Below are positions 1 through 64,000 of a DNA stretch of 64,000 bases, piece after piece. Position numbers and translations under genes: made by a program. This DNA comes from Ralstonia sp. NFACC01 (GTDB lineage: Bacteria > Pseudomonadota > Gammaproteobacteria > Burkholderiales > Burkholderiaceae). The stretch lies in contig NZ_FOWV01000010.1 of the NCBI RefSeq assembly GCF_900115545.1, positions 1 through 64,000 of the forward strand. The letters are read 5' to 3'. Positions within the stretch are counted from its first letter, which is position 1; each line of letters starts with the position of its first letter. The notes under the pieces were generated by a model. That model ran no database searches, had not been told where the DNA came from, and saw only the letters and a list, made by a program, of their open reading frames with translations.

Positions 1-2
1 GC

Positions 3-290
3 CAGTTCACCGGCCACACCTGGCAAAGCTTCCTGCGCGAGCACAACCTGCTGTGCAGCATGAGCCGGCGCGGCAACTGCCACGACAACGCAGTGGCGGA
101 GAGCTTCTTCCAGTTGCTCAAACGCGAGCGGGTGCGCCGGCAGATCTATGCCACCCGGCAGGAGGCCAAGTCCGATGTCTTCAACTACATCGAGATGTTT
201 TACAACCCAACACGGCGCCATTCGAGCGCCAACGGTCTATCACCGGTAGAGTTCGAACAACGCCATTCCCAACGGCTCGCGGGTGTCTAG
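3..290 (+). CDS. IS3-family transposase OrfB, C-terminal part (partial)
   Basis: This is the C-terminal end of a DDE integrase-type transposase; its start lies outside the window. The open frame runs from the first bases and ends with TAG at 288-290. The sequence NCHDNAVAESFF carries the last catalytic Glu of the DDE triad. The tail (IEMFYNPTRRHS, then LSPVEFE) is the standard ending of IS3-group OrfB proteins. OrfB is normally made as an OrfAB fusion by -1 frameshifting, but that region is not visible here. The element's right terminus follows immediately. Confidence 0.93.
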   Translation, partial: QFTGHTWQSFLREHNLLCSMSRRGNCHDNAVAESFFQLLKRERVRRQIYATRQEAKSDVFNYIEMFYNPTRRHSSANGLSPVEFEQRHSQRLAGV

Positions 291-308
291 GAAAGTCGGG
301 GCGATTCA
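284..308 (+). mobile_element. Right end of an IS3-family insertion sequence
   Basis: Directly over and after the transposase stop is a GC-rich stretch ending in GGGGCGATTCA. This has the look of the right terminal inverted repeat of IS3-group elements, which typically end in ...CA. The left end is outside the window, so the inverted-repeat pairing and target duplication cannot be checked. The exact boundary at 308 is inferred. Confidence 0.55.
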
Positions 309-377
309 GGTCCAGGGCTCAGCGCAGTCGCGGTGGAATATCTCCGCCCGTGCGAAGCCTTTCAGCCGCCGGCCGCG

Positions 378-2594
378 CTAGTCCTTCGAGATACGCAGCG
401 CGCGTCCGAGCGCACCACAGCGCAATGCAATCTTGGCCGTGTCGGCCCGCAGCGCCTGCAGGCGCCGCTCCAGCAAGTGCATCGCCGATAGCGAATCCGA
501 TTCTGCTGCCGCATCGACCATGCGGGAACGGGCGGATTTATCGGCGAAATCCGCAGCGCCCAACTCTTGCGTATCGCGCGGACGCACGCCCCAACCGCCT
601 TCATGCACGGCTTGGTCGAAACGCTCCTTGGCGCGGGCGAGGCTTTCGAGCGCGGCTTCGGCGGTCTGCTCGACCAGCGCGCGGGTGTCAGCTTCGTCCA
701 GCTCCTGCGCGCGCTGACGCATCAGGATGCGCACCGCCGCCACATGCGCGGCCACCAAGTAGTTCTGGACGATGAAGCGGTTGAGGTTGTCGACGGCGCG
801 GTGGCGGCTCTTGGGTTCGTCCAGCATGCGCGCGAAGGCCGAGATCAGCCCCGTGAGCGATTCCATGAATTGCTTGCGCTGCACGCGATAGGCGAAATCA
901 TCCTTGAGCGTGCCGAGCAGCAGCTCGCGCGCGGCCTCAATAAAGCGCCGGTTGGTGCGCAGCACGTCGTCCACCAGCTTGGGCAGGTTGCGATATTCCC
1001 AGGCGGGCAACACGTAGCTGAAGGCGGTGGCGATGGCCGCGCCGATCAGCGTGTCGACCAGCCGTTCACCAATGGCGCCCTTGCTGCCTGGTAGCAGCAG
1101 GTTGATCTGGATAAGCACCTGCACGCACGCCGCAATGGCCGTGTAGCGGTAGCGCACGGTGACGAACGCTGCGCTGGCCGCCGTCGACAGGTACAACACA
1201 CCCATCAGGATCCACGTCGAATGGGTGAAGCGCAGAATCACCGCCGCGATCACGCAGCCGATGAGTGTGCCAAGCACACGATCGAAATTGCGCTGGCGCG
1301 TCATGCTGAACGTCGGCTTGAGGATCACGACAATGGTCAGCAAGACCCAGTAGCCGTGCGACGCATATGGCAGGTGGTCGGCGATCCACAACCCGGCAGC
1401 CACCGCCATCGAGATGCGCAACGCAAAGCGCAGCACCGGAGACCGCCAAGTCAGTTCTTCAAGCACCAGACGCAGTTCATATTTCTGGCGTGTGAGGAAC
1501 GGCGTCATGTCCGGGCGCAGCAGCACCTGCGACGGCTCGACCTGCGTGTCAGTGGCGGCATGCAACTGCGCCATCAGGCGGATCGCGCCGCGCACCGTGG
1601 CCACCGACTCTTCCAGCGCTGCAATGGCTTCGATCGGCACGCCATGGTGGTTGCGTTGGAGTTCGAGCAGCGCTGCCTCAATGGCGGCCATCTCCTTGTC
1701 GTACGACATCGGCGTAGGCGATGGCCGATCCCGGCCGACGGCATAGGCGACGCCTTCGATGTCCAGGCGCATGCGCTCGATCAACTCGCGCAGCAGACGC
1801 AACACCTCGGCATCGGCCAGCCATTGGCGCAGCACGGTGTAATCGGTGTTGGACGACAGCAGGTACTCGTAGATGTCGAGCATCCGCATGTGGATCTGCA
1901 CGAGGCGCCCGTCGCTGGCGGTGCGGTTATCGCGGAACACGAAATCGCGTGCCACCTGCTGCTTGTCGGCCACCGAAATCTGCTGACGCACGAGCGCATT
2001 GAACTGCTCGTCGAAATCCTTGGATGCGTCGTAAAAGCCGGCTTTGCATTCCACGTACACGGCCAGTTCGTACAGGCATTCGGCCAGCACCTGTTCTTTG
2101 ATGCGTCGCCGCTGGCCCCACGCCACTGCCATCGCAAAGGCCATGTAGCCGATGGCGCCGAGGAAGAACTGCAACGTGTGCTCTACGGCTTCGCGAAAGG
2201 CGAATTCCTCGGTAAAGGTGAGCGTCATGACGAACAGCGCCGCAAACTGCAGCGGCATCGTCTTGTTGCCGTACGCCACCATGAGCCCCGCCAGAAAGCT
2301 CACCACCACGATCACGGCCGGCAGGATCGCGTATGGCGTCACCACTGCCACGAGAAACGTGACGGCGGTCGTCAGGAGCACGCACGCCATCATCTCGTTG
2401 AACTTGTGCCGCAGCGGGCTGGGCAAATCCATGAGGCTGGTGCAAAGCGCACCGATCGACACCACCATCGCGCCCTGCAAGTCCATCACCAGCAGTGCGA
2501 GCAGCGTCAAGCCAATCACGCCCGTGGCAGTACGGATGCCGCGCGAGACGTAATGGCTATAGAGGAAGGTACGTGGATCGTGGACGTAATCCAT
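378..2594 (-). CDS. FUSC/YccS-family inner-membrane protein (putative aromatic acid efflux)
   Basis: A 738-residue membrane protein with two hydrophobic blocks, roughly residues 20-165 and 390-505, separated by a long hydrophilic region and followed by a cytoplasmic tail. This duplicated layout is that of the FUSC/YccS/AaeB family, whose studied members export aromatic acids such as p-hydroxybenzoate. The substrate here is unknown. It starts 18 bases after the M61 peptidase gene, so the two are probably co-transcribed. Its 3' end lies about 70 bases from an IS end but looks intact. No clear ribosome-binding site precedes the ATG. Confidence 0.88.
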   Translation of the reverse strand: MDYVHDPRTFLYSHYVSRGIRTATGVIGLTLLALLVMDLQGAMVVSIGALCTSLMDLPSPLRHKFNEMMACVLLTTAVTFLVAVVTPYAILPAVIVVVSFLAGLMVAYGNKTMPLQFAALFVMTLTFTEEFAFREAVEHTLQFFLGAIGYMAFAMAVAWGQRRRIKEQVLAECLYELAVYVECKAGFYDASKDFDEQFNALVRQQISVADKQQVARDFVFRDNRTASDGRLVQIHMRMLDIYEYLLSSNTDYTVLRQWLADAEVLRLLRELIERMRLDIEGVAYAVGRDRPSPTPMSYDKEMAAIEAALLELQRNHHGVPIEAIAALEESVATVRGAIRLMAQLHAATDTQVEPSQVLLRPDMTPFLTRQKYELRLVLEELTWRSPVLRFALRISMAVAAGLWIADHLPYASHGYWVLLTIVVILKPTFSMTRQRNFDRVLGTLIGCVIAAVILRFTHSTWILMGVLYLSTAASAAFVTVRYRYTAIAACVQVLIQINLLLPGSKGAIGERLVDTLIGAAIATAFSYVLPAWEYRNLPKLVDDVLRTNRRFIEAARELLLGTLKDDFAYRVQRKQFMESLTGLISAFARMLDEPKSRHRAVDNLNRFIVQNYLVAAHVAAVRILMRQRAQELDEADTRALVEQTAEAALESLARAKERFDQAVHEGGWGVRPRDTQELGAADFADKSARSRMVDAAAESDSLSAMHLLERRLQALRADTAKIALRCGALGRALRISKD

Positions 2595-2612
2595 CGGATC
2601 AGGCGGCGCGCG

Positions 2613-4478
2613 TCAGGCCGACTTGCCGCGCGCCACCTTGCGCGCAGCCGCCCGCTTGCCCAGCCACGCCGAGCGCAGCGGCGAGGGCTCCGTGGCCAGC
2701 GCCAGTGTGAACTGCGGCGTCGCATCCGCGGCAAGCGTCACGTTCAGCGTCATCAGTTCGTCGCGGCGGAACACGTGCACCGGCACGGTATCGCCGGCGC
2801 GATGGCGCGTGAGCGTCTTGTCGAGCTGGCCGGCCGGCACGCGCAGGCCATCCACCGCAACGATCAGATCGCCGGCAGATAACCCGCCGCGCTGCGCGGG
2901 GCTGCCATCGAAGACCTGCTGCAGCTTGACGAAGCCATTCTCAGCGGCGGTCTTGACGCCCAGCGCGAGCGCCGCGTCGGCTGCCTTGCGCGTGGCGCTC
3001 ACGCCCATCGCCTTGAAGAGCGCCGGCAGCGGCGGGTCGTCGCGGCCTTCGCTCAACTGGCGGACCAGCGTGCGCAGGCGCACACCGGTGGTCTCTTCCA
3101 TCAGGGTGATCAACCCGGCTTCGGTCACGCCGCGCTGCGTGTGGCCGGCGGCGTAGAAATCGCGGCCGTACGTCACCCACAGGGCACGCATCACGTCGTC
3201 GAGCGAACGTTCGCCGTGGGTCTGCGTGCGGATCGTCAGGTCCAGTGCCAGCGCCACCAGAGAGCCCTTGGTGTAGTAGCTGACGATGGCATTGGGCGCG
3301 TTCTCGTCCTGGCGGTAATACTTCGTCCACGCATCGAACGAGCTTTCGGCCACGCTCTGCTTCAGTCGGCCGCTGCCGCGCAGCACACCATTCCACGTCT
3401 TGCCGAGCATCTCCAGATATTGCGCTTCGGAGATCAGGCCCGAGCGCACCAGCATCAGGTCGTCGTAGTAGCTGGTGAACCCTTCAAACAGCCACAGCAG
3501 CGGTGTGTGGACCTCGCGGTCGAGTGCGTACGGCACGAAGGTGGCCGGCTTGATGCGCTTGACGTTCCAGGTGTGGAAATACTCATGGCTGACGAGGCCA
3601 AGGAAGGTGCGATAGCCCTCGGTGGTCTCGTCGCGGCCGGTCACGGGCAAGTCATTGCGCGCGCACATCAATGCGGTGCTGGCGCGATGCTCGAGGCCGC
3701 CGTAGCCGTCGGTGGTGACCATCGTCATGAAGACGTAGCGGCGGTTGCTGTCGAGGAACGGCGCCGTGGCGGTGTGCGGCTCGAACAGGCGGATCTGCGC
3801 TTCGCAGATGCGCTTGAAGTCGCGGGCGATGCGTTCCAGATCGAGATTCGGCACCCGGCCGGTAAAGACGGCGTCGTGCTGCGCGCCGCAGGCCTCGAAC
3901 GACACTAGCTCGAACGTGCCCATCTCGACCGGGTGGTCGATCAGTTCATCGTAATTGGCCGCTTCGTACCAGCCAAAGCCGTAGCGCTTGGCGCCAGCCT
4001 TGCCCTGAACGCGGCCGGTCGCTTCGCGCAGCGCGGTGGCCACGCGCCAGCCGCGGTAGGCATCTCCGGCGGGCGGCTGGATGTCGACGAGGCAACGCTG
4101 GTCATCCGCGCCTTCCACACGCAGGAAGACCGACGTGCCGTTGAAGAAACCGTGCGTGGCGTCCAGATGCGCCGCGCGCACCGACAAATCCCACGCATAG
4201 ACGTCGTAGGAAACCGTCAGCGGTCCGGTGCACGGTGCGGCCCACCACGTGTGCTTGTCGACCTTGGTCAGACGCACCGGCCTGTGGGCGGACGATGCCT
4301 CGATCCGCACGATGTTGCGTGCGAACTCGCGGATCATGTAGCTGCCCGGAATCCATGCCGGCAGCGAAAAACGCTGGCCCTGGCTGTCGGGCGCGTCAAC
4401 CGTGACGGTGACGGTGAAAACGTGCGCCTCGGGCGCGGCGGGGGCGATGGTGTAGCGGATCGGCTTCATGGCGGACAT
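2613..4478 (-). CDS. M61-family metallopeptidase with PDZ domain
   Basis: Glycyl-aminopeptidase-like M61 protein of about 620 residues. The N-terminal half is the beta-rich M61 domain. The zinc motif HEYFH is encoded at 3573-3587, followed by TWNVKRIKP as in the family. A PDZ domain lies near the C-terminus (SPAQRGGLSAGDLIVAVDG). There is no signal peptide, so it is probably cytoplasmic. The longest frame opens at 4511, but ATGs at 4478 (MSAMKP) and 4469 (MKPIRY) fit the family start better. The gene lies between the acuI-like gene and the FUSC gene, all on the minus strand. Confidence 0.9.
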   Translation of the reverse strand: MSAMKPIRYTIAPAAPEAHVFTVTVTVDAPDSQGQRFSLPAWIPGSYMIREFARNIVRIEASSAHRPVRLTKVDKHTWWAAPCTGPLTVSYDVYAWDLSVRAAHLDATHGFFNGTSVFLRVEGADDQRCLVDIQPPAGDAYRGWRVATALREATGRVQGKAGAKRYGFGWYEAANYDELIDHPVEMGTFELVSFEACGAQHDAVFTGRVPNLDLERIARDFKRICEAQIRLFEPHTATAPFLDSNRRYVFMTMVTTDGYGGLEHRASTALMCARNDLPVTGRDETTEGYRTFLGLVSHEYFHTWNVKRIKPATFVPYALDREVHTPLLWLFEGFTSYYDDLMLVRSGLISEAQYLEMLGKTWNGVLRGSGRLKQSVAESSFDAWTKYYRQDENAPNAIVSYYTKGSLVALALDLTIRTQTHGERSLDDVMRALWVTYGRDFYAAGHTQRGVTEAGLITLMEETTGVRLRTLVRQLSEGRDDPPLPALFKAMGVSATRKAADAALALGVKTAAENGFVKLQQVFDGSPAQRGGLSAGDLIVAVDGLRVPAGQLDKTLTRHRAGDTVPVHVFRRDELMTLNVTLAADATPQFTLALATEPSPLRSAWLGKRAAARKVARGKSA

Positions 4479-4536
4479 TGTAGCGTTGCCGTCCCACGCT
4501 GCCGAAGGCAAATCGTCCGCAAACCCGCCTGCCAGC

Positions 4537-5553
4537 CTATCGGTTGACGTCGACCACGACGCGCCCGCGCATCTTGCCGGCCATGATGTCGTGTGCGGCG
4601 TCGATGGCCCCTGAGAGCGTCACTTCGCGCGTGATGGCGGCCAGGCGATCGGGCAGCAGATCGGCGGCCAGGCGCTGCCACGCGGTCTGGCGCAACGCAC
4701 GCGGCGCCATCACGCTGTCGATCCCGTACAGCGTCACGCCGCGCAGGATGAACGGCGCCACCGTGGCCGGAAAATCCATGCCCTGTGCCAGCCCGCACGC
4801 CGTGACCACGCCGCCATAGCGCACCTGTGCACAGGCATTGACGAGCGTATGCGAGCCCACCGAATCGACCACTGCCGCCCAGCGTTCTTTCTGCAGCGGC
4901 TTGCCCGGGGCGGCAAGCTCGGCACGGTCGATGACATCCTTCGCGCCCAGTGCCTGCAGAAAATCGGCCTCGTTCGTCTTGCCGGTGGACGCCACCACGC
5001 GGTAGCCCAGCTTGCCGAGCAGCGCGATGGCGATCGAGCCCACGCCGCCCGACGCGCCGGTCACCAGCACCTCGCCATCGCCGGGTTTCACGCCGGCGCG
5101 CTCCAGCGCCAGCACCGACAGCATCGCCGTGTAGCCTGCCGTGCCGATCGCCATGGCCTGCCGGGCGTCGAGCCCTACCGGCAATGCCACCAGCCAATCG
5201 CCGGAAAGCCGCGCCTGCTGGGCAAGGCAACCCCAGTGCGTCTCGCCGACGCCCCAGCCGTTGAGCACGACCGCATCGCCCGTCCGCCAATCCGGGTGCG
5301 TAGATTCGAGCACGACGCCCGCACCGTCGATACCGGCCACCATCGGCCATTTGCGCACGACGGGGCCTTTGCCGGTGATGGCAAGGCCGTCCTTGTAATT
5401 GATGGTCGACCAGTCCACGCGGATCAGCACGTCACCAGCGGTCACGTCGTTGGCAAGCGCTTCGGGCGTGGACAACGCCGCGTCGTCGAGGTCAACGATG
5501 TGGGCCAGCGACCCGCCATCCTGCTTTTCCAGCATCAGCGCGCGAAACGACAT
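4537..5553 (-). CDS. acuI: AcuI/YhdH-type zinc-free MDR oxidoreductase (acrylyl-CoA reductase)
   Basis: A 338-residue medium-chain dehydrogenase/reductase of the YhdH/AcuI type. The N-terminal domain has DWSTINYKDGLAITGKGPVV, characteristic of this subfamily. A Rossmann nucleotide site LVTGASGGVGS lies at residues 163-173. Studied members reduce acryloyl-CoA to propionyl-CoA with NADPH. The zinc-binding Cys/His set of alcohol dehydrogenases is absent. The length matches the family. The symbol rests on subfamily resemblance only; the physiological substrate is not shown by context. Confidence 0.87.
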   Translation of the reverse strand: MSFRALMLEKQDGGSLAHIVDLDDAALSTPEALANDVTAGDVLIRVDWSTINYKDGLAITGKGPVVRKWPMVAGIDGAGVVLESTHPDWRTGDAVVLNGWGVGETHWGCLAQQARLSGDWLVALPVGLDARQAMAIGTAGYTAMLSVLALERAGVKPGDGEVLVTGASGGVGSIAIALLGKLGYRVVASTGKTNEADFLQALGAKDVIDRAELAAPGKPLQKERWAAVVDSVGSHTLVNACAQVRYGGVVTACGLAQGMDFPATVAPFILRGVTLYGIDSVMAPRALRQTAWQRLAADLLPDRLAAITREVTLSGAIDAAHDIMAGKMRGRVVVDVNR

Positions 5554-5591
5554 GCCAAGTCTCCGAGGGTGTGGTGAATGCGAGCGCCCAA

Positions 5592-5619
5592 AGAAAAAGC
5601 GCCGGATCGACCGGCGCTT
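5592..5619 (-). terminator. Rho-independent terminator after dsbC
   Basis: A perfect 9-bp inverted repeat (AAGCGCCGG, 5-base loop, CCGGCGCTT) followed on the minus strand by a run of T. It sits just past the dsbC stop codon and before the acuI-like gene, so dsbC appears to be terminated separately. Confidence 0.8.
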
Positions 5620-5631
5620 CCTTCGTGCGAA

Positions 5632-6378
5632 TTACGACTTCTTGAGCGCGGCGAACTTGCGCTCCAGCGTGGCCGCGTCGATCAGGCCGGGGGCCCGAGT
5701 GCCGTCCGGGAAGATGATGGCCGGCGTGCCAGTCACGTTCAGTTGCTGACCAAGCTTCAGGTTGGCTTCCAGCGGTGTGTCGCAGGTGCCGGCGCCGCCC
5801 GGGGCGGTCTTGGCGGTCATCCAGTCACGCCAGGCCTTGGCACGGTCGGCGGAGCACCAGATCTGCTTGGCTTTGGTGTTCGAGTCTTCCGACAGGATCG
5901 GGAACAGGAAGGTGTAGACGGTGACGTTGTCGACCTGCGTGAGCATCTGCTCTAGCTTGTGGCAGTACGGGCAGTTCGGATCGGAGAACACGGCGATCTT
6001 GCGTGCGCCGTTGCCCTTGACCCACTTCACGGCGCGGTCCAGCGGCAGGTCGGACCACTTCACGCGGTTCAGCTCGGCCAGGCGCTCTTGTGTGAGGTTG
6101 GTGGCGGTCTGCGTATCAAGCAGGTCGCCGTTGAGCACGTAGCGGCCAGTGGCATCGCTATAGACGACCTGGCTGCCGAGGTTGATTTCGTACAGGCCAG
6201 CCAGCGGCGACTTGGTGACGCTTTTGATCTCCACGTTCGGGCCCAGGGCCTTCTGTACCGTGGCCTTGACCTTGTCCAAAGCGGGCTCGGCGGCACCGGC
6301 GCTCAATACATAGCCCGCGCCAATGGCTGCCACTGCCACCGCAGAGGCGATGGCCGCCACCCGAATACGAAACGACAT
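5632..6378 (-). CDS. dsbC: Thiol:disulfide interchange protein DsbC
   Basis: Periplasmic disulfide isomerase of 248 residues. A signal peptide (residues 1 to about 30) is followed by the DsbC dimerisation domain and then a thioredoxin fold with active site CPYC at residues 136-139. The cis-proline motif is TGTPAIIFPDG, and two further cysteines follow the active site as in DsbC. The start at 6378 was chosen because AGGAG lies about 7 bases upstream; the longer frame from 6408 adds residues before the signal peptide. DsbC repairs wrongly paired disulfides and is kept reduced by DsbD, which is not in this window. Confidence 0.96.
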   Translation of the reverse strand: MSFRIRVAAIASAVAVAAIGAGYVLSAGAAEPALDKVKATVQKALGPNVEIKSVTKSPLAGLYEINLGSQVVYSDATGRYVLNGDLLDTQTATNLTQERLAELNRVKWSDLPLDRAVKWVKGNGARKIAVFSDPNCPYCHKLEQMLTQVDNVTVYTFLFPILSEDSNTKAKQIWCSADRAKAWRDWMTAKTAPGGAGTCDTPLEANLKLGQQLNVTGTPAIIFPDGTRAPGLIDAATLERKFAALKKS

Positions 6379-6424
6379 AACGACTCCTGGAACCCCGAAA
6401 AACCACAAACCCGCTGAGATTGCC

Positions 6425-7720
6425 TCAGCCGAGTGCGTGCTTGATCAACAAGCGTTTGATAAATGGCGTCATGCCCACCATGCGCATCCCCACGTTACGT
6501 ACTGTGCGGGGCAGCGCGCCCGGCAGGGCGAACAGTTTGTGCAGACCGTCCGTCGCGGCCGTGAGCGAAAGCAGATCTTCGCGGCGGGCACGTTCGTAAC
6601 GGCGCAGCAACCTCAGATCGCCATGATCGCGCATGGTTTCACGTTCCGCCATCACCCTGCCAATTTCGGACACATCCCGAAGCCCGAGGTTCATGCCCTG
6701 CCCGGCCAGCGGATGAATCACATGCGCAGCATCGCCCACCAGCGCCACGCGCGGCGCGACCGCCCGGCTGGCGTGTTGCAGCACGAGCGGGAAGCCCTGC
6801 GCCGGCGTGATGTTCGAGAGGCGCCCAAAGCGGGCGGCGATGGCGCCACCCGCGGCGGCTTCCACGGCACGGCACAACGCCTCGGGCGACAGCGCGAGCA
6901 GCTCGCGGGCGTGGTCTTCGCTGGCGGACCACACCATCGACACGCGCCGATCGGGCAGCGGCAGCATCGCGAGGATCTCGCCGCGTACCGGGGCTGCGTC
7001 ATCCGGGGCGGCGGCCTGCTCGGCAGATGCACCGAGGAACCATTGCCACGCGGTGTCCTGATGCCAGCGCTCGGCCTGGAAGTTGGCGACCACGCCAAGC
7101 TGGCGATACGGCTTTGCTTCGGCCTGGATGCCGGCCTGCTGGCGCACCCAGGAATGCTTGCCGTCGGCGCCGATCACGCATTCCGCGCGGATCGTCTGGC
7201 CGTCGGCCAGCGTCAGCTTTACGGCTTCGGCTTCCATTTCGAAGCCGGCGGCGGCGTGCGGTAAGGTCTGCACCGTGTGGGCGAAGCGCAGCGCCGTTTC
7301 CAGTGCGCGCTCGACGAGCGACGATTCAGCAATCCACGCCAGTTGCGGCGTGCCGGCTGCGTAGGCGGAAAAATGCAGGTCCGGGTGGGCGTGCTCGCCG
7401 CGCGCAGCAGCGTCGTCGCCGAAGATCCGCATGTCGTGCACAGGCTGCACGCGCGTCATGTCGAGCGCCGGCCAGATGCGCAACTGCTCCAACAATGCTT
7501 GAGAGCTGGACGAGAACGCGTAGACACGCGCATCCCAGGCGTCCGGCCCGGCCGGTGCGGAGGCTGGAGCAGGTGGTGCGATATGCGCGATGCGCAAGCC
7601 GATCTGCGCCAGCCGCAGCGCGCAGGCGCTCCCGACGATGCCGCCGCCCACCACGGCCAGGTGGTAAGGCACTGCCTCTTTTGGCACCGCCTTGGAAGAG
7701 GAAAACGCGGGTGTATTCAT
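6425..7720 (-). CDS. UbiH/UbiF/VisC-family FAD-dependent hydroxylase (ubiquinone biosynthesis)
   Basis: Flavoprotein monooxygenase of 431 residues. The N-terminal FAD-binding motif is VVGGGIVGSACALRLAQ, and the second flavin motif GDAAHVIHPLAGQGMNLGL near residue 340 is diagnostic of the UbiH/UbiF/COQ6 family. These enzymes hydroxylate the ring of the ubiquinone precursor. Which carbon this one modifies cannot be told from sequence alone. The start at 7720 (MNTPAF) gives an N-terminus close to the FAD motif. The gene is 46 bases upstream of dsbC on the same strand; the link between the two is positional. Confidence 0.9.
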   Translation of the reverse strand: MNTPAFSSSKAVPKEAVPYHLAVVGGGIVGSACALRLAQIGLRIAHIAPPAPASAPAGPDAWDARVYAFSSSSQALLEQLRIWPALDMTRVQPVHDMRIFGDDAAARGEHAHPDLHFSAYAAGTPQLAWIAESSLVERALETALRFAHTVQTLPHAAAGFEMEAEAVKLTLADGQTIRAECVIGADGKHSWVRQQAGIQAEAKPYRQLGVVANFQAERWHQDTAWQWFLGASAEQAAAPDDAAPVRGEILAMLPLPDRRVSMVWSASEDHARELLALSPEALCRAVEAAAGGAIAARFGRLSNITPAQGFPLVLQHASRAVAPRVALVGDAAHVIHPLAGQGMNLGLRDVSEIGRVMAERETMRDHGDLRLLRRYERARREDLLSLTAATDGLHKLFALPGALPRTVRNVGMRMVGMTPFIKRLLIKHALG

Positions 7721-8086
7721 GGTGCGCCGATTATAGCGGCGGGGGATCTTGCAGCCTTGTGGCCGCGCAAATGTGTCACGGCCGACACTTGGCGCCATGG
7801 CATCCCGGCTCGGTGTTTACGCGCAGCACCGGCCCGGCGAGACGTCCGCATCACCCGGGCCTATTGCAACGTACAGCGCATATTTGCCGCTTTGAGATGG
7901 CGTTTGCGCCGCATATGTGCCAAGCACGTCGCTCACCCACAAACCCGCGATGTGACGCCATTTCCACCTTGGATCGGGCCCTCAAGCCATCCGTCAGGAT
8001 GGACGATAAAAGCTGGGTAATTCGACGTTTTGACACGCACGACCCGCCGATACAGTGCGGGTCCGATCCACGCATTCCTCATCGCC
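7721..8086. other. 366-bp divergent intergenic region
   Basis: This region separates the flavin hydroxylase (minus) from a small lipoprotein gene (plus). I find no convincing gene in it. TTGACA at 8030-8035 followed by TACAGT at 8051-8056 may serve the plus-strand genes. Short inverted repeats such as TGTCACGGCCGACA occur but are unremarkable. Confidence 0.5.
8030..8056 (+). promoter_or_regulatory. Possible sigma-70 promoter for the lipoprotein/transglycosylase genes
   Basis: A perfect -35 hexamer TTGACA (8030-8035) and a -10-like TACAGT (8051-8056) are 15 bases apart, which is shorter than ideal. They lie 31 bases before the ATG at 8087. Suggestive only. Confidence 0.35.
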
Positions 8087-8476
8087 ATGTGGACTTTCTC
8101 CGAACGCTCCGCCATATCGCTGATGCTGGCCGCGCTGCAGGCACTGGCCGGCTGTGCGCAAATGCCTGCCCAGACGCCTGCCCCGGTGGCCCGCACCGCG
8201 CCCACGGGCGAAGTCATGACCTTCGCCATCCCGCCCGATGCACTGGGCGCGCATGACCCGCAACTGACCGCCGTGCTGACCAAGGCCGGCGCGTTGGCCG
8301 CTGCGCAAAAACGCCCGGCGACGATTCAGGTGGCCGCGCTGGCGCAGGATTTCCGCTACCTGAACCAGGCGCTGTGGAACGGCGTGCCCGCGCAGCGTGC
8401 CGGCTACGTCCGCCTGGAAAATCTGACCGTCAGCGCCAGCCAGCCTTACAGCGTGACGATCCGCACGCAGGATTAA
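8087..8476 (+). CDS. Small putative lipoprotein of unknown function
   Basis: A 129-residue protein with a hydrophobic N-terminus ending in the lipobox LAGC (Cys at about residue 23), so it is probably lipid-anchored. I do not recognise the mature domain. It is followed after 10 bases by another small exported protein and then by a lytic transglycosylase, all on the plus strand, which suggests one envelope operon. The frame opens earlier at 8030, but the ATG at 8087 places the signal sequence at the N-terminus. Confidence 0.7.
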   Translation: MWTFSERSAISLMLAALQALAGCAQMPAQTPAPVARTAPTGEVMTFAIPPDALGAHDPQLTAVLTKAGALAAAQKRPATIQVAALAQDFRYLNQALWNGVPAQRAGYVRLENLTVSASQPYSVTIRTQD

Positions 8477-8486
8477 GAGGACCGTC

Positions 8487-8825
8487 ATGCGTATGCCCCA
8501 TTTGCTTTTCGCGCTCACCGTCGGCCTGCTGACCGTACCGGCCGCATCGGCCTTTGCCGCGCCACCCGACGCACTGATGCCGGCGACGGCCGCAGCGCCC
8601 GACCGTGTCTATCCGCCCCTGCCCTCGCTGGCGATGCTGCCGCCCGGCGGCGGGGCCGAAACCGAGGCCGTGCCCGCCGTGCACACGCGCGGCGGCAAGC
8701 GCAAGGTCGTGACCCCCCAGTGGCGCAAGGCGACCGAGCCGGTGCCGCGCATGGTGGTGTCGGAGGCATCGCACACGTATCTGGCCGGTATCGAGCGTCA
8801 GCTTGAAGCGGCCCTGCAGAAGTAA
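8487..8825 (+). CDS. Small exported protein of unknown function
   Basis: A 112-residue protein with a clear signal peptide (cleavage after about residue 25, AFA-AP). The mature part is rich in Pro and Ala. No known domain is recognised. An AGAGGACC ribosome-binding site precedes the ATG, only 10 bases after the lipoprotein gene. The next gene begins 21 bases downstream and encodes a transglycosylase, so a cell-wall role is possible but unproven. Confidence 0.7.
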   Translation: MRMPHLLFALTVGLLTVPAASAFAAPPDALMPATAAAPDRVYPPLPSLAMLPPGGGAETEAVPAVHTRGGKRKVVTPQWRKATEPVPRMVVSEASHTYLAGIERQLEAALQK

Positions 8826-8846
8826 TCAGAAACCGCCGGAGCCGTC

Positions 8847-9320
8847 ATGCACCTCGCCCGCCCTCTTCGCTTGACCGGCAGCCGCATTGGCGCGGCGCTT
8901 GTGCTGGCCGCCTCCAGCTTTGCCGTGCACGCGGCTTCGGGCGATTGCTTCGAGCAGGCCGGCACCTATCAGGGCGTGAATCCGACTGTGCTGCGCGCGA
9001 TCGTGTGGTTCGAATCGAAGGGCGATGCCGGCGCCATCCACCGCAACGCCGACGGCTCGGTCGACATCGGCCAGGCGCAGATCAACTCGATCCACTTCAG
9101 TACGCTGGCCCGCTACGGCGTGCCGCGCCGTGCACTGACCGACGCCTGCGTCAACGTGTTCGTGGCGGCCTGGCTGCTCAAGCAAAAGATGGTGCGCCAC
9201 GGAAACACCTGGCGGGCCATCGGCGCGTACCACTCGGAAACGCCTGTCCACCGCGACGCCTATGCGCGCAGCATCCAGCGGGTATTGATGTCGTGGGGAG
9301 AATTGCGGGCCGACCGCTGA
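8847..9320 (+). CDS. Lytic transglycosylase, SLT-domain (IagB/VirB1-like)
   Basis: A 157-residue exported protein with a signal peptide of about 30 residues followed by a compact lysozyme-like SLT domain. The catalytic Glu lies in IVWFESKGD, and the conserved NADGSVDIGQAQIN motif follows. Small single-domain enzymes of this type open local gaps in peptidoglycan for secretion systems, pili or flagella. No such assembly genes adjoin it apart from an isolated fliT-like gene running towards it. GGAG precedes the start. Confidence 0.9.
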   Translation: MHLARPLRLTGSRIGAALVLAASSFAVHAASGDCFEQAGTYQGVNPTVLRAIVWFESKGDAGAIHRNADGSVDIGQAQINSIHFSTLARYGVPRRALTDACVNVFVAAWLLKQKMVRHGNTWRAIGAYHSETPVHRDAYARSIQRVLMSWGELRADR

Positions 9321-9351
9321 ATCGGGTCCGGCCTCCGAACCGCTCTGCCGC

Positions 9352-9729
9352 TCAGTAGTACGAGACGGCGGCGTACGCCTGACGTGCGCCAATGGCGCGG
9401 CGCTCGCCGCTGACCAGACGCATCAGTTCATCCTGGCGCGGGCAGACCAGCGCACGCACACGGGCGTCGTTGGCCAGGATACGCATCATCAGGTCGCGCT
9501 TGCGTTGCACTTCTTCGTGCGACAAGGCCGGGCGCAGGCCGTGGCCCAGGCGCTCCATGTGGGCCGCGCATTCGCGCTCCAGCAAGCTCACCTCGTCCCA
9601 ATCGCCGCGTTCGGCCGCATCCACCATGTCTTCGGACAGGCTCGCGATGGCCTCGTAGCAGGCGAACAGGCCGGCGCTGTCGGAAACCGTATGGATCGGG
9701 CGGGCGGCGGTGGCGACGGTCCAGGACAT
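9352..9729 (-). CDS. fliT: FliT-like flagellar chaperone/regulator
   Basis: A 125-residue alpha-helical protein. The helical layout and the motif HEEVQRKRDLMMRILANDARV resemble betaproteobacterial FliT proteins, which act as export chaperones for the filament cap FliD and modulate FlhDC. The start at 9729 (MSWTVA) was preferred to the longer frame from 9831. No other flagellar gene is nearby, which is unusual because fliT normally follows fliD-fliS. The family call is moderate because FliT sequences are short and divergent. Confidence 0.65.
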   Translation of the reverse strand: MSWTVATAARPIHTVSDSAGLFACYEAIASLSEDMVDAAERGDWDEVSLLERECAAHMERLGHGLRPALSHEEVQRKRDLMMRILANDARVRALVCPRQDELMRLVSGERRAIGARQAYAAVSYY

Positions 9730-10106
9730 GCTGTGCTCCAGAATCAAACGTGTTGTTTGCGGGATACCAGTGCAATAGGCATGCCCGGGCGGCCCGCCGC
9801 CGTCTCCAGCACGCTCGGAAACGACGCTCAAGCCTTTGCCGGCTTGGCCTAGCAGGATACGGAGGGCATCTGATGGCGGGCGTAGCAGACCCGAAAAACG
9901 GCCGCTTCAAGCGAAGTTGTTACGTTTCTGAAACGTAACGCGTAACGGGGCCCGTAACGCCGCCTCCCCCTCGCCCATGCAGCCGGGAAGCGCCTTGTTT
10001 GACCGAAGCGCCTTCTAGAATGAGGGCATCGCGCCGCGCCCGTGCGGTCTGTTGCTCGAGCCGGGCATCTCCGGGGGCGCTGATCGCCCATCGCATGAGA
10101 ACTCAC
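9730..10106. other. 377-bp divergent intergenic region with palindrome
   Basis: This region lies between fliT-like (minus) and the EamA transporter (plus). It holds no supported gene. Its notable content is a perfect 21-bp palindrome and three copies of CGTAACG, annotated separately. Confidence 0.6.
9919..9959. promoter_or_regulatory. Perfect palindrome plus CGTAACG repeats (putative operator)
   Basis: GTTACGTTTC at 9919-9928 and GAAACGTAAC at 9930-9939 form a perfect 10-bp inverted repeat around one central base. The element CGTAACG occurs at 9934-9940, 9941-9947 and 9953-9959. This looks like a binding site for a dimeric regulator acting on one or both divergent genes. No candidate regulator is encoded next to it. 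Confidence 0.5.
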
Positions 10107-11000
10107 ATGGACCAGACGAACGACGGGCACCCCGCCTTGCGCACGGTGCTGCTCACCAGCATCACCATGGTGGCGTTCGCGTCGAACTCGCTGCTGTGCC
10201 GGCTGGCGTTGCAGCACGCGGCCATCGACGCGGCGAGCTTTTCCAGCATCCGGCTGGTGTCGGGCGCCGTCGTGCTGGCCGTCCTTGCGCGGGCAAGCGC
10301 GGGGCGGGCGGCGCCAGCGCGTGTTGATTGGGCTGCCGCGACAATGTTGTTCCTCTACGTCGCGTTCTTCTCGTTTGCGTATTTGACGTTGAGCGCGGGC
10401 ACCGGCGCGCTGATTCTGTTTGGCGCCGTGCAGCTCACCATGCTGGCAGCCGGCCTGCGTGCCGGCGAACGGTTCGATGCGCTTGGCTGGGCGGGTTTTG
10501 CGCTGGCGGCAGGTGGGCTCGTCTATCTCGTATCACCGGGCGTGACAGCGCCGACGCCGCTGGGTGCCGCGTTAATGACGGTGGCGGGCGTTGCCTGGGG
10601 CGTGTATTCGCTGCGCGGGCGCGGGCTCGACAATCCGCTGGCTGCCACTGCCAGCAATTTCTTGCGCGCCGCGCCCATGGCGCTTGCGCTGAGCCTGTTG
10701 CTGTATGGCCGCGCACACGCCAGCCCGGCCGGCATCCTGCTCGCGCTCGCCGCCGGCGCGCTCACTTCAGGCATCGGCTATGTGCTCTGGTACGCCGCGC
10801 TCAAAGGGCTGTCGGCGATCCGTGCGGCAGCGGTACAACTGTCGGTGCCACCCATTGCCGCGTTCGGCGCGGTGCTGTTCCTGGCGGAGCCGCTGACCCC
10901 GCGCTTGGCGGCCGCCTCCGCCGCCATCCTCGGCGGCATCGCCCTGGTGCTGGCCAGCCGCACACAGCGCAAGCGCGTCGAAGCGGCATCGCAGGGCTAG
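10107..11000 (+). CDS. EamA/DMT-superfamily transporter
   Basis: A 297-residue inner-membrane protein with about ten predicted transmembrane helices arranged as two EamA repeats. The second repeat contains LTSGIGYVLWYAALKGLSAIRAA, a hallmark of the family. Members export metabolites or amino acids; the substrate is unknown. The ATG at 10107 gives an N-terminus that enters the first helix after about 12 residues. The frame opens earlier at 9999, but that extension is not family-like. Confidence 0.88.
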   Translation: MDQTNDGHPALRTVLLTSITMVAFASNSLLCRLALQHAAIDAASFSSIRLVSGAVVLAVLARASAGRAAPARVDWAAATMLFLYVAFFSFAYLTLSAGTGALILFGAVQLTMLAAGLRAGERFDALGWAGFALAAGGLVYLVSPGVTAPTPLGAALMTVAGVAWGVYSLRGRGLDNPLAATASNFLRAAPMALALSLLLYGRAHASPAGILLALAAGALTSGIGYVLWYAALKGLSAIRAAAVQLSVPPIAAFGAVLFLAEPLTPRLAAASAAILGGIALVLASRTQRKRVEAASQG

Positions 11001-11118
11001 ACCCCATCCGGAGCGGTTACAATCACGCCTTTCCGTGAACGACGCGCACAGCCCGGATTCCACTGTGCTGCCGCCTCCCCCGCGTCACGCAACCCCTTGA
11101 TTTAGAGCCTTTTTCACC

Positions 11119-12213
11119 ATGAGCCTCCAATGCGGCATCGTCGGTCTGCCGAACGTCGGCAAGTCGACCCTGTTCAATGCCCTGACCAAAGCCGGCATCG
11201 CTGCCGAGAACTACCCGTTCTGCACGATCGAGCCCAACGTAGGCGTGGTGGAAGTGCCGGATGCCCGCCTGCAAGCGCTGGCCGACATCGTCAAGCCCGA
11301 GCGGGTGCTGCCGGCGGTGGTCGAGTTCGTCGACATTGCGGGCCTGGTGGCGGGCGCCTCCAAGGGTGAAGGCCTGGGCAACCAATTCCTGGCGAACATC
11401 CGCGAGACGGATGCCATCACGCACGTGGTCCGCTGTTTCGAAGATGAAAACGTGATCCACGTCGCCGGCAAGGTCGACCCGATCGCCGACATCGAAGTCA
11501 TCAATACCGAACTGGCCCTCGCTGACCTGGGTACGGTCGAAAAGGCGCTGCAGCGCTACACCAAGGCCGCCAAGTCGGGCAACGACAAGGAAGCCGCCAA
11601 GCTGGTCGCCGTGCTGGAAAAAGCGCAGAAGGTGCTGGATGAAGCCAAGCCCGTGCGCGGCCTGAACCTGACCGACGACGAGTGGGCAACCATCAAGCCG
11701 CTGTGCCTGATCACCGCCAAGCCGACCATGTACGTTGCCAACGTGCGCGAAGACGGCTTCGAGAACAATCCGCACCTGGACGCTGTGCGCAACTACGCTG
11801 CGCAGACGAATTCGCCGGTGGTGGCCGTCTGCGCCGCCATCGAAGCCGAAATCGCGGATCTGGACGACGCCGACAAGGCTGAATTCCTGGCCGACATCGG
11901 CATGGACGAACCCGGCCTGAACCGCGTGATCCGCGCGGCCTTCAAGCTGCTCGGCCTGCAAACTTACTTCACGGCCGGCGTGAAGGAAGTGCGCGCCTGG
12001 ACGATCCACATCGGCGACACGGCCCCGCGTGCCGCTGCGGCCATCCACACCGACTTCGAACGTGGCTTCATCCGCGCGCAGACCATTTCGTACGACGATT
12101 TCATCCAGTTCAAGGGCGAACAAGGTGCCAAGGAAGCCGGCAAGATGCGCGCCGAAGGCAAGGAGTACATCGTCAAGGACGGCGATGTGCTGCACTTCCT
12201 GTTCAACGTCTGA
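11119..12213 (+). CDS. ychF: Redox-regulated ATPase YchF
   Basis: A 364-residue Obg-family P-loop ATPase. The P-loop is GLPNVGKST near the N-terminus, and the switch region [20 protein letters not shown] matches YchF/OLA1. A C-terminal TGS-like domain contains [13 protein letters not shown]. YchF binds ribosomes and uses ATP rather than GTP. Length and ends match the family exactly. The gene stands alone, and a strong terminator follows 17 bases after its stop. Confidence 0.98.
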
Positions 12214-12553
12214 GCAGCACAAGCACAACGAAAAAGCCCCGCAGCAATTGCGGGGCTTTTTTCATGGGCGAAGCGAGCTTGCACGCCTGGGCAACGGGGC
12301 AGTCCGGCTACCCTTCCAGTCTTGTAACGTTGAAGCGACCCAGCATCACTTTTTTACCTGTGGGAAGGGCCGAGAACGCAGCTTCAGTGCTCCACTGGGC
12401 GCATCGCTATGCCGTTTTGGCGTGTCGGGCACGTCGCTTGCGTAGCGCACAGCGGATACGCTGAACCCCGGCAGGCCGCTTCCGCCCGGGGCAGCCCGCC
12501 GCACCCGCCCGGCATTCAGCCAAGGCTTCGGGGCGGCGCACTCGCCCAACGCC
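12214..12553. other. 340-bp intergenic region
   Basis: It contains the ychF terminator at its left end. The remainder is the leader of the phytochrome-like kinase gene, in which I see no gene or clear promoter hexamers. Confidence 0.5.
12231..12262 (+). terminator. Rho-independent terminator after ychF
   Basis: Inverted repeat AGCCCCGC / GCGGGGCT around a 7-base loop, flanked by A5 and T6 runs. It lies immediately after the ychF stop. Confidence 0.9.
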
Positions 12554-14842
12554 ATGAGTTCGCAATCGCCTCCGCCCTTGTCCGTAGTTGATGACGTCGA
12601 TGCCTCGCCCGGTATTGGCAGCCACGCTGCCATCCAGTCGCGCGGGGTGTTGCTATGCCTATCCGAACCCGATTTACGCATCCACCAGGTGAGCGAAAAC
12701 CTGGAGGCTGCGCTGGGTACGCCAGTGGCCACCGCGCTGCAGGCGCCCGTGGACCGTGTGATCGGCACCGCCGGCCGCGAGGTGCTGGAGCGCGCCCTGG
12801 GCACACACAGCATCGACGGCCATCCGCTGTATATCGGCACGCTGCAGACGCCGCACGGCCACGTGCTCGACGCGGTGATGCATCGGCACAAGCGCACGCT
12901 GATCCTGGAGCTGGAACCCGCGGTGCATGCGACCGACGGCGCGTTTGCATCGATGTATCCGCTGGTGCGGACGTTCGTTGCCAGCCTGCAAGCTGTCAGC
13001 ACGGTCGATGCGCTGACGGACCTGGCAGCGCGCGAAGTCCGCCGCCTTACGCACTTCGGCCGCGTCACGATCTATCGCATTGACCGCGATGGCTCCTTGC
13101 AGGCACTCGCCGAAGCGCGCGATGAGGCCTATGACACGCTGGTCGGCACGCACCTGTCTGGAGCCGGCATGACGCCCGAACTCCGCAACCTGTATAGCCA
13201 CAACCCCTTGCGTCTCGTGGCAGACGTCGACGATACGCCGGTGGGTCTGGTGCCGCCGCTGCATCCGTACACCGGGCGCGCGACTGATCTGACGTACGCG
13301 GCGCTGCGCGCGGCGTCCGAGGCGCAGCGCCAAACCATGCGCCGCATGGGCGCGAAGGCCTCGCTCACGCTGGCGCTTACAGTGCGAGGCGACCTCTGGG
13401 GCCTGATCGCCTGCCACCATGCGACGCCATGCTCTTTGTCGTTTGAAGTGCGCACGGCATGCGAACACCTCGCGCAAATTCTGTCGCTGCAGATCGAAGC
13501 GAAGGAAGACCGTGCCGAGATCGCCCACCGGCTGGAACTGAGACGCATCCTGGTGCGCCTGCTGGCCGCAATGGCGGATCGTGACCATTTTCAGGAAGGT
13601 CTGATCGAACATCCCGCCGATCTGCTGAGCTTTGCCTCGGCCAGCGGCGCCGCCATCGTGCGCCAGGGCGAGTGTGTGCGCATCGGTGCCGCGCCTGACG
13701 AAGACAGCATCCTGCGCCTGACCGAATGGCTGGCCGATGAGCACCCTGGCGATGTCTTCCACACCGACCATCTGGCCGCCGCCTATCCGGACGGCGCCGA
13801 ACTGCTGCCCCAGGCCAGCGGCGTGCTTGCTGTGCAGGTTTCGCAACTGCATCGCCACTACGTGCTGTGGTTCCGTCCCGAAACCCCGCACACCGTACGG
13901 TGGGCGGGCGACATGCCGGACCCGGCCACCGCTCACGATACCGGGCAGATGCTCGCACGCACGCATTATTGGCACGAGCACATCGCACGCACATCGCGCC
14001 CGTGGCGTACGAGCGAAGTGGAAACCGCTGCGGAGTTCCGCTACGCCGTGCTCAACATCGTGCTGCGCCGCGCCGAAGAAGCCGCGGAGTTGACCAGCGA
14101 GTTGCGCCGCGCCAATCACGAGCTGGAAGCGTTCTCGTATTCCGTTTCGCATGACTTGCGCGCGCCGCTGCGCCACATTGCCGGCTATGCGGAATTGCTC
14201 GACGAGATGGAGGGTGAGCACGTCTCGGCGCGCGGGCGGCATTTTCTGCAAACGATCTCGGAGTCGTCGCGCTTTGCGGGCAAGCTCGTCGACGACCTGC
14301 TGACCTTCTCGCAGATGGGGCGCGGCGCGCTCCACCTGACCGATGTCGACCTCGCGCAACTCGTACGCGGCATCGTCCGCGACCTGACGATTGACCAAGG
14401 GCGTCGCCATATCGAATGGAACATCGCCGCGCTGCCGGTGGTGCGCGCCGACCCGACATTCCTGCAACTGGCGATGCGCAATCTGCTCTCCAACGCCGTC
14501 AAATACACGCGTGACCGTGATCCGGCGCGCATCCATATCGACGCCGAACAGACCGACGCCGAAACCATCGTGCGCGTTGCCGACAACGGCGTGGGATTCT
14601 CGATGGAATACGTGGCCAAGCTGTTCGGCGTGTTCCAGCGGCTGCATCGCATGGACGAATTCGAGGGGACCGGCATCGGCCTGGCCAATGTGCGGCGCAT
14701 CATCGATCGCCATGGCGGCCGCACCTGGGCCGAGGGCGAGCTCAATCGCGGCGCAACGTTCTACTTCGCGCTGCCGCGCACGCCCGACCCGCAGGCGGCA
14801 TCCAGGACGGGCCTGCACACACCCGCGACTCGCGATACCTGA
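12554..14842 (+). CDS. Phytochrome-like sensor histidine kinase with degenerate chromophore pocket
   Basis: A 762-residue protein with the bacteriophytochrome order PAS (about 12-115), GAF (135-310), PHY (320-500), HisKA (about 520-590) and HATPase (630-745). The phosphoacceptor His is residue 533 in YSVSHDLRAPL, and the ATP-site motifs look intact. By my alignment to typical bacteriophytochromes, the biliverdin-attaching Cys is Asp16, the GAF PASDIP Asp is Gly205, the pocket His and Tyr are Gln258 and Thr261, and the PHY PRxSF motif is replaced by residues 466-470 (MLART). Only the ACHH motif (286-289) remains. It probably does not bind bilin covalently. No heme oxygenase gene is nearby. Two response-regulator genes follow. 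Confidence 0.88.
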   Translation: MSSQSPPPLSVVDDVDASPGIGSHAAIQSRGVLLCLSEPDLRIHQVSENLEAALGTPVATALQAPVDRVIGTAGREVLERALGTHSIDGHPLYIGTLQTPHGHVLDAVMHRHKRTLILELEPAVHATDGAFASMYPLVRTFVASLQAVSTVDALTDLAAREVRRLTHFGRVTIYRIDRDGSLQALAEARDEAYDTLVGTHLSGAGMTPELRNLYSHNPLRLVADVDDTPVGLVPPLHPYTGRATDLTYAALRAASEAQRQTMRRMGAKASLTLALTVRGDLWGLIACHHATPCSLSFEVRTACEHLAQILSLQIEAKEDRAEIAHRLELRRILVRLLAAMADRDHFQEGLIEHPADLLSFASASGAAIVRQGECVRIGAAPDEDSILRLTEWLADEHPGDVFHTDHLAAAYPDGAELLPQASGVLAVQVSQLHRHYVLWFRPETPHTVRWAGDMPDPATAHDTGQMLARTHYWHEHIARTSRPWRTSEVETAAEFRYAVLNIVLRRAEEAAELTSELRRANHELEAFSYSVSHDLRAPLRHIAGYAELLDEMEGEHVSARGRHFLQTISESSRFAGKLVDDLLTFSQMGRGALHLTDVDLAQLVRGIVRDLTIDQGRRHIEWNIAALPVVRADPTFLQLAMRNLLSNAVKYTRDRDPARIHIDAEQTDAETIVRVADNGVGFSMEYVAKLFGVFQRLHRMDEFEGTGIGLANVRRIIDRHGGRTWAEGELNRGATFYFALPRTPDPQAASRTGLHTPATRDT

Positions 14843-14868
14843 TCGTTCTTTCCACGTTCATTGTCACC

Positions 14869-15336
14869 ATGCTCAAACCCATCCTGCTCGTCGAAGACAA
14901 CCCAAACGACCTCGAGCTGACCCTGCTGGCGCTGGAGCGTAGCCAACTCGCCAACGATGTGGTCGTCACGCGCGATGGCGCCGAGGCACTGGATTACCTG
15001 CACGCACGCAACCTTTACGCGCAACGCGTGCCGGGCAACCCGGCTGTGGTGTTGCTCGACTTGAAGCTGCCGAAGGTCGACGGCCTGGAAGTGCTGGCCG
15101 AGATTCGCGCCACGCCCGTGCTCAAGAGCCTGCCGGTGGTCATGCTCACCTCGTCGAGAGAAGAAACCGACCTCTTGCGCAGCTACGAGCTGGGCGTCAA
15201 CGCCTATGTGGTCAAACCGGTGGAATTCCGCGCGTTTGTCGATGCGATTGCCGATCTGGGGGTATTCTGGGCAGTGCTCAACGAACCGCCGCCTGGCTCC
15301 ACCCGGGCACGCCGTACGTTGCTGCCGGCGAGCTAG
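14869..15336 (+). CDS. Rcp1-like single-domain response regulator
   Basis: A 155-residue stand-alone receiver domain. The acidic pair is in LLVEDNPNDLEL, the phosphoacceptor is Asp64 in VVLLDLKLPK, and the conserved Lys is in YVVKPVEF. The extended loop after the phospho-Asp strand is typical of Rcp1, the partner of phytochrome kinases. There is no output domain, so it must signal through protein contacts or phosphotransfer. It starts 26 bases after the phytochrome-like kinase and 26 bases before the hybrid kinase, consistent with one operon. Confidence 0.92.
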   Translation: MLKPILLVEDNPNDLELTLLALERSQLANDVVVTRDGAEALDYLHARNLYAQRVPGNPAVVLLDLKLPKVDGLEVLAEIRATPVLKSLPVVMLTSSREETDLLRSYELGVNAYVVKPVEFRAFVDAIADLGVFWAVLNEPPPGSTRARRTLLPAS

Positions 15337-15362
15337 CCGCCCCCTCCGGAGCAATCGCCCCC

Positions 15363-17321
15363 ATGCCCAATCTGCAACTGCTGCTGGTCGAAGACAATCC
15401 GCTCGACGCAGAACTGACGCGCGCGCGACTGGAAACCGCCAACCTGCAGGCCGACACCACGCTGGTCGACAACGAGACCGACTTCGTCGCCCAGCTCAGC
15501 GCACGGACCTTCGATGCCATCCTGGCCGACTACATGCTGCCGCAATTCACGGGGGCGGAGGCGCTGGACATTGCGCGCCGCATGGCGCCGCAAACGCCAT
15601 TTATCTTCGTATCGGGTGCGCTGGGCGAGGAACATGCGGTGGACATGCTCAAGCGCGGCGCCACCGATTACGTCATCAAGCAGCGCCTGCAGCGCCTGCC
15701 CGTGGTGCTGTTGCGCGCGCTGGCCGAAGCCGCCGAACGCCGCCAGCGCATCGCTGCCGAAGCGGCCCTGCGGGAAGCGGAAACGCACTTTCGCCTGCTG
15801 ATCAACGCACTCAAGGAGCACGCCGTGCTCTCGCTAGACCCGCAGGGCATCGTGCGCACCTGGAACGCGGCATCGCGCAGCATTCTCGGCTATGCGCGCG
15901 AGGACATCCTCGGCAAGTCGGCCGAGATTCTGTATCCGCAGGCTGCGCGCGAGGCCGGTGAATTCCAGCGCAAGCTCGAACGCGCGCGCCGCGAAGGCAG
16001 CCTCACCGACGACCGCTGGATGTTGCGCAAGGACGGCACGCCGTTTTACGCATCAAGCGTGGTCACCGCCATCCACAACGAGACCGGGCAACTGGTCGGC
16101 TTCTCCAAGATCATCCGCGACTCCACCGAAGAGCGCATCGCGGCCGACGCCCTGCGCCGTGCCAAGGAAGAAGCCGAGACCGCCAACCACGCCAAGGACC
16201 ACTTCCTGGCCGTGCTCTCGCACGAACTGCGCACGCCGCTCACGCCCATCCTGACCGCCGTGCATCTGCTGGAACTGCGCCAGGATTTGCCGGCGTATGT
16301 AGTCGCACAGCTTGAAGTCGTGCGCCGCAATGCCGAGCTGGAAGCGCGCCTGATCGACGACCTGCTCGACATCACCGGCATTGCACGCGGCAAGCTGGCA
16401 GTCAGCTTCGCGCTGGTCGACCTGTATCCGTTGCTGGAGAGCACGCTGGAGATGTCGCGCAACGACATGCAGGCCAAGCGGCTGTCGCTCAAGACGCGCT
16501 TCGAAGCAGGCCGTAGCCGGCTGTACGCCGACGGCGCGCGCATCCAACAAGTGATCTGGAACCTCGTGCGCAACGCGGTCAAGTTTACGCCCGAAGGCGG
16601 CGCCATCGAGGTACGGGTCTGGAACCCGTCGCCCTCTGCCGTTGCCGTGTCCGTGAAGGACAACGGCATCGGCATCGAACCCGAAGCGCTGCCGCGCATC
16701 TTCTCGGCGTTCGAACAGGCCGATGCATCGATCACACAGCGTTTTGGCGGGCTCGGCCTGGGCCTGGCGATTGCCTATGCGCTGGTGCAGAAGCATGAAG
16801 GCTCGCTGATTGCCGAGAGCGCCGGCCGCCACGAGGGGGCCACGTTCACGCTCACACTGCCCTTGGCCACCGAGATGGTGCAGCCCGAGACACCGCCCTC
16901 CCCGCCCTTGCCTCGCGCCCAACCAACGCGCGGCCTGCACGTGCTGCTGGTGGAAGACAACGCCGATACTGCCGAAGCCATGTCGCGAATGCTGGAGATT
17001 CTCGGCCACAGCGTCGCCGTGGCCAATAGTGCCCGCACGGCCATGCAAGCCGCTGAGTCTGGCGTGTTCGATCTGCTGATCAGCGATATTGGTCTGCCGG
17101 ACGGCAGCGGCCTGGACGTGGTGCGCGTGTTTGCGGAGCGGCAAGCCGCACCATCAATCGCGATTACGGGCTATGGCATGGAAGAAGACATCGCCCGCTG
17201 CCAGGAGGCGGGCTTTACCGATCACCTGACCAAACCGGTGGACTTCAAGCGGCTGGAAACGCTGATGGCCGGATATCTGGCCGCACGCGATGCGCGCGCC
17301 GCCGACGTGGGCGCGGGCTGA
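15363..17321 (+). CDS. Hybrid sensor histidine kinase (REC-PAS-HisKA-HATPase-REC)
   Basis: A 652-residue cytoplasmic kinase. It has an N-terminal receiver (residues 1-125, phospho-Asp in ILADYMLPQ), a PAS domain (about 135-255), HisKA with His287 in VLSHELRTPL, an HATPase domain with DNGIGIEPEALPRIF, and a C-terminal receiver (about 525-640, phospho-Asp in LLISDIGLPDG). There are no transmembrane segments. Input probably arrives by phosphotransfer from the upstream kinase. The locus encodes no DNA-binding or HPt domain, so the final output is elsewhere in the genome. Confidence 0.93.
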   Translation: MPNLQLLLVEDNPLDAELTRARLETANLQADTTLVDNETDFVAQLSARTFDAILADYMLPQFTGAEALDIARRMAPQTPFIFVSGALGEEHAVDMLKRGATDYVIKQRLQRLPVVLLRALAEAAERRQRIAAEAALREAETHFRLLINALKEHAVLSLDPQGIVRTWNAASRSILGYAREDILGKSAEILYPQAAREAGEFQRKLERARREGSLTDDRWMLRKDGTPFYASSVVTAIHNETGQLVGFSKIIRDSTEERIAADALRRAKEEAETANHAKDHFLAVLSHELRTPLTPILTAVHLLELRQDLPAYVVAQLEVVRRNAELEARLIDDLLDITGIARGKLAVSFALVDLYPLLESTLEMSRNDMQAKRLSLKTRFEAGRSRLYADGARIQQVIWNLVRNAVKFTPEGGAIEVRVWNPSPSAVAVSVKDNGIGIEPEALPRIFSAFEQADASITQRFGGLGLGLAIAYALVQKHEGSLIAESAGRHEGATFTLTLPLATEMVQPETPPSPPLPRAQPTRGLHVLLVEDNADTAEAMSRMLEILGHSVAVANSARTAMQAAESGVFDLLISDIGLPDGSGLDVVRVFAERQAAPSIAITGYGMEEDIARCQEAGFTDHLTKPVDFKRLETLMAGYLAARDARAADVGAG

Positions 17322-17351
17322 AACGCGCCAGAATGCCGCAGGACACTTGAT

Positions 17352-17594
17352 CTAGCGGCGCAGCAGGCCCCAGGCGGCAGGCAGCAGCATGGCGCCCACC
17401 ACGGCGCTCGTCCACGCCATGATTTGCCCATCGGCATACAGGTGGGCAAACTGGCCGCTGTAGTAACCGAACAACGCGCCGAGCCCGCCCGTCACGAGCG
17501 CAGCCAACCAGCCCAAGCGCTTGCCTGCAGGATGCAGCCAGCGCGCAGCCACGCCCACCGCCAGCCCGATCCACAGCGGCCCGATCCACCCCAT
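17352..17594 (-). CDS. GlsB/YeaQ/YmgE-family small membrane protein
   Basis: An 80-residue hydrophobic protein with three transmembrane segments and Gly-rich stretches (ALVTGGLGALFGYYSGQ). This is the layout of the transglycosylase-associated/GlsB family of stress-related inner-membrane proteins, whose function is unclear. The ATG at 17594 has GGAG a few bases upstream; the longer frame from 17705 adds a basic non-family extension. It converges with the hybrid kinase gene and is divergent from hemA. Confidence 0.75.
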   Translation of the reverse strand: MGWIGPLWIGLAVGVAARWLHPAGKRLGWLAALVTGGLGALFGYYSGQFAHLYADGQIMAWTSAVVGAMLLPAAWGLLRR

Positions 17595-17762
17595 GCCTGT
17601 TCTCCGTATTGCCCTTGAGCGATTCAACTGGACGCGTACCTTAGCGCAGGACGCCGCAGAAGGCCACGGCAGCACAGCGCGCAGCACGTGACGAATAATC
17701 GACATTCAGTCACACATGCCACCAGATTTGACCTGCGTCCTGCTCATCTGGGGGGCGGGCGT

Positions 17763-17768
17763 TATAAT
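17763..17768 (+). promoter_or_regulatory. Likely -10 element of the hemA promoter
   Basis: A perfect TATAAT lies 48 bases before the hemA ATG. No good -35 hexamer is at the usual distance; TTGACC at 17728 is 29 bases away, which is too far. Confidence 0.5.
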
Positions 17769-17815
17769 CCGGAGTACTCAAAATTCGTGCCGTCCCTTTT
17801 AACCGGCCGCCCCAC

Positions 17816-19123
17816 ATGCAGTTGCTGACGCTCGGAATCAACCACCACACTGCGCCGCTTTCCCTGCGCGAGAAGGTGGCGTTTCCGCTCGAGCAGCTCA
17901 AGCCCGCGCTGGGCACGCTGCGCCAGCACCTACCGCACCTCAGAAGCACGGCCGAAGCGGCCATCCTTTCCACCTGCAATCGCACTGAAATCTACTGCGC
18001 AACCGACGGCAACCTGCCCGAGCAGACCGCGCACGAGCATGCGATTCGCTGGCTGGCACAGCACCACAACATCGACGCCGGCGAACTCGCGCCCCATGTG
18101 TATTCGCTCGGCCAGTCGCTGGCGGTACGTCACGCGTTCCGCGTGGCCAGCGGGCTCGATTCGATGGTGCTGGGTGAAACGCAGATCCTCGGCCAGATGA
18201 AAGACGCCGTGCGCACCGCCACCGAGGCGGGCGCCCTGGGCACATACCTGAATCAGCTATTCCAGCGCACCTTTGCAGTGGCCAAGGAAGTGCGCGGCAC
18301 GACGGAGATCGGCGCGCATTCCGTGTCGATGGCCGCTGCCGCCGTGCGCCTGGCGCAGCGCATCTTCGAATCGATCGCGGATCAGCGCGTATTGTTCATT
18401 GGCGCCGGCGAAATGATCGAGCTGTGCGCCACCCACTTCGCCGCGCAGACGCCACGTGAAGTGGTGATCGCCAACCGCACGCTGGAACGCGGCGAGAAAC
18501 TCGCCGAATCGCTGTCGAACCAGGGCCTGAACGCTCGCGCCGTGCGCCTGGCCGAACTGCCGACCAAGCTCGCCGAGTTCGACATCGTGGTCTCCTGCAC
18601 CGCCAGCACGCTGCCCATCATCGGCCTGGGTGCCGTGGAGCGCGCCATCAAGCAGCGCCGCCACCGCCCGATGTTCATGGTCGACCTGGCCGTGCCGCGC
18701 GACATCGAACCCGAAGTCGCGCGCCTGTCCGACGTATTCCTCTACACCGTGGATGACCTGGGCGCCATCGTGCGCGAGGGCAACGCCCTGCGGCAGGCTG
18801 CCGTGGCACAGGCCGAGGCCATTATCGAAACGCGCGTGCTGAACTTCATGCACTGGCTCGACGCGCGCAGCGTGGTGCCCGTCATCCGGGATCTGCACGC
18901 GCAGGCCGAAACGCTGCGCCAAGGTGAGCTGGAACGCGCCCAGCGCATGCTCGCGCGCGGCGATGACCCGGCGCAGGTGCTTGAAGCGCTGTCGCAGGCG
19001 CTGACCAAGAAATTCCTCCACGGCCCGACGCATGCGCTCAACCACGCGCAGGGCGAAGGCCGCGAACAGCTCATCGACCTGCTGCCGGCGTTGTTCCGCC
19101 AGTCCAGCCACTCCGAGCGCTAG
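17816..19123 (+). CDS. hemA: Glutamyl-tRNA reductase HemA
   Basis: A 435-residue enzyme that reduces glutamyl-tRNA(Glu) to glutamate-1-semialdehyde, the first committed step of C5-pathway heme synthesis. The catalytic Cys54 is in STCNRTEIY. The NADPH-binding region has [16 protein letters not shown], and the conserved [12 protein letters not shown] follows. The dimerisation domain is at the C-terminus. Length is normal. It heads the cluster hemA-prfA-(lipoprotein)-prmC-grxD-ubiX, a common betaproteobacterial order. Confidence 0.98.
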
Positions 19124-19231
19124 CGGCCAGCGCATCGCACGCGCGCTGCCTGTGTTCACTCCAGCACGCAACTTCTGGCGCGGTATCATGCGCCGCCCTC
19201 GCTTCCAGCGTTTCCCTCCGCGACTGCCCGA

Positions 19232-20314
19232 ATGAAGCCCAGCATGCTGTCCAAGCTCGACCAATTGGCCGAGCGCATCGTCGAAATCAACGCGCTGCTT
19301 GCGCGTGAAGACGCTACCGCCAACCTCGACCAATACCGCAAGCTCACGCGCGAACACGCCGAGCTGGAGCCCGTGGTCGCGCAATTTTCCGCATGGAAGC
19401 AGGCCGAGGAAGACATCGCCACCGCACAGGAATTGGCGGCCGATCCGGACATGAAGGCATTTGCCGAAGACGAACTTCGCGCCGCGCGTGAGCGGATGGA
19501 GTCTCTCGAAGACGAGCTGCAGCGCCTGCTGCTGCCCAAAGACCCGAACGACCATCGCAACATTTTCGTGGAAATCCGCGCCGGGACGGGCGGCGATGAA
19601 TCCGCGCTCTTTGCCGGCGACTTGCTGCGCATGTACACGCGCTACGCCGAACGGCAGCGCTGGCAAGTCGAGATCGTGAGCGAATCGCCGTCGGACCTTG
19701 GCGGCTACAAGGAAGTGATCGCGCGGCTGGTGGGCGAAGGTGCGTACTCGCGCCTGAAGTTCGAGTCTGGCGGCCACCGCGTGCAGCGCGTGCCGGCCAC
19801 CGAGGCCCAGGGGCGCATCCACACGTCGGCCTGCACCGTGGCGGTCATGCCCGAGGCCGACGCGCTGGCCGACATCCAGATCAACCCGGCGGATTTGCGC
19901 ATCGATACGTTCCGCGCGTCGGGCGCGGGCGGCCAGCACATCAACAAGACGGATTCGGCCGTGCGCATCACGCACCTGCCGACCGGCCTGGTGGTGGAAT
20001 GCCAGGACGACCGCAGCCAGCACCGCAACAAGGACCGCGCCATGCAAGTCCTGGCCGCGCGTCTGAAGGATCGCCAGGAGCGTGAGGCGCAAGCCAAGGA
20101 AGCCAGCGCACGCAAGAGCCTGATCGGCTCGGGCGACCGCTCCGACCGCATCCGCACGTACAACTTCCCGCAAGGCCGCGTGACCGATCACCGCATCAAC
20201 CTGACGCTGTACAAGATCGACGCGATCATGGACGGCGACATCGATGAACTCGTCGGTGCCTTGGCCGCTGAGCACCAAGCCGAGCAGCTTGCAGCGCTGG
20301 GTGAAGACGCCTGA
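19232..20314 (+). CDS. prfA: Peptide chain release factor 1
   Basis: A 360-residue class I release factor that reads UAA and UAG. The GGQ hydrolysis motif is at residues 233-235 in [10 protein letters not shown], and the codon-recognition tripeptide PAT is in [15 protein letters not shown]. Length is typical. The ATG at 19232 (MKPSML) or 19244 (MLSKLD) could be the start. PrmC, which methylates the GGQ glutamine, is encoded two genes downstream. Confidence 0.98.
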
Positions 20315-20496
20315 GCGCCCAATCGTTAAAAAAGCGCACCGTCCGTAACATCCGCTTGCGTTTGATACAGCTTTGCGCGATGGCGCGCCGGCCCCGCGTT
20401 CCTATAATCGATCTCGATCACGCCGAGTGCATCGCCGGTCGCATCCGGCGCGCACTCACCAACAAGCGCGGCAACATCACGATTAGGAGAATCGCA

Positions 20497-20865
20497 ATGC
20501 GTACCCAACTGCTGGCCATCACTGTCGCCACCTCCCTCGCACTCGGTCTGGCCGCCTGCGGCAAGAAAGACGACGCCACCGACCAGGCCGCCAAGAGCGC
20601 GATGGAACAATCGAAGGACGCCGCCAAACAGGCGATCGACAACGCCGGCACCGCCGTGAGCAAGGCCGCCGACGCCGCTAAGGTAGAACTCTCGCAAGCG
20701 GCCTCGGATGCGCAGGTCTCCGCTTCGGGCGCGCTGGCCCAGGCCAAGGATGCTGCCAAAACCGCGGCCGACAAGACGGCCGACGCCGCCAAGGTTGCAG
20801 CCGACAAGACCGCTGACGCCACGAAGGAAGCGGCCAACAAGGTCAAGGACGCGACCAAGCAATAA
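20497..20865 (+). CDS. Small lipoprotein with LEA-like Ala/Lys/Asp repeats
   Basis: A 122-residue protein. A signal sequence ends in the lipobox LAAC with Cys at about residue 21. The mature part is almost wholly degenerate repeats of the type AADKTADAAK, predicted to form a long amphipathic helix, as in LEA-like proteins. Role unknown; such proteins may protect the envelope under stress. The ATG at 20497 follows a strong AGGAG. It sits between prfA and prmC, usually neighbours, and has its own -10-like TATAAT at 20403 and a hairpin behind it. Confidence 0.82.
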   Translation: MRTQLLAITVATSLALGLAACGKKDDATDQAAKSAMEQSKDAAKQAIDNAGTAVSKAADAAKVELSQAASDAQVSASGALAQAKDAAKTAADKTADAAKVAADKTADATKEAANKVKDATKQ

Positions 20866-20893
20866 GCGCTGTTTAACCACAGCGACCCGCTCG

Positions 20894-20935
20894 CGGGCCC
20901 GCGCCACATCGGCCGGGCCCGTGTTATTTTGTGCG
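20894..20935 (+). terminator. Possible terminator hairpin after the LEA-like lipoprotein gene
   Basis: GGGCCC repeats separated by about 14 bases can form a GC-rich stem, followed by TTATTTT. It lies just before the GTG start of prmC, so readthrough may still occur. Confidence 0.45.
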
Positions 20936-20962
20936 CCCGATCTTCGCTGCTGGTCTGTTGCC

Positions 20963-21865
20963 GTGTCGTCTTCCGCCGTAATTTCGCCCGAAACCCTGGC
21001 TCGCGTGGCCGATGCGCTGACAGCGCTGGCGCGTGCCGGCTTGCCTGCCCTGGAAGCACGCATGCTGGTCTCGCACGTGACGGGCCTGTCGCGCGTGCAA
21101 CTCATCACGCAAGACACCTGCGCCATCGACGTGGCCGCGCGCGCGCACATCAGCGAACTTGCGGCGCGGCGCCTGGCCGGCGAGCCGATGGCCTATCTGC
21201 TCGGCGAACGTGAATTCTTCGGCCGCACGTTCAAGGTGACGCCAGCCGTGCTGATTCCGCGGCCCGATACCGAATTGCTGGTCGAACAGGCGCTGGACCG
21301 CCTCGAAGAACGCGATGCGCCAGCCGTGCTCGACATGGGCACGGGCAGCGGCATCATCGCCATCACGATCGCGCTGGCGCGACGCGACGCGCGCGTGTGG
21401 GCCACCGATGCGTCCGCCGATGCGCTGGCCGTGGCAATCGACAACGCCAAGGCGCTCGGAGCCACCAATGTCCAGACTGCGCTGGGCGACTGGTATGGCG
21501 CGCTGGCCGATGCCGATGCGCCACCTGCTTTCGTCCTGATCGCCAGCAACCCGCCCTACATCGCCGCCACCGACGCGCACCTCGACGAGGGAGACCTGCG
21601 CTTCGAACCCGCCAGCGCCCTCACCGACCACGATGACGGCCTGCGCCACCTGCGCAGCATCGTCGCAGGCGCGCCTGCGCGGCTTGTCTCCGGCGGCTGG
21701 CTGCTGCTCGAACACGGCTACGACCAGGGCGAACCCGTGCGGGCGCTGCTGAACGGCGCCGACTTCGCCAACGTTTTCACCGCGCAAGACCTCGCCGGCC
21801 ACGACCGCTGCAGCGGCGGGCAATGGCCGGATCAAAACGCCAGTACGCGTTCCTCGCTAAAATAG
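20963..21865 (+). CDS. prmC: Peptide chain release factor N5-glutamine methyltransferase PrmC
   Basis: A 300-residue class I SAM methyltransferase that methylates the GGQ glutamine of release factors. The SAM motif is VLDMGTGSGIIAITIAL, and the catalytic NPPY is at residues 196-199. The N-terminal helical domain contains EARMLVSHVTGLSRVQL. GTG at 20963 is taken as the start because the only upstream in-frame ATG (20708) lies inside the preceding gene in another frame. It partners functionally with prfA upstream. Confidence 0.95.
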   Translation: MSSSAVISPETLARVADALTALARAGLPALEARMLVSHVTGLSRVQLITQDTCAIDVAARAHISELAARRLAGEPMAYLLGEREFFGRTFKVTPAVLIPRPDTELLVEQALDRLEERDAPAVLDMGTGSGIIAITIALARRDARVWATDASADALAVAIDNAKALGATNVQTALGDWYGALADADAPPAFVLIASNPPYIAATDAHLDEGDLRFEPASALTDHDDGLRHLRSIVAGAPARLVSGGWLLLEHGYDQGEPVRALLNGADFANVFTAQDLAGHDRCSGGQWPDQNASTRSSLK

Positions 21866-21933
21866 ACGGGTTTTCCAATGTGGATGGCAACCCGGAAACC
21901 CAGCTGCCGCCCCTCACCAAATCGAGTCTCCCC

Positions 21934-22245
21934 ATGAGCACCACGCACGAAAAGATCGACCAGATCGTCAAAGGCCACCCCGTCGTCCTCTTCATGAAGG
22001 GCACGGCGCAATTCCCGATGTGCGGCTTTTCGGGCCGCGCTATCCAAATCCTGAAGGCCTGCGGCGTGGACCGGCCGCATACCGTGAACGTGCTGGAAGA
22101 CGACGAAATCCGCCAGGGCATCAAAGACTACGCCAACTGGCCGACCATTCCGCAGCTCTACGTCAAGGGCGAATTCATCGGCGGTTCGGACATCATGATG
22201 GAGATGTACCAGAGCGGTGAACTGCAGCCGCTGCTGGCTGCTTGA
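21934..22245 (+). CDS. grxD: Monothiol glutaredoxin, Grx4 family
   Basis: A 103-residue CGFS-type glutaredoxin (CGFS at residues 30-33) with the family motifs VVLFMKGTAQFPMCGFS, NWPTIPQLYVKGEFIGG and SDIMMEM. These proteins bind a [2Fe-2S] cluster with glutathione and deliver iron-sulfur clusters. The frame opens at 21823, but the ATG at 21934 matches the family N-terminus. It lies between prmC and ubiX on the same strand. Confidence 0.97.
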   Translation: MSTTHEKIDQIVKGHPVVLFMKGTAQFPMCGFSGRAIQILKACGVDRPHTVNVLEDDEIRQGIKDYANWPTIPQLYVKGEFIGGSDIMMEMYQSGELQPLLAA

Positions 22246-22264
22246 GCTCCGCTCTCGTTTCAGC

Positions 22265-22888
22265 GTGACTTCAACCCCGAACGCCGCCGCTCAAACGCCA
22301 CCTGTACGCCGCATCATCGTGGCGATCACGGGGGCGTCGGGGGCAATCTACGGTGTGCGGCTGCTGCAGGTTCTGCAGGACCTGCGGGAATCAGCGGGGG
22401 TGGAATCGCACCTGCTGATGTCGCCCGCAGGGCTGATGAATGTGCAGCACGAGCTGCACATGGCACGCGAAGAAGTGGAAGCGCTGGCGCACGTCGTGCA
22501 TAACGTGCGCGATATCGGCGCGACCATCGCGAGCGGTTCCTTTGCTGCCGAAGCGATGGTGGTGGCGCCCTGCTCGATGAAGACGCTGGCGGCCGTTGCG
22601 CACGGCCTGTCGGACAACCTCATCGCCCGCGCTGCCGACGTCACGCTCAAGGAGCGCCGCCGTCTGATCCTGATGGTGCGCGAAACGCCGTTGAATCTGG
22701 CGCATCTGCGCAACATGACGGCCGTCACCGAGATGGGCGGAATCGTGTTCCCGCCCGTACCGGGCTTTTACCAGCGGCCCAAGACGATCGACGACTTGGT
22801 CGACCACACAGTCGGCCGCGTGCTGGACCTGCTTGGCTTGCCGCAGACGTTGGCGCCGGGCTGGCCGGGCTTGCGTTCAACGGACTAG
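22265..22888 (+). CDS. ubiX: Flavin prenyltransferase UbiX
   Basis: A 207-residue enzyme that makes prenylated FMN, the cofactor of the UbiD decarboxylase in ubiquinone synthesis. The flavin-binding N-terminal motif is VAITGASGAIYGVRLL; the central AEAMVVAPCSMKTLAAVAHG and FPPVPGFYQRP are family hallmarks. The start is uncertain: GTG at 22265 gives a normal length, while GTG at 22217 would overlap grxD. ubiD is not in the window. Confidence 0.95.
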   Translation: MTSTPNAAAQTPPVRRIIVAITGASGAIYGVRLLQVLQDLRESAGVESHLLMSPAGLMNVQHELHMAREEVEALAHVVHNVRDIGATIASGSFAAEAMVVAPCSMKTLAAVAHGLSDNLIARAADVTLKERRRLILMVRETPLNLAHLRNMTAVTEMGGIVFPPVPGFYQRPKTIDDLVDHTVGRVLDLLGLPQTLAPGWPGLRSTD

Positions 22889-22910
22889 GCGCAGATCAGC
22901 CAACTGCCGA

Positions 22911-23081
22911 TCAGCGGTGGTGGTAATTGAAGTACACCGACGGTCCACCCCAATATCCGCCGTAATAGGCCGGATAAGCCGGTGCGACATAGACCGGCGC
23001 AGGGGCCACGGCCACCGGTGCCGGATACACCGCACACCCCCCAAGCGTCGCGGCCAACAAGGCCAGAGCCACGATTTTCAT
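22911..23081 (-). CDS. Small Pro/Tyr-rich lipoprotein
   Basis: A 56-residue open frame that I translated by hand. The N-terminus MKIVALALLAATLGGC is a compact lipoprotein signal with lipobox LGGC (Cys16). The mature part is repetitive ([18 protein letters not shown]) and ends YFNYHHR. AAGGAC precedes the ATG. The composition, with YYGGYWG, resembles the exported protein at 28590-28898. It lies downstream of, and in the same direction as, the 23203-23943 gene. Function unknown. Confidence 0.7.
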   Translation of the reverse strand: MKIVALALLAATLGGCAVYPAPVAVAPAPVYVAPAYPAYYGGYWGGPSVYFNYHHR

Positions 23082-23202
23082 GATTAGCGTCCTTCGGCCC
23101 CGCTAGTGGAGCCATGTGGACGTTATAAGCCGACGCGAGCGGCGTCGGCGTCATGCGGGTGTAAGCGGTGTAACCGAAAACTACGAACATGTGTCCGTAA
23201 GT

Positions 23203-23943
23203 TCACTGCTTAGGCGTCGGCTTGCCTGAAAAGGGCTTGGCCGTTGCGGCGGTCGCTGAAGCCGCCACGCCAGACGCAGCAGCCGGCTTGGGTGCGTTCG
23301 GATCGACTTCTGCACGCATCTGGTCCATGACCGCCCCGGCGCGCGGTGCCCAAAGGAATTCCACCGTGCCGTTCTGCGGCTCTTCGGGAATCGCGTACAT
23401 CGTGATGATGGTCTGATGGCCTGCCCAGCGTGCGCGCAGCGAATCGACCGTCTTGCCAGACTTCAGCTTGAGCGGGGCCTTGCCTTCCTGCGCAGGCTTG
23501 CCGTAACGATCGGACAGGGCCTGGAAGACGCGCTGTTCGGTATCCACGCCGCGCGTCGGCACGAACATGCCGGCGATGTTGCCATCTTGGTCAATCAGGA
23601 GCACGGCCTGCGGCCCATCCATCAACTCGGGGCGCAATGCCTGCGGCACGCCAAGCGAGCGCGTTCGGCCATGCGATTCAAGCGCATCGGAGCAGTATTC
23701 GGCGACATCCTTGCCACCATTCGCGCGTACGTCTTCGCACGAAGGCAGCTTGCGCAGCGGCTTGCCGAGCGGGAAGGCATCGAGCAGCACCGCCACGTCG
23801 CCGGGATCGCGCACAGCCTTGGCTGGCGCTGCAGACTTGGGAGCCGCCTTGGCTGCGGGTGCTGCAAACGCCACGGGCGCGAGCAACGAGGTCGAAAGGG
23901 CAAGCGCGGCAGTTGCCGTGGCGCGTCGCGTCCAGCAGGTCAT
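23203..23943 (-). CDS. Exported protein of unknown function
   Basis: A 246-residue protein with a signal peptide (about residues 1-28, ending AFA-AP) and an Ala/Pro/Lys-rich linker. A globular middle contains DGPQAVLLIDQDGNIAGMF and WAGHQTIITMYAIPEEPQNG. It ends in another low-complexity Ala/Pro tail. I do not recognise the family. The start at 23943 was chosen over 24003 to place the signal peptide first. It is divergent from opgG, so an envelope role is possible from location only. Confidence 0.75.
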   Translation of the reverse strand: MTCWTRRATATAALALSTSLLAPVAFAAPAAKAAPKSAAPAKAVRDPGDVAVLLDAFPLGKPLRKLPSCEDVRANGGKDVAEYCSDALESHGRTRSLGVPQALRPELMDGPQAVLLIDQDGNIAGMFVPTRGVDTEQRVFQALSDRYGKPAQEGKAPLKLKSGKTVDSLRARWAGHQTIITMYAIPEEPQNGTVEFLWAPRAGAVMDQMRAEVDPNAPKPAAASGVAASATAATAKPFSGKPTPKQ

Positions 23944-24247
23944 GCGAACTCCATGGAGGAAAGAGCCGAGAGTGTGCCACGCGGGAATCCCGGCACACGG
24001 CAAAGCGGTTCTGACTGCCGGCCGGCGGTATGCGTTCCCCTCAACCGAATGGTTGGCCCGCCACAGACCGCCTGATTACACGCCATTTGACGCGGATGTC
24101 GGCCCGATGCGGCCAGAAACATTATCAAAATGTTGCCGGTTTTGATCTCGCAAAGGTACGGCGGGTAAAATCTCGGCGGCACAGACGAATGACCGGCAGG
24201 ACCGAAGCGTCACGTTCCTCGGCCCGCCGCATAGACGCGATCTCATT
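23944..24247. other. 304-bp divergent intergenic region
   Basis: It separates the exported protein (minus) and opgG (plus). It contains the probable opgGH promoter (annotated) and no supported gene. Confidence 0.5.
24142..24171 (+). promoter_or_regulatory. Possible sigma-70 promoter for opgGH
   Basis: TTGATC (24142-24147) and TAAAAT (24166-24171) are 18 bases apart. They lie about 75 bases before the opgG start. Confidence 0.45.
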
Positions 24248-25840
24248 TTGAACATTCCCTCCGCTGTTTCCTCCCGCACGCCGGGGGCCGCTCGCGCGGC
24301 ACGCACCCGTTCGGTAGCCAGCTATGCACGGCTGGCCGTTGGCCTGCTGGCGCTGGCTTCGGCGCACGCTGCGCTGGCCTTCGGTTTCAACGATGTGGCC
24401 ACACGCGCCAAGCAACTGGCCTCCAAACCGTACCAGGCGCCCGCCGACACCCTGCCCCGCGAATTGCGCGAGCTGCGCTACGACCAGTACCGCGAAATCC
24501 GCTTCAAGTCCGACCAGGCTTACTGGCGCCGCGACAAGCTGCCGTTCGAACTCGGTTTCTTCCACGAGGGTTCGTACTACGACCAGCCCGTGAAGATCAA
24601 CGAAGTGTCGCCCGCCGGCGTGCGCGAAATCCGCTTCGATCCACGCCTGTTCGACTACGGCCCGGTCAAGCTCGACCCGAAGCAATTGCAGAAGCTCGGC
24701 TTTGCCGGCTTCCGCGTGCACTACCCGATGAACACGCCCAAGTACAAGGACGAGGTCATCGTGTTTCTGGGCGCGTCGTACTTCCGCGGCATCGGCAAGG
24801 GGCAGGTCTACGGCCTGTCCGCGCGCGGGCTCGCCATCGACACTGCGCTCAATTCGGGCGAGGAATTCCCCCGCTTCACCGATTTCTGGATCGAACGCCC
24901 GGCCGCCAATGCGAAAGAGCTGACGATCTACGCGTTGCTCAACTCGCGCCGCGCCACGGGTGCCTACCGCTTTGTCATCAAGCCGGGCAGCGACACGGCG
25001 GTCGAGGTGAAGGCGCAGCTATACATGCGCGAGAACGTGAGCAAGCTGGCCATCGCGCCGCTCACCAGCATGTTCTTCTTTGGCGAGAACCAACCGGCGC
25101 CTGCGCTGGATTTCCGCCCCGAGGTGCACGACTCCGACGGCCTGTCGGTGCTTTCTGGTACGGGTGAATGGATCTGGCGCCCGCTGACGAACCCCAAGCG
25201 CCTGCTGGTCAGCTCGTTCGGGACGACCAACCCGGGCGGCTTCGGCCTGATGCAGCGTGACCGCGCGTTCTCCAGCTACCAGGAAATCGGCGACCACTAC
25301 GAACTGCGCCCGAGCGCGTGGGTCGAGCCCGTCGGCAAATGGGGCGCGGGCCGCGTGGAGCTTGTGCAGATTCCGACGCCGGACGAGACGAACGACAACG
25401 TGGTCGCCTACTGGGTGCCTGAAAACCCGCCCAAGCCGCATCAGCCGTTCAATCTTGAATACCGCCTGCTGTGGCAGAAAGACGCCGACAAGAAGCCGGC
25501 GCTGGCATGGGTTACGCAGACGCGCCGCTCGCACGGCTGGACGACCAAGCGCCCGGACGAGCGCAAGCCCGACGATACGATCGCCTTTGTGGTCGACTTC
25601 GAAGGCCCCGCGCTGGCAAAGCTTCCGCCCAATGCACCGGTTGAGCCGGTGTTCTCGGCAGATGCCAACGGCAAGATCGAATCGATCTTCGGCCAACCCA
25701 ACACCGCGACCGGCGGATGGCGCGTGACCGTGCGCCTCAAGCGGGTCGACGACGATAAACCCGTCGAAATGCGCGGCTACCTGCGCAGCGGCGGCACCGG
25801 ACTCTCTGAGACGTGGAGCTACCTGTTACCTCCGGGCTGA
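24248..25840 (+). CDS. opgG: Glucan biosynthesis protein OpgG
   Basis: A 530-residue periplasmic protein for osmoregulated periplasmic glucans. A long N-terminal signal region (about residues 1-45, ending HAALA) precedes the MdoG domain, which begins [18 protein letters not shown]. The family motif [14 protein letters not shown] and the C-terminal Ig-like part are present. OpgG is thought to process the glucan made by OpgH. The start is probably TTG at 24248, because no ATG lies before the signal sequence. opgH starts 3 bases after its stop. Confidence 0.95.
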
Positions 25841-25842
25841 AC

Positions 25843-28401
25843 GTGACGACAGCCCAGACCGGCGGTGCCGCTGGCACTGCCCCCTCCACCAGCCCTGCCA
25901 CAGCGCAGTCTGTGGCCGACCATTACCTAGAGGCGCTGCCGCTGGCGGCCGAGGCGCGCGCTACGCTGCTGCGCACCGCGGGCATCACAGCGGGCGACGA
26001 CGATGCAGCAGCGCTCGCGAAGCTGCATCGCGCACTGGCCACGCTCGACCCCGCACAGACGACGTCGCTCGACGCCGACGCGCCGGCTTACGCGTCCGTA
26101 GGCTCGCGCCTGGATGCTGCGTATGGCGCCACGCGCGCCGATGCCGCATCGACGGAGCCCTCCGCCCAACCTGCGCCACCCGTTGAGCACGACAACCAGG
26201 GCCGTATCCACCTGGATACCGGCCCCACGCCCGCGCGCCGTTCGATGGTGCCGTGGCCATGGGTGCTCGGCCCGATCTGGCGCACGCGCAAGGCCATCGA
26301 CCGCTGGATGCATGGCGGCAAGAAGCCGGTGCCGTATGAAGCGCCCGACTCGCCGGACCCGAAAGGCATCTGGCGCTTCGTCGGCGCACGCCGCCGCCTG
26401 ACGCTGCTCGCGCTGATGATCGCGCAGACCGTCGCCGCCACCTGGGCGATGAGCACGGTGCTGCCGTATCACGGTGCCGACTGGCTCGAAGCCATCATCA
26501 TCGTCCTGTTTGCGGTGCTGTTCTGCTGGGTGTCGGCGGGCTTCTGGACGGCCATCACGGGCTTCCTGCTGCTGGCCTTCCACGGCGACCGCTTCGTCAT
26601 CTCGCGCCGCGCCACGCCCGACGCCACGATTCCCGACGATGCACGCACGGCCATCGTCATGCCGATCTGCAACGAAGATGTGCAGCGCGTCTTCGCCGGG
26701 CTGCGCGCGACGTACGAATCGTTGCAGCGCACGGGACATCTGGAGCACTTCGACTTCTTCGTGCTGTCGGACTCCGGCGACCCGGACATCCGCACGGCAG
26801 AAGCCGATGCCTGGCTGCACATCTGCCGCGCGCTCGATGGTTTCGGCCGCATCTTCTACCGCTGGCGCCGCCACCGCGTGAAGCGCAAGAGCGGCAACAT
26901 CGACGATTTTTGCCGGCGCTGGGGCGGCAAATACCGCTACATGATCGTGCTCGACGCCGACAGCGTGATGAGCGGCGATTGCCTGACGCGCCTCGTGCAG
27001 TTGATGGAAGGTGCGCCCAGCGCGGGCATCATCCAGACCGCCCCGCGCGCGGCCGGCCGCGACACGCTGTATGCGCGTATCCAGCAGTTCGCCACGCGCG
27101 TGTACGGGCCGCTGTTCACCGCCGGCCTGCACTACTGGCAACTCGGCGAATCGCACTACTGGGGCCACAACGCCATCATCCGGCTGGACCCATTCATCAA
27201 GCACTGTGCGCTGGCGCCGATCCCGGGCAAGGGTTCGCTTTCGGGCGAGATCATGTCGCACGACTTTGTCGAAGCCGCGCTGATGCGCCGCGCCGGCTGG
27301 GCCGTGTGGATCGCCTACGACCTGGACGGCAGCTACGAAGAAATGCCGCCCAACCTGCTCGACGAGCTGGGCCGCGACCGCCGCTGGTGCCACGGCAACC
27401 TGATGAACTTCCGTCTGTTTGGTGCGCCGGGCTTCCACCGTGTGCACCGCGCGGTGTTCATCACCGGGGTGATGGCGTATCTGTCGGCGCCGCTGTGGTT
27501 CCTGTTCCTGCTCCTGTCGACAGCCCTGCTGGCCAAGCACACGCTGATCGTGCCGGAATACTTCACGCAGCCCCGCCAGCTCTTCCCGATCTGGCCGGAG
27601 TGGCATCCGGAAAAAGCCGCAGCGCTATTCTCTGCCACCGCCACCGTGCTGTTCCTGCCCAAGATCCTCAGCGTGCTCGTGCTGTGGGCGCAGGGGCCGA
27701 AGCGCTTTGGCGGCGCGATCCACCTGGCGTTGTCGATGGCGATCGAGGCGGCGTTCTCGGTGCTGGCCGCCCCCGTGCGCATGCTGTTCCACACGCGCTT
27801 CGTGACGGCCGCGTTCCTCGGCTGGAAGGTGCACTGGAAATCGCCGCCGCGCGAAGACGCGCAAACACATTGGGGCGACGCCGTCCGCCGCCACGGCCTC
27901 CACACCGTGATCGGCATTGTCTGGGCTGCGATCGTGTATTGGCTGAACCCGAGCTTCCTCTGGTGGCTTTCGCCAGTCGTGGGCGCGCTGATCGTGTCGA
28001 TTCCGCTGTCCGTGTTCTCCAGCCGTGTGAGCTTGGGCCGCCGCATGCGGCGCTTGCGCCTCTTCATGATTCCCGAGGAAGTGCGCCCGCCGCGCGAACT
28101 CCGCGCCACGCGCAAGCACCTGCGCAATGCGCCGCCGATGCCCGACTTCCGTCAGGCCGTGGTCGACCCCGTCACCAACGCGCTGATGTGCGCGATCGGC
28201 ACCGCGCGCTTTCCGTACGACCGGCGCCTGATTGCTGTGCGGGAAGCACATGTGCGTCACGCATTGGAAGTCGGCCCCGACAAGCTCACGGGTAAGCAGA
28301 AGCTGGTGTTGCTGTCGGACCCGTTCTCGCTGTCGGCGCTGCACCTGGCGGTGTGGTCGTCACCTGAACAGCGTGCGGCCTGGGAGCCTGCACAAGGCTG
28401 A
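25843..28401 (+). CDS. opgH: Glucans biosynthesis glucosyltransferase OpgH
   Basis: An 852-residue inner-membrane family-2 glycosyltransferase that polymerises the beta-1,2-glucan backbone from UDP-glucose. The catalytic part has [18 protein letters not shown], the metal-binding MIVLDADS, and the RDRRWCHGN motif (family Q/RxxRW). Transmembrane segments flank it on both sides. GTG at 25843 is the chosen start, 3 bases after opgG; GTG at 25813 would overlap opgG. The N-terminal 100 residues are Ala/Thr-rich and variable, as in homologues. Confidence 0.95.
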
Positions 28402-28424
28402 ACGATTCTGCCCTGCGCCATCCC

Positions 28425-28463
28425 GCGCCCCACCAGCGTTTTGCCGGTGGGGCGCTTTACTTT
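28425..28463 (+). terminator. Rho-independent terminator after opgH
   Basis: Perfect 10-bp inverted repeat GCGCCCCACC / GGTGGGGCGC with an 11-base loop, followed by TTTACTTT. It lies 23 bases past the opgH stop. Confidence 0.85.
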
Positions 28464-28589
28464 CCGTTACATCCGTAGGATTTGCGTATCACCTGAAGCG
28501 CCCGGCGGTTCATAGAATGGCTTCACGAACTTGATATACGAAGTCGACGGCACCTCGGCCCCGGCCTCGCAACCGTAAGGAGAAGCATC

Positions 28590-28898
28590 ATGAAACGCAC
28601 ACTGCTCGCATTCGTTCTGGGTGGGGCCGCGCTGTGCGCCTCGACGGCGGCGCTGGCGCATGTGGACGTCGGCGTATCGATCGGCGTGCCCGCGCCGGTA
28701 TATGTAGCCCCTGCACCTGTCTATGCACCGCCTCCGGTGGTGTATCGCCCTGCCCCGGTCTATGCCCCGGCTCCCGTAGTCTATGGTGGCTACTACCGCG
28801 ACCGCGACTACTGGCGTGAGCGCGAATGGCGTCGTCACGAATGGCGCGAACGCGAATGGCGCCACGATAACGGCTGGCACCGCGGTTGGGACCGCTAA
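28590..28898 (+). CDS. Small exported Pro/Tyr-rich protein with Arg/Trp-rich tail
   Basis: A 102-residue protein. A signal peptide (residues 1-23, ending ALA-HV) precedes repeats of the type [12 protein letters not shown] strongly basic, aromatic tail of repeated REREWR units follows. The ATG is preceded by AAGGAGAAG. Proteins of this kind are common in Burkholderiales envelopes and have no assigned function. It resembles the small lipoprotein at 22911-23081 in its Pro/Val/Tyr repeats. Confidence 0.8.
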
Positions 28899-28936
28899 TG
28901 CCTGACGTTTAAGGCAACCACAAGCCGCATCGGCAC

Positions 28937-28970
28937 ACGGGCCGCTCAATCGAGCGGCCCGTTGCTTTTG
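28937..28970 (+). terminator. Rho-independent terminator
   Basis: Perfect 11-bp inverted repeat (ACGGGCCGCTC / GAGCGGCCCGT) with a 4-base loop, followed by TGCTTTTG. It terminates the small exported protein gene. Confidence 0.85.
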
Positions 28971-29066
28971 TACGCTCGACTGCCTGCGCAATCCGCAAAC
29001 CGACCTATGCTGACGTAGCGGCCACTGCAATCCCGCCGCCGGCCGCACAGCACACGGGAGGACGCC

Positions 29067-29555
29067 ATGTCGATCTCCAGCACCCTCGACGGCTGCCTGC
29101 GCAGCAAGGGCTGCATGTACGAGGTGATTCGCCATCCGCATACCCACACAAGCACGGAAACCGCCCAATCTGCGCATGTCCCGGGCGACCGTCTGGCCAA
29201 GACGCTACTGCTCGAAGACAAGCTTGGCTATGTCGCAGCCGTGTTGCCGTCGACGTATCACCTGCATCTGTCCGAGCTGCAAAAGGAATCAGGCCGCTTC
29301 GACCTTACGCTGGCCGATGAATCGGAGTTGCGCGAAGTCTTCCGGGACTGCGATGCAGGGGCCGTTCCGCCCGTGGGCATGGCCTACGGCATGCCGACCT
29401 ACATCGACAGCAGCCTGATGACCCACGGCGACGTCTACTTCGAAGCTGGCGACCACGAAAACGTCGTGCACATGGACATGGATCAGTTCATGGCCTTGAT
29501 GCGCGACGCCAAGCCCGCCCACTTCGCGTATCGCATGCAGGGCATCCTCTTCTGA
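29067..29555 (+). CDS. YbaK/EbsC-family aminoacyl-tRNA deacylase domain protein
   Basis: A 162-residue single-domain protein of the YbaK/ProX fold, which hydrolyses mischarged tRNAs. Family features include a conserved Lys in GDRLAKTLLLEDK, the glycine-rich PPVGMAYGMPTYIDSSL, and the VYFEAGDHENVVHMDM strand. The substrate specificity cannot be assigned. An AGGA sequence precedes the ATG. A CDGSH protein gene starts 10 bases downstream, so the two form a small operon. Confidence 0.87.
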   Translation: MSISSTLDGCLRSKGCMYEVIRHPHTHTSTETAQSAHVPGDRLAKTLLLEDKLGYVAAVLPSTYHLHLSELQKESGRFDLTLADESELREVFRDCDAGAVPPVGMAYGMPTYIDSSLMTHGDVYFEAGDHENVVHMDMDQFMALMRDAKPAHFAYRMQGILF

Positions 29556-29565
29556 GGAGGTCGAC

Positions 29566-29799
29566 ATGGCCGACGATGTCGTCATCACGGTCCGCAACAA
29601 CGGGCCGTGTCACATCAAGGGAAGCTTCCGGATCGTCACCCAGGGCGGACGCGAATTGCCGGTGGAGGAAGGGCAGGCGTGGCTGTGCCGCTGCGGGCAC
29701 TCGCTGAACAAGCCGTTCTGTGATGGCTCGCACAAACGCGTCGAGTTTGACAGCAACCTCGACGCGCCTGCGCCGGTTGAGGCAGACCGGTCACCGTAA
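29566..29799 (+). CDS. CDGSH-type [2Fe-2S] protein
   Basis: A 77-residue protein with one CDGSH iron-sulfur motif. The ligands are Cys41, Cys43, Cys52 and His56 in CRCGHSLNKPFCDGSH. Proteins of this type bind a redox-active, pH-labile [2Fe-2S] cluster, and their bacterial roles are poorly defined. A GGAGG sequence lies 6 bases before the ATG. It is probably co-transcribed with the YbaK-like gene. Confidence 0.93.
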   Translation: MADDVVITVRNNGPCHIKGSFRIVTQGGRELPVEEGQAWLCRCGHSLNKPFCDGSHKRVEFDSNLDAPAPVEADRSP

Positions 29800-29835
29800 G
29801 CGGGAACACGGGCCGAAAGACCCGCGCGTCCTCGC

Positions 29836-31503
29836 TTAACGTGTAACGGGCTTGTAGCGGATACGCTTGGGCTTCGCGCCTTCTTCGCCCAGACGCTTCT
29901 TCTTGTCGGCTTCGTATTCCTGGTAGTTGCCCGGGAAGAATTCGACGTGCGAATCGCCTTCGAAGGCAATGATGTGCGTGGCGATACGGTCGAGGAACCA
30001 GCGATCGTGCGAAATCACCATCACGCAGCCCGCGAATTCGAGCAGCGCATCTTCCAGCGCACGCAGCGTTTCGACGTCGAGGTCGTTCGACGGCTCATCC
30101 AGCAGCAGCACGTTGCCGCCCGAGATGAGCGTCTTGGCCAGATGCAGGCGCCCACGCTCGCCGCCCGACAGCGTGCCGACGTGCTTCTGCTGATCGCCGC
30201 CCTTGAAGTTGAAGCGGCCGATGTAGGCGCGCGAGGGCGTCTCATACCGGCCCACCGTGAGGATGTCGGAGCCGTTCGAAATCTCTTCGAAGACGGTCTT
30301 GTCTGCGGACAGCGCATCGCGGCTCTGGTCAACGTAAGCCAGCTTGACCGTCGGACCGATCTTGATGGTGCCCGAGTCCGGCTGCTCCTTGCCCGTGATC
30401 ATGCGGAACAGCGTCGACTTACCAGCGCCGTTCGGGCCAATGATGCCGACGATCGCGCCCGGCGGAATCGTGAAGCTCAGGTTGTCGATCAGCAAGCGAT
30501 CGCCATAGCTCTTGCTGACGTTGGTGAATTCGATCACTTCATTGCCCAGACGCTCGCCCGCCGGAATGAAGATTTCCTGCGTTTCGTTGCGCTTCTGGTA
30601 TTCCTGGCTGTTCAGCTCGTCAAAGCGAGCCAAACGCGCCTTCGACTTGGCCTGACGGCCCTTCGGGTTCTGGCGCACCCACTCCAGCTCTTTCTTCAGC
30701 GCCTTCTGGCGGGCCGATTCGCTCGACTCTTCCTGCTTCAGGCGCGTCTCTTTCTGATCGAGCCACGAGCTGTAATTGCCCTTCCAGGGGATACCGTGGC
30801 CGCGGTCGAGTTCGAGAATCCACTCGGCGGCGTTATCGAGGAAGTAGCGGTCGTGAGTGACTGCCACCACGGTGCCCGGGAAGCGCGTGAGGAACTGTTC
30901 AAGCCAGTCCACCGATTCAGCATCCAAGTGGTTGGTCGGCTCGTCGAGCAGCAGCATATCGGGGCGCGAGAGCAGCAGCTTGCATAGCGCGACACGACGC
31001 TTTTCACCGCCCGAGAGGTGCTCGATCTTGGCGTCCCACGGCGGCAGGCGCAGTGCATCGGCGGCAATTTCCAGCTGCAGCTCGACGTTGTCGCCGGCAC
31101 CAGCGGCGATGATGGCTTCCAGGCGCGCCTGCTCTTCGGCCAGCTTGTCGAAGTCGGCGCCTTCCTCGGCATACGCTGCGTAGATCGCTTCGAGCTGCTT
31201 TTGCGCATCCATCACTTCGCCCAGGCCGCTCTCGACCTCTTCACGCACGGTCTTGGCGGGATCGAGTTGCGGCTCCTGCGGCAAGTAACCGATGTTCAGG
31301 TTGGGCATCGGCGTGGCTTCGCCTTCGATGTCCTTGTCGAGGCCGGCCATGATCTTGAGCACGGTCGACTTGCCGGAGCCGTTCAGGCCCAGCACGCCGA
31401 TCTTGGCGCCCGGGAAGAACGACAGTGAGATGTCCTTGAGGATCTGACGCTTGGGCGGAACGATCTTGCCCACGCGGTTCATGGTGAAAACGTACTGTGA
31501 CAT
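29836..31503 (-). CDS. ettA: Energy-dependent translational throttle protein EttA
   Basis: A 555-residue ABC-F protein with two ABC ATPase domains. The first Walker A is GLNGSGKST and the first signature [11 protein letters not shown]; the second set is GPNGAGKST and LSGGERGRL. Both Walker B motifs are LLLDEP. There are no membrane segments. EttA binds the ribosomal E site and gates translation according to ATP level. The N-terminus [19 protein letters not shown] and the C-terminus RIRYKPVTR are typical. Confidence 0.97.
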
Positions 31504-31601
31504 GGCGGAATTGCGGGGGGAAACGCAGAAATGGGGAACCCGGCGAGTTTAACAAAGCCGCGGCATGGCAAACCCAAGGCTCAAGGCCGCACAAGCAAAA
31601 G

Positions 31602-31627
31602 AAAAAGGCGCCCACCAGGGGCGCCCT
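31602..31627 (-). terminator. Terminator of the cyo operon
   Basis: GGGCGCCC and GGGCGCC can pair across a short loop and are followed on the minus strand by TTTTTC. It lies just past the cyoD stop. Confidence 0.75.
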
Positions 31628-31653
31628 TCCGATGCAGCGGAGGCCAGGCCTCG

Positions 31654-32022
31654 TTACATCGTCATCATGTTGGCGTTCATGTTATGCATGACCCACAGCG
31701 AGCCGACAACGACGATCGCCAGGATCAGCAGCGTGAAGAGGAAAGCCATCACGTTCCAGCGCTGGGCGGACGAGCCGTCCAAGTGCAGGAAATAGATCAG
31801 ATGCACGACGATCTGCACGACCGCCAGAGCCATCACCGTCACCAGCACCGTCTGATGCGAGTAGCCGCCTTCCATCACCATCTTGAATGGGATGGCCGTC
31901 AGGATCACCGCCAGCACGAAGCCGATCAGGTAGCCCTTGACGGTGGCATGACCGGCGCCGCCCGCTGCATGACCGTGGGCATCATCGTGGGCAATGCCCG
32001 TCGAAACGTTGGTCTGTTCCAT
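31654..32022 (-). CDS. cyoD: Cytochrome bo3 ubiquinol oxidase subunit IV
   Basis: A 122-residue protein with three transmembrane helices; the family motif VKGYLIGFVLAVILTAIPF opens the first. It is the last gene of cyoABCD and abuts cyoC with no gap. Subunit IV assists assembly of the heme-copper centre. The N-terminal 30 residues are His/Gly/Ala-rich. cyoE (heme O synthase) does not follow, so heme O must be made from a gene elsewhere. Confidence 0.96.
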   Translation of the reverse strand: MEQTNVSTGIAHDDAHGHAAGGAGHATVKGYLIGFVLAVILTAIPFKMVMEGGYSHQTVLVTVMALAVVQIVVHLIYFLHLDGSSAQRWNVMAFLFTLLILAIVVVGSLWVMHNMNANMMTM

Positions 32023-32664
32023 TTACATCGCTCCCAGCAGATACACGACGGTAAACACGCCGATCCACACCACGTCCAAGAAGTGCCAGAACAGGCTCAG
32101 GCACGACAGGCGGGTCGATTGCGTCGGGGTCAGGCCTTTGCGGCTGATCTGCCACATCAGGACGATGATCCACAGCATGCCGCTCGCCACGTGCAGGCCG
32201 TGCGTGCCGACCAGCAGGAAGAACGACGACAGGAATGCGCTGCGGCTCGGCCCCGCACCTTCTGCGATCAGGTGGTGGAACTCGTTGATTTCCATGCCGA
32301 CGAACGCGGCGCCCAGCAGCAGGGTGATGCCGAGCCACAGCATCACTTGATCCTTGCGGCCGTTCTGCAGGCTGATCATCACCATGCCGTAGGTGATGGA
32401 CGACACCAGCAGAATGCCGGTTTCGATCGCCACGTACGACAGATCAAAAAGCTCCTTGCCCGTCGGGCCGCCGGCCGTCGCACCGCGCAGGACGCAGAAC
32501 GTGGCAAACAGCGACGCGAAGATGATCAAGTCGCTCATCAGGTACACCCAGAAGCCGAAGACCTTGGTGTCTGCAGCATCGTGGTGGTGCGCATGGTCAT
32601 GCGCATGGTCGTGGCCGTGCGCGTGACCGTGCGCGGCGTGACCGTCTAGAACATTGGAAGCCAT
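32023..32664 (-). CDS. cyoC: Cytochrome bo3 ubiquinol oxidase subunit III
   Basis: A 213-residue membrane protein with five transmembrane helices of the heme-copper oxidase subunit III family ([39 protein letters not shown]). The N-terminus is unusual: 11 histidines occur within residues 9-28 ([18 protein letters not shown]). cyoC lies 3 bases after cyoB. Confidence 0.97.
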
Positions 32665-32667
32665 GGT

Positions 32668-34653
32668 TTAAGCCTGCGAACCGATACGTTGGAAGTAGGC
32701 CGACTCGGTCTCGTGAACCTCATGAGCGGGCACGTAGTAATCGATGTCGTCGTTGTTGCTGCGAAGGATGAAGCTGCCGATCATGCCGACCAGACCCAGC
32801 ACGGCCATCCACCAGATGTGCCAGATCAGCGCGAAGCCCATCACGATCGAGAACATGCCGATGAAGAAGCCGGCGCCGGTGTTCTTAGGCATGTGGATCT
32901 TTTCGTAGCTCGGTGCGACCTGCGTCAGCACTTCACCGCGCGCCTTCATGTCTGCAAAGGCGTCGATGTCACGGATGACCGGCACGCGCGCGAAGTTGTA
33001 GTGCGCCGGCGGGGACGATGTCGCCCACTCCAGCGTACGGCCGCCCCACGGGTCGCCAGTGAGATCAGCCAGCGCATGACGGTTCCGGATGCTCACGAAG
33101 ATCTGGATGAGCTGCGAAGCGATACCGCAGGCGATGATCGCGGCGCCGATCACGGCGACGATCAGCCACGGCTGCCATGCCGGGTTGTCGGTATGGTTCA
33201 GACGACGCGTCATGCCCATGAAGCCGAGCACGTACAGCGGCATGAAGGCGGTGTAGAAGCCCACGAACCAGCACCAGAAGGCGCGCTTGCCCCACTTCTC
33301 GTCCAGCTTGAAGCCAAAGGCCTTCGGGAACCAGTAGGTGATACCGGCCAGGTAACCGAACACCACGCCACCGATGATGGTGTTGTGGAAGTGAGCGATC
33401 AGGAACAGGCTGTTGTGCAGCAGGAAGTCGGCACCCGGCACAGCCAGCAGCACGCCGGTCATGCCGCCGATCACGAAGGTGATCATGAAGCCGATCGTCC
33501 ACAGCATCATCGAGTTCAGCTCGACGCGGCCGCGGTACATCGTGAACAGCCAGTTGAAGATCTTCACGCCCGTCGGGATCGAGATGATCATCGTCGCGAT
33601 ACCGAAGAACGCGTTGACGTTCGCACCCGAGCCCATGGTGAAGAAGTGGTGCAGCCACACCAGGAACGACAGCACGGTGATACCGGCGGTCGCCCACACC
33701 ATCGACGTGTAGCCGAACAGCTTCTTGCGCGAGAACGTCGAGACGATTTCCGAGAACATGCCGAACGCCGGCAGGATCAGGATGTACACCTCGGGGTGGC
33801 CCCAGATCCAGATCAGGTTCACGTACAGCATGGCGTTACCGCCGCCATCGTTCGTGAAGAAGTGCATGTCCAGGTAGCGATCAGCACCCAGCAGCGCCAG
33901 CGCCACGGTCAGCACCGGGAAGGCAGCCACGATCAGGATGTTGGCGCACAGGGCGGTCCACGTGAAGATCGGCATGCGCATCAGCGTCATGCCCGGCGCG
34001 CGCATCTTGAAGATGGTCGCGACGAAGTTCACGCCGGTCAGCAATGTCCCGAGGCCCGATATCTGCAAGGCCCAGATGTAGTAATCAACCCCCACGCCCG
34101 GGCTGTAGGCCAGCTCCGACAGCGGCGGGTACGCCAGCCAGCCGGTGCGGGCGAATTCGCCCACGCCCAGCGACACGTTGATCAGCACCACGCCTGCAGC
34201 AGCCAGCCAGAACGACAGCGTATTCAGGAACGGGAATGCCACGTCGCGCGCGCCGATCTGCAGCGGCACGATCAGGTTGATCAGGCCCGTCATCAGCGGC
34301 ATGGCCATGAAGAAAATCATGATCACGCCGTGCGCGGTAAAGATCTGGTCGTAGTGCTCAGGCGGCAGATAGCCGGCACCGCCGCCCGAGGCAACCGCCA
34401 GTTGCGAGCGCATCATGATGGCGTCGGCGAAGCCGCGAAGCAGCATCACGATGGCCAGAATGCAGTACATCACGCCGATCTTCTTGTGATCGACCGAGGT
34501 GATCCACTCATTCCAGAGGTAGGTCCACTTCTTGAGATAGGTGATCAGGCCGAACAGGCCCGCGCCACCCAGCAGAATGGCCGACACCGTCACGACCACG
34601 ATGGGCTCGTGCAGCGGAATGGCCTCCAGACTCAACTTGCCAAACATCGTCAA
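32668..34653 (-). CDS. cyoB: Cytochrome bo3 ubiquinol oxidase subunit I
   Basis: A 661-residue catalytic subunit with about 15 transmembrane helices. It binds low-spin heme b, high-spin heme o and Cu(B). The Cu(B)/Tyr region is in [21 protein letters not shown] and the following WLHHFFTMG; the heme ligands are in [13 protein letters not shown]. It reduces O2 to water with ubiquinol electrons and pumps protons. It sits 3 bases after cyoA in cyoABCD. Confidence 0.98.
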
Positions 34654-34656
34654 CTC

Positions 34657-35634
34657 CTAGGAATTCTTGGGCGCGCTCTTGGGCGCAGGCAGGGCGGACT
34701 GCACCGGCAGCGGACGCGTTGCCGCCTCAGCCGTGGCCGTCGTGCAGTTGGCGCCTTCGAGCGCCTCATCGAGCGTCAGGACCTTGTCCGAGTCACCCAT
34801 GTATTTGTGCAGGATGCTGTGATACAGCGACGGGTCGACCGATGCATACGCCGCCGGCGGCACCTTCTCGCTCGGCTTGGACAGCTCGGCGTAGCCTTCC
34901 TTGGTCAGGTTCTGCGACGAAGCACGAACCTGCTTGACCCAGGCGTCGAACTCTTCGTTCGTCATGGCCGTGGCCTTGAACTTCATGCCTGTGAAGCCCG
35001 AGCCGCTGTAGTTCGACGACATGCCGTCAAACACGCCGGTCTCGTTGGCGATCAGGTGCAGCTTGGTCTGCATGCCCGCCATGGCATACACCTGGCTGCC
35101 GAGCTGCGGGATGAAGAACGCGTTCATCACCGTGTCGGACGTGATCTTGAAGTTGATCGGGGTGTTGGCCGGGAATGCGAGCTGGTTGACCGTCGCGATC
35201 TTCAGTTCCGGATAGATGAACAGCCACTTCCAGTCGAGCGAGACAGCCTCGACCGTGATGGGCTTCACATCCGATTCGATCGGCTTGTACGGATCGAGCG
35301 CGTGCGTGGACTTGTACGTGATCACGCCCAGCACGATGATGATCAGGCACGGGATCAGCCACACCACGGCTTCGATGGCGTTGGAGTGCGACCAGTCCGG
35401 CTCGTAGCGGGCCTTGGTGTTGGAGGCGCGGTATTTCCACGCGAACACCAGCGTCAGCACGATCACGGGAATGACCACCAGCAGCATCAGGCCGGTCGCC
35501 ACCAGGATCAGCGTCTTTTCTTCAGCCGCAATCATCCCCTTCGGGTCCAGGACCGTCAGGTTGCAGCCCGCCAGCAAGAGCGGGAGGCTTGCGGCGAGGA
35601 GCCGCTTCATATGTGGAACGAGTGTGTTCTTCAT
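34657..35634 (-). CDS. cyoA: Cytochrome bo3 ubiquinol oxidase subunit II
   Basis: A 325-residue lipoprotein subunit. The signal sequence ends in the lipobox LLAGC; two transmembrane helices and a periplasmic cupredoxin domain follow. The Cu(A) ligands of cytochrome c oxidases are absent, as expected for a quinol oxidase. The start is uncertain: ATG at 35634 (MKNTLV) or 35610 (MKRLLA). It heads the cyoABCD operon. Confidence 0.96.
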   Translation of the reverse strand: MKNTLVPHMKRLLAASLPLLLAGCNLTVLDPKGMIAAEEKTLILVATGLMLLVVIPVIVLTLVFAWKYRASNTKARYEPDWSHSNAIEAVVWLIPCLIIIVLGVITYKSTHALDPYKPIESDVKPITVEAVSLDWKWLFIYPELKIATVNQLAFPANTPINFKITSDTVMNAFFIPQLGSQVYAMAGMQTKLHLIANETGVFDGMSSNYSGSGFTGMKFKATAMTNEEFDAWVKQVRASSQNLTKEGYAELSKPSEKVPPAAYASVDPSLYHSILHKYMGDSDKVLTLDEALEGANCTTATAEAATRPLPVQSALPAPKSAPKNS

Positions 35635-36244
35635 GTCTTGCACAATTGCGCCGGCGATGCTTCCGGACATCACGGGAGCCCAGCAGCCCAGACAGCGGCC
35701 ACAAGGGGAAAAACGCGGGAAATGAGGGAAGACCGAACTACCGGCGCCCCCGAATACAGCTGAGGTGCGGCAGCGGATCTTCGATCACATCAGGCGCCGG
35801 TCAGGGAGAAGCTGAACCCAACGCCCTTAGTTGGCGAGGCGGGCTTCGCTCATGCCAGGCATGGGCGAGGCCGAGCGCCGCCGCGTCGCACAAAGCGGCG
35901 GACGACAGATCGGGGGCGTAAAAGGTCGGAGCAGGCACTACGTCATGCGCCCGTTGGGGGAGCGCGGTTGGGAGTGGAATGCGGGCGCGATCTTACCGCC
36001 AGACGGCGCTTCGGATCGCGCTATCTGCTCAGGCAAATAGAAAGCGACGTCGATTGACAAGTGATGTCCTCGCCGTACGGCTAGGGTTTACGTGGCTTTG
36101 CGGGTAAGCAAATCGAAAGTGCATGTTGTTGCACTGCGACAATCAGCCACAGTGGTGCGCAGCCGACGTTGTCTCCAAATGTGCACTCTAGGGTGGAATT
36201 GAGGCGAGCCACCGAGGTGGCCCGCTTCTGGTTTCCTTACGGCG
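35635..36244. other. 610-bp intergenic region before cyoA
   Basis: This gap lies between the cyoA start and the NRAMP gene stop, both on the minus strand. It should contain the cyo promoter. I see no gene, no FNR-type box and no clear -35/-10 pair. A hairpin GCCACC-GA-GGTGGC at 36209-36222, just past the NRAMP gene, may be a weak terminator; no T-run follows. Confidence 0.5.
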
Positions 36245-37888
36245 TCATTGGGTCAACAGCCCGGCAATCCGCACCAGCACCAGCCCCGCCGCCCCCACGA
36301 GATAACCGCGCAGCACAAACATCCACGTGCGCTTGAGAGGTGTCCAGCGTGCGGGCGTGAGCTGCTCGAGCGGCGGCATCGTCCAGTGATCGCGGTCCAG
36401 CACGCTCACACGCTGCGGATGATGCGGCCGACGGGCGCGTCGCTCGATACGCCACAGCACGAGTGACATCACCACCGCGATCAGGGTGCCGCCGATCAGG
36501 ATGGCGCCAATCTCGAATTCGCCAATGCCCGGGAACAGCACGGCGGCCGTGAGGATGACGGACAACATCACAAGCACAGCCACCACACCGCCCGTGAAGA
36601 TGTTCATCGCGCGGCCGTTCGTCCACGGGCCGAGCACCGCCTTGTCGTTGCACAACAGCAGCAGGAACACCGTGGCGCTCGGCAGCAGCACCCCGGCCAG
36701 CGATTGCACGGCGTTGGTCAGCAAACCGAGCGGCACGCCTGGCGTCAACACGAGCCCGGCGGCCAGCAACGTCAGTCCAAAGTACACGGCATAGAAGCCC
36801 TTGGCCTCCGTCGGCTTGCGATGCAGCGAATGGCGCACGGCAAACACATCGCCAATCGCATACGCGGTCGACAGCGACACTGCGCACGCGCCGATGATGC
36901 TGGCATCCAGCAGCGCAATCGCAAACAACACACCGGCCCAGCGGCCAGAGTGGCGCTCCAGACCGTGCGCCGTGCCGAGCGCGTCGGTGTAGTTGCCGAA
37001 CTCCGGCGTGCCGTGAAACGCCTGGGCGCTGAAGGCGATCATCGCCACCGCGCCGGCGATCACGAGGACGATGCCGAGCCACAAATCTGCGCGTTCATAG
37101 CGGATGAAACGCGCGGTGATGCGCTTGTCGATCACGTAGCTCTGCTGGAAGAACAACTGCCACGGTGCCACCGTCGTCCCCACGATGGCGATGATCAGCA
37201 GCATCACCTCGGCCAGCGGCGCCCCCGCCGGCAGTGCGGGAACGAAGAAGTCGCGCGCCACCTGCCCCATCGGCGGATGCACCATCAAAAACACGGGGAT
37301 CAGCGTGAGACTGCCGGCCACGAGCACCAGCGCAAAGCGCTCGAAGCGGCGGAAGTCGCCGGTGGATGCCGCCAGCATCACCAATGCCGCCGCCGCGCAC
37401 ACGCCCCAATGTCGCGGGATGCCGAGGTACTCGAGCGCCAAGCTGATGCCGATGAACTCCGTCACGAGCGTCAGCGCGTTCACCAGGAACAGATCGATGA
37501 CGGAGAAGCTGCCCCAGAACTTGCCGAAACGCGCAAAGATCAAGCGCGCATGGCCAACGCGCGTGACGGCGCCCAGGCGCAGGACCATCTCCTGGTTCAC
37601 ATACAGCACCGGAATGAGCAGTAATAGCGTCCACAGCAGCGTGGTGCCGTAGTTCTGCCCGGCCTGCGTGTATGTGCCGAAGGCGCCGGCGTCGTTGTCG
37701 CCGACCATCACAATCAGGCCCGGCCCGAGGATGGCGAGCAGCGTGCGAAAGCGCGCGCGCCAGCTGTTGCGCTCACCCGTATCGTGGTGAGCGATGGTGC
37801 CGAGCGCGCCGCGAATATCGCCCACGTGGGCATCGTCGAGCGCGGCATGACGTGGTGGTGCGTCGATGCCCGAAGCGAATTGGGTCAT
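36245..37888 (-). CDS. NRAMP-family divalent metal transporter with atypical metal site
   Basis: A 547-residue protein with about 11 transmembrane helices. In canonical NRAMPs the metal is held by DPGN in helix 1 and the Met of a MPH motif in helix 6. Here helix 1 has GDNDAG (D64-N65-D66-A67-G68) and helix 6 has TVAPWQ (A241-P242-W243), so the Met that favours Mn/Fe is replaced by Ala. NRAMP-related Mg transporters show a comparable loss. The metal is therefore uncertain. The start at 37888 has GGAGG upstream. A small signal-peptide ORF and a structured leader precede it. Confidence 0.85.
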   Translation of the reverse strand: MTQFASGIDAPPRHAALDDAHVGDIRGALGTIAHHDTGERNSWRARFRTLLAILGPGLIVMVGDNDAGAFGTYTQAGQNYGTTLLWTLLLLIPVLYVNQEMVLRLGAVTRVGHARLIFARFGKFWGSFSVIDLFLVNALTLVTEFIGISLALEYLGIPRHWGVCAAAALVMLAASTGDFRRFERFALVLVAGSLTLIPVFLMVHPPMGQVARDFFVPALPAGAPLAEVMLLIIAIVGTTVAPWQLFFQQSYVIDKRITARFIRYERADLWLGIVLVIAGAVAMIAFSAQAFHGTPEFGNYTDALGTAHGLERHSGRWAGVLFAIALLDASIIGACAVSLSTAYAIGDVFAVRHSLHRKPTEAKGFYAVYFGLTLLAAGLVLTPGVPLGLLTNAVQSLAGVLLPSATVFLLLLCNDKAVLGPWTNGRAMNIFTGGVVAVLVMLSVILTAAVLFPGIGEFEIGAILIGGTLIAVVMSLVLWRIERRARRPHHPQRVSVLDRDHWTMPPLEQLTPARWTPLKRTWMFVLRGYLVGAAGLVLVRIAGLLTQ

Positions 37889-37932
37889 GTCGACCTCCGT
37901 TTGTTTGGTGTTGTTGGATGAGCTGCCTTGCG

Positions 37933-38139
37933 CTACCAATACGTGCGCGAGAGCCGGATCGCCGCCGCCGCATAGCCGTGGTTGGACGGAGATTGGCCGC
38001 CGTCACCGGCACGCCGGTTGGACGGGGTCGATGCGGCGTCGGCACGCTGGGGCGCACCGGCCCGGGCCTGCACGAACGGCGAGCTGAACGGCAGTGCGAT
38101 CGCCGAGAAACGGCGGGCGGGAATCATGAATTTGCGCAT
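37933..38139 (-). CDS. Small signal-peptide-like ORF upstream of the NRAMP gene
   Basis: A 68-residue frame with a good ribosome-binding site (GAGGAG). The N-terminus MRKFMIPARRFSAIALPF is basic then hydrophobic, ending QARA, like a signal peptide. The remainder is low complexity. It ends 44 bases before the NRAMP start and lies downstream of a structured leader. It may be a small exported protein or a translated leader peptide, or may not be a gene at all. Confidence 0.4.
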   Translation of the reverse strand: MRKFMIPARRFSAIALPFSSPFVQARAGAPQRADAASTPSNRRAGDGGQSPSNHGYAAAAIRLSRTYW

Positions 38140-38246
38140 GACACACTCCTCGCCGCGTGCGCATACGCACGGCACGCGGCCATCGCCGCCGGCATTGCAC
38201 ACGCGCGGCGGCATAGTCGAAACAATCAAGGAGCGATGCAGACACC

Positions 38247-38276
38247 GCTGCCTTGCCAGGGCGGCAAGTCAGCAGC
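38247..38276 (-). promoter_or_regulatory. Hairpin in the NRAMP leader
   Basis: CTTGCC / GGCAAG pair around a 5-base loop and are extended by GCTGC / GCAGC across a small bulge. It sits between the conserved leader motif (38296-38358) and the small ORF, suggesting a structured 5' leader. Confidence 0.45.
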
Positions 38277-38295
38277 AGGGAACAACCATGCGGCG

Positions 38296-38358
38296 GACTC
38301 GCCTAGTGGGAAAAAGACGTTTGGTAAGATCGACTCGGACTGTCCATATGGGTCCTCC
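38296..38358 (-). promoter_or_regulatory. Conserved leader motif, copy B (before the NRAMP gene)
   Basis: On the minus strand the order is GGAG, ATGGACAGT (38347-38339), AGTCGATC (38335-38328), a 21-base spacer, then CTAG followed by GAGTC (to 38296). The same order and spacing recur at 39984-40060 upstream of the porin gene. It starts immediately after the porin stop codon. Confidence 0.5.
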
Positions 38359-38363
38359 TACGG

Positions 38364-39776
38364 TTAGAACTCGGCGTGAACACGCACGCCCACAAACTTG
38401 GCCGGACCGCGATCGCGGTTGTAGCCCGGATTCTGAATGAGCTGGAAATCCGGGCTGATCGCCAGGGCCTTGGTTACCTGCAAGCTGTAGAACACTTCCA
38501 GCACGCGCTCGGGGCCATAGCTCAAGCCGCCATCGCCAAGGAACGCGCCGCTACCGCCCGCGGCCAGATAGGCGCGGTGATCCGGCCCAAGCATGTTCAC
38601 CGCAACAGCCATCCCCAGCACATCGTTCGCGCGGCGCCACGCTGTGCCCTTCAGCAACCCGCCAAACGAAACGCTGCGGCCAACTTCGGTGAAGGCGTAC
38701 GTTTCGGTCTTGTCGTCCGACCAATTCAGGCGTGCGAACAGGCCGAGGTTATCGCCGGCTTTCTGTTCGAACGAGATGCCAGCGCCCAGCTTTGCGTGCG
38801 CCTTGCGCACCTGCCCGACGTCGGGCGCCGCGCCAATGGCCGCGCCCAGCGCCATCGCATCGTCAAACCGGCCCATGCGCGCTTGGTTGCGCCAACCGAG
38901 CAACTGCGCCGTGCCTTCCTGGCCGAACAGCGTGTAGCGCTTCTCCAGCTCGAGGATGTCGCCGTAGTGCTTGAGGAATCGCGTGTCGAGCGGCAAACCG
39001 TTCGATTGCTCCGGCTGCAGGAAACGGCCTGCGCGCACGGCCCAACCGTTCTCGCTGTCGATGTATTCAAACGCCACGCCCCAGTTGTAGCCGCGCGCGT
39101 CGGCGGGATAGTCGAACGACGGGTGCGCCATGAACGACCAGTTCATGAACTGGGTGCGCGGGTCTTGCGCATACGACACCGCATCGAAGACATCAGGCAC
39201 CGCGAAGTTGCCGGCAGTCAGCACCACCCTGCGCTTGTCGACGACGTTGGCGAACTGGTTGAAATCGGCGTCGACTTGTTCCGTGTCGCCGCCCAGGCCC
39301 CACGTCTGGCGCAGGAAGGCGCGAGCACGGTAGAGCGTTGGATTCGTCCCGGCGGTCTTGGCCAGCTCGCCGTTGGGCAAGCCGCCAAGGCCATGCAGTT
39401 CTGAGAACGCGACGCCCTGCGCGACCTCGGGGTTGAAGTGGAACTCGGCTCCTTTCCACAAGCGCATGCCAAGGTCGAGCGTGGCCGTGAAGGAATAACT
39501 CTTTGCGCGCGCGGCACCGAGGCTGTTGTCGCCGCTATACGCTGCATCGAATGCAGGTTTGCGTTGCCACACATAGGTGGTCTGGCCATGGAAGCCGAAG
39601 CGGTCATCCAGTTCGCCGCTGGCGATGCATGGGACGTCATCCGCTGAAGCGGGTACACCTGCAGCATGCGCCATCGACATCACCGACACAATGGCCGCCA
39701 CGCCCATCAGCACACGAACCCAAACCAGCGGACGCACCGCCACCCAAGCGTACTGCAGCATCGAAAGGAACAGCAT
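38364..39776 (-). CDS. OprB-family outer-membrane porin
   Basis: A 470-residue exported beta-barrel protein. The signal peptide ends AHAA near residue 40. The mature sequence begins GELDDRFGFHGQTTYVWQ, typical of carbohydrate-selective OprB porins, and ends in Phe (VGVRVHAEF) as required for barrel assembly. The start at 39776 has GGGGGAGG upstream; the frame opens earlier at 39836. The next gene downstream encodes the NRAMP-like transporter, and both leaders share a motif, suggesting co-regulation. The substrate is not known; a role with metal uptake is inference. Confidence 0.85.
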   Translation of the reverse strand: MLFLSMLQYAWVAVRPLVWVRVLMGVAAIVSVMSMAHAAGVPASADDVPCIASGELDDRFGFHGQTTYVWQRKPAFDAAYSGDNSLGAARAKSYSFTATLDLGMRLWKGAEFHFNPEVAQGVAFSELHGLGGLPNGELAKTAGTNPTLYRARAFLRQTWGLGGDTEQVDADFNQFANVVDKRRVVLTAGNFAVPDVFDAVSYAQDPRTQFMNWSFMAHPSFDYPADARGYNWGVAFEYIDSENGWAVRAGRFLQPEQSNGLPLDTRFLKHYGDILELEKRYTLFGQEGTAQLLGWRNQARMGRFDDAMALGAAIGAAPDVGQVRKAHAKLGAGISFEQKAGDNLGLFARLNWSDDKTETYAFTEVGRSVSFGGLLKGTAWRRANDVLGMAVAVNMLGPDHRAYLAAGGSGAFLGDGGLSYGPERVLEVFYSLQVTKALAISPDFQLIQNPGYNRDRGPAKFVGVRVHAEF

Positions 39777-39900
39777 GAGACCTCCCCCGCCCGTTTCTCT
39801 GACAGGCGTAGGCGAACGCCGGCCACGCCGCATCATGGCGTGCGCAAACGCACGCAGCTACGCGGCTGTGCCGGCTACAACAATCGAATTCAGGAAGTGA

Positions 39901-39967
39901 CTTGCGCAGAGAACCTACGCAAGCGCCACCACCCGCCGTGCAATACGGCTAGGCAGTGGTGAGGCGC
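39901..39967 (-). promoter_or_regulatory. Two hairpins in the porin leader
   Basis: CTTGCG / CGCAAG pair at 39901-39922. A longer stem at 39923-39967 pairs GCGCC-ACCAC with GTGGT-GGCGC and GCCGT with ACGGC around an ATTGC loop. These lie between the conserved motif (39984-40060) and the porin ATG, consistent with a folded 5' untranslated region. Confidence 0.45.
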
Positions 39968-39983
39968 GAAGACGGTGCGCCAA

Positions 39984-40060
39984 GACTGTCTAGCCGTTCA
40001 ATGTGCGATCGAGGATCGACTAGAACAACTGTCCATGGAGACGCACTCCGTAGCTATGAC
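39984..40060 (-). promoter_or_regulatory. Conserved leader motif, copy A (before the porin gene)
   Basis: On the minus strand: GGAG-loop-CTCC hairpin, ATGGACAGT (40036-40028), AGTCGATC (40021-40014), a 20-base spacer, then CTAGACAGTC (39993-39984). It matches copy B at 38296-38358 in order, sequence and spacing. Confidence 0.5.
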
Positions 40061-40243
40061 GGGGCGCAGAGTAACAAAGTGTTGTTGATGGCGGCAAGCG
40101 TTTTCTTGGGGGCGTCGCAAAGCCCATTGCGCGGCGGCAACACCGCGGCATCAGGCGCTTCGCAAGCGTGTGTCGGTACACTGCTGCGACGATCGGGCGC
40201 CTGATCGACGGCGCTCACCACTGCGATATCACACGGAGGTTTT

Positions 40244-40573
40244 ATGACGCGCTTGGCAACGCTACTCACCACGATTGCGGCAACCCTCGGCATGGCGGCC
40301 TGCTCGGCGGCCGGCCCAGAGCAACCCAGAAATGCTGGGGAATCCAAGATGACGGAACACACCACTCAAGCCGCCACTTGTCAGGCAGCCGCCGTTCCCG
40401 ACAACGCCTTGATCGGCAAATCCGAACAGGAGGCCACGGCACTGCTGAACGGCTGCCTCTGGCGCATCAACGAACGCGACGGCAAAGCCCTGCCCGGCAC
40501 CATGGACTACCGCGAAGAACGCCGCAACCTCGGCATTCAGGGAGCCAAAGTGATCTGGGTGCGGCGCGGTTGA
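40244..40573 (+). CDS. Small lipoprotein with I78-like peptidase-inhibitor domain
   Basis: A 109-residue protein. The signal sequence ends in lipobox MAAC (Cys20). The mature part contains IGKSEQEATALL and ends DYREERRNLGIQGAKVIWVRRG, resembling peptidase inhibitor I78 proteins (elastase-inhibitor-like). The match is by pattern only. ACGGAGG is 5 bases before the ATG. It is a single gene, divergent from the porin. Confidence 0.65.
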   Translation: MTRLATLLTTIAATLGMAACSAAGPEQPRNAGESKMTEHTTQAATCQAAAVPDNALIGKSEQEATALLNGCLWRINERDGKALPGTMDYREERRNLGIQGAKVIWVRRG

Positions 40574-40672
40574 AGCACGCGAAGCTGGATCGCGGGCGAC
40601 CAGGGGGAGGTCCGAAACTGGCGCGTCCGCAGGAGATGCAGGCATTAGGATCGACGTAGATCTTGCTCTTCC

Positions 40673-41113
40673 ATGCCCCACATGATGCTTCGAACCAGCA
40701 AAGACATCGTCATGGATGCGTGGCGTGCATTCGCCTCTCGCGATGCCGTCCGCATTGCCGACTGTTTCACAGCCGACGCGCAATGGCTCGCCCCCGAAGG
40801 CAACGCCACCGCCATTGCGCTCGACTGCACGCATCACATGATCGGGCGCGACGCCATCGTGCATTTCCTCACAGTCGCGTTTCCGAAGCTTTTCGTCGCC
40901 GACGTCTTGGTAGAACTCAGCGGGCTCCACGCTGATGGCGAAACGGTGATCGTGGAGGAACACATGCAGGCCATGCTGGCGAACGGCCGGCGCTACGACA
41001 ACGCCTATTGCTTCGTCTTCATGCTGGAGGGCGAGCGGATCGCACGCGTGCGCGAGTACATGGATACGAGGCGCGGTTGGACGTGCATCTTTGGAGAGGA
41101 ACCACGGACGTAG
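40673..41113 (+). CDS. SnoaL-like / NTF2-fold protein
   Basis: A protein of about 146 residues with the small alpha+beta barrel pattern of the SnoaL/NTF2-like superfamily. It has an initial helix (DAWRAFASRDAVRIADCFTAD), then W-A-P, and strands ending ARVREYMDTRRG. Members include hydrolases, isomerases and binding proteins, so the function is not assignable. The start is uncertain (40673 or 40682), with no clear ribosome-binding site. Confidence 0.75.
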   Translation: MPHMMLRTSKDIVMDAWRAFASRDAVRIADCFTADAQWLAPEGNATAIALDCTHHMIGRDAIVHFLTVAFPKLFVADVLVELSGLHADGETVIVEEHMQAMLANGRRYDNAYCFVFMLEGERIARVREYMDTRRGWTCIFGEEPRT

Positions 41114-41131
41114 CAAGCTGAGCGGGCTGGA

Positions 41132-41167
41132 CAAAAGAAAACGGCCTCCGCAAGGGAGACCGTTTTC
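41132..41167 (-). terminator. Terminator after tRNA-Thr
   Basis: GAAAACGG / CCGTTTTC form a stem extended by partly complementary CTCC/GGAG, with TTTT following on the minus strand. It lies just past the 3' end of the tRNA gene. Confidence 0.75.
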
Positions 41168-41174
41168 GTGATGC

Positions 41175-41250
<76 letters not shown>

Positions 41251-41279
41251 AAAGAAACGCGATTCTAACCTAACACGCG

Positions 41280-41777
41280 TTACTTGACGACCTTTAGTGC
41301 AGGCTTGCCACCGATGCGCGGCACATTCGGAGGTGTCGGGTCGTCTTCCGGGCCGGCTTCGGCTTCGGCAGGGACCGGCGCAGGCACCGATTCAGAATCC
41401 ACCGCGGCCAGCTTGGGCGGCGGATTATTCTCGCGTTCGGTTGCAGCTTGCGTCGTCGGTGTACTGCGCTCCACCGGAAATGCCATACCTTGTCCGTTCT
41501 CGCGCGCATACACGGCGAGCACGTTTTCGATTGGCACCTCGATCTTGCGCGAGACGCCCGAGAAGCGTGCGTGGAACGTGATCCACTCGTTGCCCATGTC
41601 GAGCTGACTGGTCGCGTCAAAGCTCACGTTCAGCACGATCTCGTCGTTCTTGACGAACTCACGCGGCACGTTGGTGCTGTTGTCGACAAAGACAGCGATG
41701 TACGGCGTGAAGCCGTTGTCCGTGCACCATTCGTAGATTGCACGGATCAGGTAGGGCTTGGTGGAGGTTTCCGACAT
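41280..41777 (-). CDS. sspB: ClpXP protease specificity-enhancing factor SspB
   Basis: A 165-residue adaptor that delivers ssrA-tagged and other substrates to ClpXP. The N-terminal domain has KPYLIRAIYEWCTDNGFTPY and VLNVSFDATSQLDMGNEWI, both conserved. A disordered acidic/Pro-rich linker leads to the ClpX-binding tail, GGKPALKVVK, at the C-terminus. It follows sspA by 72 bases, as in other proteobacteria. Confidence 0.96.
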   Translation of the reverse strand: MSETSTKPYLIRAIYEWCTDNGFTPYIAVFVDNSTNVPREFVKNDEIVLNVSFDATSQLDMGNEWITFHARFSGVSRKIEVPIENVLAVYARENGQGMAFPVERSTPTTQAATERENNPPPKLAAVDSESVPAPVPAEAEAGPEDDPTPPNVPRIGGKPALKVVK

Positions 41778-41849
41778 GATGAAATCAGTGACCGTTGGGC
41801 GCGGCCGCGCGCAGGCTCAGCCCGGGCACGGCCAGCGACCCGGCGGCGA

Positions 41850-42461
41850 TCAGCGGCGCATGACCTTTTCGGACGGCGTCAGCGCTTCAATATACGCCGG
41901 ACGGCTGAAGATACGCTCAGCGTATTTCATCAGCGGGGCCGCATTCTTGGAGACCTCAATGCCGTAGTGGTCCAGGCGCCACAGCAGCGGCGCAATCGCC
42001 ACGTCCAGCATCGAGAACTCTTCGCCCAGCATGTACTTGTTCTTCAGGAAGATCGGTGCCAGCTGCGTAAGGCGGTCACGGATGGCCGCGCGTGCCTTCT
42101 CGTGATTCTTCTCGGCAGCCTTGCCCTTTTCGTTCTCGAGCACGGAGACGTGCGTGAACAGCTCCTTCTCAAAGTTGAACAGGAACAGGCGGGCACGGGC
42201 GCGCTGCACCGGATCGGCCGGCATCAGCTGCGGGTGCGGGAAGCGCTCATCGATGTACTCGTTGATGATGTTCGACTCGTACAGAATCAGGTCGCGCTCA
42301 ACCAGGATAGGCACCTGGCCGTACGGGTTCATCACCGCGATGTCTTCCGGCTTGTTGAAGAGATCGACGTCGCGAATTTCGAAATCCATGCCCTTTTCGA
42401 ACAGGACGAGGCGGCAACGCTGCGAAAACGGGCAAGTGGTGCCCGAGTACAAGACCATCAT
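41850..42461 (-). CDS. sspA: Stringent starvation protein A (GST-fold)
   Basis: A 203-residue glutathione-S-transferase-fold protein that binds RNA polymerase and helps the stationary-phase and acid response. The N-terminus MMVLYSGTTCPFSQRCRLVL is typical, and the thioredoxin-like part contains GQVPILVERDLILYESNII. The start at 42461 follows AAGGAAC. It lies in petABC-sspA-sspB, a standard arrangement. Confidence 0.96.
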   Translation of the reverse strand: MMVLYSGTTCPFSQRCRLVLFEKGMDFEIRDVDLFNKPEDIAVMNPYGQVPILVERDLILYESNIINEYIDERFPHPQLMPADPVQRARARLFLFNFEKELFTHVSVLENEKGKAAEKNHEKARAAIRDRLTQLAPIFLKNKYMLGEEFSMLDVAIAPLLWRLDHYGIEVSKNAAPLMKYAERIFSRPAYIEALTPSEKVMRR

Positions 42462-42544
42462 GGTTGTAGTTCCTTGGCGCATGGGCCGGGGGCGGCCCTA
42501 TGACGGTACAACCGTGACGACAAAATGACATCGCCACGGCACAA

Positions 42545-42594
42545 AAAGCGAAAAGGCAAAGGGCTAGAGCCAGTTCTCCACCGGCCTAGCCCTT
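42545..42594 (-). terminator. Probable terminator after petC
   Basis: AAGGGCTAG (42559-42567) pairs with CTAGCCCTT (42586-42594), followed on the minus strand by TTGCCTTTT. It lies between petC and sspA. Confidence 0.65.
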
Positions 42595-42612
42595 GCCCGG
42601 AAAACAGGGATT

Positions 42613-43356
42613 TTACTTGATGTCCTTCCAATAGGCCGCATTCAGGCGCCAGGCCAGCACGAAGAACACGCCGATGAACAACAATACCCAGACGCCGAGA
42701 CGCTTGCGCAGGTTGCCAGCGGGCTCAGCCATCCAGTCCAGATAACTGACCAGATCAGCCACCGCCTGGTCATATTCGACCTTGTTCATCTTGCCCGGGA
42801 CCGTCACTTCAAGGCCGACCAGCTTCTTCTCGGCCTCGCCGTGCTCGGACTTCACTTCGGCGTACTTCGGCACTTGCTGGCCTTGCAGCTCCCACAGCAC
42901 ATGCGGCATGCCCACCTTGTCGAAGACCAGGTTGTTCCAGCCGGTCGGACGCGTGTCGTCACGGTAGAACGTGCGAAGGTAGGTGTAGAGCCAGTCGCTG
43001 CCACGCGCCCGGGCGATCACCGACAGGTCCGGCGGTACAGCACCAAACCACTTCTTGGCGTCTTCACGGTCCATGGCGATGTGCATCGTGTCGCCGACCT
43101 TGTCTGACGAGAAGAGCAGGTTTTGCTTGATCTGCTCCTCACTCAAACCGATGTCGCGCAGGCGGTTGTAGCGCATCGCGCTGGCGCCGTGGCAGTTCAG
43201 GCAGTAGTTGACGAACAGCTTGGCGCCGCGCTGCAGCGCAGACGTGTCGCTGGACTGGTTGGGCGCCGGATCGAGCGGCACACCGCCCTCATTGGCCATC
43301 ACGGGCGCGGCAAACACGAGACCGGCCAAGGCGAAAATCGCAAGCAGCTTTTTCAT
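42613..43356 (-). CDS. petC: Cytochrome c1 of the bc1 complex
   Basis: A 247-residue exported c-type cytochrome anchored by a C-terminal helix (VWVLLFIGVFFVLAWRL). A signal peptide is present (residues 1-22), the heme site is CLNCH (Cys52, Cys55, His56), and the Met ligand region lies further on. The start at 43356 follows AAGGACAC. It transfers electrons from the Rieske protein to soluble cytochromes. Confidence 0.97.
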   Translation of the reverse strand: MKKLLAIFALAGLVFAAPVMANEGGVPLDPAPNQSSDTSALQRGAKLFVNYCLNCHGASAMRYNRLRDIGLSEEQIKQNLLFSSDKVGDTMHIAMDREDAKKWFGAVPPDLSVIARARGSDWLYTYLRTFYRDDTRPTGWNNLVFDKVGMPHVLWELQGQQVPKYAEVKSEHGEAEKKLVGLEVTVPGKMNKVEYDQAVADLVSYLDWMAEPAGNLRKRLGVWVLLFIGVFFVLAWRLNAAYWKDIK

Positions 43357-43393
43357 TCTTGTGTCCTTCATGGGTCCTTGTGCGCGGGCTCTA

Positions 43394-44794
43394 TCAGTGC
43401 GGCGTGAACGTAACGCGCTCAGGCACTGGCTTGAACGTCCCGATCTGGCTCCAGATCGGCATCGCGAGGAAGAACGCGAAGTACAGAATGGTGCCGATCT
43501 GCGAGATGATCGAACCGACCGGGCTCGGCGGCTGGATACCCAGGTAGCCCAGCACCGCAAAGGCGATCACGAAGACGATCAGCAGCGTCTTGTGGAAGCC
43601 CGGGCGATAACGGATCGACTTGACCGGCGACTGGTCCAGCCACGGCAGGAAGAAGAAGATCACCACCGAGCCGCCCATCACGACCACGCCCCAGAACTTC
43701 GCGTCGATAAACGCGAAGCCCAGCGCCAGAATCACGGCCACCGCCACCGCCACGCCCTTGACCTTCATGCTCTTGGAGCGCACGAACAACAGCCCCAGCA
43801 TGATGGCGATGAAGCCCCACAGCCACGGCAGGAAGTCCGACGTGGTCGCGCGCAGCATCGAGTAGAACGGCGTGAAGTACCAGACCGGCGCAATGTGCGG
43901 CGGCGTCTTCAGCGAGTCTGCCGGGATGAAGTTGTTGGCTTCCAGGAAGTAGCCACCCATTTCCGGCGCAAAGAACACGATCGCGCTGAAGATAAACAGG
44001 AACACCGCCACACCGACGATGTCGTGCACCGAGTAATACGGATGGAACGGAATGCCGTCGAGCGGAATGCCGCGCTCGTCCTTCTTGGCCTTGATCTCGA
44101 CGCCGTCCGGATTGTTCGAACCCACTTCGTGCAGCGCGATGATGTGCGCCACCACCAGGCCCAGCAGCACCAACGGCACGGCGATGACGTGGAACGAGAA
44201 GAAGCGGTTCAGCGTCGCGTCCGACACCACGTAGTCACCCCGGATCCACAGCGACAGGTCCGGGCCGATCAGCGGGATGGCGGAGAACAGGTTCACGATG
44301 ACCTGCGCGCCCCAGTACGACATCTGGCCCCACGGCAGCAGATAGCCCATGAAGGCTTCGGCCATCAGGCACAGGAAGATCAGGCAGCCGAAGATCCAGA
44401 CCAGCTCGCGCGGCTTACGGTACGAGCCGTACAGCATGCCGCGGAACATGTGCAGATACACGACGATGAAGAACGCCGACGCGCCGGTCGAGTGCATGTA
44501 CCGCACCAGCCAGCCCCACGGCACCTCCCGCATGATGAACTCCACGCTCGCATAGGCGACGGGGATGCCGGCGGCGTTGAGCGTGCCGTCCGGCTTGTAG
44601 TTCATCACCAGGAAAATGCCCGTGACGATCTGGATCACCAGCACCAGCAGCGCCAGCGACCCGAAGAAATACCAGAAGTTGAAATTCTTCGGCGCGTAGT
44701 ACTCGGACAGATGCGCCTTCCACAGCTCCGATGCCGGGAAGCGTGCGTCGATCCAGCCCAGCAGCCCGGTTGTCTCCACCTTCTTCTCGGCCAT
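43394..44794 (-). CDS. petB: Cytochrome b of the bc1 complex
   Basis: A 466-residue membrane protein with eight core helices plus an extended C-terminus. It carries both b hemes; His ligands fall in helices 2 and 4 (e.g. VVYLHMFRGMLYGSYRKPRE). The Qo-site region includes the PPEW-equivalent HIAPVWYFTPFYSMLRA. ATG at 44794, preceded by GGAGAGG, overlaps the end of petA closely. Confidence 0.97.
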   Translation of the reverse strand: MAEKKVETTGLLGWIDARFPASELWKAHLSEYYAPKNFNFWYFFGSLALLVLVIQIVTGIFLVMNYKPDGTLNAAGIPVAYASVEFIMREVPWGWLVRYMHSTGASAFFIVVYLHMFRGMLYGSYRKPRELVWIFGCLIFLCLMAEAFMGYLLPWGQMSYWGAQVIVNLFSAIPLIGPDLSLWIRGDYVVSDATLNRFFSFHVIAVPLVLLGLVVAHIIALHEVGSNNPDGVEIKAKKDERGIPLDGIPFHPYYSVHDIVGVAVFLFIFSAIVFFAPEMGGYFLEANNFIPADSLKTPPHIAPVWYFTPFYSMLRATTSDFLPWLWGFIAIMLGLLFVRSKSMKVKGVAVAVAVILALGFAFIDAKFWGVVVMGGSVVIFFFLPWLDQSPVKSIRYRPGFHKTLLIVFVIAFAVLGYLGIQPPSPVGSIISQIGTILYFAFFLAMPIWSQIGTFKPVPERVTFTPH

Positions 44795-44796
44795 GA

Positions 44797-45405
44797 TCAA
44801 GCCTCTCCTTTCTCGTCTTTACCGATCACCAGCTTCGTGTCGGACAGGAACATGTACGGCGGAACGTCGAGGTTCTGCGGCGCGGGCTTGTTCTTGAACA
44901 CGCGGCCAGCCAGGTCGAACGTTGAACCGTGACACGGGCAGACGAAGCCGGGGTCTCCGGCAAGCTGCACGTTGGCGCCCGCGGGAAACGGACCAGACGG
45001 GGAGCAGCCAAGATGGGAGCAGATGCCGACCACGACCAGCAGGTCTTTATGCTCGGCACGGGAGCGGGTTTCGTTCTTGCAATAGTCCGGCGTCTTCATG
45101 GTGAAGGGCACGTCGGACTTGGGGTCGGCGACTTCGTTATCGGTCTTCTTGAGCGATTCCAGCATGTCGGGCGTGCGCTTGAGCAGCCAGACCGGCTTGC
45201 CGCGCCATTCCACCACCTTCATCTGGCCGGGGGCCAGGTCACTCACGTCCGCCTCTACGGGCGCGCCCGCTGCACGGGCTTTTTCAGATGGTGCGAATGT
45301 GCAAACGAAAGGGGCCGCAACTGCAACCCCTCCCACACCACCAGCCACGGACGTCGCAATCAATAGATTACGGCGACCCTTGTCCACGTTTTGCTGGTCA
45401 CTCAT
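44797..45405 (-). CDS. petA: Rieske iron-sulfur protein of the bc1 complex
   Basis: A 202-residue subunit. The N-terminus has a twin-arginine motif (GRRNLLIATSVAGG), so export by Tat is expected, and a membrane helix. The [2Fe-2S] cluster ligands are in CSHLGC and CPCHGS. It heads petABC. A TATAAT on the minus strand (45452-45457) lies about 50 bases upstream of the ATG. Confidence 0.97.
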   Translation of the reverse strand: MSDQQNVDKGRRNLLIATSVAGGVGGVAVAAPFVCTFAPSEKARAAGAPVEADVSDLAPGQMKVVEWRGKPVWLLKRTPDMLESLKKTDNEVADPKSDVPFTMKTPDYCKNETRSRAEHKDLLVVVGICSHLGCSPSGPFPAGANVQLAGDPGFVCPCHGSTFDLAGRVFKNKPAPQNLDVPPYMFLSDTKLVIGKDEKGEA

Positions 45406-45451
45406 TCAAGACCCCAGATGAGAAATCAAGATAGATTCGCGTCAACCAAAA

Positions 45452-45457
45452 ATTATA
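45452..45457 (-). promoter_or_regulatory. -10 element for petABC
   Basis: A perfect TATAAT on the minus strand, 47 bases before the petA start. No strong -35 hexamer is visible at the usual spacing. Confidence 0.5.
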
Positions 45458-45649
45458 CCCGACCGTACCTAGCCAACGGTAGCGGTCGCGGGGGGCGGTC
45501 GTTGCAGATATAGTGGACGCACCGATTGCCCGCCAGCCCAGTACAGGCAAGGCTTCGGCATGCCTCTTGCAACCTCGCTTTCAACAATTCAGGTCAACCG
45601 TTCGCTAGCTTGACCGTTTGTCTCGAATCAAACAATCCGGAGAAAACCG

Positions 45650-46078
45650 ATGGCACTGATGCAAGACTTCAAGAAATTCGCGATGCGCGGCAACGTGATC
45701 GACCTGGCAGTGGGCGTGATCATCGGTGCGGCGTTCGGCAAAATCGTCGATTCGCTTGTCAATGATCTGATCATGCCGCTAATCAGCCGCATCGTGGGCA
45801 AGCTGGATTTCTCGAACCTGTTCATCCAACTCGCAGAGGCACCTGCGGGTGTGCCACACACCCTTGCCGATCTGAAGAAGGCCGGCGTGCCGGTCTTCGC
45901 CTACGGCAACTTCATCACCATGGCGGTCAATTTTCTGATTCTGGCGTTTATCGTGTTTCTGATGGTGCGCGCCATCACGCGCGTGATCGACGCCAACCCG
46001 CCGGCGGCGCCGGCCGAAACACCTGAGAACATCCTGCTGCTTCGCGAGATTCGCGACAGCCTGAAGAACAAGCCGTAA
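45650..46078 (+). CDS. mscL: Large-conductance mechanosensitive channel MscL
   Basis: A 142-residue homopentameric channel that opens under membrane tension to release solutes. The N-terminus [30 protein letters not shown] contains the amphipathic helix and pore helix; the second helix is near residues 80-105. GGAG precedes the ATG. It converges with the NIF3-like gene with 11 bases between stops. Confidence 0.97.
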
Positions 46079-46089
46079 TCAGGCGCGAA

Positions 46090-46836
46090 TCACACCGGAT
46101 TCGGGATATCGATAAAGGTGTGACGCACGCCGAAGCGCTCGGCCAGGTGATTGCCGAGCGCCCGAACGCCGCCGCGCTCAGTGGCGTGGTGGCCCGCACC
46201 AATGTAGGCGACACCCGATTCGCGCGCCAGATGCGTTGTCTGCTCAGACGCTTCGCCGCTCAGATACACGTCCACACCAGCGGCGACGGCAGCATCAAAC
46301 CAGCCTTGGGCACCGCCCGTGCACCAACCGACTGTGCGCACCGGACGATCCCCCTCGCCAATCACGAGGGGCACTCGATTTAGCTTGGCCGATACCGTCT
46401 GCGCGAAAGCGCCCAGCGCGGTCCCTTCGGCAAGCGTACCAATCCAGCCGAGTTCATCGTCGCCGAACCGGCCCTGGGGCGAGACGCCCAGCAACGCACC
46501 CAGCTGTGCGTTGTTGCCCAGCTCAGGGTGCGCATCGAGGGGGAGGTGATACGCGAACAGATTGAGATCGTGCGCCAGAAGTTGCTTCAAGCGCGCATGC
46601 TTCTGGCCCACGACACGGCCGTCCTCCCCCTTCCAGAAGTAACCGTGATGCACCAGGATGGCGTCGGCACGTGCGTCGATGGCGGCCTCGATCAGCGCCA
46701 GGCTGGCAGTCACCCCCGTCACGACATGCGTAATGGTGTCGCGCCCTTGTACCTGTAGACCATTGGGGCAATAGTCCCGAAAACGGGCCGCTTGCAACAG
46801 GTCGTTCAAGTACAATTCAAGTTCTTTTCGATCCAT
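46090..46836 (-). CDS. NIF3/YbgI-family dinuclear metal-centre protein
   Basis: A 248-residue protein of the widespread NIF3-like family, often annotated GTP cyclohydrolase I type 2-like. Metal ligands are in [13 protein letters not shown] near the N-terminus and in [16 protein letters not shown] at the C-terminus. The biochemical role is unresolved. Its ATG is only 19 bases from the divergent protease gene's ATG. Confidence 0.93.
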
Positions 46837-46855
46837 TTGGACTCAATTTCGCTCT

Positions 46856-48073
46856 ATGTTGCGCCGCTTTTGGCTGTTTTTTGCGCAAGCCGTCACGGTC
46901 GTCCTGGCCGTCTGGTTTGTGATCGCCACGCTCAAACCTGATTGGCTGCAGCGCGGCAAGGTCGCAGTGCAATCCGGCTCGCCCATCGTCGCGCTGAAGG
47001 AAGTCGCGCCGATCGGCCACGGCGGCACCTCCAGCAACTCCTACGCGGAAGCCGCCAAGGTGGCGATGCCGGCGGTGGTCAATATTTTTAGCAGCAAGAA
47101 CGCGCCAAAGCGCGGGAGTAACCCACAAGCCAGCGCAGACCCGTGGTTCCGCTTCTTCTTCGGCGACCGGGCCCCTGAGCAGCGCCAGGAACCCACGGCC
47201 AGTCTGGGCTCGGGCGTGATCGTCAGCTCCGAAGGCTACATTCTAACGAACCACCACGTGGTGGACGGCGCCGACGAAATCGAAGTCGCCCTGACCGACG
47301 GCCGTAAGGCCAACGCCAAAGTGGTCGGCTCCGATCCGGAAACCGACCTGGCTGTCCTCAAGATCAACCTGCCGAATCTGCCTGCCATCACGCTCGGCCG
47401 GCTGGAGAATGTGCGCGTTGGCGACGTGGTGCTGGCCATTGGCAACCCCTTCGGCGTGGGCCAGACGGTGACAATGGGCATTGTCTCTGCCTTGGGCCGT
47501 AGCCACCTGGGCATCAACACCTTCGAAAACTTTATCCAGACCGACGCCGCGATCAACCCAGGCAACTCGGGCGGCGCGCTGGTCGACGCCGACGGCAACC
47601 TCCTCGGGATCAACACGGCGATCTACTCGCGCTCGGGCGGCTCGCTGGGCATCGGCTTTGCGATTCCGGTGTCGTTGGCCAAGCAGGTGATGGAATCCAT
47701 TATCTCGACCGGTAGCGTGGTCCGCGGCTGGATCGGTGTTGAGCCGCAGGATGTGACGCCGGAAATTGCCGAGTCGTTTGGCTTGTCCCGCAAGGATGGC
47801 GCACTGATCGCCGCCGTGGTTCAAGGTGGCCCCGCAGACAAGGCGGGCCTGCGCCCGGGAGACATTCTCACCAGCGTCAATGGTGAGCCGATCCTGGATA
47901 CGACAGCGCTACTCAACAGCATCGCGCAGCTGAAACCCGGTGCGGAAGCCAAGGTGACGGTATCACGCAAAGGCAAGGCGGTGGAACTGACCATCGTTGT
48001 CGGCAAACGTCCGCCACCGACGCGTCGCAACGTACCGATGCCCTCACAGGACGACGAAGAACAACAACAGTAA
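46856..48073 (+). CDS. Membrane-anchored HtrA/Do-type serine protease, one PDZ domain
   Basis: A 405-residue periplasmic protease. One N-terminal transmembrane helix (residues 6-25) acts as an anchor, followed by the trypsin-like domain with His134, Asp164 and Ser238 (INPGNSGG). A single PDZ domain spans about 295-385 (GGPADKAGLRPGDI). The DegS-like architecture suggests envelope-stress sensing or quality control. DegQ/MucD have a cleaved signal and usually two PDZ domains, so I give no symbol. A terminator follows. Confidence 0.94.
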   Translation: MLRRFWLFFAQAVTVVLAVWFVIATLKPDWLQRGKVAVQSGSPIVALKEVAPIGHGGTSSNSYAEAAKVAMPAVVNIFSSKNAPKRGSNPQASADPWFRFFFGDRAPEQRQEPTASLGSGVIVSSEGYILTNHHVVDGADEIEVALTDGRKANAKVVGSDPETDLAVLKINLPNLPAITLGRLENVRVGDVVLAIGNPFGVGQTVTMGIVSALGRSHLGINTFENFIQTDAAINPGNSGGALVDADGNLLGINTAIYSRSGGSLGIGFAIPVSLAKQVMESIISTGSVVRGWIGVEPQDVTPEIAESFGLSRKDGALIAAVVQGGPADKAGLRPGDILTSVNGEPILDTTALLNSIAQLKPGAEAKVTVSRKGKAVELTIVVGKRPPPTRRNVPMPSQDDEEQQQ

Positions 48074-48093
48074 GGGGTAGGTTTCGGAACACC

Positions 48094-48126
48094 AAAACGG
48101 CGGCCAGATGTGCCGCCGTTTTTTTA
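48094..48126 (+). terminator. Terminator after the HtrA-type protease gene
   Basis: ACGGCGGC / GCCGCCGT stem with a short loop, followed by T8. It lies about 25 bases past the stop codon. Confidence 0.9.
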
Positions 48127-48426
48127 TACGCGCACGCTTGAGCATCAAGCCAACACGTTGATGGGGCGAGAGCCGCCTTGATACCGCCGCGCCCCGCTCA
48201 ACTCAACGAGCAATCCGACGTACCAACCGCTGCGTTGTGTCGATATGAGTTGCCCTTGTTCCGCTCTGCTGGGCGCCCCCGGGGCGTATGCCGTCGCAAA
48301 GTAACAGGCGTAACGCACAGCTGTCGCGCCCCTTGCCCTCACCATCAACTAAAGCTTGCACACCAGCCAGGCGACCCTTGGCAGCGCTTCAGCCATGGAG
48401 GTGCGCTGCGAATCGTTCGCACAAAG

Positions 48427-48458
48427 AAAAACGCCGATCCCTTTCGGAATCGGCGTTT
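48427..48458 (-). terminator. Terminator after the trimeric porin gene
   Basis: AAACGCCGAT / ATCGGCGTTT stem around a short loop, with a T-run on the minus strand. It lies 38 bases past the porin stop. Confidence 0.85.
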
Positions 48459-48496
48459 AACCGTTTAATTCGATGCGCTCTTACGAGCGCGTCAAA

Positions 48497-49603
48497 TTAG
48501 AACTTGTGACGCAGGCCGACGGTAGCGCCGAACTGGTTGTTGCTGTTGTTCGTGCCCGAGAACACTTGGTTGCCGTTCGTCAGCGTCGTGCCAGCGTAGC
48601 CAGCATCGTTCAGGCCCATCACGCCCAGACCCGAGCCGCCGCTGTTCTTAGCATAGGCCACGTTGAAGTAGGCGTCGGTGCGCTTCGACAGAGCGTAGTC
48701 GGTACCGACCACGAACAGCCACGGGTTGCCCGTGCCGCTGTTCTTGAACTGTTGGTAGTAAGCCGTACCCGTCAGCGACAGAGCCGGAGTAGCTTGGTAA
48801 CCCAGGCCAGCCCAGTACAGGTTCGAACGCAGGTTGCCGTTGCCAGCAACAGTTGCGTAGTTAGCCTTGTACCAGCGGTAGCCAGCGTACAGCTTGGCCG
48901 GGCCGAAAGCGTACGTGCCAGCGATCGTGGCGCGTTGTTCGCGGTTGTCGCTACCAACGGTCGTCGAGTTGGTCTGGTCGTACACTGCGCCGATACCCAG
49001 CGGGCCGCCAGCGTAGTTAGCACCCAGGCTCCACTCACGGCCGGTCTTGTTGCTGCCAGCCACTTCGTTGCCGTTGTAGTTGAACGAGTACAGACCGGAG
49101 ACGCTCAGGCCACCGAACGTGCCGATGTACTTGACGGCGTTGTCAGCACGGCCAGCGAAGAACTGGTCTTGCGAAGCCAGCGAGTAACGCGTGGCGATTG
49201 CCATCGGGTCATAGATCAGCGAGAAGTCATACAGCAGGTTTTGCTGACGACCCAGGGTCAGTTGACCCCACTGGCCTTGCAGACCGACGTAAGCGTTACG
49301 GCCGAACAGACGACCACCTTGACCCGACGTGCCGGTGTCCAGGTTGAAGCCGCTTTCCAGGTTGAAGATACCCTTCAGGCCACCGCCCAGGTCTTCAACG
49401 CCACGCAGGCCCCAACGCGAGCCCGACAGGCCGCCCGAATCCAGACCAAAACGCGAGCCGCTGCTGCCAGCGGTTGCGCCCGGCACCTTGTTTGCGTAGG
49501 TCAGACCAGCGTCGACCACGCCGTACAGGGTCACGGAGGATTGTGCATAGGCGCCACCGGCGGCCAGAGCTGCAACAGCAGCTGCAAACAGTTTCATCTT
49601 CAT
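48497..49603 (-). CDS. Trimeric outer-membrane porin (Burkholderiales general-porin type)
   Basis: A 368-residue 16-strand porin. The signal peptide is MKMKLFAAAVAALAAGGAYA, and the mature start QSSVTLYGVVDAGLTY is the hallmark of beta-proteobacterial porins. Further motifs include SRWGLRGVEDLGGGLKGIF and a C-terminal Phe (GLRHKF). The ATG at 49603 follows AAGGAAAG. It is a single gene with its own terminator. Confidence 0.96.
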   Translation of the reverse strand: MKMKLFAAAVAALAAGGAYAQSSVTLYGVVDAGLTYANKVPGATAGSSGSRFGLDSGGLSGSRWGLRGVEDLGGGLKGIFNLESGFNLDTGTSGQGGRLFGRNAYVGLQGQWGQLTLGRQQNLLYDFSLIYDPMAIATRYSLASQDQFFAGRADNAVKYIGTFGGLSVSGLYSFNYNGNEVAGSNKTGREWSLGANYAGGPLGIGAVYDQTNSTTVGSDNREQRATIAGTYAFGPAKLYAGYRWYKANYATVAGNGNLRSNLYWAGLGYQATPALSLTGTAYYQQFKNSGTGNPWLFVVGTDYALSKRTDAYFNVAYAKNSGGSGLGVMGLNDAGYAGTTLTNGNQVFSGTNNSNNQFGATVGLRHKF

Positions 49604-49936
49604 ATCGACACTTTCCTTGTCAACTGATTGGGAAATCTTGACTGTCCTTATGGACGACGCAGATACCTCACGTCTGACCGCATTATGTGCCAGCGTTGAC
49701 TGATTCCGGAAACCCTTTCTGGCTCTGGGCCGCGATTTGCGGCCAAGTTGTTGCTCATGGGCAACACGCGCCAAGCCCCGTTTAGAGGGGGGCGCGACCC
49801 GCTTTTTGCGCGGTGGTACAGGGGTTGGCGGGCGATTGTCACCCTCTTCCTGCGCAACAAATTTGGCAGTTGGTGACAGTTCTGAATTGTCGCCTTCGCA
49901 CCACGTTACGGCAATAAGTGCTTCTTTGTTCTCTTT
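49604..49936. other. 333-bp intergenic region upstream of the porin
   Basis: It lies between the porin start and the stop of the solute-binding protein gene, both minus. It should hold the porin promoter. No coding feature is supported. Confidence 0.5.
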
Positions 49937-51079
49937 TTATCGACCGAGCGCGGCGTGCCATCGCTTCAGGAAATCGGCTCGGCGGAGCTGATCTTGATGG
50001 GCGAGTAAACCCGGGCCGACGGGAATGGGCCGATGCGTGTTCCCAAGTTCGGCGAGCAGCCGCTTGGCAGTGAGCCCGGTTTCAACATCCTGGCGCAGCG
50101 AAAACAAGAACGCGCGGTCCGCCATCACGCTCTGGCCATCACGCGAGAGCATGAAGTCGAGCCAGAGGCGCGCAGCGTTCGGGCGGGCAGCGCGCCGCGC
50201 GATGAAGGCGACGCGCGTGGCGACCAGCGTGTAGTCAGTCGGCATCTTGATGGCGAGCGCCGGATTGCGATCGACGTAGCGCGCGGCGTAGGAGCCGATC
50301 ACGTTGTAGGCGAGCAGGCTCTCGCCGGAGGCGACGCGCTCCAGCATCGCGGCCGTGGTGATGTACAGGTTGACGTTGACGCCACCCAATGCCTTGGCAA
50401 CATCCCAGAATACAGGCGTGGTGCGCGCATCTTCGGCGGCGAAGAGGAAGGCGGAGCCCGAGTGCTCAATGTCGTACGACGCGACGCGGCCGCGCAGCAA
50501 GTCACGGTGGCCATTGAGAATGCGGGCGAAATCAGCGTGGGTGGATGGGATCAAGTCCGCCGGCAACTGGCGCGTGTTGTAGACGAAGACGACCGGCTCG
50601 TAGCTCGTGCCGTACGCCTCGTTCTTCCAGATCGCCCACGACGGCAGGTACGGCCGTTCGGGCGAGGCGTATGAGAGTGCGTGGCCGTCGTTCACCAGCT
50701 TGAACTGCTCGGGCATGGCCGAACTCCAGACCACATCGGCGCCCGGCGACTTGGCGGCGAATTCAGCAAGAAAGCGGCGATAAATGTCGTCGCTGTTCTG
50801 CTCGCGGTAGTCGACGGTGATGCCGGGGTAGCGCGTTTCGAAGGCGCGGATAAGCGGGTACGCGGCCGAGAAATCCGTCGTGGAATACACCGTGACACGG
50901 CCTTCGCGGCGCGCGGCGTCGATCATCGTGCCGTAATCGCGCGGGTAGTACGACGGCAGCTCCGGCGCCGGACGGGCCAGCCACTGCGCGTGCGCCCCAC
51001 GCGCGACAACGCCGCTTGCAGCCAGCAATGCGGCGGTCTGACAAAGCCAGCGGCGACGGGAATTGGGGATGGACGACAT
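49937..51079 (-). CDS. Solute-binding protein paralogue, probable sensor partner of the two-component system
   Basis: A 380-residue periplasmic FbpA-like binding protein. The N-terminus has a twin-arginine signal (SRRRWLCQTAALLAAS). The mature protein is clearly related to the transporter's binding protein at 53550-54656; for example YGTSYEPVVFVYNTRQL aligns with YGTTYEPAVFLYNKRLI. It is not next to a permease gene. It is divergent from the response regulator (120 bases). This arrangement resembles PgtC-type proteins that present ligand to a sensor kinase. Confidence 0.85.
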   Translation of the reverse strand: MSSIPNSRRRWLCQTAALLAASGVVARGAHAQWLARPAPELPSYYPRDYGTMIDAARREGRVTVYSTTDFSAAYPLIRAFETRYPGITVDYREQNSDDIYRRFLAEFAAKSPGADVVWSSAMPEQFKLVNDGHALSYASPERPYLPSWAIWKNEAYGTSYEPVVFVYNTRQLPADLIPSTHADFARILNGHRDLLRGRVASYDIEHSGSAFLFAAEDARTTPVFWDVAKALGGVNVNLYITTAAMLERVASGESLLAYNVIGSYAARYVDRNPALAIKMPTDYTLVATRVAFIARRAARPNAARLWLDFMLSRDGQSVMADRAFLFSLRQDVETGLTAKRLLAELGNTHRPIPVGPGLLAHQDQLRRADFLKRWHAALGR

Positions 51080-51199
51080 GCCGGTTGAAGCGCATCTAGG
51101 CGGCGCATCAGGTGAACGGTGTGATCGGCGACATGGCCGAGATCAGGGCGCCACGCATTATCATGAAAAAGTAGCCAGAACGATATTGAGAGACACCCG

Positions 51200-51901
51200 A
51201 TGCGGATTTTGCTGGTGGAGGATGAGGAAGAATTGGCGGCATGGCTGGCGCGCGCGCTGGCGCAAAGCGGCTTCGTGATCGAGCGCGCGGCCGATGGCGT
51301 CATCGCGGAAGCCTTCCTCGGCTCCGGAGAATTTGACGCAGTGGTGCTGGACCTGCGCTTGCCGCGCAAGGATGGCTTTGCCGTGCTGGCCGACATGCGC
51401 GCGCGCGATGACCGCACGCCGGTATTGATCCTCACCGCGCAGGGCGCGCTGGACGAGCGCGTGCGCGGGCTCAATGCCGGCGCGGATGATTTCCTCACCA
51501 AGCCGTTCGCGTTGTCCGAACTGGAAGCGCGGTTGATGGCGCTCATCCGCCGCAGCCGCGGCCGGGCGTTCCCGCGTCTGCGTTGCGGGCCGCTGGAGTT
51601 CGACACCGGACGCAAGGCATTCCTGTTGTCCGGCGAGCCACTGTCGCTCACGCCGCGTGAGCACGCCGCGCTGTCGGCGCTGCTGCACAAGACCGGCCAG
51701 CCGATCAGCAAGGTGCATCTGTTCGACAAGGTCTTCAACCTGGACAGCGATTCCAGCCCCGACGCCGTGGAGGTGGTCGTGCACCGCCTGCGCAAGAAGC
51801 TCGCGGGCACGGGCGTGCAGATCGTCACCGTACGCGGGTTGGGCTACCTGCTCGAAGCCGGCGATGGTGAAGCGCCCGCCCCCGTCGATAGCAGCACATG
51901 A
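51200..51901 (+). CDS. OmpR/TctD-family response regulator
   Basis: A 233-residue regulator. The receiver domain (1-115) has LLVEDEEELAAWL, the phospho-Asp in VVLDLRLPRKDG and the conserved Lys in FLTKPF. The winged-helix DNA-binding domain (about 130-220) contains LTPREHAALSALL and VEVVVHRLRKKL. Its stop overlaps the sensor-kinase start (ATGA). Likely targets are the divergent binding protein and the ABC operon downstream. Confidence 0.94.
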   Translation: MRILLVEDEEELAAWLARALAQSGFVIERAADGVIAEAFLGSGEFDAVVLDLRLPRKDGFAVLADMRARDDRTPVLILTAQGALDERVRGLNAGADDFLTKPFALSELEARLMALIRRSRGRAFPRLRCGPLEFDTGRKAFLLSGEPLSLTPREHAALSALLHKTGQPISKVHLFDKVFNLDSDSSPDAVEVVVHRLRKKLAGTGVQIVTVRGLGYLLEAGDGEAPAPVDSST

Positions 51902-53427
51902 TGCAGCGGCTCGCTTGGCTTCGGCTGCCGCGCAGCCTGAAACTCACACTGCTCTGGTTGCTGCTGCCGGGGCTGGTGGGTGTGTTGGCCATCGACATCG
52001 TCTCGGCGTACCAGGCGCTGCGTAGCGCGACCGATCGCGCGTACGACCGCGCCCTGCTCGGCTCGGTGCGCGCCATCGAGAACGGCGTGACGATCGAGCG
52101 CGGGCAGGTCCAGGTCAACGTGCCGTATGTGGCGTTGTCCATGTTCGAATCGACCGCGCAGAGCAATGTCTATTACCGCGTCGCTTTCGAGCCCTTGCCT
52201 GGCAAGGCGCCTGAAGCCGCACTGACCGGCTACGACGATCTGCCGCTGCCCGTCACACGGCTGGAGAACGACACCCCGCTCTTCTACGACGCGACGTACC
52301 ACGACGAGCCCGTACGCGTGGCCGCCGTGGCCAAACCGCTCTACCAGCCCGGGCTGCCGGCGCGCATCGTCATTCAGGTGGCGGAAACCATCGAGACGCG
52401 ACGCGCGCTGCAGCAGGCGGTGTGGCGCGGTACGCTGCTGCGCGATGCGGCGCTGGTGGCGGTCAGCGCCGCGCTATTGTGGCTCGGCGTGACCGTCGCG
52501 CTGCGCCCGCTCAATCGCCTGGCAAGCAGCATCGGCGTGCGCGCGTCGGATGACCTGCGTCCGCTCGACGCCACGGACGTGCCTGCCGAAGTCCGCCCGC
52601 TGGTCGACGCGATCAACCACCACATTCATCGCTACGCCGAACTTGCGGAGGCGCAAAGCCAGTTCCTCGCCGATGCGTCCCACCAGCTGCGCACGCCACT
52701 GGCCGTGCTGCTCACGCAAGCCGAATACGCGCTGCGCGAAACCGATCCGGCGCGTGTGCGCGAAAGCCTGTCCGCCATCATCGCGCGCCTGCAGTCGACG
52801 AACCGGCTGACCACGCAATTGCTCGCTCTTGCGCGCGCACGACATGCGGGGCAGGACGCGCCGGCCGAAATCTTCGACTTTGGTGAATTGGCACGCGACG
52901 TGGTGGTGGGTGCATTGCCGCTGGCGCGCGAAAAGCAGCAAGACCTCGGGTGGGATGACGGCGGCCTCGCCATGGCGCTGCCTGTCGTCGGCTATCCGGC
53001 CTTCCTGCGCGAGGCGCTCTCCAACCTCGTGCACAACGCCATCCGCTACACGCCGGCCGGCGGACGCATCACCGTACGCGCCACGGCGGAAGGCGATGCC
53101 GCGCTGGTCTGCGTGGACGACACCGGGCCCGGCATGAACGCTGACGAACGCGCACACGCGTTCCAGCGCTTCCGCCGCGCGCACGAGGGCGGAGGGCGAT
53201 CGGGTAAACCCAAGGTCGCGCCCAAAGACGCCCGCTATGCCGCAGAAGGTTCCGGCCTCGGCCTGGCCATCGCACGTGCCTATGCAGCGCGTAGCGGCGG
53301 GCAAATCGAGCTGGCCGACGGCGAGCCGAACGAGCATGGTGGTATGGGTTTATCGGCGCGGATCCGCGTGCCGCTGGCGGCTACGGCCTCCCCCTTTGAA
53401 CATGCTGCGATGCAGCAGCCGCAATGA
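51898..53427 (+). CDS. TctE-like sensor histidine kinase
   Basis: A 509-residue inner-membrane kinase. Transmembrane helices at about residues 15-37 and 185-205 flank a periplasmic sensor domain of the 2CSK_N type found in TctE. HisKA has FLADASHQLRTPLAVLLTQAEYAL. The HATPase domain follows; NLVHNAIRYTPAGG and DDTGPGM are visible. It overlaps the response regulator by 4 bases and is followed by the ABC transporter operon. Confidence 0.93.
   Translation: MMQRLAWLRLPRSLKLTLLWLLLPGLVGVLAIDIVSAYQALRSATDRAYDRALLGSVRAIENGVTIERGQVQVNVPYVALSMFESTAQSNVYYRVAFEPLPGKAPEAALTGYDDLPLPVTRLENDTPLFYDATYHDEPVRVAAVAKPLYQPGLPARIVIQVAETIETRRALQQAVWRGTLLRDAALVAVSAALLWLGVTVALRPLNRLASSIGVRASDDLRPLDATDVPAEVRPLVDAINHHIHRYAELAEAQSQFLADASHQLRTPLAVLLTQAEYALRETDPARVRESLSAIIARLQSTNRLTTQLLALARARHAGQDAPAEIFDFGELARDVVVGALPLAREKQQDLGWDDGGLAMALPVVGYPAFLREALSNLVHNAIRYTPAGGRITVRATAEGDAALVCVDDTGPGMNADERAHAFQRFRRAHEGGGRSGKPKVAPKDARYAAEGSGLGLAIARAYAARSGGQIELADGEPNEHGGMGLSARIRVPLAATASPFEHAAMQQPQ
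53403..53417. promoter_or_regulatory. Inverted repeat upstream of the ABC operon
   Basis: TGCTGC-GAT-GCAGCA, a perfect 6-bp inverted repeat inside the last codons of the kinase gene, about 35 bases before the -10 element. It is a possible regulator site; short repeats also arise by chance in GC-rich DNA. Confidence 0.25.
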
Positions 53428-53452
53428 AAGCGTGACGAAAGCGCGCGATTTC

Positions 53453-53458
53453 TATAAT
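53453..53458 (+). promoter_or_regulatory. -10 element of the ABC transporter operon
   Basis: A perfect TATAAT 92 bases before the binding-protein ATG. No good -35 is present, which fits an activator-dependent promoter. Confidence 0.45.
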
Positions 53459-53549
53459 CCGCCGCACCTGGGGCCATCCGTCCGAGCTGTACGCAACAAG
53501 CCATAAGCAGCCGGCCCCACACCATCACAAGCAAACAGGAGACAAACCC

Positions 53550-54656
53550 ATGCTTCGTGGACGCTTTACGCCTGCGCACGCCGCTCTCGCTTCGATCGCG
53601 GCTGCCGCACTGACCCTCAGCGCCGCCGCCTTCGCGCAAGTCCCGGCCGGCTACCCCGCCAACTACGCCGACACCATCGCTGCCGCCAAGAAGGAAGGCA
53701 AGGTGGTCGTGTATGCAACGACCGACACCAAGGCTGCAGATCCGCTGATCAAGGATTTCGAGTCGCTCTACCCCGGCGTGAAGGTCGAGTACAACGACAT
53801 GAACAGCAGCGAGTTGTACAACCGCTTCATCAGCGAGCAGGCTGCCGGTGGCGCCTCGGCTGACATGATGTGGAACTCGTCGATGGACTCGCAGCTCAAG
53901 CTCGCGCAGACCTACGCGATGAAGTACGACTCGCCCGAAGTGCCGAACCTGCCCAAGTGGGCCGTCCACAAGGGCATCGCATACGGCACGACGTATGAGC
54001 CAGCCGTGTTCCTGTACAACAAGCGCCTGATCAAGGATTCGGAAGTGCCGCAAACGCACGCCGATTTCGCCAAGCTGGTCGCCAGCCAGCCCGAGCGCTT
54101 CAAGAACAAGGTCACGACGTACGACATCGAGAAGTCGGCCGTGGGCTTCATGATGGCGGCGCAAGACAATCTGGATTCGCCGCAGTACTTCGACTTCGTC
54201 AAGGCCGTGGGCCCGAACCTGGTGCTGCAGTCCTCCACCGGCACGATGATGGAGCGCGTGGCCTCGGGCGAAAACCTGGTGGCGTACAACATCCTCGGTT
54301 CGTACGCGATTGCGCGCGCCAAGAAGGACCCGTCGATCGGCATCGTCTATCCGAAGGACTACACGCTCGTGGTGTCGCGCGTGGCGATGATCGCCAAGAA
54401 GGCGAAGAACCCGAACGCGGCCAAGCTGTGGCTGGACTACATCCTGTCCAAGCGCGGCCAGGAAATCCTCGCCAACAAGTCGGATCTGCACTCGCTGCGT
54501 GAAGACGTGACGGGCGAAGCGACCGCCGCCGGCCTGAAGAAGATTCTCGGCAACAGCATCAAGCCGATTCCGGTTGACGAATCCATCCTGGCGTTCCTGG
54601 AACCCAAGAAGCGCCTGGACTTCATCAAGCAATGGCGCACCGCCGCCGGCCGTTGA
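53550..54656 (+). CDS. Fbp-type ABC transporter periplasmic solute-binding protein
   Basis: A 368-residue exported binding protein. The signal peptide ends SAAAFAQ near residue 30. The fold is that of FbpA/PotD-like proteins (GKVVVYATTDTKAADPLIKD; TYEPAVFLYNKRL). Annotated relatives are called iron or phosphonate transporters, but the ligand is unproven. AGGAG precedes the start. It opens a three-gene operon with permease and ATPase. Confidence 0.92.
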   Translation: MLRGRFTPAHAALASIAAAALTLSAAAFAQVPAGYPANYADTIAAAKKEGKVVVYATTDTKAADPLIKDFESLYPGVKVEYNDMNSSELYNRFISEQAAGGASADMMWNSSMDSQLKLAQTYAMKYDSPEVPNLPKWAVHKGIAYGTTYEPAVFLYNKRLIKDSEVPQTHADFAKLVASQPERFKNKVTTYDIEKSAVGFMMAAQDNLDSPQYFDFVKAVGPNLVLQSSTGTMMERVASGENLVAYNILGSYAIARAKKDPSIGIVYPKDYTLVVSRVAMIAKKAKNPNAAKLWLDYILSKRGQEILANKSDLHSLREDVTGEATAAGLKKILGNSIKPIPVDESILAFLEPKKRLDFIKQWRTAAGR

Positions 54657-54743
54657 TCTGATCCGCTGATCACCGGCACCCTTCTCATCTGACCGACCTG
54701 CCGGCGCCATCCGTATCTGGCGCCGGCTCCTCCTGGAGGCACC

Positions 54744-56555
54744 ATGCGTTCTCTAGCGCAAGACCGTGCCGCCGCTCGCCAAGTCACCCTCAAGCGCTCG
54801 CCCTGGACGCGTGTGGGACAGGCTTTGCCGCGCGGCGTGGTCATTCTGCTTACCGCGCTGGCGATTTTCACGCCGCTGGCGCTGATTTTCTACCAGAGCT
54901 TTCTGTCCGCGCCGTTCTTCATGCCCGACGCGCTGGCGGGGCTGGATGCGTATCGCTTCATCTTTACGGATTCGGATTTCTGGCAGGCCTTTGAGAAATC
55001 CACCGCGCTCGCTTTCGGTCTGGCGGTGATCTCGGTACCGCTGGGCGGCATCCTGGCGTTCCTGATGGTGCGTTCGGACTTGCCCGGCCGCCGCGTTCTC
55101 GAACCGCTGCTGATGATTCCGGTGTTCGTCTCGCCGATGGTGCTGGCGTTCGGCTACGTGGTGTCCGCCGGACCGGTGGGCTTCTACACCGTCTGGTTCA
55201 AGAGCCTGTTCGGCGGTGCGCCGTGGAACGTGTATTCCTTCACGAGCATCATCATCATTGCCGGCCTGACGCACGTACCCCACGTGTATCTGTATGTCTC
55301 GTCGGCGCTGCGCAGCTTGGGTTCGGACGTGGAAGAAGCCGCTCGTATCGCCGGGGCATCGCCGCTGTCGGTGGCACTCAACGTGAGCCTGCCGATGGTG
55401 CGCCCTGCCCTGCTGTACGCAGCCGTGCTGGTGACATTCCTGGGCTTCGAGGTGTTCGGCCTGGTGCTCGTGCTGGGTGATCCGGAAGGCCACCTCGTGC
55501 TGGCGACCTATCTGTACAAGCTGACGAACAAGCTCGGCACGCCGGCATATCACCTGATGGCGGCCGTGGCGGTCTGTCTCGTGATGGTGACGTTCCCGCT
55601 GGTGCTGTTGCAACGCTACATGCTGAAATCGGCCAACCGCTTCGTCACCGTCAAGGGCAAGGTCACGCGCAGCCGCCCGCTACCCCTGGGCAGCTGGCGC
55701 TGGCCGGCGTGGGCCGTGGTGGTGCTGTGGTTCTTCGTGACGGTGGTGGTGCCGCTCTCGGGCATCGCGCTGCGCGCCTTCGTGTCGAATTGGGGTGAAG
55801 GCGTGTCGCTGGTCGAGGCGTTCTCGACCACGGCGTTCCAGCAGATCTTCGAGCAGCCGCAGTTCCTGCGTGCGATGGTCAACACGGTGCTGATCGGCGT
55901 GATCGGCGGTGCACTGGCCGTGGGCTGCTACACGTGCATCGGTCTGGCCATGCACCGCAAGCCGGATGGCTGGACGCGCTTTCTCGATTACAGCGTGCTG
56001 GTGCCTCGCGCCATTCCGGGTCTGCTGGCGGGTCTGGCGTTCCTGTGGGTGTTCCTGTTCGTGCCCAACTGGATCGAGACCGGCCTGACCGACAGCGGCC
56101 TGCCCTTCGCCAACTGGATCATCGAAAACGTCGTGCCGAGCCTGCGCGACCTGCGCAGCACGATCTTCAGCGTGTGGATCGCTTACACGGTAGTGTGGCT
56201 GGCCTATGGCCTGCGGTTGATCTCGGCCGCGCTGCTGCAAGTCGGTCCGGAGCTGGAAGAAGCCGCACGCTCGGTGGGCGCCACCCGTGCCCGCACCACG
56301 CGCGACGTGACCGTGCCGCTCACGCGCTACGGCCTGCTCGGCGCTTGGCTGCTGATCTTCCTGATTTTCGAGCGCGAGTATTCGACCGGTGTGTACCTGC
56401 TGTCGCCGGGCACCGAGACGATCGGCTCGATGCTGGTTTCCCTGTGGGCGGGCGGCGCCATCGATATCGTTGCCGCGCTGTCCTTCGTCAATATCGTGCT
56501 GGTGGCCGTCGGCCTCGGCATCGCACTGCGTTTCGGAGTGAAACTCCATGATTGA
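54744..56555 (+). CDS. ABC transporter permease (fused two-domain, FbpB-like)
   Basis: A 603-residue inner-membrane protein with about 12 helices, formed of two BPD-transp-1 permease domains fused in one chain as in FbpB/PhnU-type systems. The EAA loops are EEAARIAGASPLSVALNVSLP and EEAARSVGATRARTTRDVTVP. CTGGAGG precedes the ATG. The 3' end overlaps the ATPase gene by 8 bases. Confidence 0.94.
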   Translation: MRSLAQDRAAARQVTLKRSPWTRVGQALPRGVVILLTALAIFTPLALIFYQSFLSAPFFMPDALAGLDAYRFIFTDSDFWQAFEKSTALAFGLAVISVPLGGILAFLMVRSDLPGRRVLEPLLMIPVFVSPMVLAFGYVVSAGPVGFYTVWFKSLFGGAPWNVYSFTSIIIIAGLTHVPHVYLYVSSALRSLGSDVEEAARIAGASPLSVALNVSLPMVRPALLYAAVLVTFLGFEVFGLVLVLGDPEGHLVLATYLYKLTNKLGTPAYHLMAAVAVCLVMVTFPLVLLQRYMLKSANRFVTVKGKVTRSRPLPLGSWRWPAWAVVVLWFFVTVVVPLSGIALRAFVSNWGEGVSLVEAFSTTAFQQIFEQPQFLRAMVNTVLIGVIGGALAVGCYTCIGLAMHRKPDGWTRFLDYSVLVPRAIPGLLAGLAFLWVFLFVPNWIETGLTDSGLPFANWIIENVVPSLRDLRSTIFSVWIAYTVVWLAYGLRLISAALLQVGPELEEAARSVGATRARTTRDVTVPLTRYGLLGAWLLIFLIFEREYSTGVYLLSPGTETIGSMLVSLWAGGAIDIVAALSFVNIVLVAVGLGIALRFGVKLHD

Positions 56556-57633
56556 ACTCACTGTCAACGACCTGCACCTGCAATACGGCAACAATCCGGT
56601 GCTCAAGGGTGTCTCGATGCAGCTGCAGAAGGGCGAGGTCGTCTCGCTGCTGGGCCCGTCGGGTTCGGGCAAGACCACGCTGCTGCGTGCTGTCGCCGGC
56701 CTCGAACAGGCCAGCCAGGGCACTGTCCAGATCGGCGATCGGGTCATGTTCGACGGCGCCAAGAAACTCGACGTGCCGGCCGAAGGGCGCAACCTTGGCC
56801 TGGTGTTCCAGTCGTACGCGCTGTGGCCGCACAAGACCGTGGCCGAAAACGTCGCCTACCCGCTCAAGCTGCGCAAGACACCTGCCGCGCAGATCAAGGA
56901 GCGCGTGCAAGCCGTGCTGCAGCAACTGGGCCTCGGCCATCTGGGGGAGCGCTTCCCGAGCCAGCTCTCCGGCGGCCAGCAGCAGCGCGTGGCGATTGCC
57001 CGCGCGCTGGTCTACAACCCGCCCGTGATCCTGCTCGACGAGCCGCTCTCGAACCTCGACGCCAAGCTGCGCGAAGAAGCCCGCGCCTTCCTGCGCGAGC
57101 TGATCGTCCGCCTGGGCCTTTCGGCCCTGATGGTCACGCACGACCAGAGCGAAGCAATGGCCATGTCCGATCGCATCCTGCTGCTGAACAACGGCGTGAT
57201 CGAGCAGCAAGGCACGCCCGAGCAGATGTACGGCGCGCCCGAAACGCTCTTCACCGCCGAGTTCATGGGCAGCAACAACCGCATCAACGGCAAGATCGCA
57301 GAGGTGCGCGACGGTATGGCCCGGCTGGTGGACGAGACCGGAGGTTGGTCGCTGTGGGGCATGGCGCGCGGCGATCTGAAGCCGGGCGCGTCGGCGCACG
57401 GCGTGATCCGCCTGGAACAGGTGCGCGTGGGCGTCGACAACGCCGACAACACCATCCACCTGCCGCTGGCGACGCGCATGTACCTGGGCGACCGCTGGGA
57501 ATGCCTGTTCCGCGCTACCGACGACAGCGGCGCAGCGGGCACAGGCCTGCGCGCCTACTCCGCCAGCGCCCCGAGCGACGGCAAGTACGCGCTGACCTTC
57601 CCGCGCGAGCAGTTCTGGCTGTACGCCGCCTGA
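56548..57633 (+). CDS. ABC transporter ATP-binding protein (FbpC/PotA-like)
   Basis: A 361-residue ATPase. Walker A is [17 protein letters not shown], the signature [15 protein letters not shown], and Walker [16 protein letters not shown] with the H-loop in [15 protein letters not shown]-terminal TOBE-like domain follows. It completes the transporter. A bidirectional terminator separates it from convergent tatC. Confidence 0.95.
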
Positions 57634-57664
57634 AAAACGCAGCAACAGCAGATTCATCGGCAAC

Positions 57665-57695
57665 AAAAAAGGCAGCCTCGGCTGCCTTTTTCTTT
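57665..57695. terminator. Bidirectional terminator between the ABC operon and tatC
   Basis: GGCAGCC-TC-GGCTGCC flanked by A6 on the left and T5 on the right, so it can act in both directions between the convergent operons. Confidence 0.9.
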
Positions 57696-57716
57696 GGCTG
57701 ATGCTGGATCAGCCCG

Positions 57717-58520
57717 TCAGTCCTTCACCACCGGCAAGTGCTCCGGATTGTTCTCTGGTGCCGTGGTCTTACGGATAAAGATTGCCGCCAGGATCAGCCC
57801 CAGCTCATACAGCAGCCAAAGCGGCACCGCCAGCAGCAACTGGGACATCACGTCAGGCGGCGTCACCACCGCAGCGATCACGAACGCACCCACCACCACG
57901 TACGGCCGCGCCTGCCGCAGCTTATCCAGGCTCACGATGCCAAAACGCACCAGCACCATCACGACCACCGGCACCTCGAAGGTGATGCCGAAGGCGAGGA
58001 ACGTAGTCATCGCAAAGCTCAGATACTTGTCGATATCGGTCGACATCTCGGCGCCCAGCGGCGCGTTGTAGTGCGCCATCACCTTGAACACCGTTGGGAA
58101 GACCAGGAAATAGGCAAACGCCACACCGCACAGGAACAGCACATAGGTGCTCACCACCAGCGGCATGATCATCCGCTTCTCGTGCGTATAGAGCCCCGGC
58201 GCCACAAAGCGCCAGATTTGGTACAGCACCCACGGCAGGGCGATGAGGAAGGCGGCCAGCAGCGTCACCTTCATCGGCACGAAGAACGAGCCGGTGACAT
58301 CCGTCACGATCATGTGGCCATTCTTGGGCAACGCCTGGATCAGTGGTCGAGAGAACAGATTGAAGATATCCGGGGCCCAGTAGACCAAGCCCAGAAAGAC
58401 CAGCAGCACGCCGGCACCCGCCTTGACGATGCGCTCGCGCAGTTCGACCAGATGCGAGATGAAGGTTTCCTGCGCGCCGTCCTCGGGCGACTCTTGCGGA
58501 TCGAGCGGAGCGGCACTCAT
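57717..58520 (-). CDS. tatC: Sec-independent protein translocase subunit TatC
   Basis: A 267-residue membrane protein with six helices that binds twin-arginine signal peptides. The N-terminal FISHLVELRERIVK and the conserved RFVAPGLYTHEKRM are present. It is the last gene of tatABC. Tat clients in this window include PetA and probably the binding protein at 49937-51079. Confidence 0.97.
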   Translation of the reverse strand: MSAAPLDPQESPEDGAQETFISHLVELRERIVKAGAGVLLVFLGLVYWAPDIFNLFSRPLIQALPKNGHMIVTDVTGSFFVPMKVTLLAAFLIALPWVLYQIWRFVAPGLYTHEKRMIMPLVVSTYVLFLCGVAFAYFLVFPTVFKVMAHYNAPLGAEMSTDIDKYLSFAMTTFLAFGITFEVPVVVMVLVRFGIVSLDKLRQARPYVVVGAFVIAAVVTPPDVMSQLLLAVPLWLLYELGLILAAIFIRKTTAPENNPEHLPVVKD

Positions 58521-58581
58521 GTCGGGTGGGAAAGAGGGAAGTCAGGACGCGGCACCGCAGACACGGCTCGCGCCCGGAAGA

Positions 58582-59094
58582 TCATTCGAAGAAGGAGCGC
58601 GCACGCGACTGTGCGGCAACGATGGGCGGACGATGACGCTTGACGCGTGCCGCGCCCGATTGCGCCCACATGCGTACGCCCTGCTTCTGGCGGTACCACC
58701 TGGGCATCGAGAGCTGCTTGTTGCGCCAGCTGTTGCGGCCGTTGCGCGACTTGCCTGGCGCCGGGCGCCAGTCCGGGGCGGAGGTCGCTGTTTGCGCGGG
58801 ATCACCAAGCGCCTCGTTCAGGCGCTCGTTGATCTCGGTCGTGTGCTTGCTGACCTCCTGGTGGATGGTCTGCTCGACATTGCGCGCGGCCTGCTCGAAG
58901 TCGGTGCGCATCTTGCGCAACTCTTCAAGCTCGATTTCGCGGCTGACCTCGGCCTTCACGTCGGCGATGTAGCGCTGTGCGCGGCCGAGCAGGGCGCCAG
59001 CGGTGCGCGCCACCTTGGGCAGACGCTCCGGCCCGATGACGACGAGCGCCACCATGCCAATCAGCGCTAGCTTGGAAATGCCGAGATCGATCAT
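58582..59094 (-). CDS. tatB: Sec-independent protein translocase subunit TatB
   Basis: A 170-residue protein. The N-terminal transmembrane helix MIDLGISKLALIGMVALVVI is followed by GPERLPKVART, typical of TatB. A long amphipathic and charged helical region and a basic C-terminal tail follow. It forms the TatBC receptor complex. Confidence 0.96.
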   Translation of the reverse strand: MIDLGISKLALIGMVALVVIGPERLPKVARTAGALLGRAQRYIADVKAEVSREIELEELRKMRTDFEQAARNVEQTIHQEVSKHTTEINERLNEALGDPAQTATSAPDWRPAPGKSRNGRNSWRNKQLSMPRWYRQKQGVRMWAQSGAARVKRHRPPIVAAQSRARSFFE

Positions 59095-59114
59095 CGGTCA
59101 GTGCGCGTCGGTGC

Positions 59115-59369
59115 TCAGCCTTGCTTGGACTTGTCGCGCGCTTCGACGTCGATCGTCGTCGAATCGTGCAGCTCGCGCGGCGGCTGGCCGGCGGTCTGTT
59201 GCGGTTGCGAGCCCGCAGGCTTGTCTTCCTGCCCTTCGCGCATGCCGTCCTTGAAGCCCTTCACGGCGCTACCCAGATCCGAACCGATGTTGCGCAGCTT
59301 CTTCGTGCCGAAGACCATCATGATGATGACCAGCACAATCAGCCAGTGCCAAATGCTAAAGGAACCCAT
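59115..59369 (-). CDS. tatA: Sec-independent protein translocase subunit TatA
   Basis: An 84-residue pore-forming subunit. The start [20 protein letters not shown] leads into the [21 protein letters not shown] amphipathic helix, the TatA hallmark. The tail is hydrophilic. It is the first of tatABC and lies 61 bases after the DUF4870-like gene at the end of the his cluster. Confidence 0.97.
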
Positions 59370-59430
59370 GACCTACTCCCACGTAAATACGGCTGTGGCG
59401 TCGCAACGATGGCGGCGCCATTGGTTGATT

Positions 59431-59805
59431 TTACGGATTTGCGTACATCGGCTTGCTGTCATTCAGATACAGCCAACCTTTCACAATACGATACAGCATC
59501 CAGATGCCCAGAGCCCACAGGACGGCAAAGCCGATGAAGGCCACGGGAATGAGCAACACGCCGATCACACCCCACAGTACGCACCACCAGAACGAACGGA
59601 TTTGCCAACGGAAGTGCGACTCATACAGCGTGCCCCGCACATCGTCGCGCTTAACATACCCGACGATGATGGCAATCAATGCAGTGATACCGCCGGTCAG
59701 CCAAAAAATGGCGTAGAGCGCATACAGAATATGCGTCAGGCGACGCAGTCCGGCGAGGCGCTCCGCGTCGTCCGTCACCACCATTGCCGCTCCGTATTTG
59801 TCCAC
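59431..59805 (-). CDS. DUF4870-like small membrane protein
   Basis: A protein of about 124 residues with three transmembrane helices (LTHILYALYAIFWLTGGITALIAIIVGYVKR first) and the conserved SHFRWQIRSFWWCVLW. It matches the DUF4870-like family that often follows hisE in Burkholderiales. The GTG start at 59805 is favoured by GGGAGG upstream; GTG at 59844 is an alternative overlapping hisE. Function unknown. Confidence 0.78.
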   Translation of the reverse strand: MDKYGAAMVVTDDAERLAGLRRLTHILYALYAIFWLTGGITALIAIIVGYVKRDDVRGTLYESHFRWQIRSFWWCVLWGVIGVLLIPVAFIGFAVLWALGIWMLYRIVKGWLYLNDSKPMYANP

Positions 59806-59836
59806 GCTGCCTCCCTGCGACGATTCGCCACCGTGA

Positions 59837-60211
59837 TCACTCACCCGCCGCGTCGCGCGCCTGCGACTTGCGCAGCGCCTTTTCTTCCAGACCGGAAAGC
59901 CCTTCGCGGCGCGCGAGCTCACTTACGACGTCGTCCGGCGTGAGGTTGAAGTGCGACAGCAACACCATCGTATGGAACCACAGATCGGCCACTTCGTAGA
60001 CGACCTTGCTGCGCGCCTCGTCGGTCATGCCGGCGGCGCGGGCGTCCTTGGCGGCCATGACCGTCTCGGTAGCCTCTTCGCCGATCTTCTTGAGGATGGC
60101 ATCGTCGCCTTTGTTGAAGAGGCGCGCGATGTAGCTCTTCTCCGGGTCGCCGCCATTGGCGAGCTTGCGGGATTCGAGCACCTCGCCCAGGCGGCGCAGG
60201 GTGTCACTCAT
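59837..60211 (-). CDS. hisE: Phosphoribosyl-ATP pyrophosphatase HisE
   Basis: A 124-residue enzyme for the second step of histidine synthesis. Motifs include [25 protein letters not shown] and [16 protein letters not shown] with the metal-binding Glu residues, then [14 protein letters not shown]. The ATG at 60211 overlaps the end of hisI by 8 bases, indicating translational coupling. Confidence 0.97.
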
Positions 60212-60626
60212 GATTGTGGCCGGGCTTGCCGGCGTAGATGTCGTCGGGATTCTTGAGCACGGGCTCGACGGTGTGCCAGTCGCCGTCTTCCACGTTGCCT
60301 TCGAACTTCTGGAAGAAGCAGGCGTGGCGGCCAGTATGGCAGGCGATACCGCCGACTTGTGTGACACGCAGCAGGACCACGTCTTCGTCGCAGTCGAGGC
60401 GGATCTCGTGCACCTTCTGGATGTGGCCGGACTCCTCGCCCTTGTGCCACAGACGCTTGCGCGAGCGCGACCAGAACACGGCCTCGCCGGTTTCCACGGT
60501 CTTCTGCAGCGCCTCGCGGTTCATGAAGGCGAACATCAGGACGTCATTGCTGCCCTGCTCCTGCACGATCACCGGCACCAGGCCGTTGTCGTCCCAGTGG
60601 ACCTTATTCAGCCACTTCTTGCTCAT
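60204..60626 (-). CDS. hisI: Phosphoribosyl-AMP cyclohydrolase HisI
   Basis: A 140-residue enzyme that opens the adenine ring of PR-AMP. Zinc-site motifs are in [13 protein letters not shown] and [30 protein letters not shown] is also conserved. HisI and HisE are separate here, unlike the fused enzyme of enterics. It overlaps hisF by 4 bases. Confidence 0.97.
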
Positions 60627-61399
60627 AGTCCGATCCGTACTGGAATGCCCTGCTCCGCCATGAATTGCTTGGCCTGGCCGACGGTGTATTCGCCGTAATG
60701 GAAGATGCTGGCCGCCAGCACCGCATCGGCGTGACCTTGCTGGATGCCGTCTGCCAGATGCTGCAGGTTGCCCACGCCGCCCGAGGCGATGACCGGCACC
60801 GGCACTGCGTCCGAGACGGCGCGCGTGAGCTCCAGATCGAAGCCGGCCTTGGTGCCGTCCCGATCCATGCTGGTGAGCAGGATTTCGCCCGCGCCGCGCT
60901 GAGCCATTTCACGTGCCCATGCCACGGCGTCCAGGCCCGTGCCCTTGCGGCCGCCGTGCGTGAAGACCTCCCAGCGCGGTGCTTCGCCTTCGGCCGACAC
61001 CTTCTTGGCGTCGATCGCCACGACGATGCACTGCGCGCCGTGGCGGGCGCTGGCGTCCGAAACCAGTTGCGGATTCGATACCGCCGACGAGTTCATGCTG
61101 ATCTTGTCCGCACCGGCATTGAGCAGCCGGCGCACGTCTTCCAGCGCGCGCACCCCGCCACCCACCGTCAGCGGGATGAACACCTGCGAAGCCACCGCTT
61201 CGATGATGCCCAGCATCAGGTCACGCCCGTCCGACGTGGCCGTGATGTCGAGGAAGGTGATTTCGTCGGCGCCCTGCTCGTCGTAACGGCGTGCGATTTC
61301 GACGGGGTCACCGGCGTCGCGCAATTCGACGAAATTGACGCCCTTGACCACCCGGCCGTTGGTCACGTCCAGGCAGGGGATGATTCGTTTGGCTAGCAT
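60623..61399 (-). CDS. hisF: Imidazole glycerol phosphate synthase cyclase subunit HisF
   Basis: A 258-residue (beta/alpha)8 barrel that pairs with the HisH glutaminase. The N-terminus [20 protein letters not shown] carries a catalytic Asp, and the second is in [13 protein letters not shown]. The start at 61399 matches the family; the open frame begins earlier at 61561. It lies 47 bases after hisA. Confidence 0.98.
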
Positions 61400-61446
61400 G
61401 ATGAGTCGGGCGCCGGAGCGCCCGTTGTGCACGGCTGGATCAACGA

Positions 61447-62190
61447 TCAGGCCGCGCCGAGTTTGTCCGCAAGGGCTTGCGCTTCCTTGAAGTTCAGGTC
61501 GCCGGAGTAGATCGCGCGACCACAGATCACGCCCTCCACGCCATATTCTTCGACCGCGCAAAGATGGTCGATGTCCTTCAGGTTCGACAGGCCACCACTG
61601 GCAATGACCGGAATCTTCACCGACTGCGCCAGCTTGACGGTGGCATCGATGTTGATGCCCTGCAGCATGCCGTCGCGGCCGATGTCGGTGTAGATGATGC
61701 CTTCGACGCCGTAGTCTTCGTACTTCTTGGCGAGGTCAACGACTTCGTGGCCGGAGAGCTTGCTCCAGCCGTCGGTCGCCACCTTGCCATCCTTGGCATC
61801 GAGTCCGACGATGATGTGGCCGCCGAACGCCGTGCATGCGTCCCGCAGAAAGCCCGGATCCTTAACCGCCGCCGTGCCGATGATCACGTACGACAAGCCA
61901 TCGTCGAGCCAGCGCTCGATGGTGCCCAGATCGCGGATGCCGCCGCCGAGTTGCACGGGAATCTCATCGCCCACCTCGGCGAGGATAGCCTTGACGGCCG
62001 CCTCGTTACGCGGCTTGCCCGCGAAAGCGCCATTCAGATCGACAAGGTGCAAGCGGCGCGCACCCTGCTCGACCCAATGCCGCGCCATGGCAGCAGGGTC
62101 TTCCGAGAATACGGTGGCTTGATCCATATCGCCTTGTTTGAGGCGCACACACTGACCGTCCTTCAGGTCGATGGCCGGGATGAGCAACAT
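61447..62190 (-). CDS. hisA: Phosphoribosylformimino-AICAR-P isomerase HisA
   Basis: A 247-residue barrel enzyme. The catalytic Asp is in [20 protein letters not shown], and the second is in [15 protein letters not shown]. It catalyses the Amadori rearrangement that feeds HisHF. It lies between hisH and hisF. Confidence 0.98.
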
Positions 62191-62266
62191 AAGCGTGACG
62201 ACAGAGTTGAGGGGAAAAGATTAAAAAGGGCGAAAAATGGATTCGATTGCGACGCCACGGCGGGCA

Positions 62267-62920
62267 TCACGGATTCCAGTGCACAAAGTTCCGGTAGATC
62301 TGCAGGCCGGCTTGCGCACTTTTTTCCGGGTGAAACTGTGTTGCAAAAATATTATCCCGGGCGATGGCGGAGGTAAACCGCACGCCGTATTCGGTCTCTC
62401 CGACCGATTCGTCAGCGTTGGCAGGCCGGGCGTAGTAGCTGTGCACGAAATAGAAGTAGCTCTGATCCGCCACACCTTCCCAGAGAGCGTGGGCACGACT
62501 CTGGTGCACGCGGTTCCAGCCCATCTGAGGCACTTTGTACCGTGAACCGTCCGGCTGCAACTGGCCGTCCAGGTCAAAGCGGACCACATCGCCTTTGATA
62601 AGGCCCAATCCTTCAGTGTATTGCTGTCCGGAGCGCGCCTCGGTGCTGCGCTCGAGCAGCATTTGCTCGCCCACGCACACGCCGAGCATCGGCTTGCTGC
62701 GCGATGCCTCCAGCACCGCGTCACGCAGGCCGGATTGGTCGAACGCCGCCATGCAGTCGGGCATGGCCCCCTGCCCTGGCAGCACCACGCGGTCGGCCGA
62801 ACGAATTTCATCCGCTTGCGCACTGATGCGCACATCGGCCTCTGGAGCAACGGCCATCAAGGCTTGCGCTACCGAGCGCAGATTGCCCATGCCGTAATCG
62901 ACGATTGCGATCTTAGTCAT
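62267..62920 (-). CDS. hisH: Imidazole glycerol phosphate synthase glutaminase subunit HisH
   Basis: A 217-residue class I amidotransferase. The oxyanion/nucleophile motif is [12 protein letters not shown] (catalytic Cys), and the His-Glu pair is in ATQFHPEKS. The N-terminus [18 protein letters not shown] is typical. It supplies ammonia to HisF. It starts 8 bases after marC. Confidence 0.97.
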
Positions 62921-62928
62921 GACTTAAC

Positions 62929-63552
62929 TTAGGCCCTAAGTACGGGCAACAGGGTTTTCAGCCCATCAACGATGAATTCCACGGCCAGCGCTGCCAGGAT
63001 CAAGCCCATCAACCGCGTACCGACGTTGATGCCGGTGCGACCGATCACACGGGCGATCGGCTCGGCCGCGCGCAACACGATCCAGACCACGGCTGCGATC
63101 GCAACACCGACCCCAGCCAGGAGAAACAGGTCCCACCAGTGCTTAGTCTTGCCAGCGTAGACGATGACCGTGCTGATCGAGCCTGGGCCCGTGAGCAGCG
63201 GAATCGCCAGCGGCACAACCGCAATGCTGGCCTTGGCACCGGCCTCGTCCTCTTCTTCGGGCGTGGCCTTGGTGCGGCTGGTCTGCGCATTGAGCATGTT
63301 CAGCGCGATCATGATCATGATGATCCCGCCACCCACCTGCAGCGAACCCACCGAAAATCCGAAAAAGCTGATGATCTGCTCGCCGAGCAACGCCGACAGG
63401 CCGATCACGATTGCCACCGAAATCGATGCGACCTTGATGGTGCGGCGCTTCTCTTCATCCGTCTGGCTCTCGGTCAGGCTGATGAAGAACGGGATCGCGC
63501 CGATCGGATTGATCAGCGCGAGCAGCGAGAAAAAGCTTTTTGTCAGATCCAT
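62929..63552 (-). CDS. MarC-family integral membrane protein
   Basis: A 207-residue protein with six helices of the MarC/UPF0056 family. The first helix contains LLALINPIGAIPFFISLT, and VPLAIPLLTGPGSISTVIV is the conserved core. The function is unknown; the old antibiotic-resistance link is not supported by later work. The start at 63552 fits the first helix. It is embedded between hisB and hisH, a common Burkholderiales arrangement. Confidence 0.93.
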   Translation of the reverse strand: MDLTKSFFSLLALINPIGAIPFFISLTESQTDEEKRRTIKVASISVAIVIGLSALLGEQIISFFGFSVGSLQVGGGIIMIMIALNMLNAQTSRTKATPEEEDEAGAKASIAVVPLAIPLLTGPGSISTVIVYAGKTKHWWDLFLLAGVGVAIAAVVWIVLRAAEPIARVIGRTGINVGTRLMGLILAALAVEFIVDGLKTLLPVLRA

Positions 63553-63607
63553 CGGATCGGCGGCCGGTGTTGGAGTCGGGTAGGCGCGGCCAGGCCGACG
63601 CGGTGAT

Positions 63608-64000
63608 TTACAGGGCGCCCTTGGTCGACGGAATCGTGCCTGCAGCGCGCGGGTCGATCTCCACCGCCATGCGCAGCGCGCGTCCAAAGGCCTTGAACAC
63701 GGTCTCGATCTGGTGGTGTGCGTTGACGCCGCGCAGGTTGTCGATATGCAGCGTCACGCCGGCATGATTGACGAACCCGCGGAAGAATTCGATGGACAGG
63801 TCCACGTCAAAATTGCCCACGCGTGCGCGCGTGAACGGCACATGGAACTCCAGGCCCGGACGGCCGGAGAAGTCGATGACCACGCGCGACAGGGCTTCGT
63901 CCAGCGGCACGTAGCTATGGCCGTAGCGCACGATGCCCTTTTTGTCGCCGATGGCCTTGGCGACGGCCTGGCCCAGCGTGATGCCGACGTCTTCCACGGT
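63608..64000 (-). CDS. hisB: Imidazoleglycerol-phosphate dehydratase HisB (partial)
   Basis: This is the C-terminal two-thirds of the enzyme; the 5' end lies beyond the window. Metal-binding and family motifs are [20 protein letters not shown], then [16 protein letters not shown] and [19 protein letters not shown] with the His pair. The apparent start at 63997 is an internal Val codon, not the true start. It is upstream of marC and the rest of the his cluster. Confidence 0.96.

Follow-up and report, generated by a model that had tools for sequence, protein, structure and literature searches.

Does a protein that keeps the whole architecture of a bacteriophytochrome kinase necessarily remain a light sensor? 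This question is raised by a gene of Ralstonia sp. NFACC01 found in the window, that is, in the whole stretch of 64,000 nucleotides analysed here. The gene (positions 12554..14842, + strand) encodes a 762-aa protein in which Pfam recognises PAS_2 (residues 25-123), GAF (152-315), PHY (330-507), HisKA (525-590) and HATPase_c (633-743), all five above their cut-offs, which reproduces the frame, strand, length and PAS-GAF-PHY-HisKA-HATPase order given in an earlier sequence-only reading of this DNA. With a histidine kinase attached to a PAS_2-GAF-PHY photosensory module, and with full-length bacteriophytochromes as its closest PDB chains by sequence, this product is a bacteriophytochrome by fold and descent. 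The NCBIfam model for bacteriophytochrome BphP (NF041576) matches it at residues 20-499 with 177 bits, far below the curated cut-off of 1040 bits. Taking together reading frame, Pfam domains and alignment, the protein is annotated here as a light-blind bacteriophytochrome-type histidine kinase.

The gene is preceded by ychF (11119-12213, named by Pfam), and the block of genes to which it belongs is followed by a gene at 17816-19123, downstream of a hybrid kinase, which we take to be hemA. A 714-aa open reading frame on the opposite strand (12674-14818) was put down to a by-product of GC-rich coding. The named near relatives of the organism are R. pickettii strains, R. soli, other Ralstonia and two records labelled 'Burkholderiaceae bacterium'. 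In one genome of the genus, that of Ralstonia sp. TCR112, hemA (L040, 11260-12563) is split over two frames of a draft contig, which is probably a sequencing error.

Pocket residues were located in a MAFFT alignment of 151 rows, comprising Ralstonia, Pseudomonas, Noviherbaspirillum and family bacteriophytochromes together with the DrBphP chain sequence, from which the numbering was set; the native number of a DrBphP residue was assumed to be its chain index minus 14. The aspartate of the PASDIP motif (D207) falls on G205 (codon 13166..13168, +), H260 and Y263 fall on Q258 and T261 within the QRQT of codons 258-261 (13325..13336, +), and the PRxSF motif of the PHY tongue is replaced by M466-L467-A468-R469-T470 (codons 466-470, 13949..13963, +). 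These codons were rechecked, and the losses previously read by hand at Gly205, Gln258, Thr261 and residues 466-470 are borne out. The biliverdin cysteine, which had been assigned to Asp16, has to be shifted by one residue, the Cys24 column lying on V15. Neither a Cys nor an Asp is placed by this sequence alignment with DrBphP at the C24 and D207 positions of the window's protein, no cysteine is present in its residues 1-34, and none is encoded in the 36 open codons upstream.

Surveyed across the genus, the same pocket substitutions prove to be common to 12 of 12 Ralstonia orthologues, except for the loss of D207, which affects 11 of them. Thus, C24, H260, Y263, P465, R466 and F469 are all missing in the twelve proteins, none of which has an N-terminal biliverdin-binding cysteine (the Cys24 column reads I in nine, V in two and T in one). 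The GAF column in which plant and cyanobacterial phytochromes carry their bilin cysteine, beside the pocket histidine, is Ala in 12/12. The only protein with D207, which is not that of the window, is a 75%-identical orthologue (L019, genome G002) that reads PGTDLTP; its gene appears again, as L044, in a metagenome-assembled genome. In a quick tree this orthologue is the deepest-branching member of the Ralstonia clade, and its PASDIP-type aspartate suggests an order of loss in which Asp went after Cys, His, Tyr and PRxSF.

Part of the pocket survives, a point absent from the earlier note: Y216, R222, R254, S257 and H290 are retained in all twelve orthologues, so that binding of a ligand, even a non-covalent bilin, would be possible. 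R222 and R254 are presumably the propionate-binding arginines, as in DrBphP. S272 is retained in 11/12, and S274 is Thr in 12/12. Eight new residues (A25, R30, A253, Q258, T272, L467, T470 and I477) are fixed throughout the twelve proteins.

How unusual such a loss is can be judged from the family. Among the matches listed, 129 family loci give 131 open reading frames, 127 of which have all five of C24, D207, H260, Y263 and R466 (CDHYR), and by this comparison the loss of the pocket in Ralstonia is not due to chance. Four rows remain: two are the pieces of L194, a split gene, one is L196, which has His at R466, and the last, L198, lacks all five. At least eight family matches are absent from these loci, namely G173, G393, G031:C77, G072:C21, G233:C57, G037:C3, G203:C40 and G271:C10, of which G031:C77 was later added to the phylum set; the later match set is limited to new rows with a PHY match of about 2e-24 or stronger. 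In the phylum sample, C24, D207, H260 and Y263 are all present at 67 of 69 loci, the other two lacking one each.

A test over conserved columns was carried out with 135 canonical rows, from which L198 and both pieces of L194 were excluded. At a threshold of at least 95% of these rows, 73 sensor columns count as conserved; 19 are assigned to the pocket and 54 lie elsewhere. Taking a column as kept when at least 10 of the 12 Ralstonia rows retain it, the genus keeps 8/19 of the former vs 39/54 of the latter (Fisher p 0.026) and 25/25 of the conserved kinase columns; among the lost 'outside' columns, several adjoin the pocket. With the gene present in 12 of 16 Ralstonia genomes, its own included, the claim of a pocket lost beside an intact kinase is upheld. 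The Ralstonia proteins form one clade among the canonical ones (SH-aLRT 100) in a tree of 46 rows, including 27 of the 129 family rows chosen at less than 72% identity, which was built without the pocket columns by a quick method with no bootstrap and carries a long-branch warning outside the Ralstonia clade.

The supply of pigment was then considered. No match to the heme oxygenase family PF01126 was obtained in any of the 16 Ralstonia genomes. Across 398 family genomes, a PF01126 match accompanies PHY in 81 of 92 genomes outside Ralstonia and in 0 of 12 Ralstonia genomes; where PHY is lacking, 5 of 294 genomes give a match, one of which is below the cut-off. The association is also one of position, since 79 of the 80 heme oxygenase rows compared have a PHY match no more than 6 kb away; eight further rows, outside that comparison, are by eye not near one. 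Outside Ralstonia, the eleven PHY genomes without PF01126 are G177, G313 (with the split L194), G134, G393 and seven in which the five key residues are all present (G038, G073, G111, G208, G278, G344 and G349). It has to be noted that, because of these seven, absence of PF01126 alone is no proof of blindness.

A match to PF01126 is found in 6/7 of the genomes harbouring the nearest Pseudomonas and Noviherbaspirillum homologues, Pseudomonas sp. TH10 being the only one of the seven without it. Near the canonical BphP of this strain (L050, 5494-5705), heme-oxygenase-like pieces occur in two overlapping frames, which would represent a broken gene or an assembly error.

The output half of the protein presents a different picture, having the phospho-acceptor histidine and the conserved columns of a two-component histidine kinase. 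H533 (codon 14150..14152, +) is found in 12/12 orthologues, in agreement with the earlier view that the kinase motifs are kept. The linker between W484 and H533 measures 49 residues in the 12 Ralstonia proteins, in the seven BphPs from the nearest Pseudomonas and Noviherbaspirillum loci (L045-L051) and in 116 of 129 family rows; in the other 13 it measures 39. Downstream lies a single-domain response regulator of 155 aa (14869..15336, +), whose D64 is taken by reading as the phospho-acceptor, and then a 652-aa hybrid kinase with the order REC-PAS-HisKA-HATPase-REC (15363..17321, +), third gene of the presumed operon. The regulator is 72-80% identical to those adjoining the canonical BphPs of L045-L051, whereas the BphP of the window is only 44-47% identical to its counterparts there. 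Domain order, linker length and an adjacent response regulator are thus common to the Ralstonia locus and these pairs, which differ from it in keeping Cys, PASDIP, His, Tyr and PRxSF in 7/7. A similar regulator is present in 88 of the 129 family loci, most of which are shorter than 4 kb. In six Pseudomonas loci, the regulator is directly followed by a match to the REC part of the hybrid kinase, and by this token the hybrid kinase may be a control input of the blind kinase.

The gene is proposed to descend from an ordinary red-light bacteriophytochrome kinase adjoining its response regulator; the Ralstonia lineage has since lost both the biliverdin site and, in the PHY tongue, the PRxSF switch. 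With both lost, and with no PF01126 match, red/far-red sensing would therefore be very unlikely, and the protein probably signals now without light. PAS-GAF-PHY may persist as a folded dimer scaffold, joined to the kinase through the linker of unchanged length. As there would be no Pr/Pfr switch without pigment and PRxSF, the kinase would most likely be held in a kinase-competent, Pr-like conformation and would phosphorylate the neighbouring regulator (H533 to D64), control being exerted through gene expression, the partner hybrid kinase or a non-light cue. We infer kinase activity, the Pr-like state and the choice of partner from sequence. In sum, the explanation that we favour, and that we hold to be reasonably likely, is a light-blind BphP kinase, descended from a red-light BphP, whose signal to the old regulator is either driven by a cue other than light or nearly constitutive.

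Some published observations bear on the resting state. In bacterial phytochromes, Pr is the kinase-active form according to PMC11021371. PMC11164954 describes DrBphP as a phosphatase only, without kinase activity, and output as set by the balance between kinase and phosphatase. Taking into account this phosphatase-only behaviour of DrBphP, a kinase-competent resting state cannot be assumed. According to PMC6879726, signalling can require a BphP where its sensing of light quality is not required (apo-bacteriophytochromes RpBphP2/P3; see also Fixen et al. 2014); the Ralstonia case may be alike in this respect, and RpBphP2/P3 are set apart by being described as light sensors. The 12-genome clade, together with one independent case, constitutes a natural experiment on what a phytochrome retains once light is no longer the signal, and it raises the question of whether tongue and pocket serve light only or basal kinase control too. 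It also cautions that the domain order of a PAS-GAF-PHY kinase is not sufficient by itself to name a photoreceptor.

The first alternative to this light-blind, regulator-feeding kinase is that the pocket has been repurposed, so that the GAF cavity, which keeps two propionate arginines, would bind some other ligand, anionic or tetrapyrrole, and the kinase would be switched by it. This reading, which we consider unlikely, is consistent with the retention of R222, R254, Y216, S257 and H290 in 12/12 despite changed neighbours and with the eight fixed replacements. It also gains from L198, in which R222 and S257 are changed, a sign that the fold may not by itself require their retention in Ralstonia. 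The variability of the lost positions speaks against it: only 7/22 of the lost canonical columns (residues 25-507) are invariant in Ralstonia, vs 260/483 of the sensor columns and 37/47 of the kept ones.

Rates of divergence were compared as well. Median dN over median dS in 66 Ralstonia pairs is 0.16 for PAS, 0.12 for GAF, 0.19 for PHY, 0.30 for the tongue and 0.06 for the kinase. Canonical pairs (2253) gave a yardstick with a median of 0.21 for GAF and 0.24 for kinase, vs 0.13 and 0.07 in 61 pairs from Ralstonia, but it was not relied on, as dS estimates are distrusted in these GC-rich genomes. The measure adopted in its place is protein divergence relative to the kinase in 60 Ralstonia and 783 canonical pairs, whose mean kinase divergence is 0.058 and 0.090, respectively. 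On this scale, the tongue diverges 4.7 times as much as the kinase in Ralstonia vs 1.2 times in the canonical pairs, GAF 2.2 vs 1.1 and PHY 2.5 vs 1.4, PAS following the reverse trend (2.6 vs 3.1). The variable lost columns and the fast tongue suggest a release of constraint more than any re-optimisation of the pocket, the eight fixed replacements notwithstanding. Of the former proposal of a repurposed sensor rather than a dead gene, the second half stands, the gene being under purifying selection, with open frames and dN/dS below 0.31 in all parts tested; repurposing receives less support, as the lost pocket columns and the tongue vary more than the rest.

A second case of loss is found in another genus of the same family. 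L198 (G177, contig C1, 1347458-1349134, - strand; also recorded as L288) reads A, E, Q, Q and E at C24, D207, H260, Y263 and R466, and its PAS domain carries a long insert of low complexity. The tree pairs it with a canonical protein, L113 (SH-aLRT 100), which has no loss at any conserved column. Of 29 loci from the genus to which G177 belongs, 28 read CDHYR and one has a gap at Cys (nine of the 29 belong to genomes of the family set). Judging by this placement, the pocket of L198 was lost independently of Ralstonia. Conserved columns were largely lost in common: 15 by both, 11 by Ralstonia alone and 8 by L198 alone, with 39 kept in both (p 0.0006), which means that L198 lost 15/26 of the columns lost in Ralstonia vs 8/47 of those kept there. 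In both, H260 became Gln, Q211 became Glu and S276 became Ala. G177 has no PF01126 match, and the regulator adjoining L198 is 69% identical to that of the window. Among 116 further genomes of that genus, none gave a match to L198 above 67% identity. The dN/dS values between L198 and L113 (about 0.41 in GAF, 0.90 in the tongue and 0.23 in the kinase) indicate a relaxed sensor, so that L198 may represent decay. A bolder combination can be advanced tentatively, as an improbable one: BphPs could be blinded repeatedly by one route (at least twice in the family, at largely the same columns, with no PF01126 and with kinase, regulator and linker kept), and the Ralstonia half-pocket, with both propionate arginines, would use the inherited phytochrome relay to sense an anionic ligand that is new to it.

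A thiol-based or other redox sensor is the next alternative. In R. palustris, BphP4 is reported to have turned from a light sensor into another (redox) sensor after losing chromophore binding; the title of Vuillet et al. 2007 bears out this Rhodopseudomonas precedent of the earlier note. The Ralstonia protein would be alike in having changed from a light sensor after loss of chromophore binding. It differs in that the R. palustris host is a photosynthetic alphaproteobacterium, that the loss in Ralstonia is common to 12 genomes of the genus and goes together with no PF01126 match, and that the Ralstonia cysteines give little support to a thiol or redox role. Thus, C35, C303 and C374 are Cys in 12/12 orthologues and C287 and C293 in 11/12, and the C293 column holds eight residue types and no Cys in 135 canonical rows, which would suit such a role; but Cys also occurs in canonical rows at C35 (23/135), C303 (82/135) and C374 (6/135, the six being Pseudomonas), C287 is ancestral (Cys in 135/135, Arg in one orthologue) and C293 is His in the deepest-branching orthologue. 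No cysteine proved both Ralstonia-specific and invariant when the 12 orthologues were set against those 135 rows. After this comparison redox sensing was dropped as the first-choice reading, and we now find it doubtful. No published account of the Ralstonia light-blind protein was found in titles and abstracts, subscription papers lying outside this scope, and the fuller literature may hold one.

A cysteine is not strictly required for non-covalent bilin binding. The protein could then still be a light sensor, with biliverdin bound non-covalently and obtained from outside or from an enzyme outside PF01126; fold and propionate residues are kept, and the seven canonical-pocket genomes likewise lack a PF01126 match, but H260, Y263, D207 and the tongue motif are gone together and PF01126 is matched in 0/16 genomes of the genus, which makes this reading very improbable.

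In four of the 16 Ralstonia genomes (G004, G010, G011 and G013), tblastn (E 1e-8) gave no match to BphP, regulator or hybrid kinase between ychF and hemA. This absence in 4/16, together with GAF and PHY outpacing the kinase more than in canonical pairs (PAS doing the opposite), might suggest a decaying gene en route to loss, a reading made highly unlikely by frames open across the five domains in 12/12, dN/dS of 0.06 to 0.19 in PAS, GAF, PHY and kinase, and the 25/25 kinase columns kept. Regarding those frames, the match in the orthologue of G001 (protein length 757) passes one stop near the C-terminus. A frame of G013 (L020) was rejected as an orthologue, being without PAS-GAF-PHY.

Finally, another kind of photoreceptor is distributed unevenly in the genus. 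A LOV protein is described in R. pseudosolanacearum (PMC8282871, PMC12802281), the only photoreceptor protein detected according to PMC8282871. The four genomes without the operon are not equated here with the wilt complex. An exact LOV-motif pattern, which motif variants would escape, is found in these four and in G002, and in none of the other 11 of the 16 genomes (G000-G015); its association with absence of the operon gives a Fisher p of 0.003, phylogeny being ignored. LOV motif and light-blind phytochrome are thus almost mutually exclusive in the Ralstonia genomes, both being present in G002 only.
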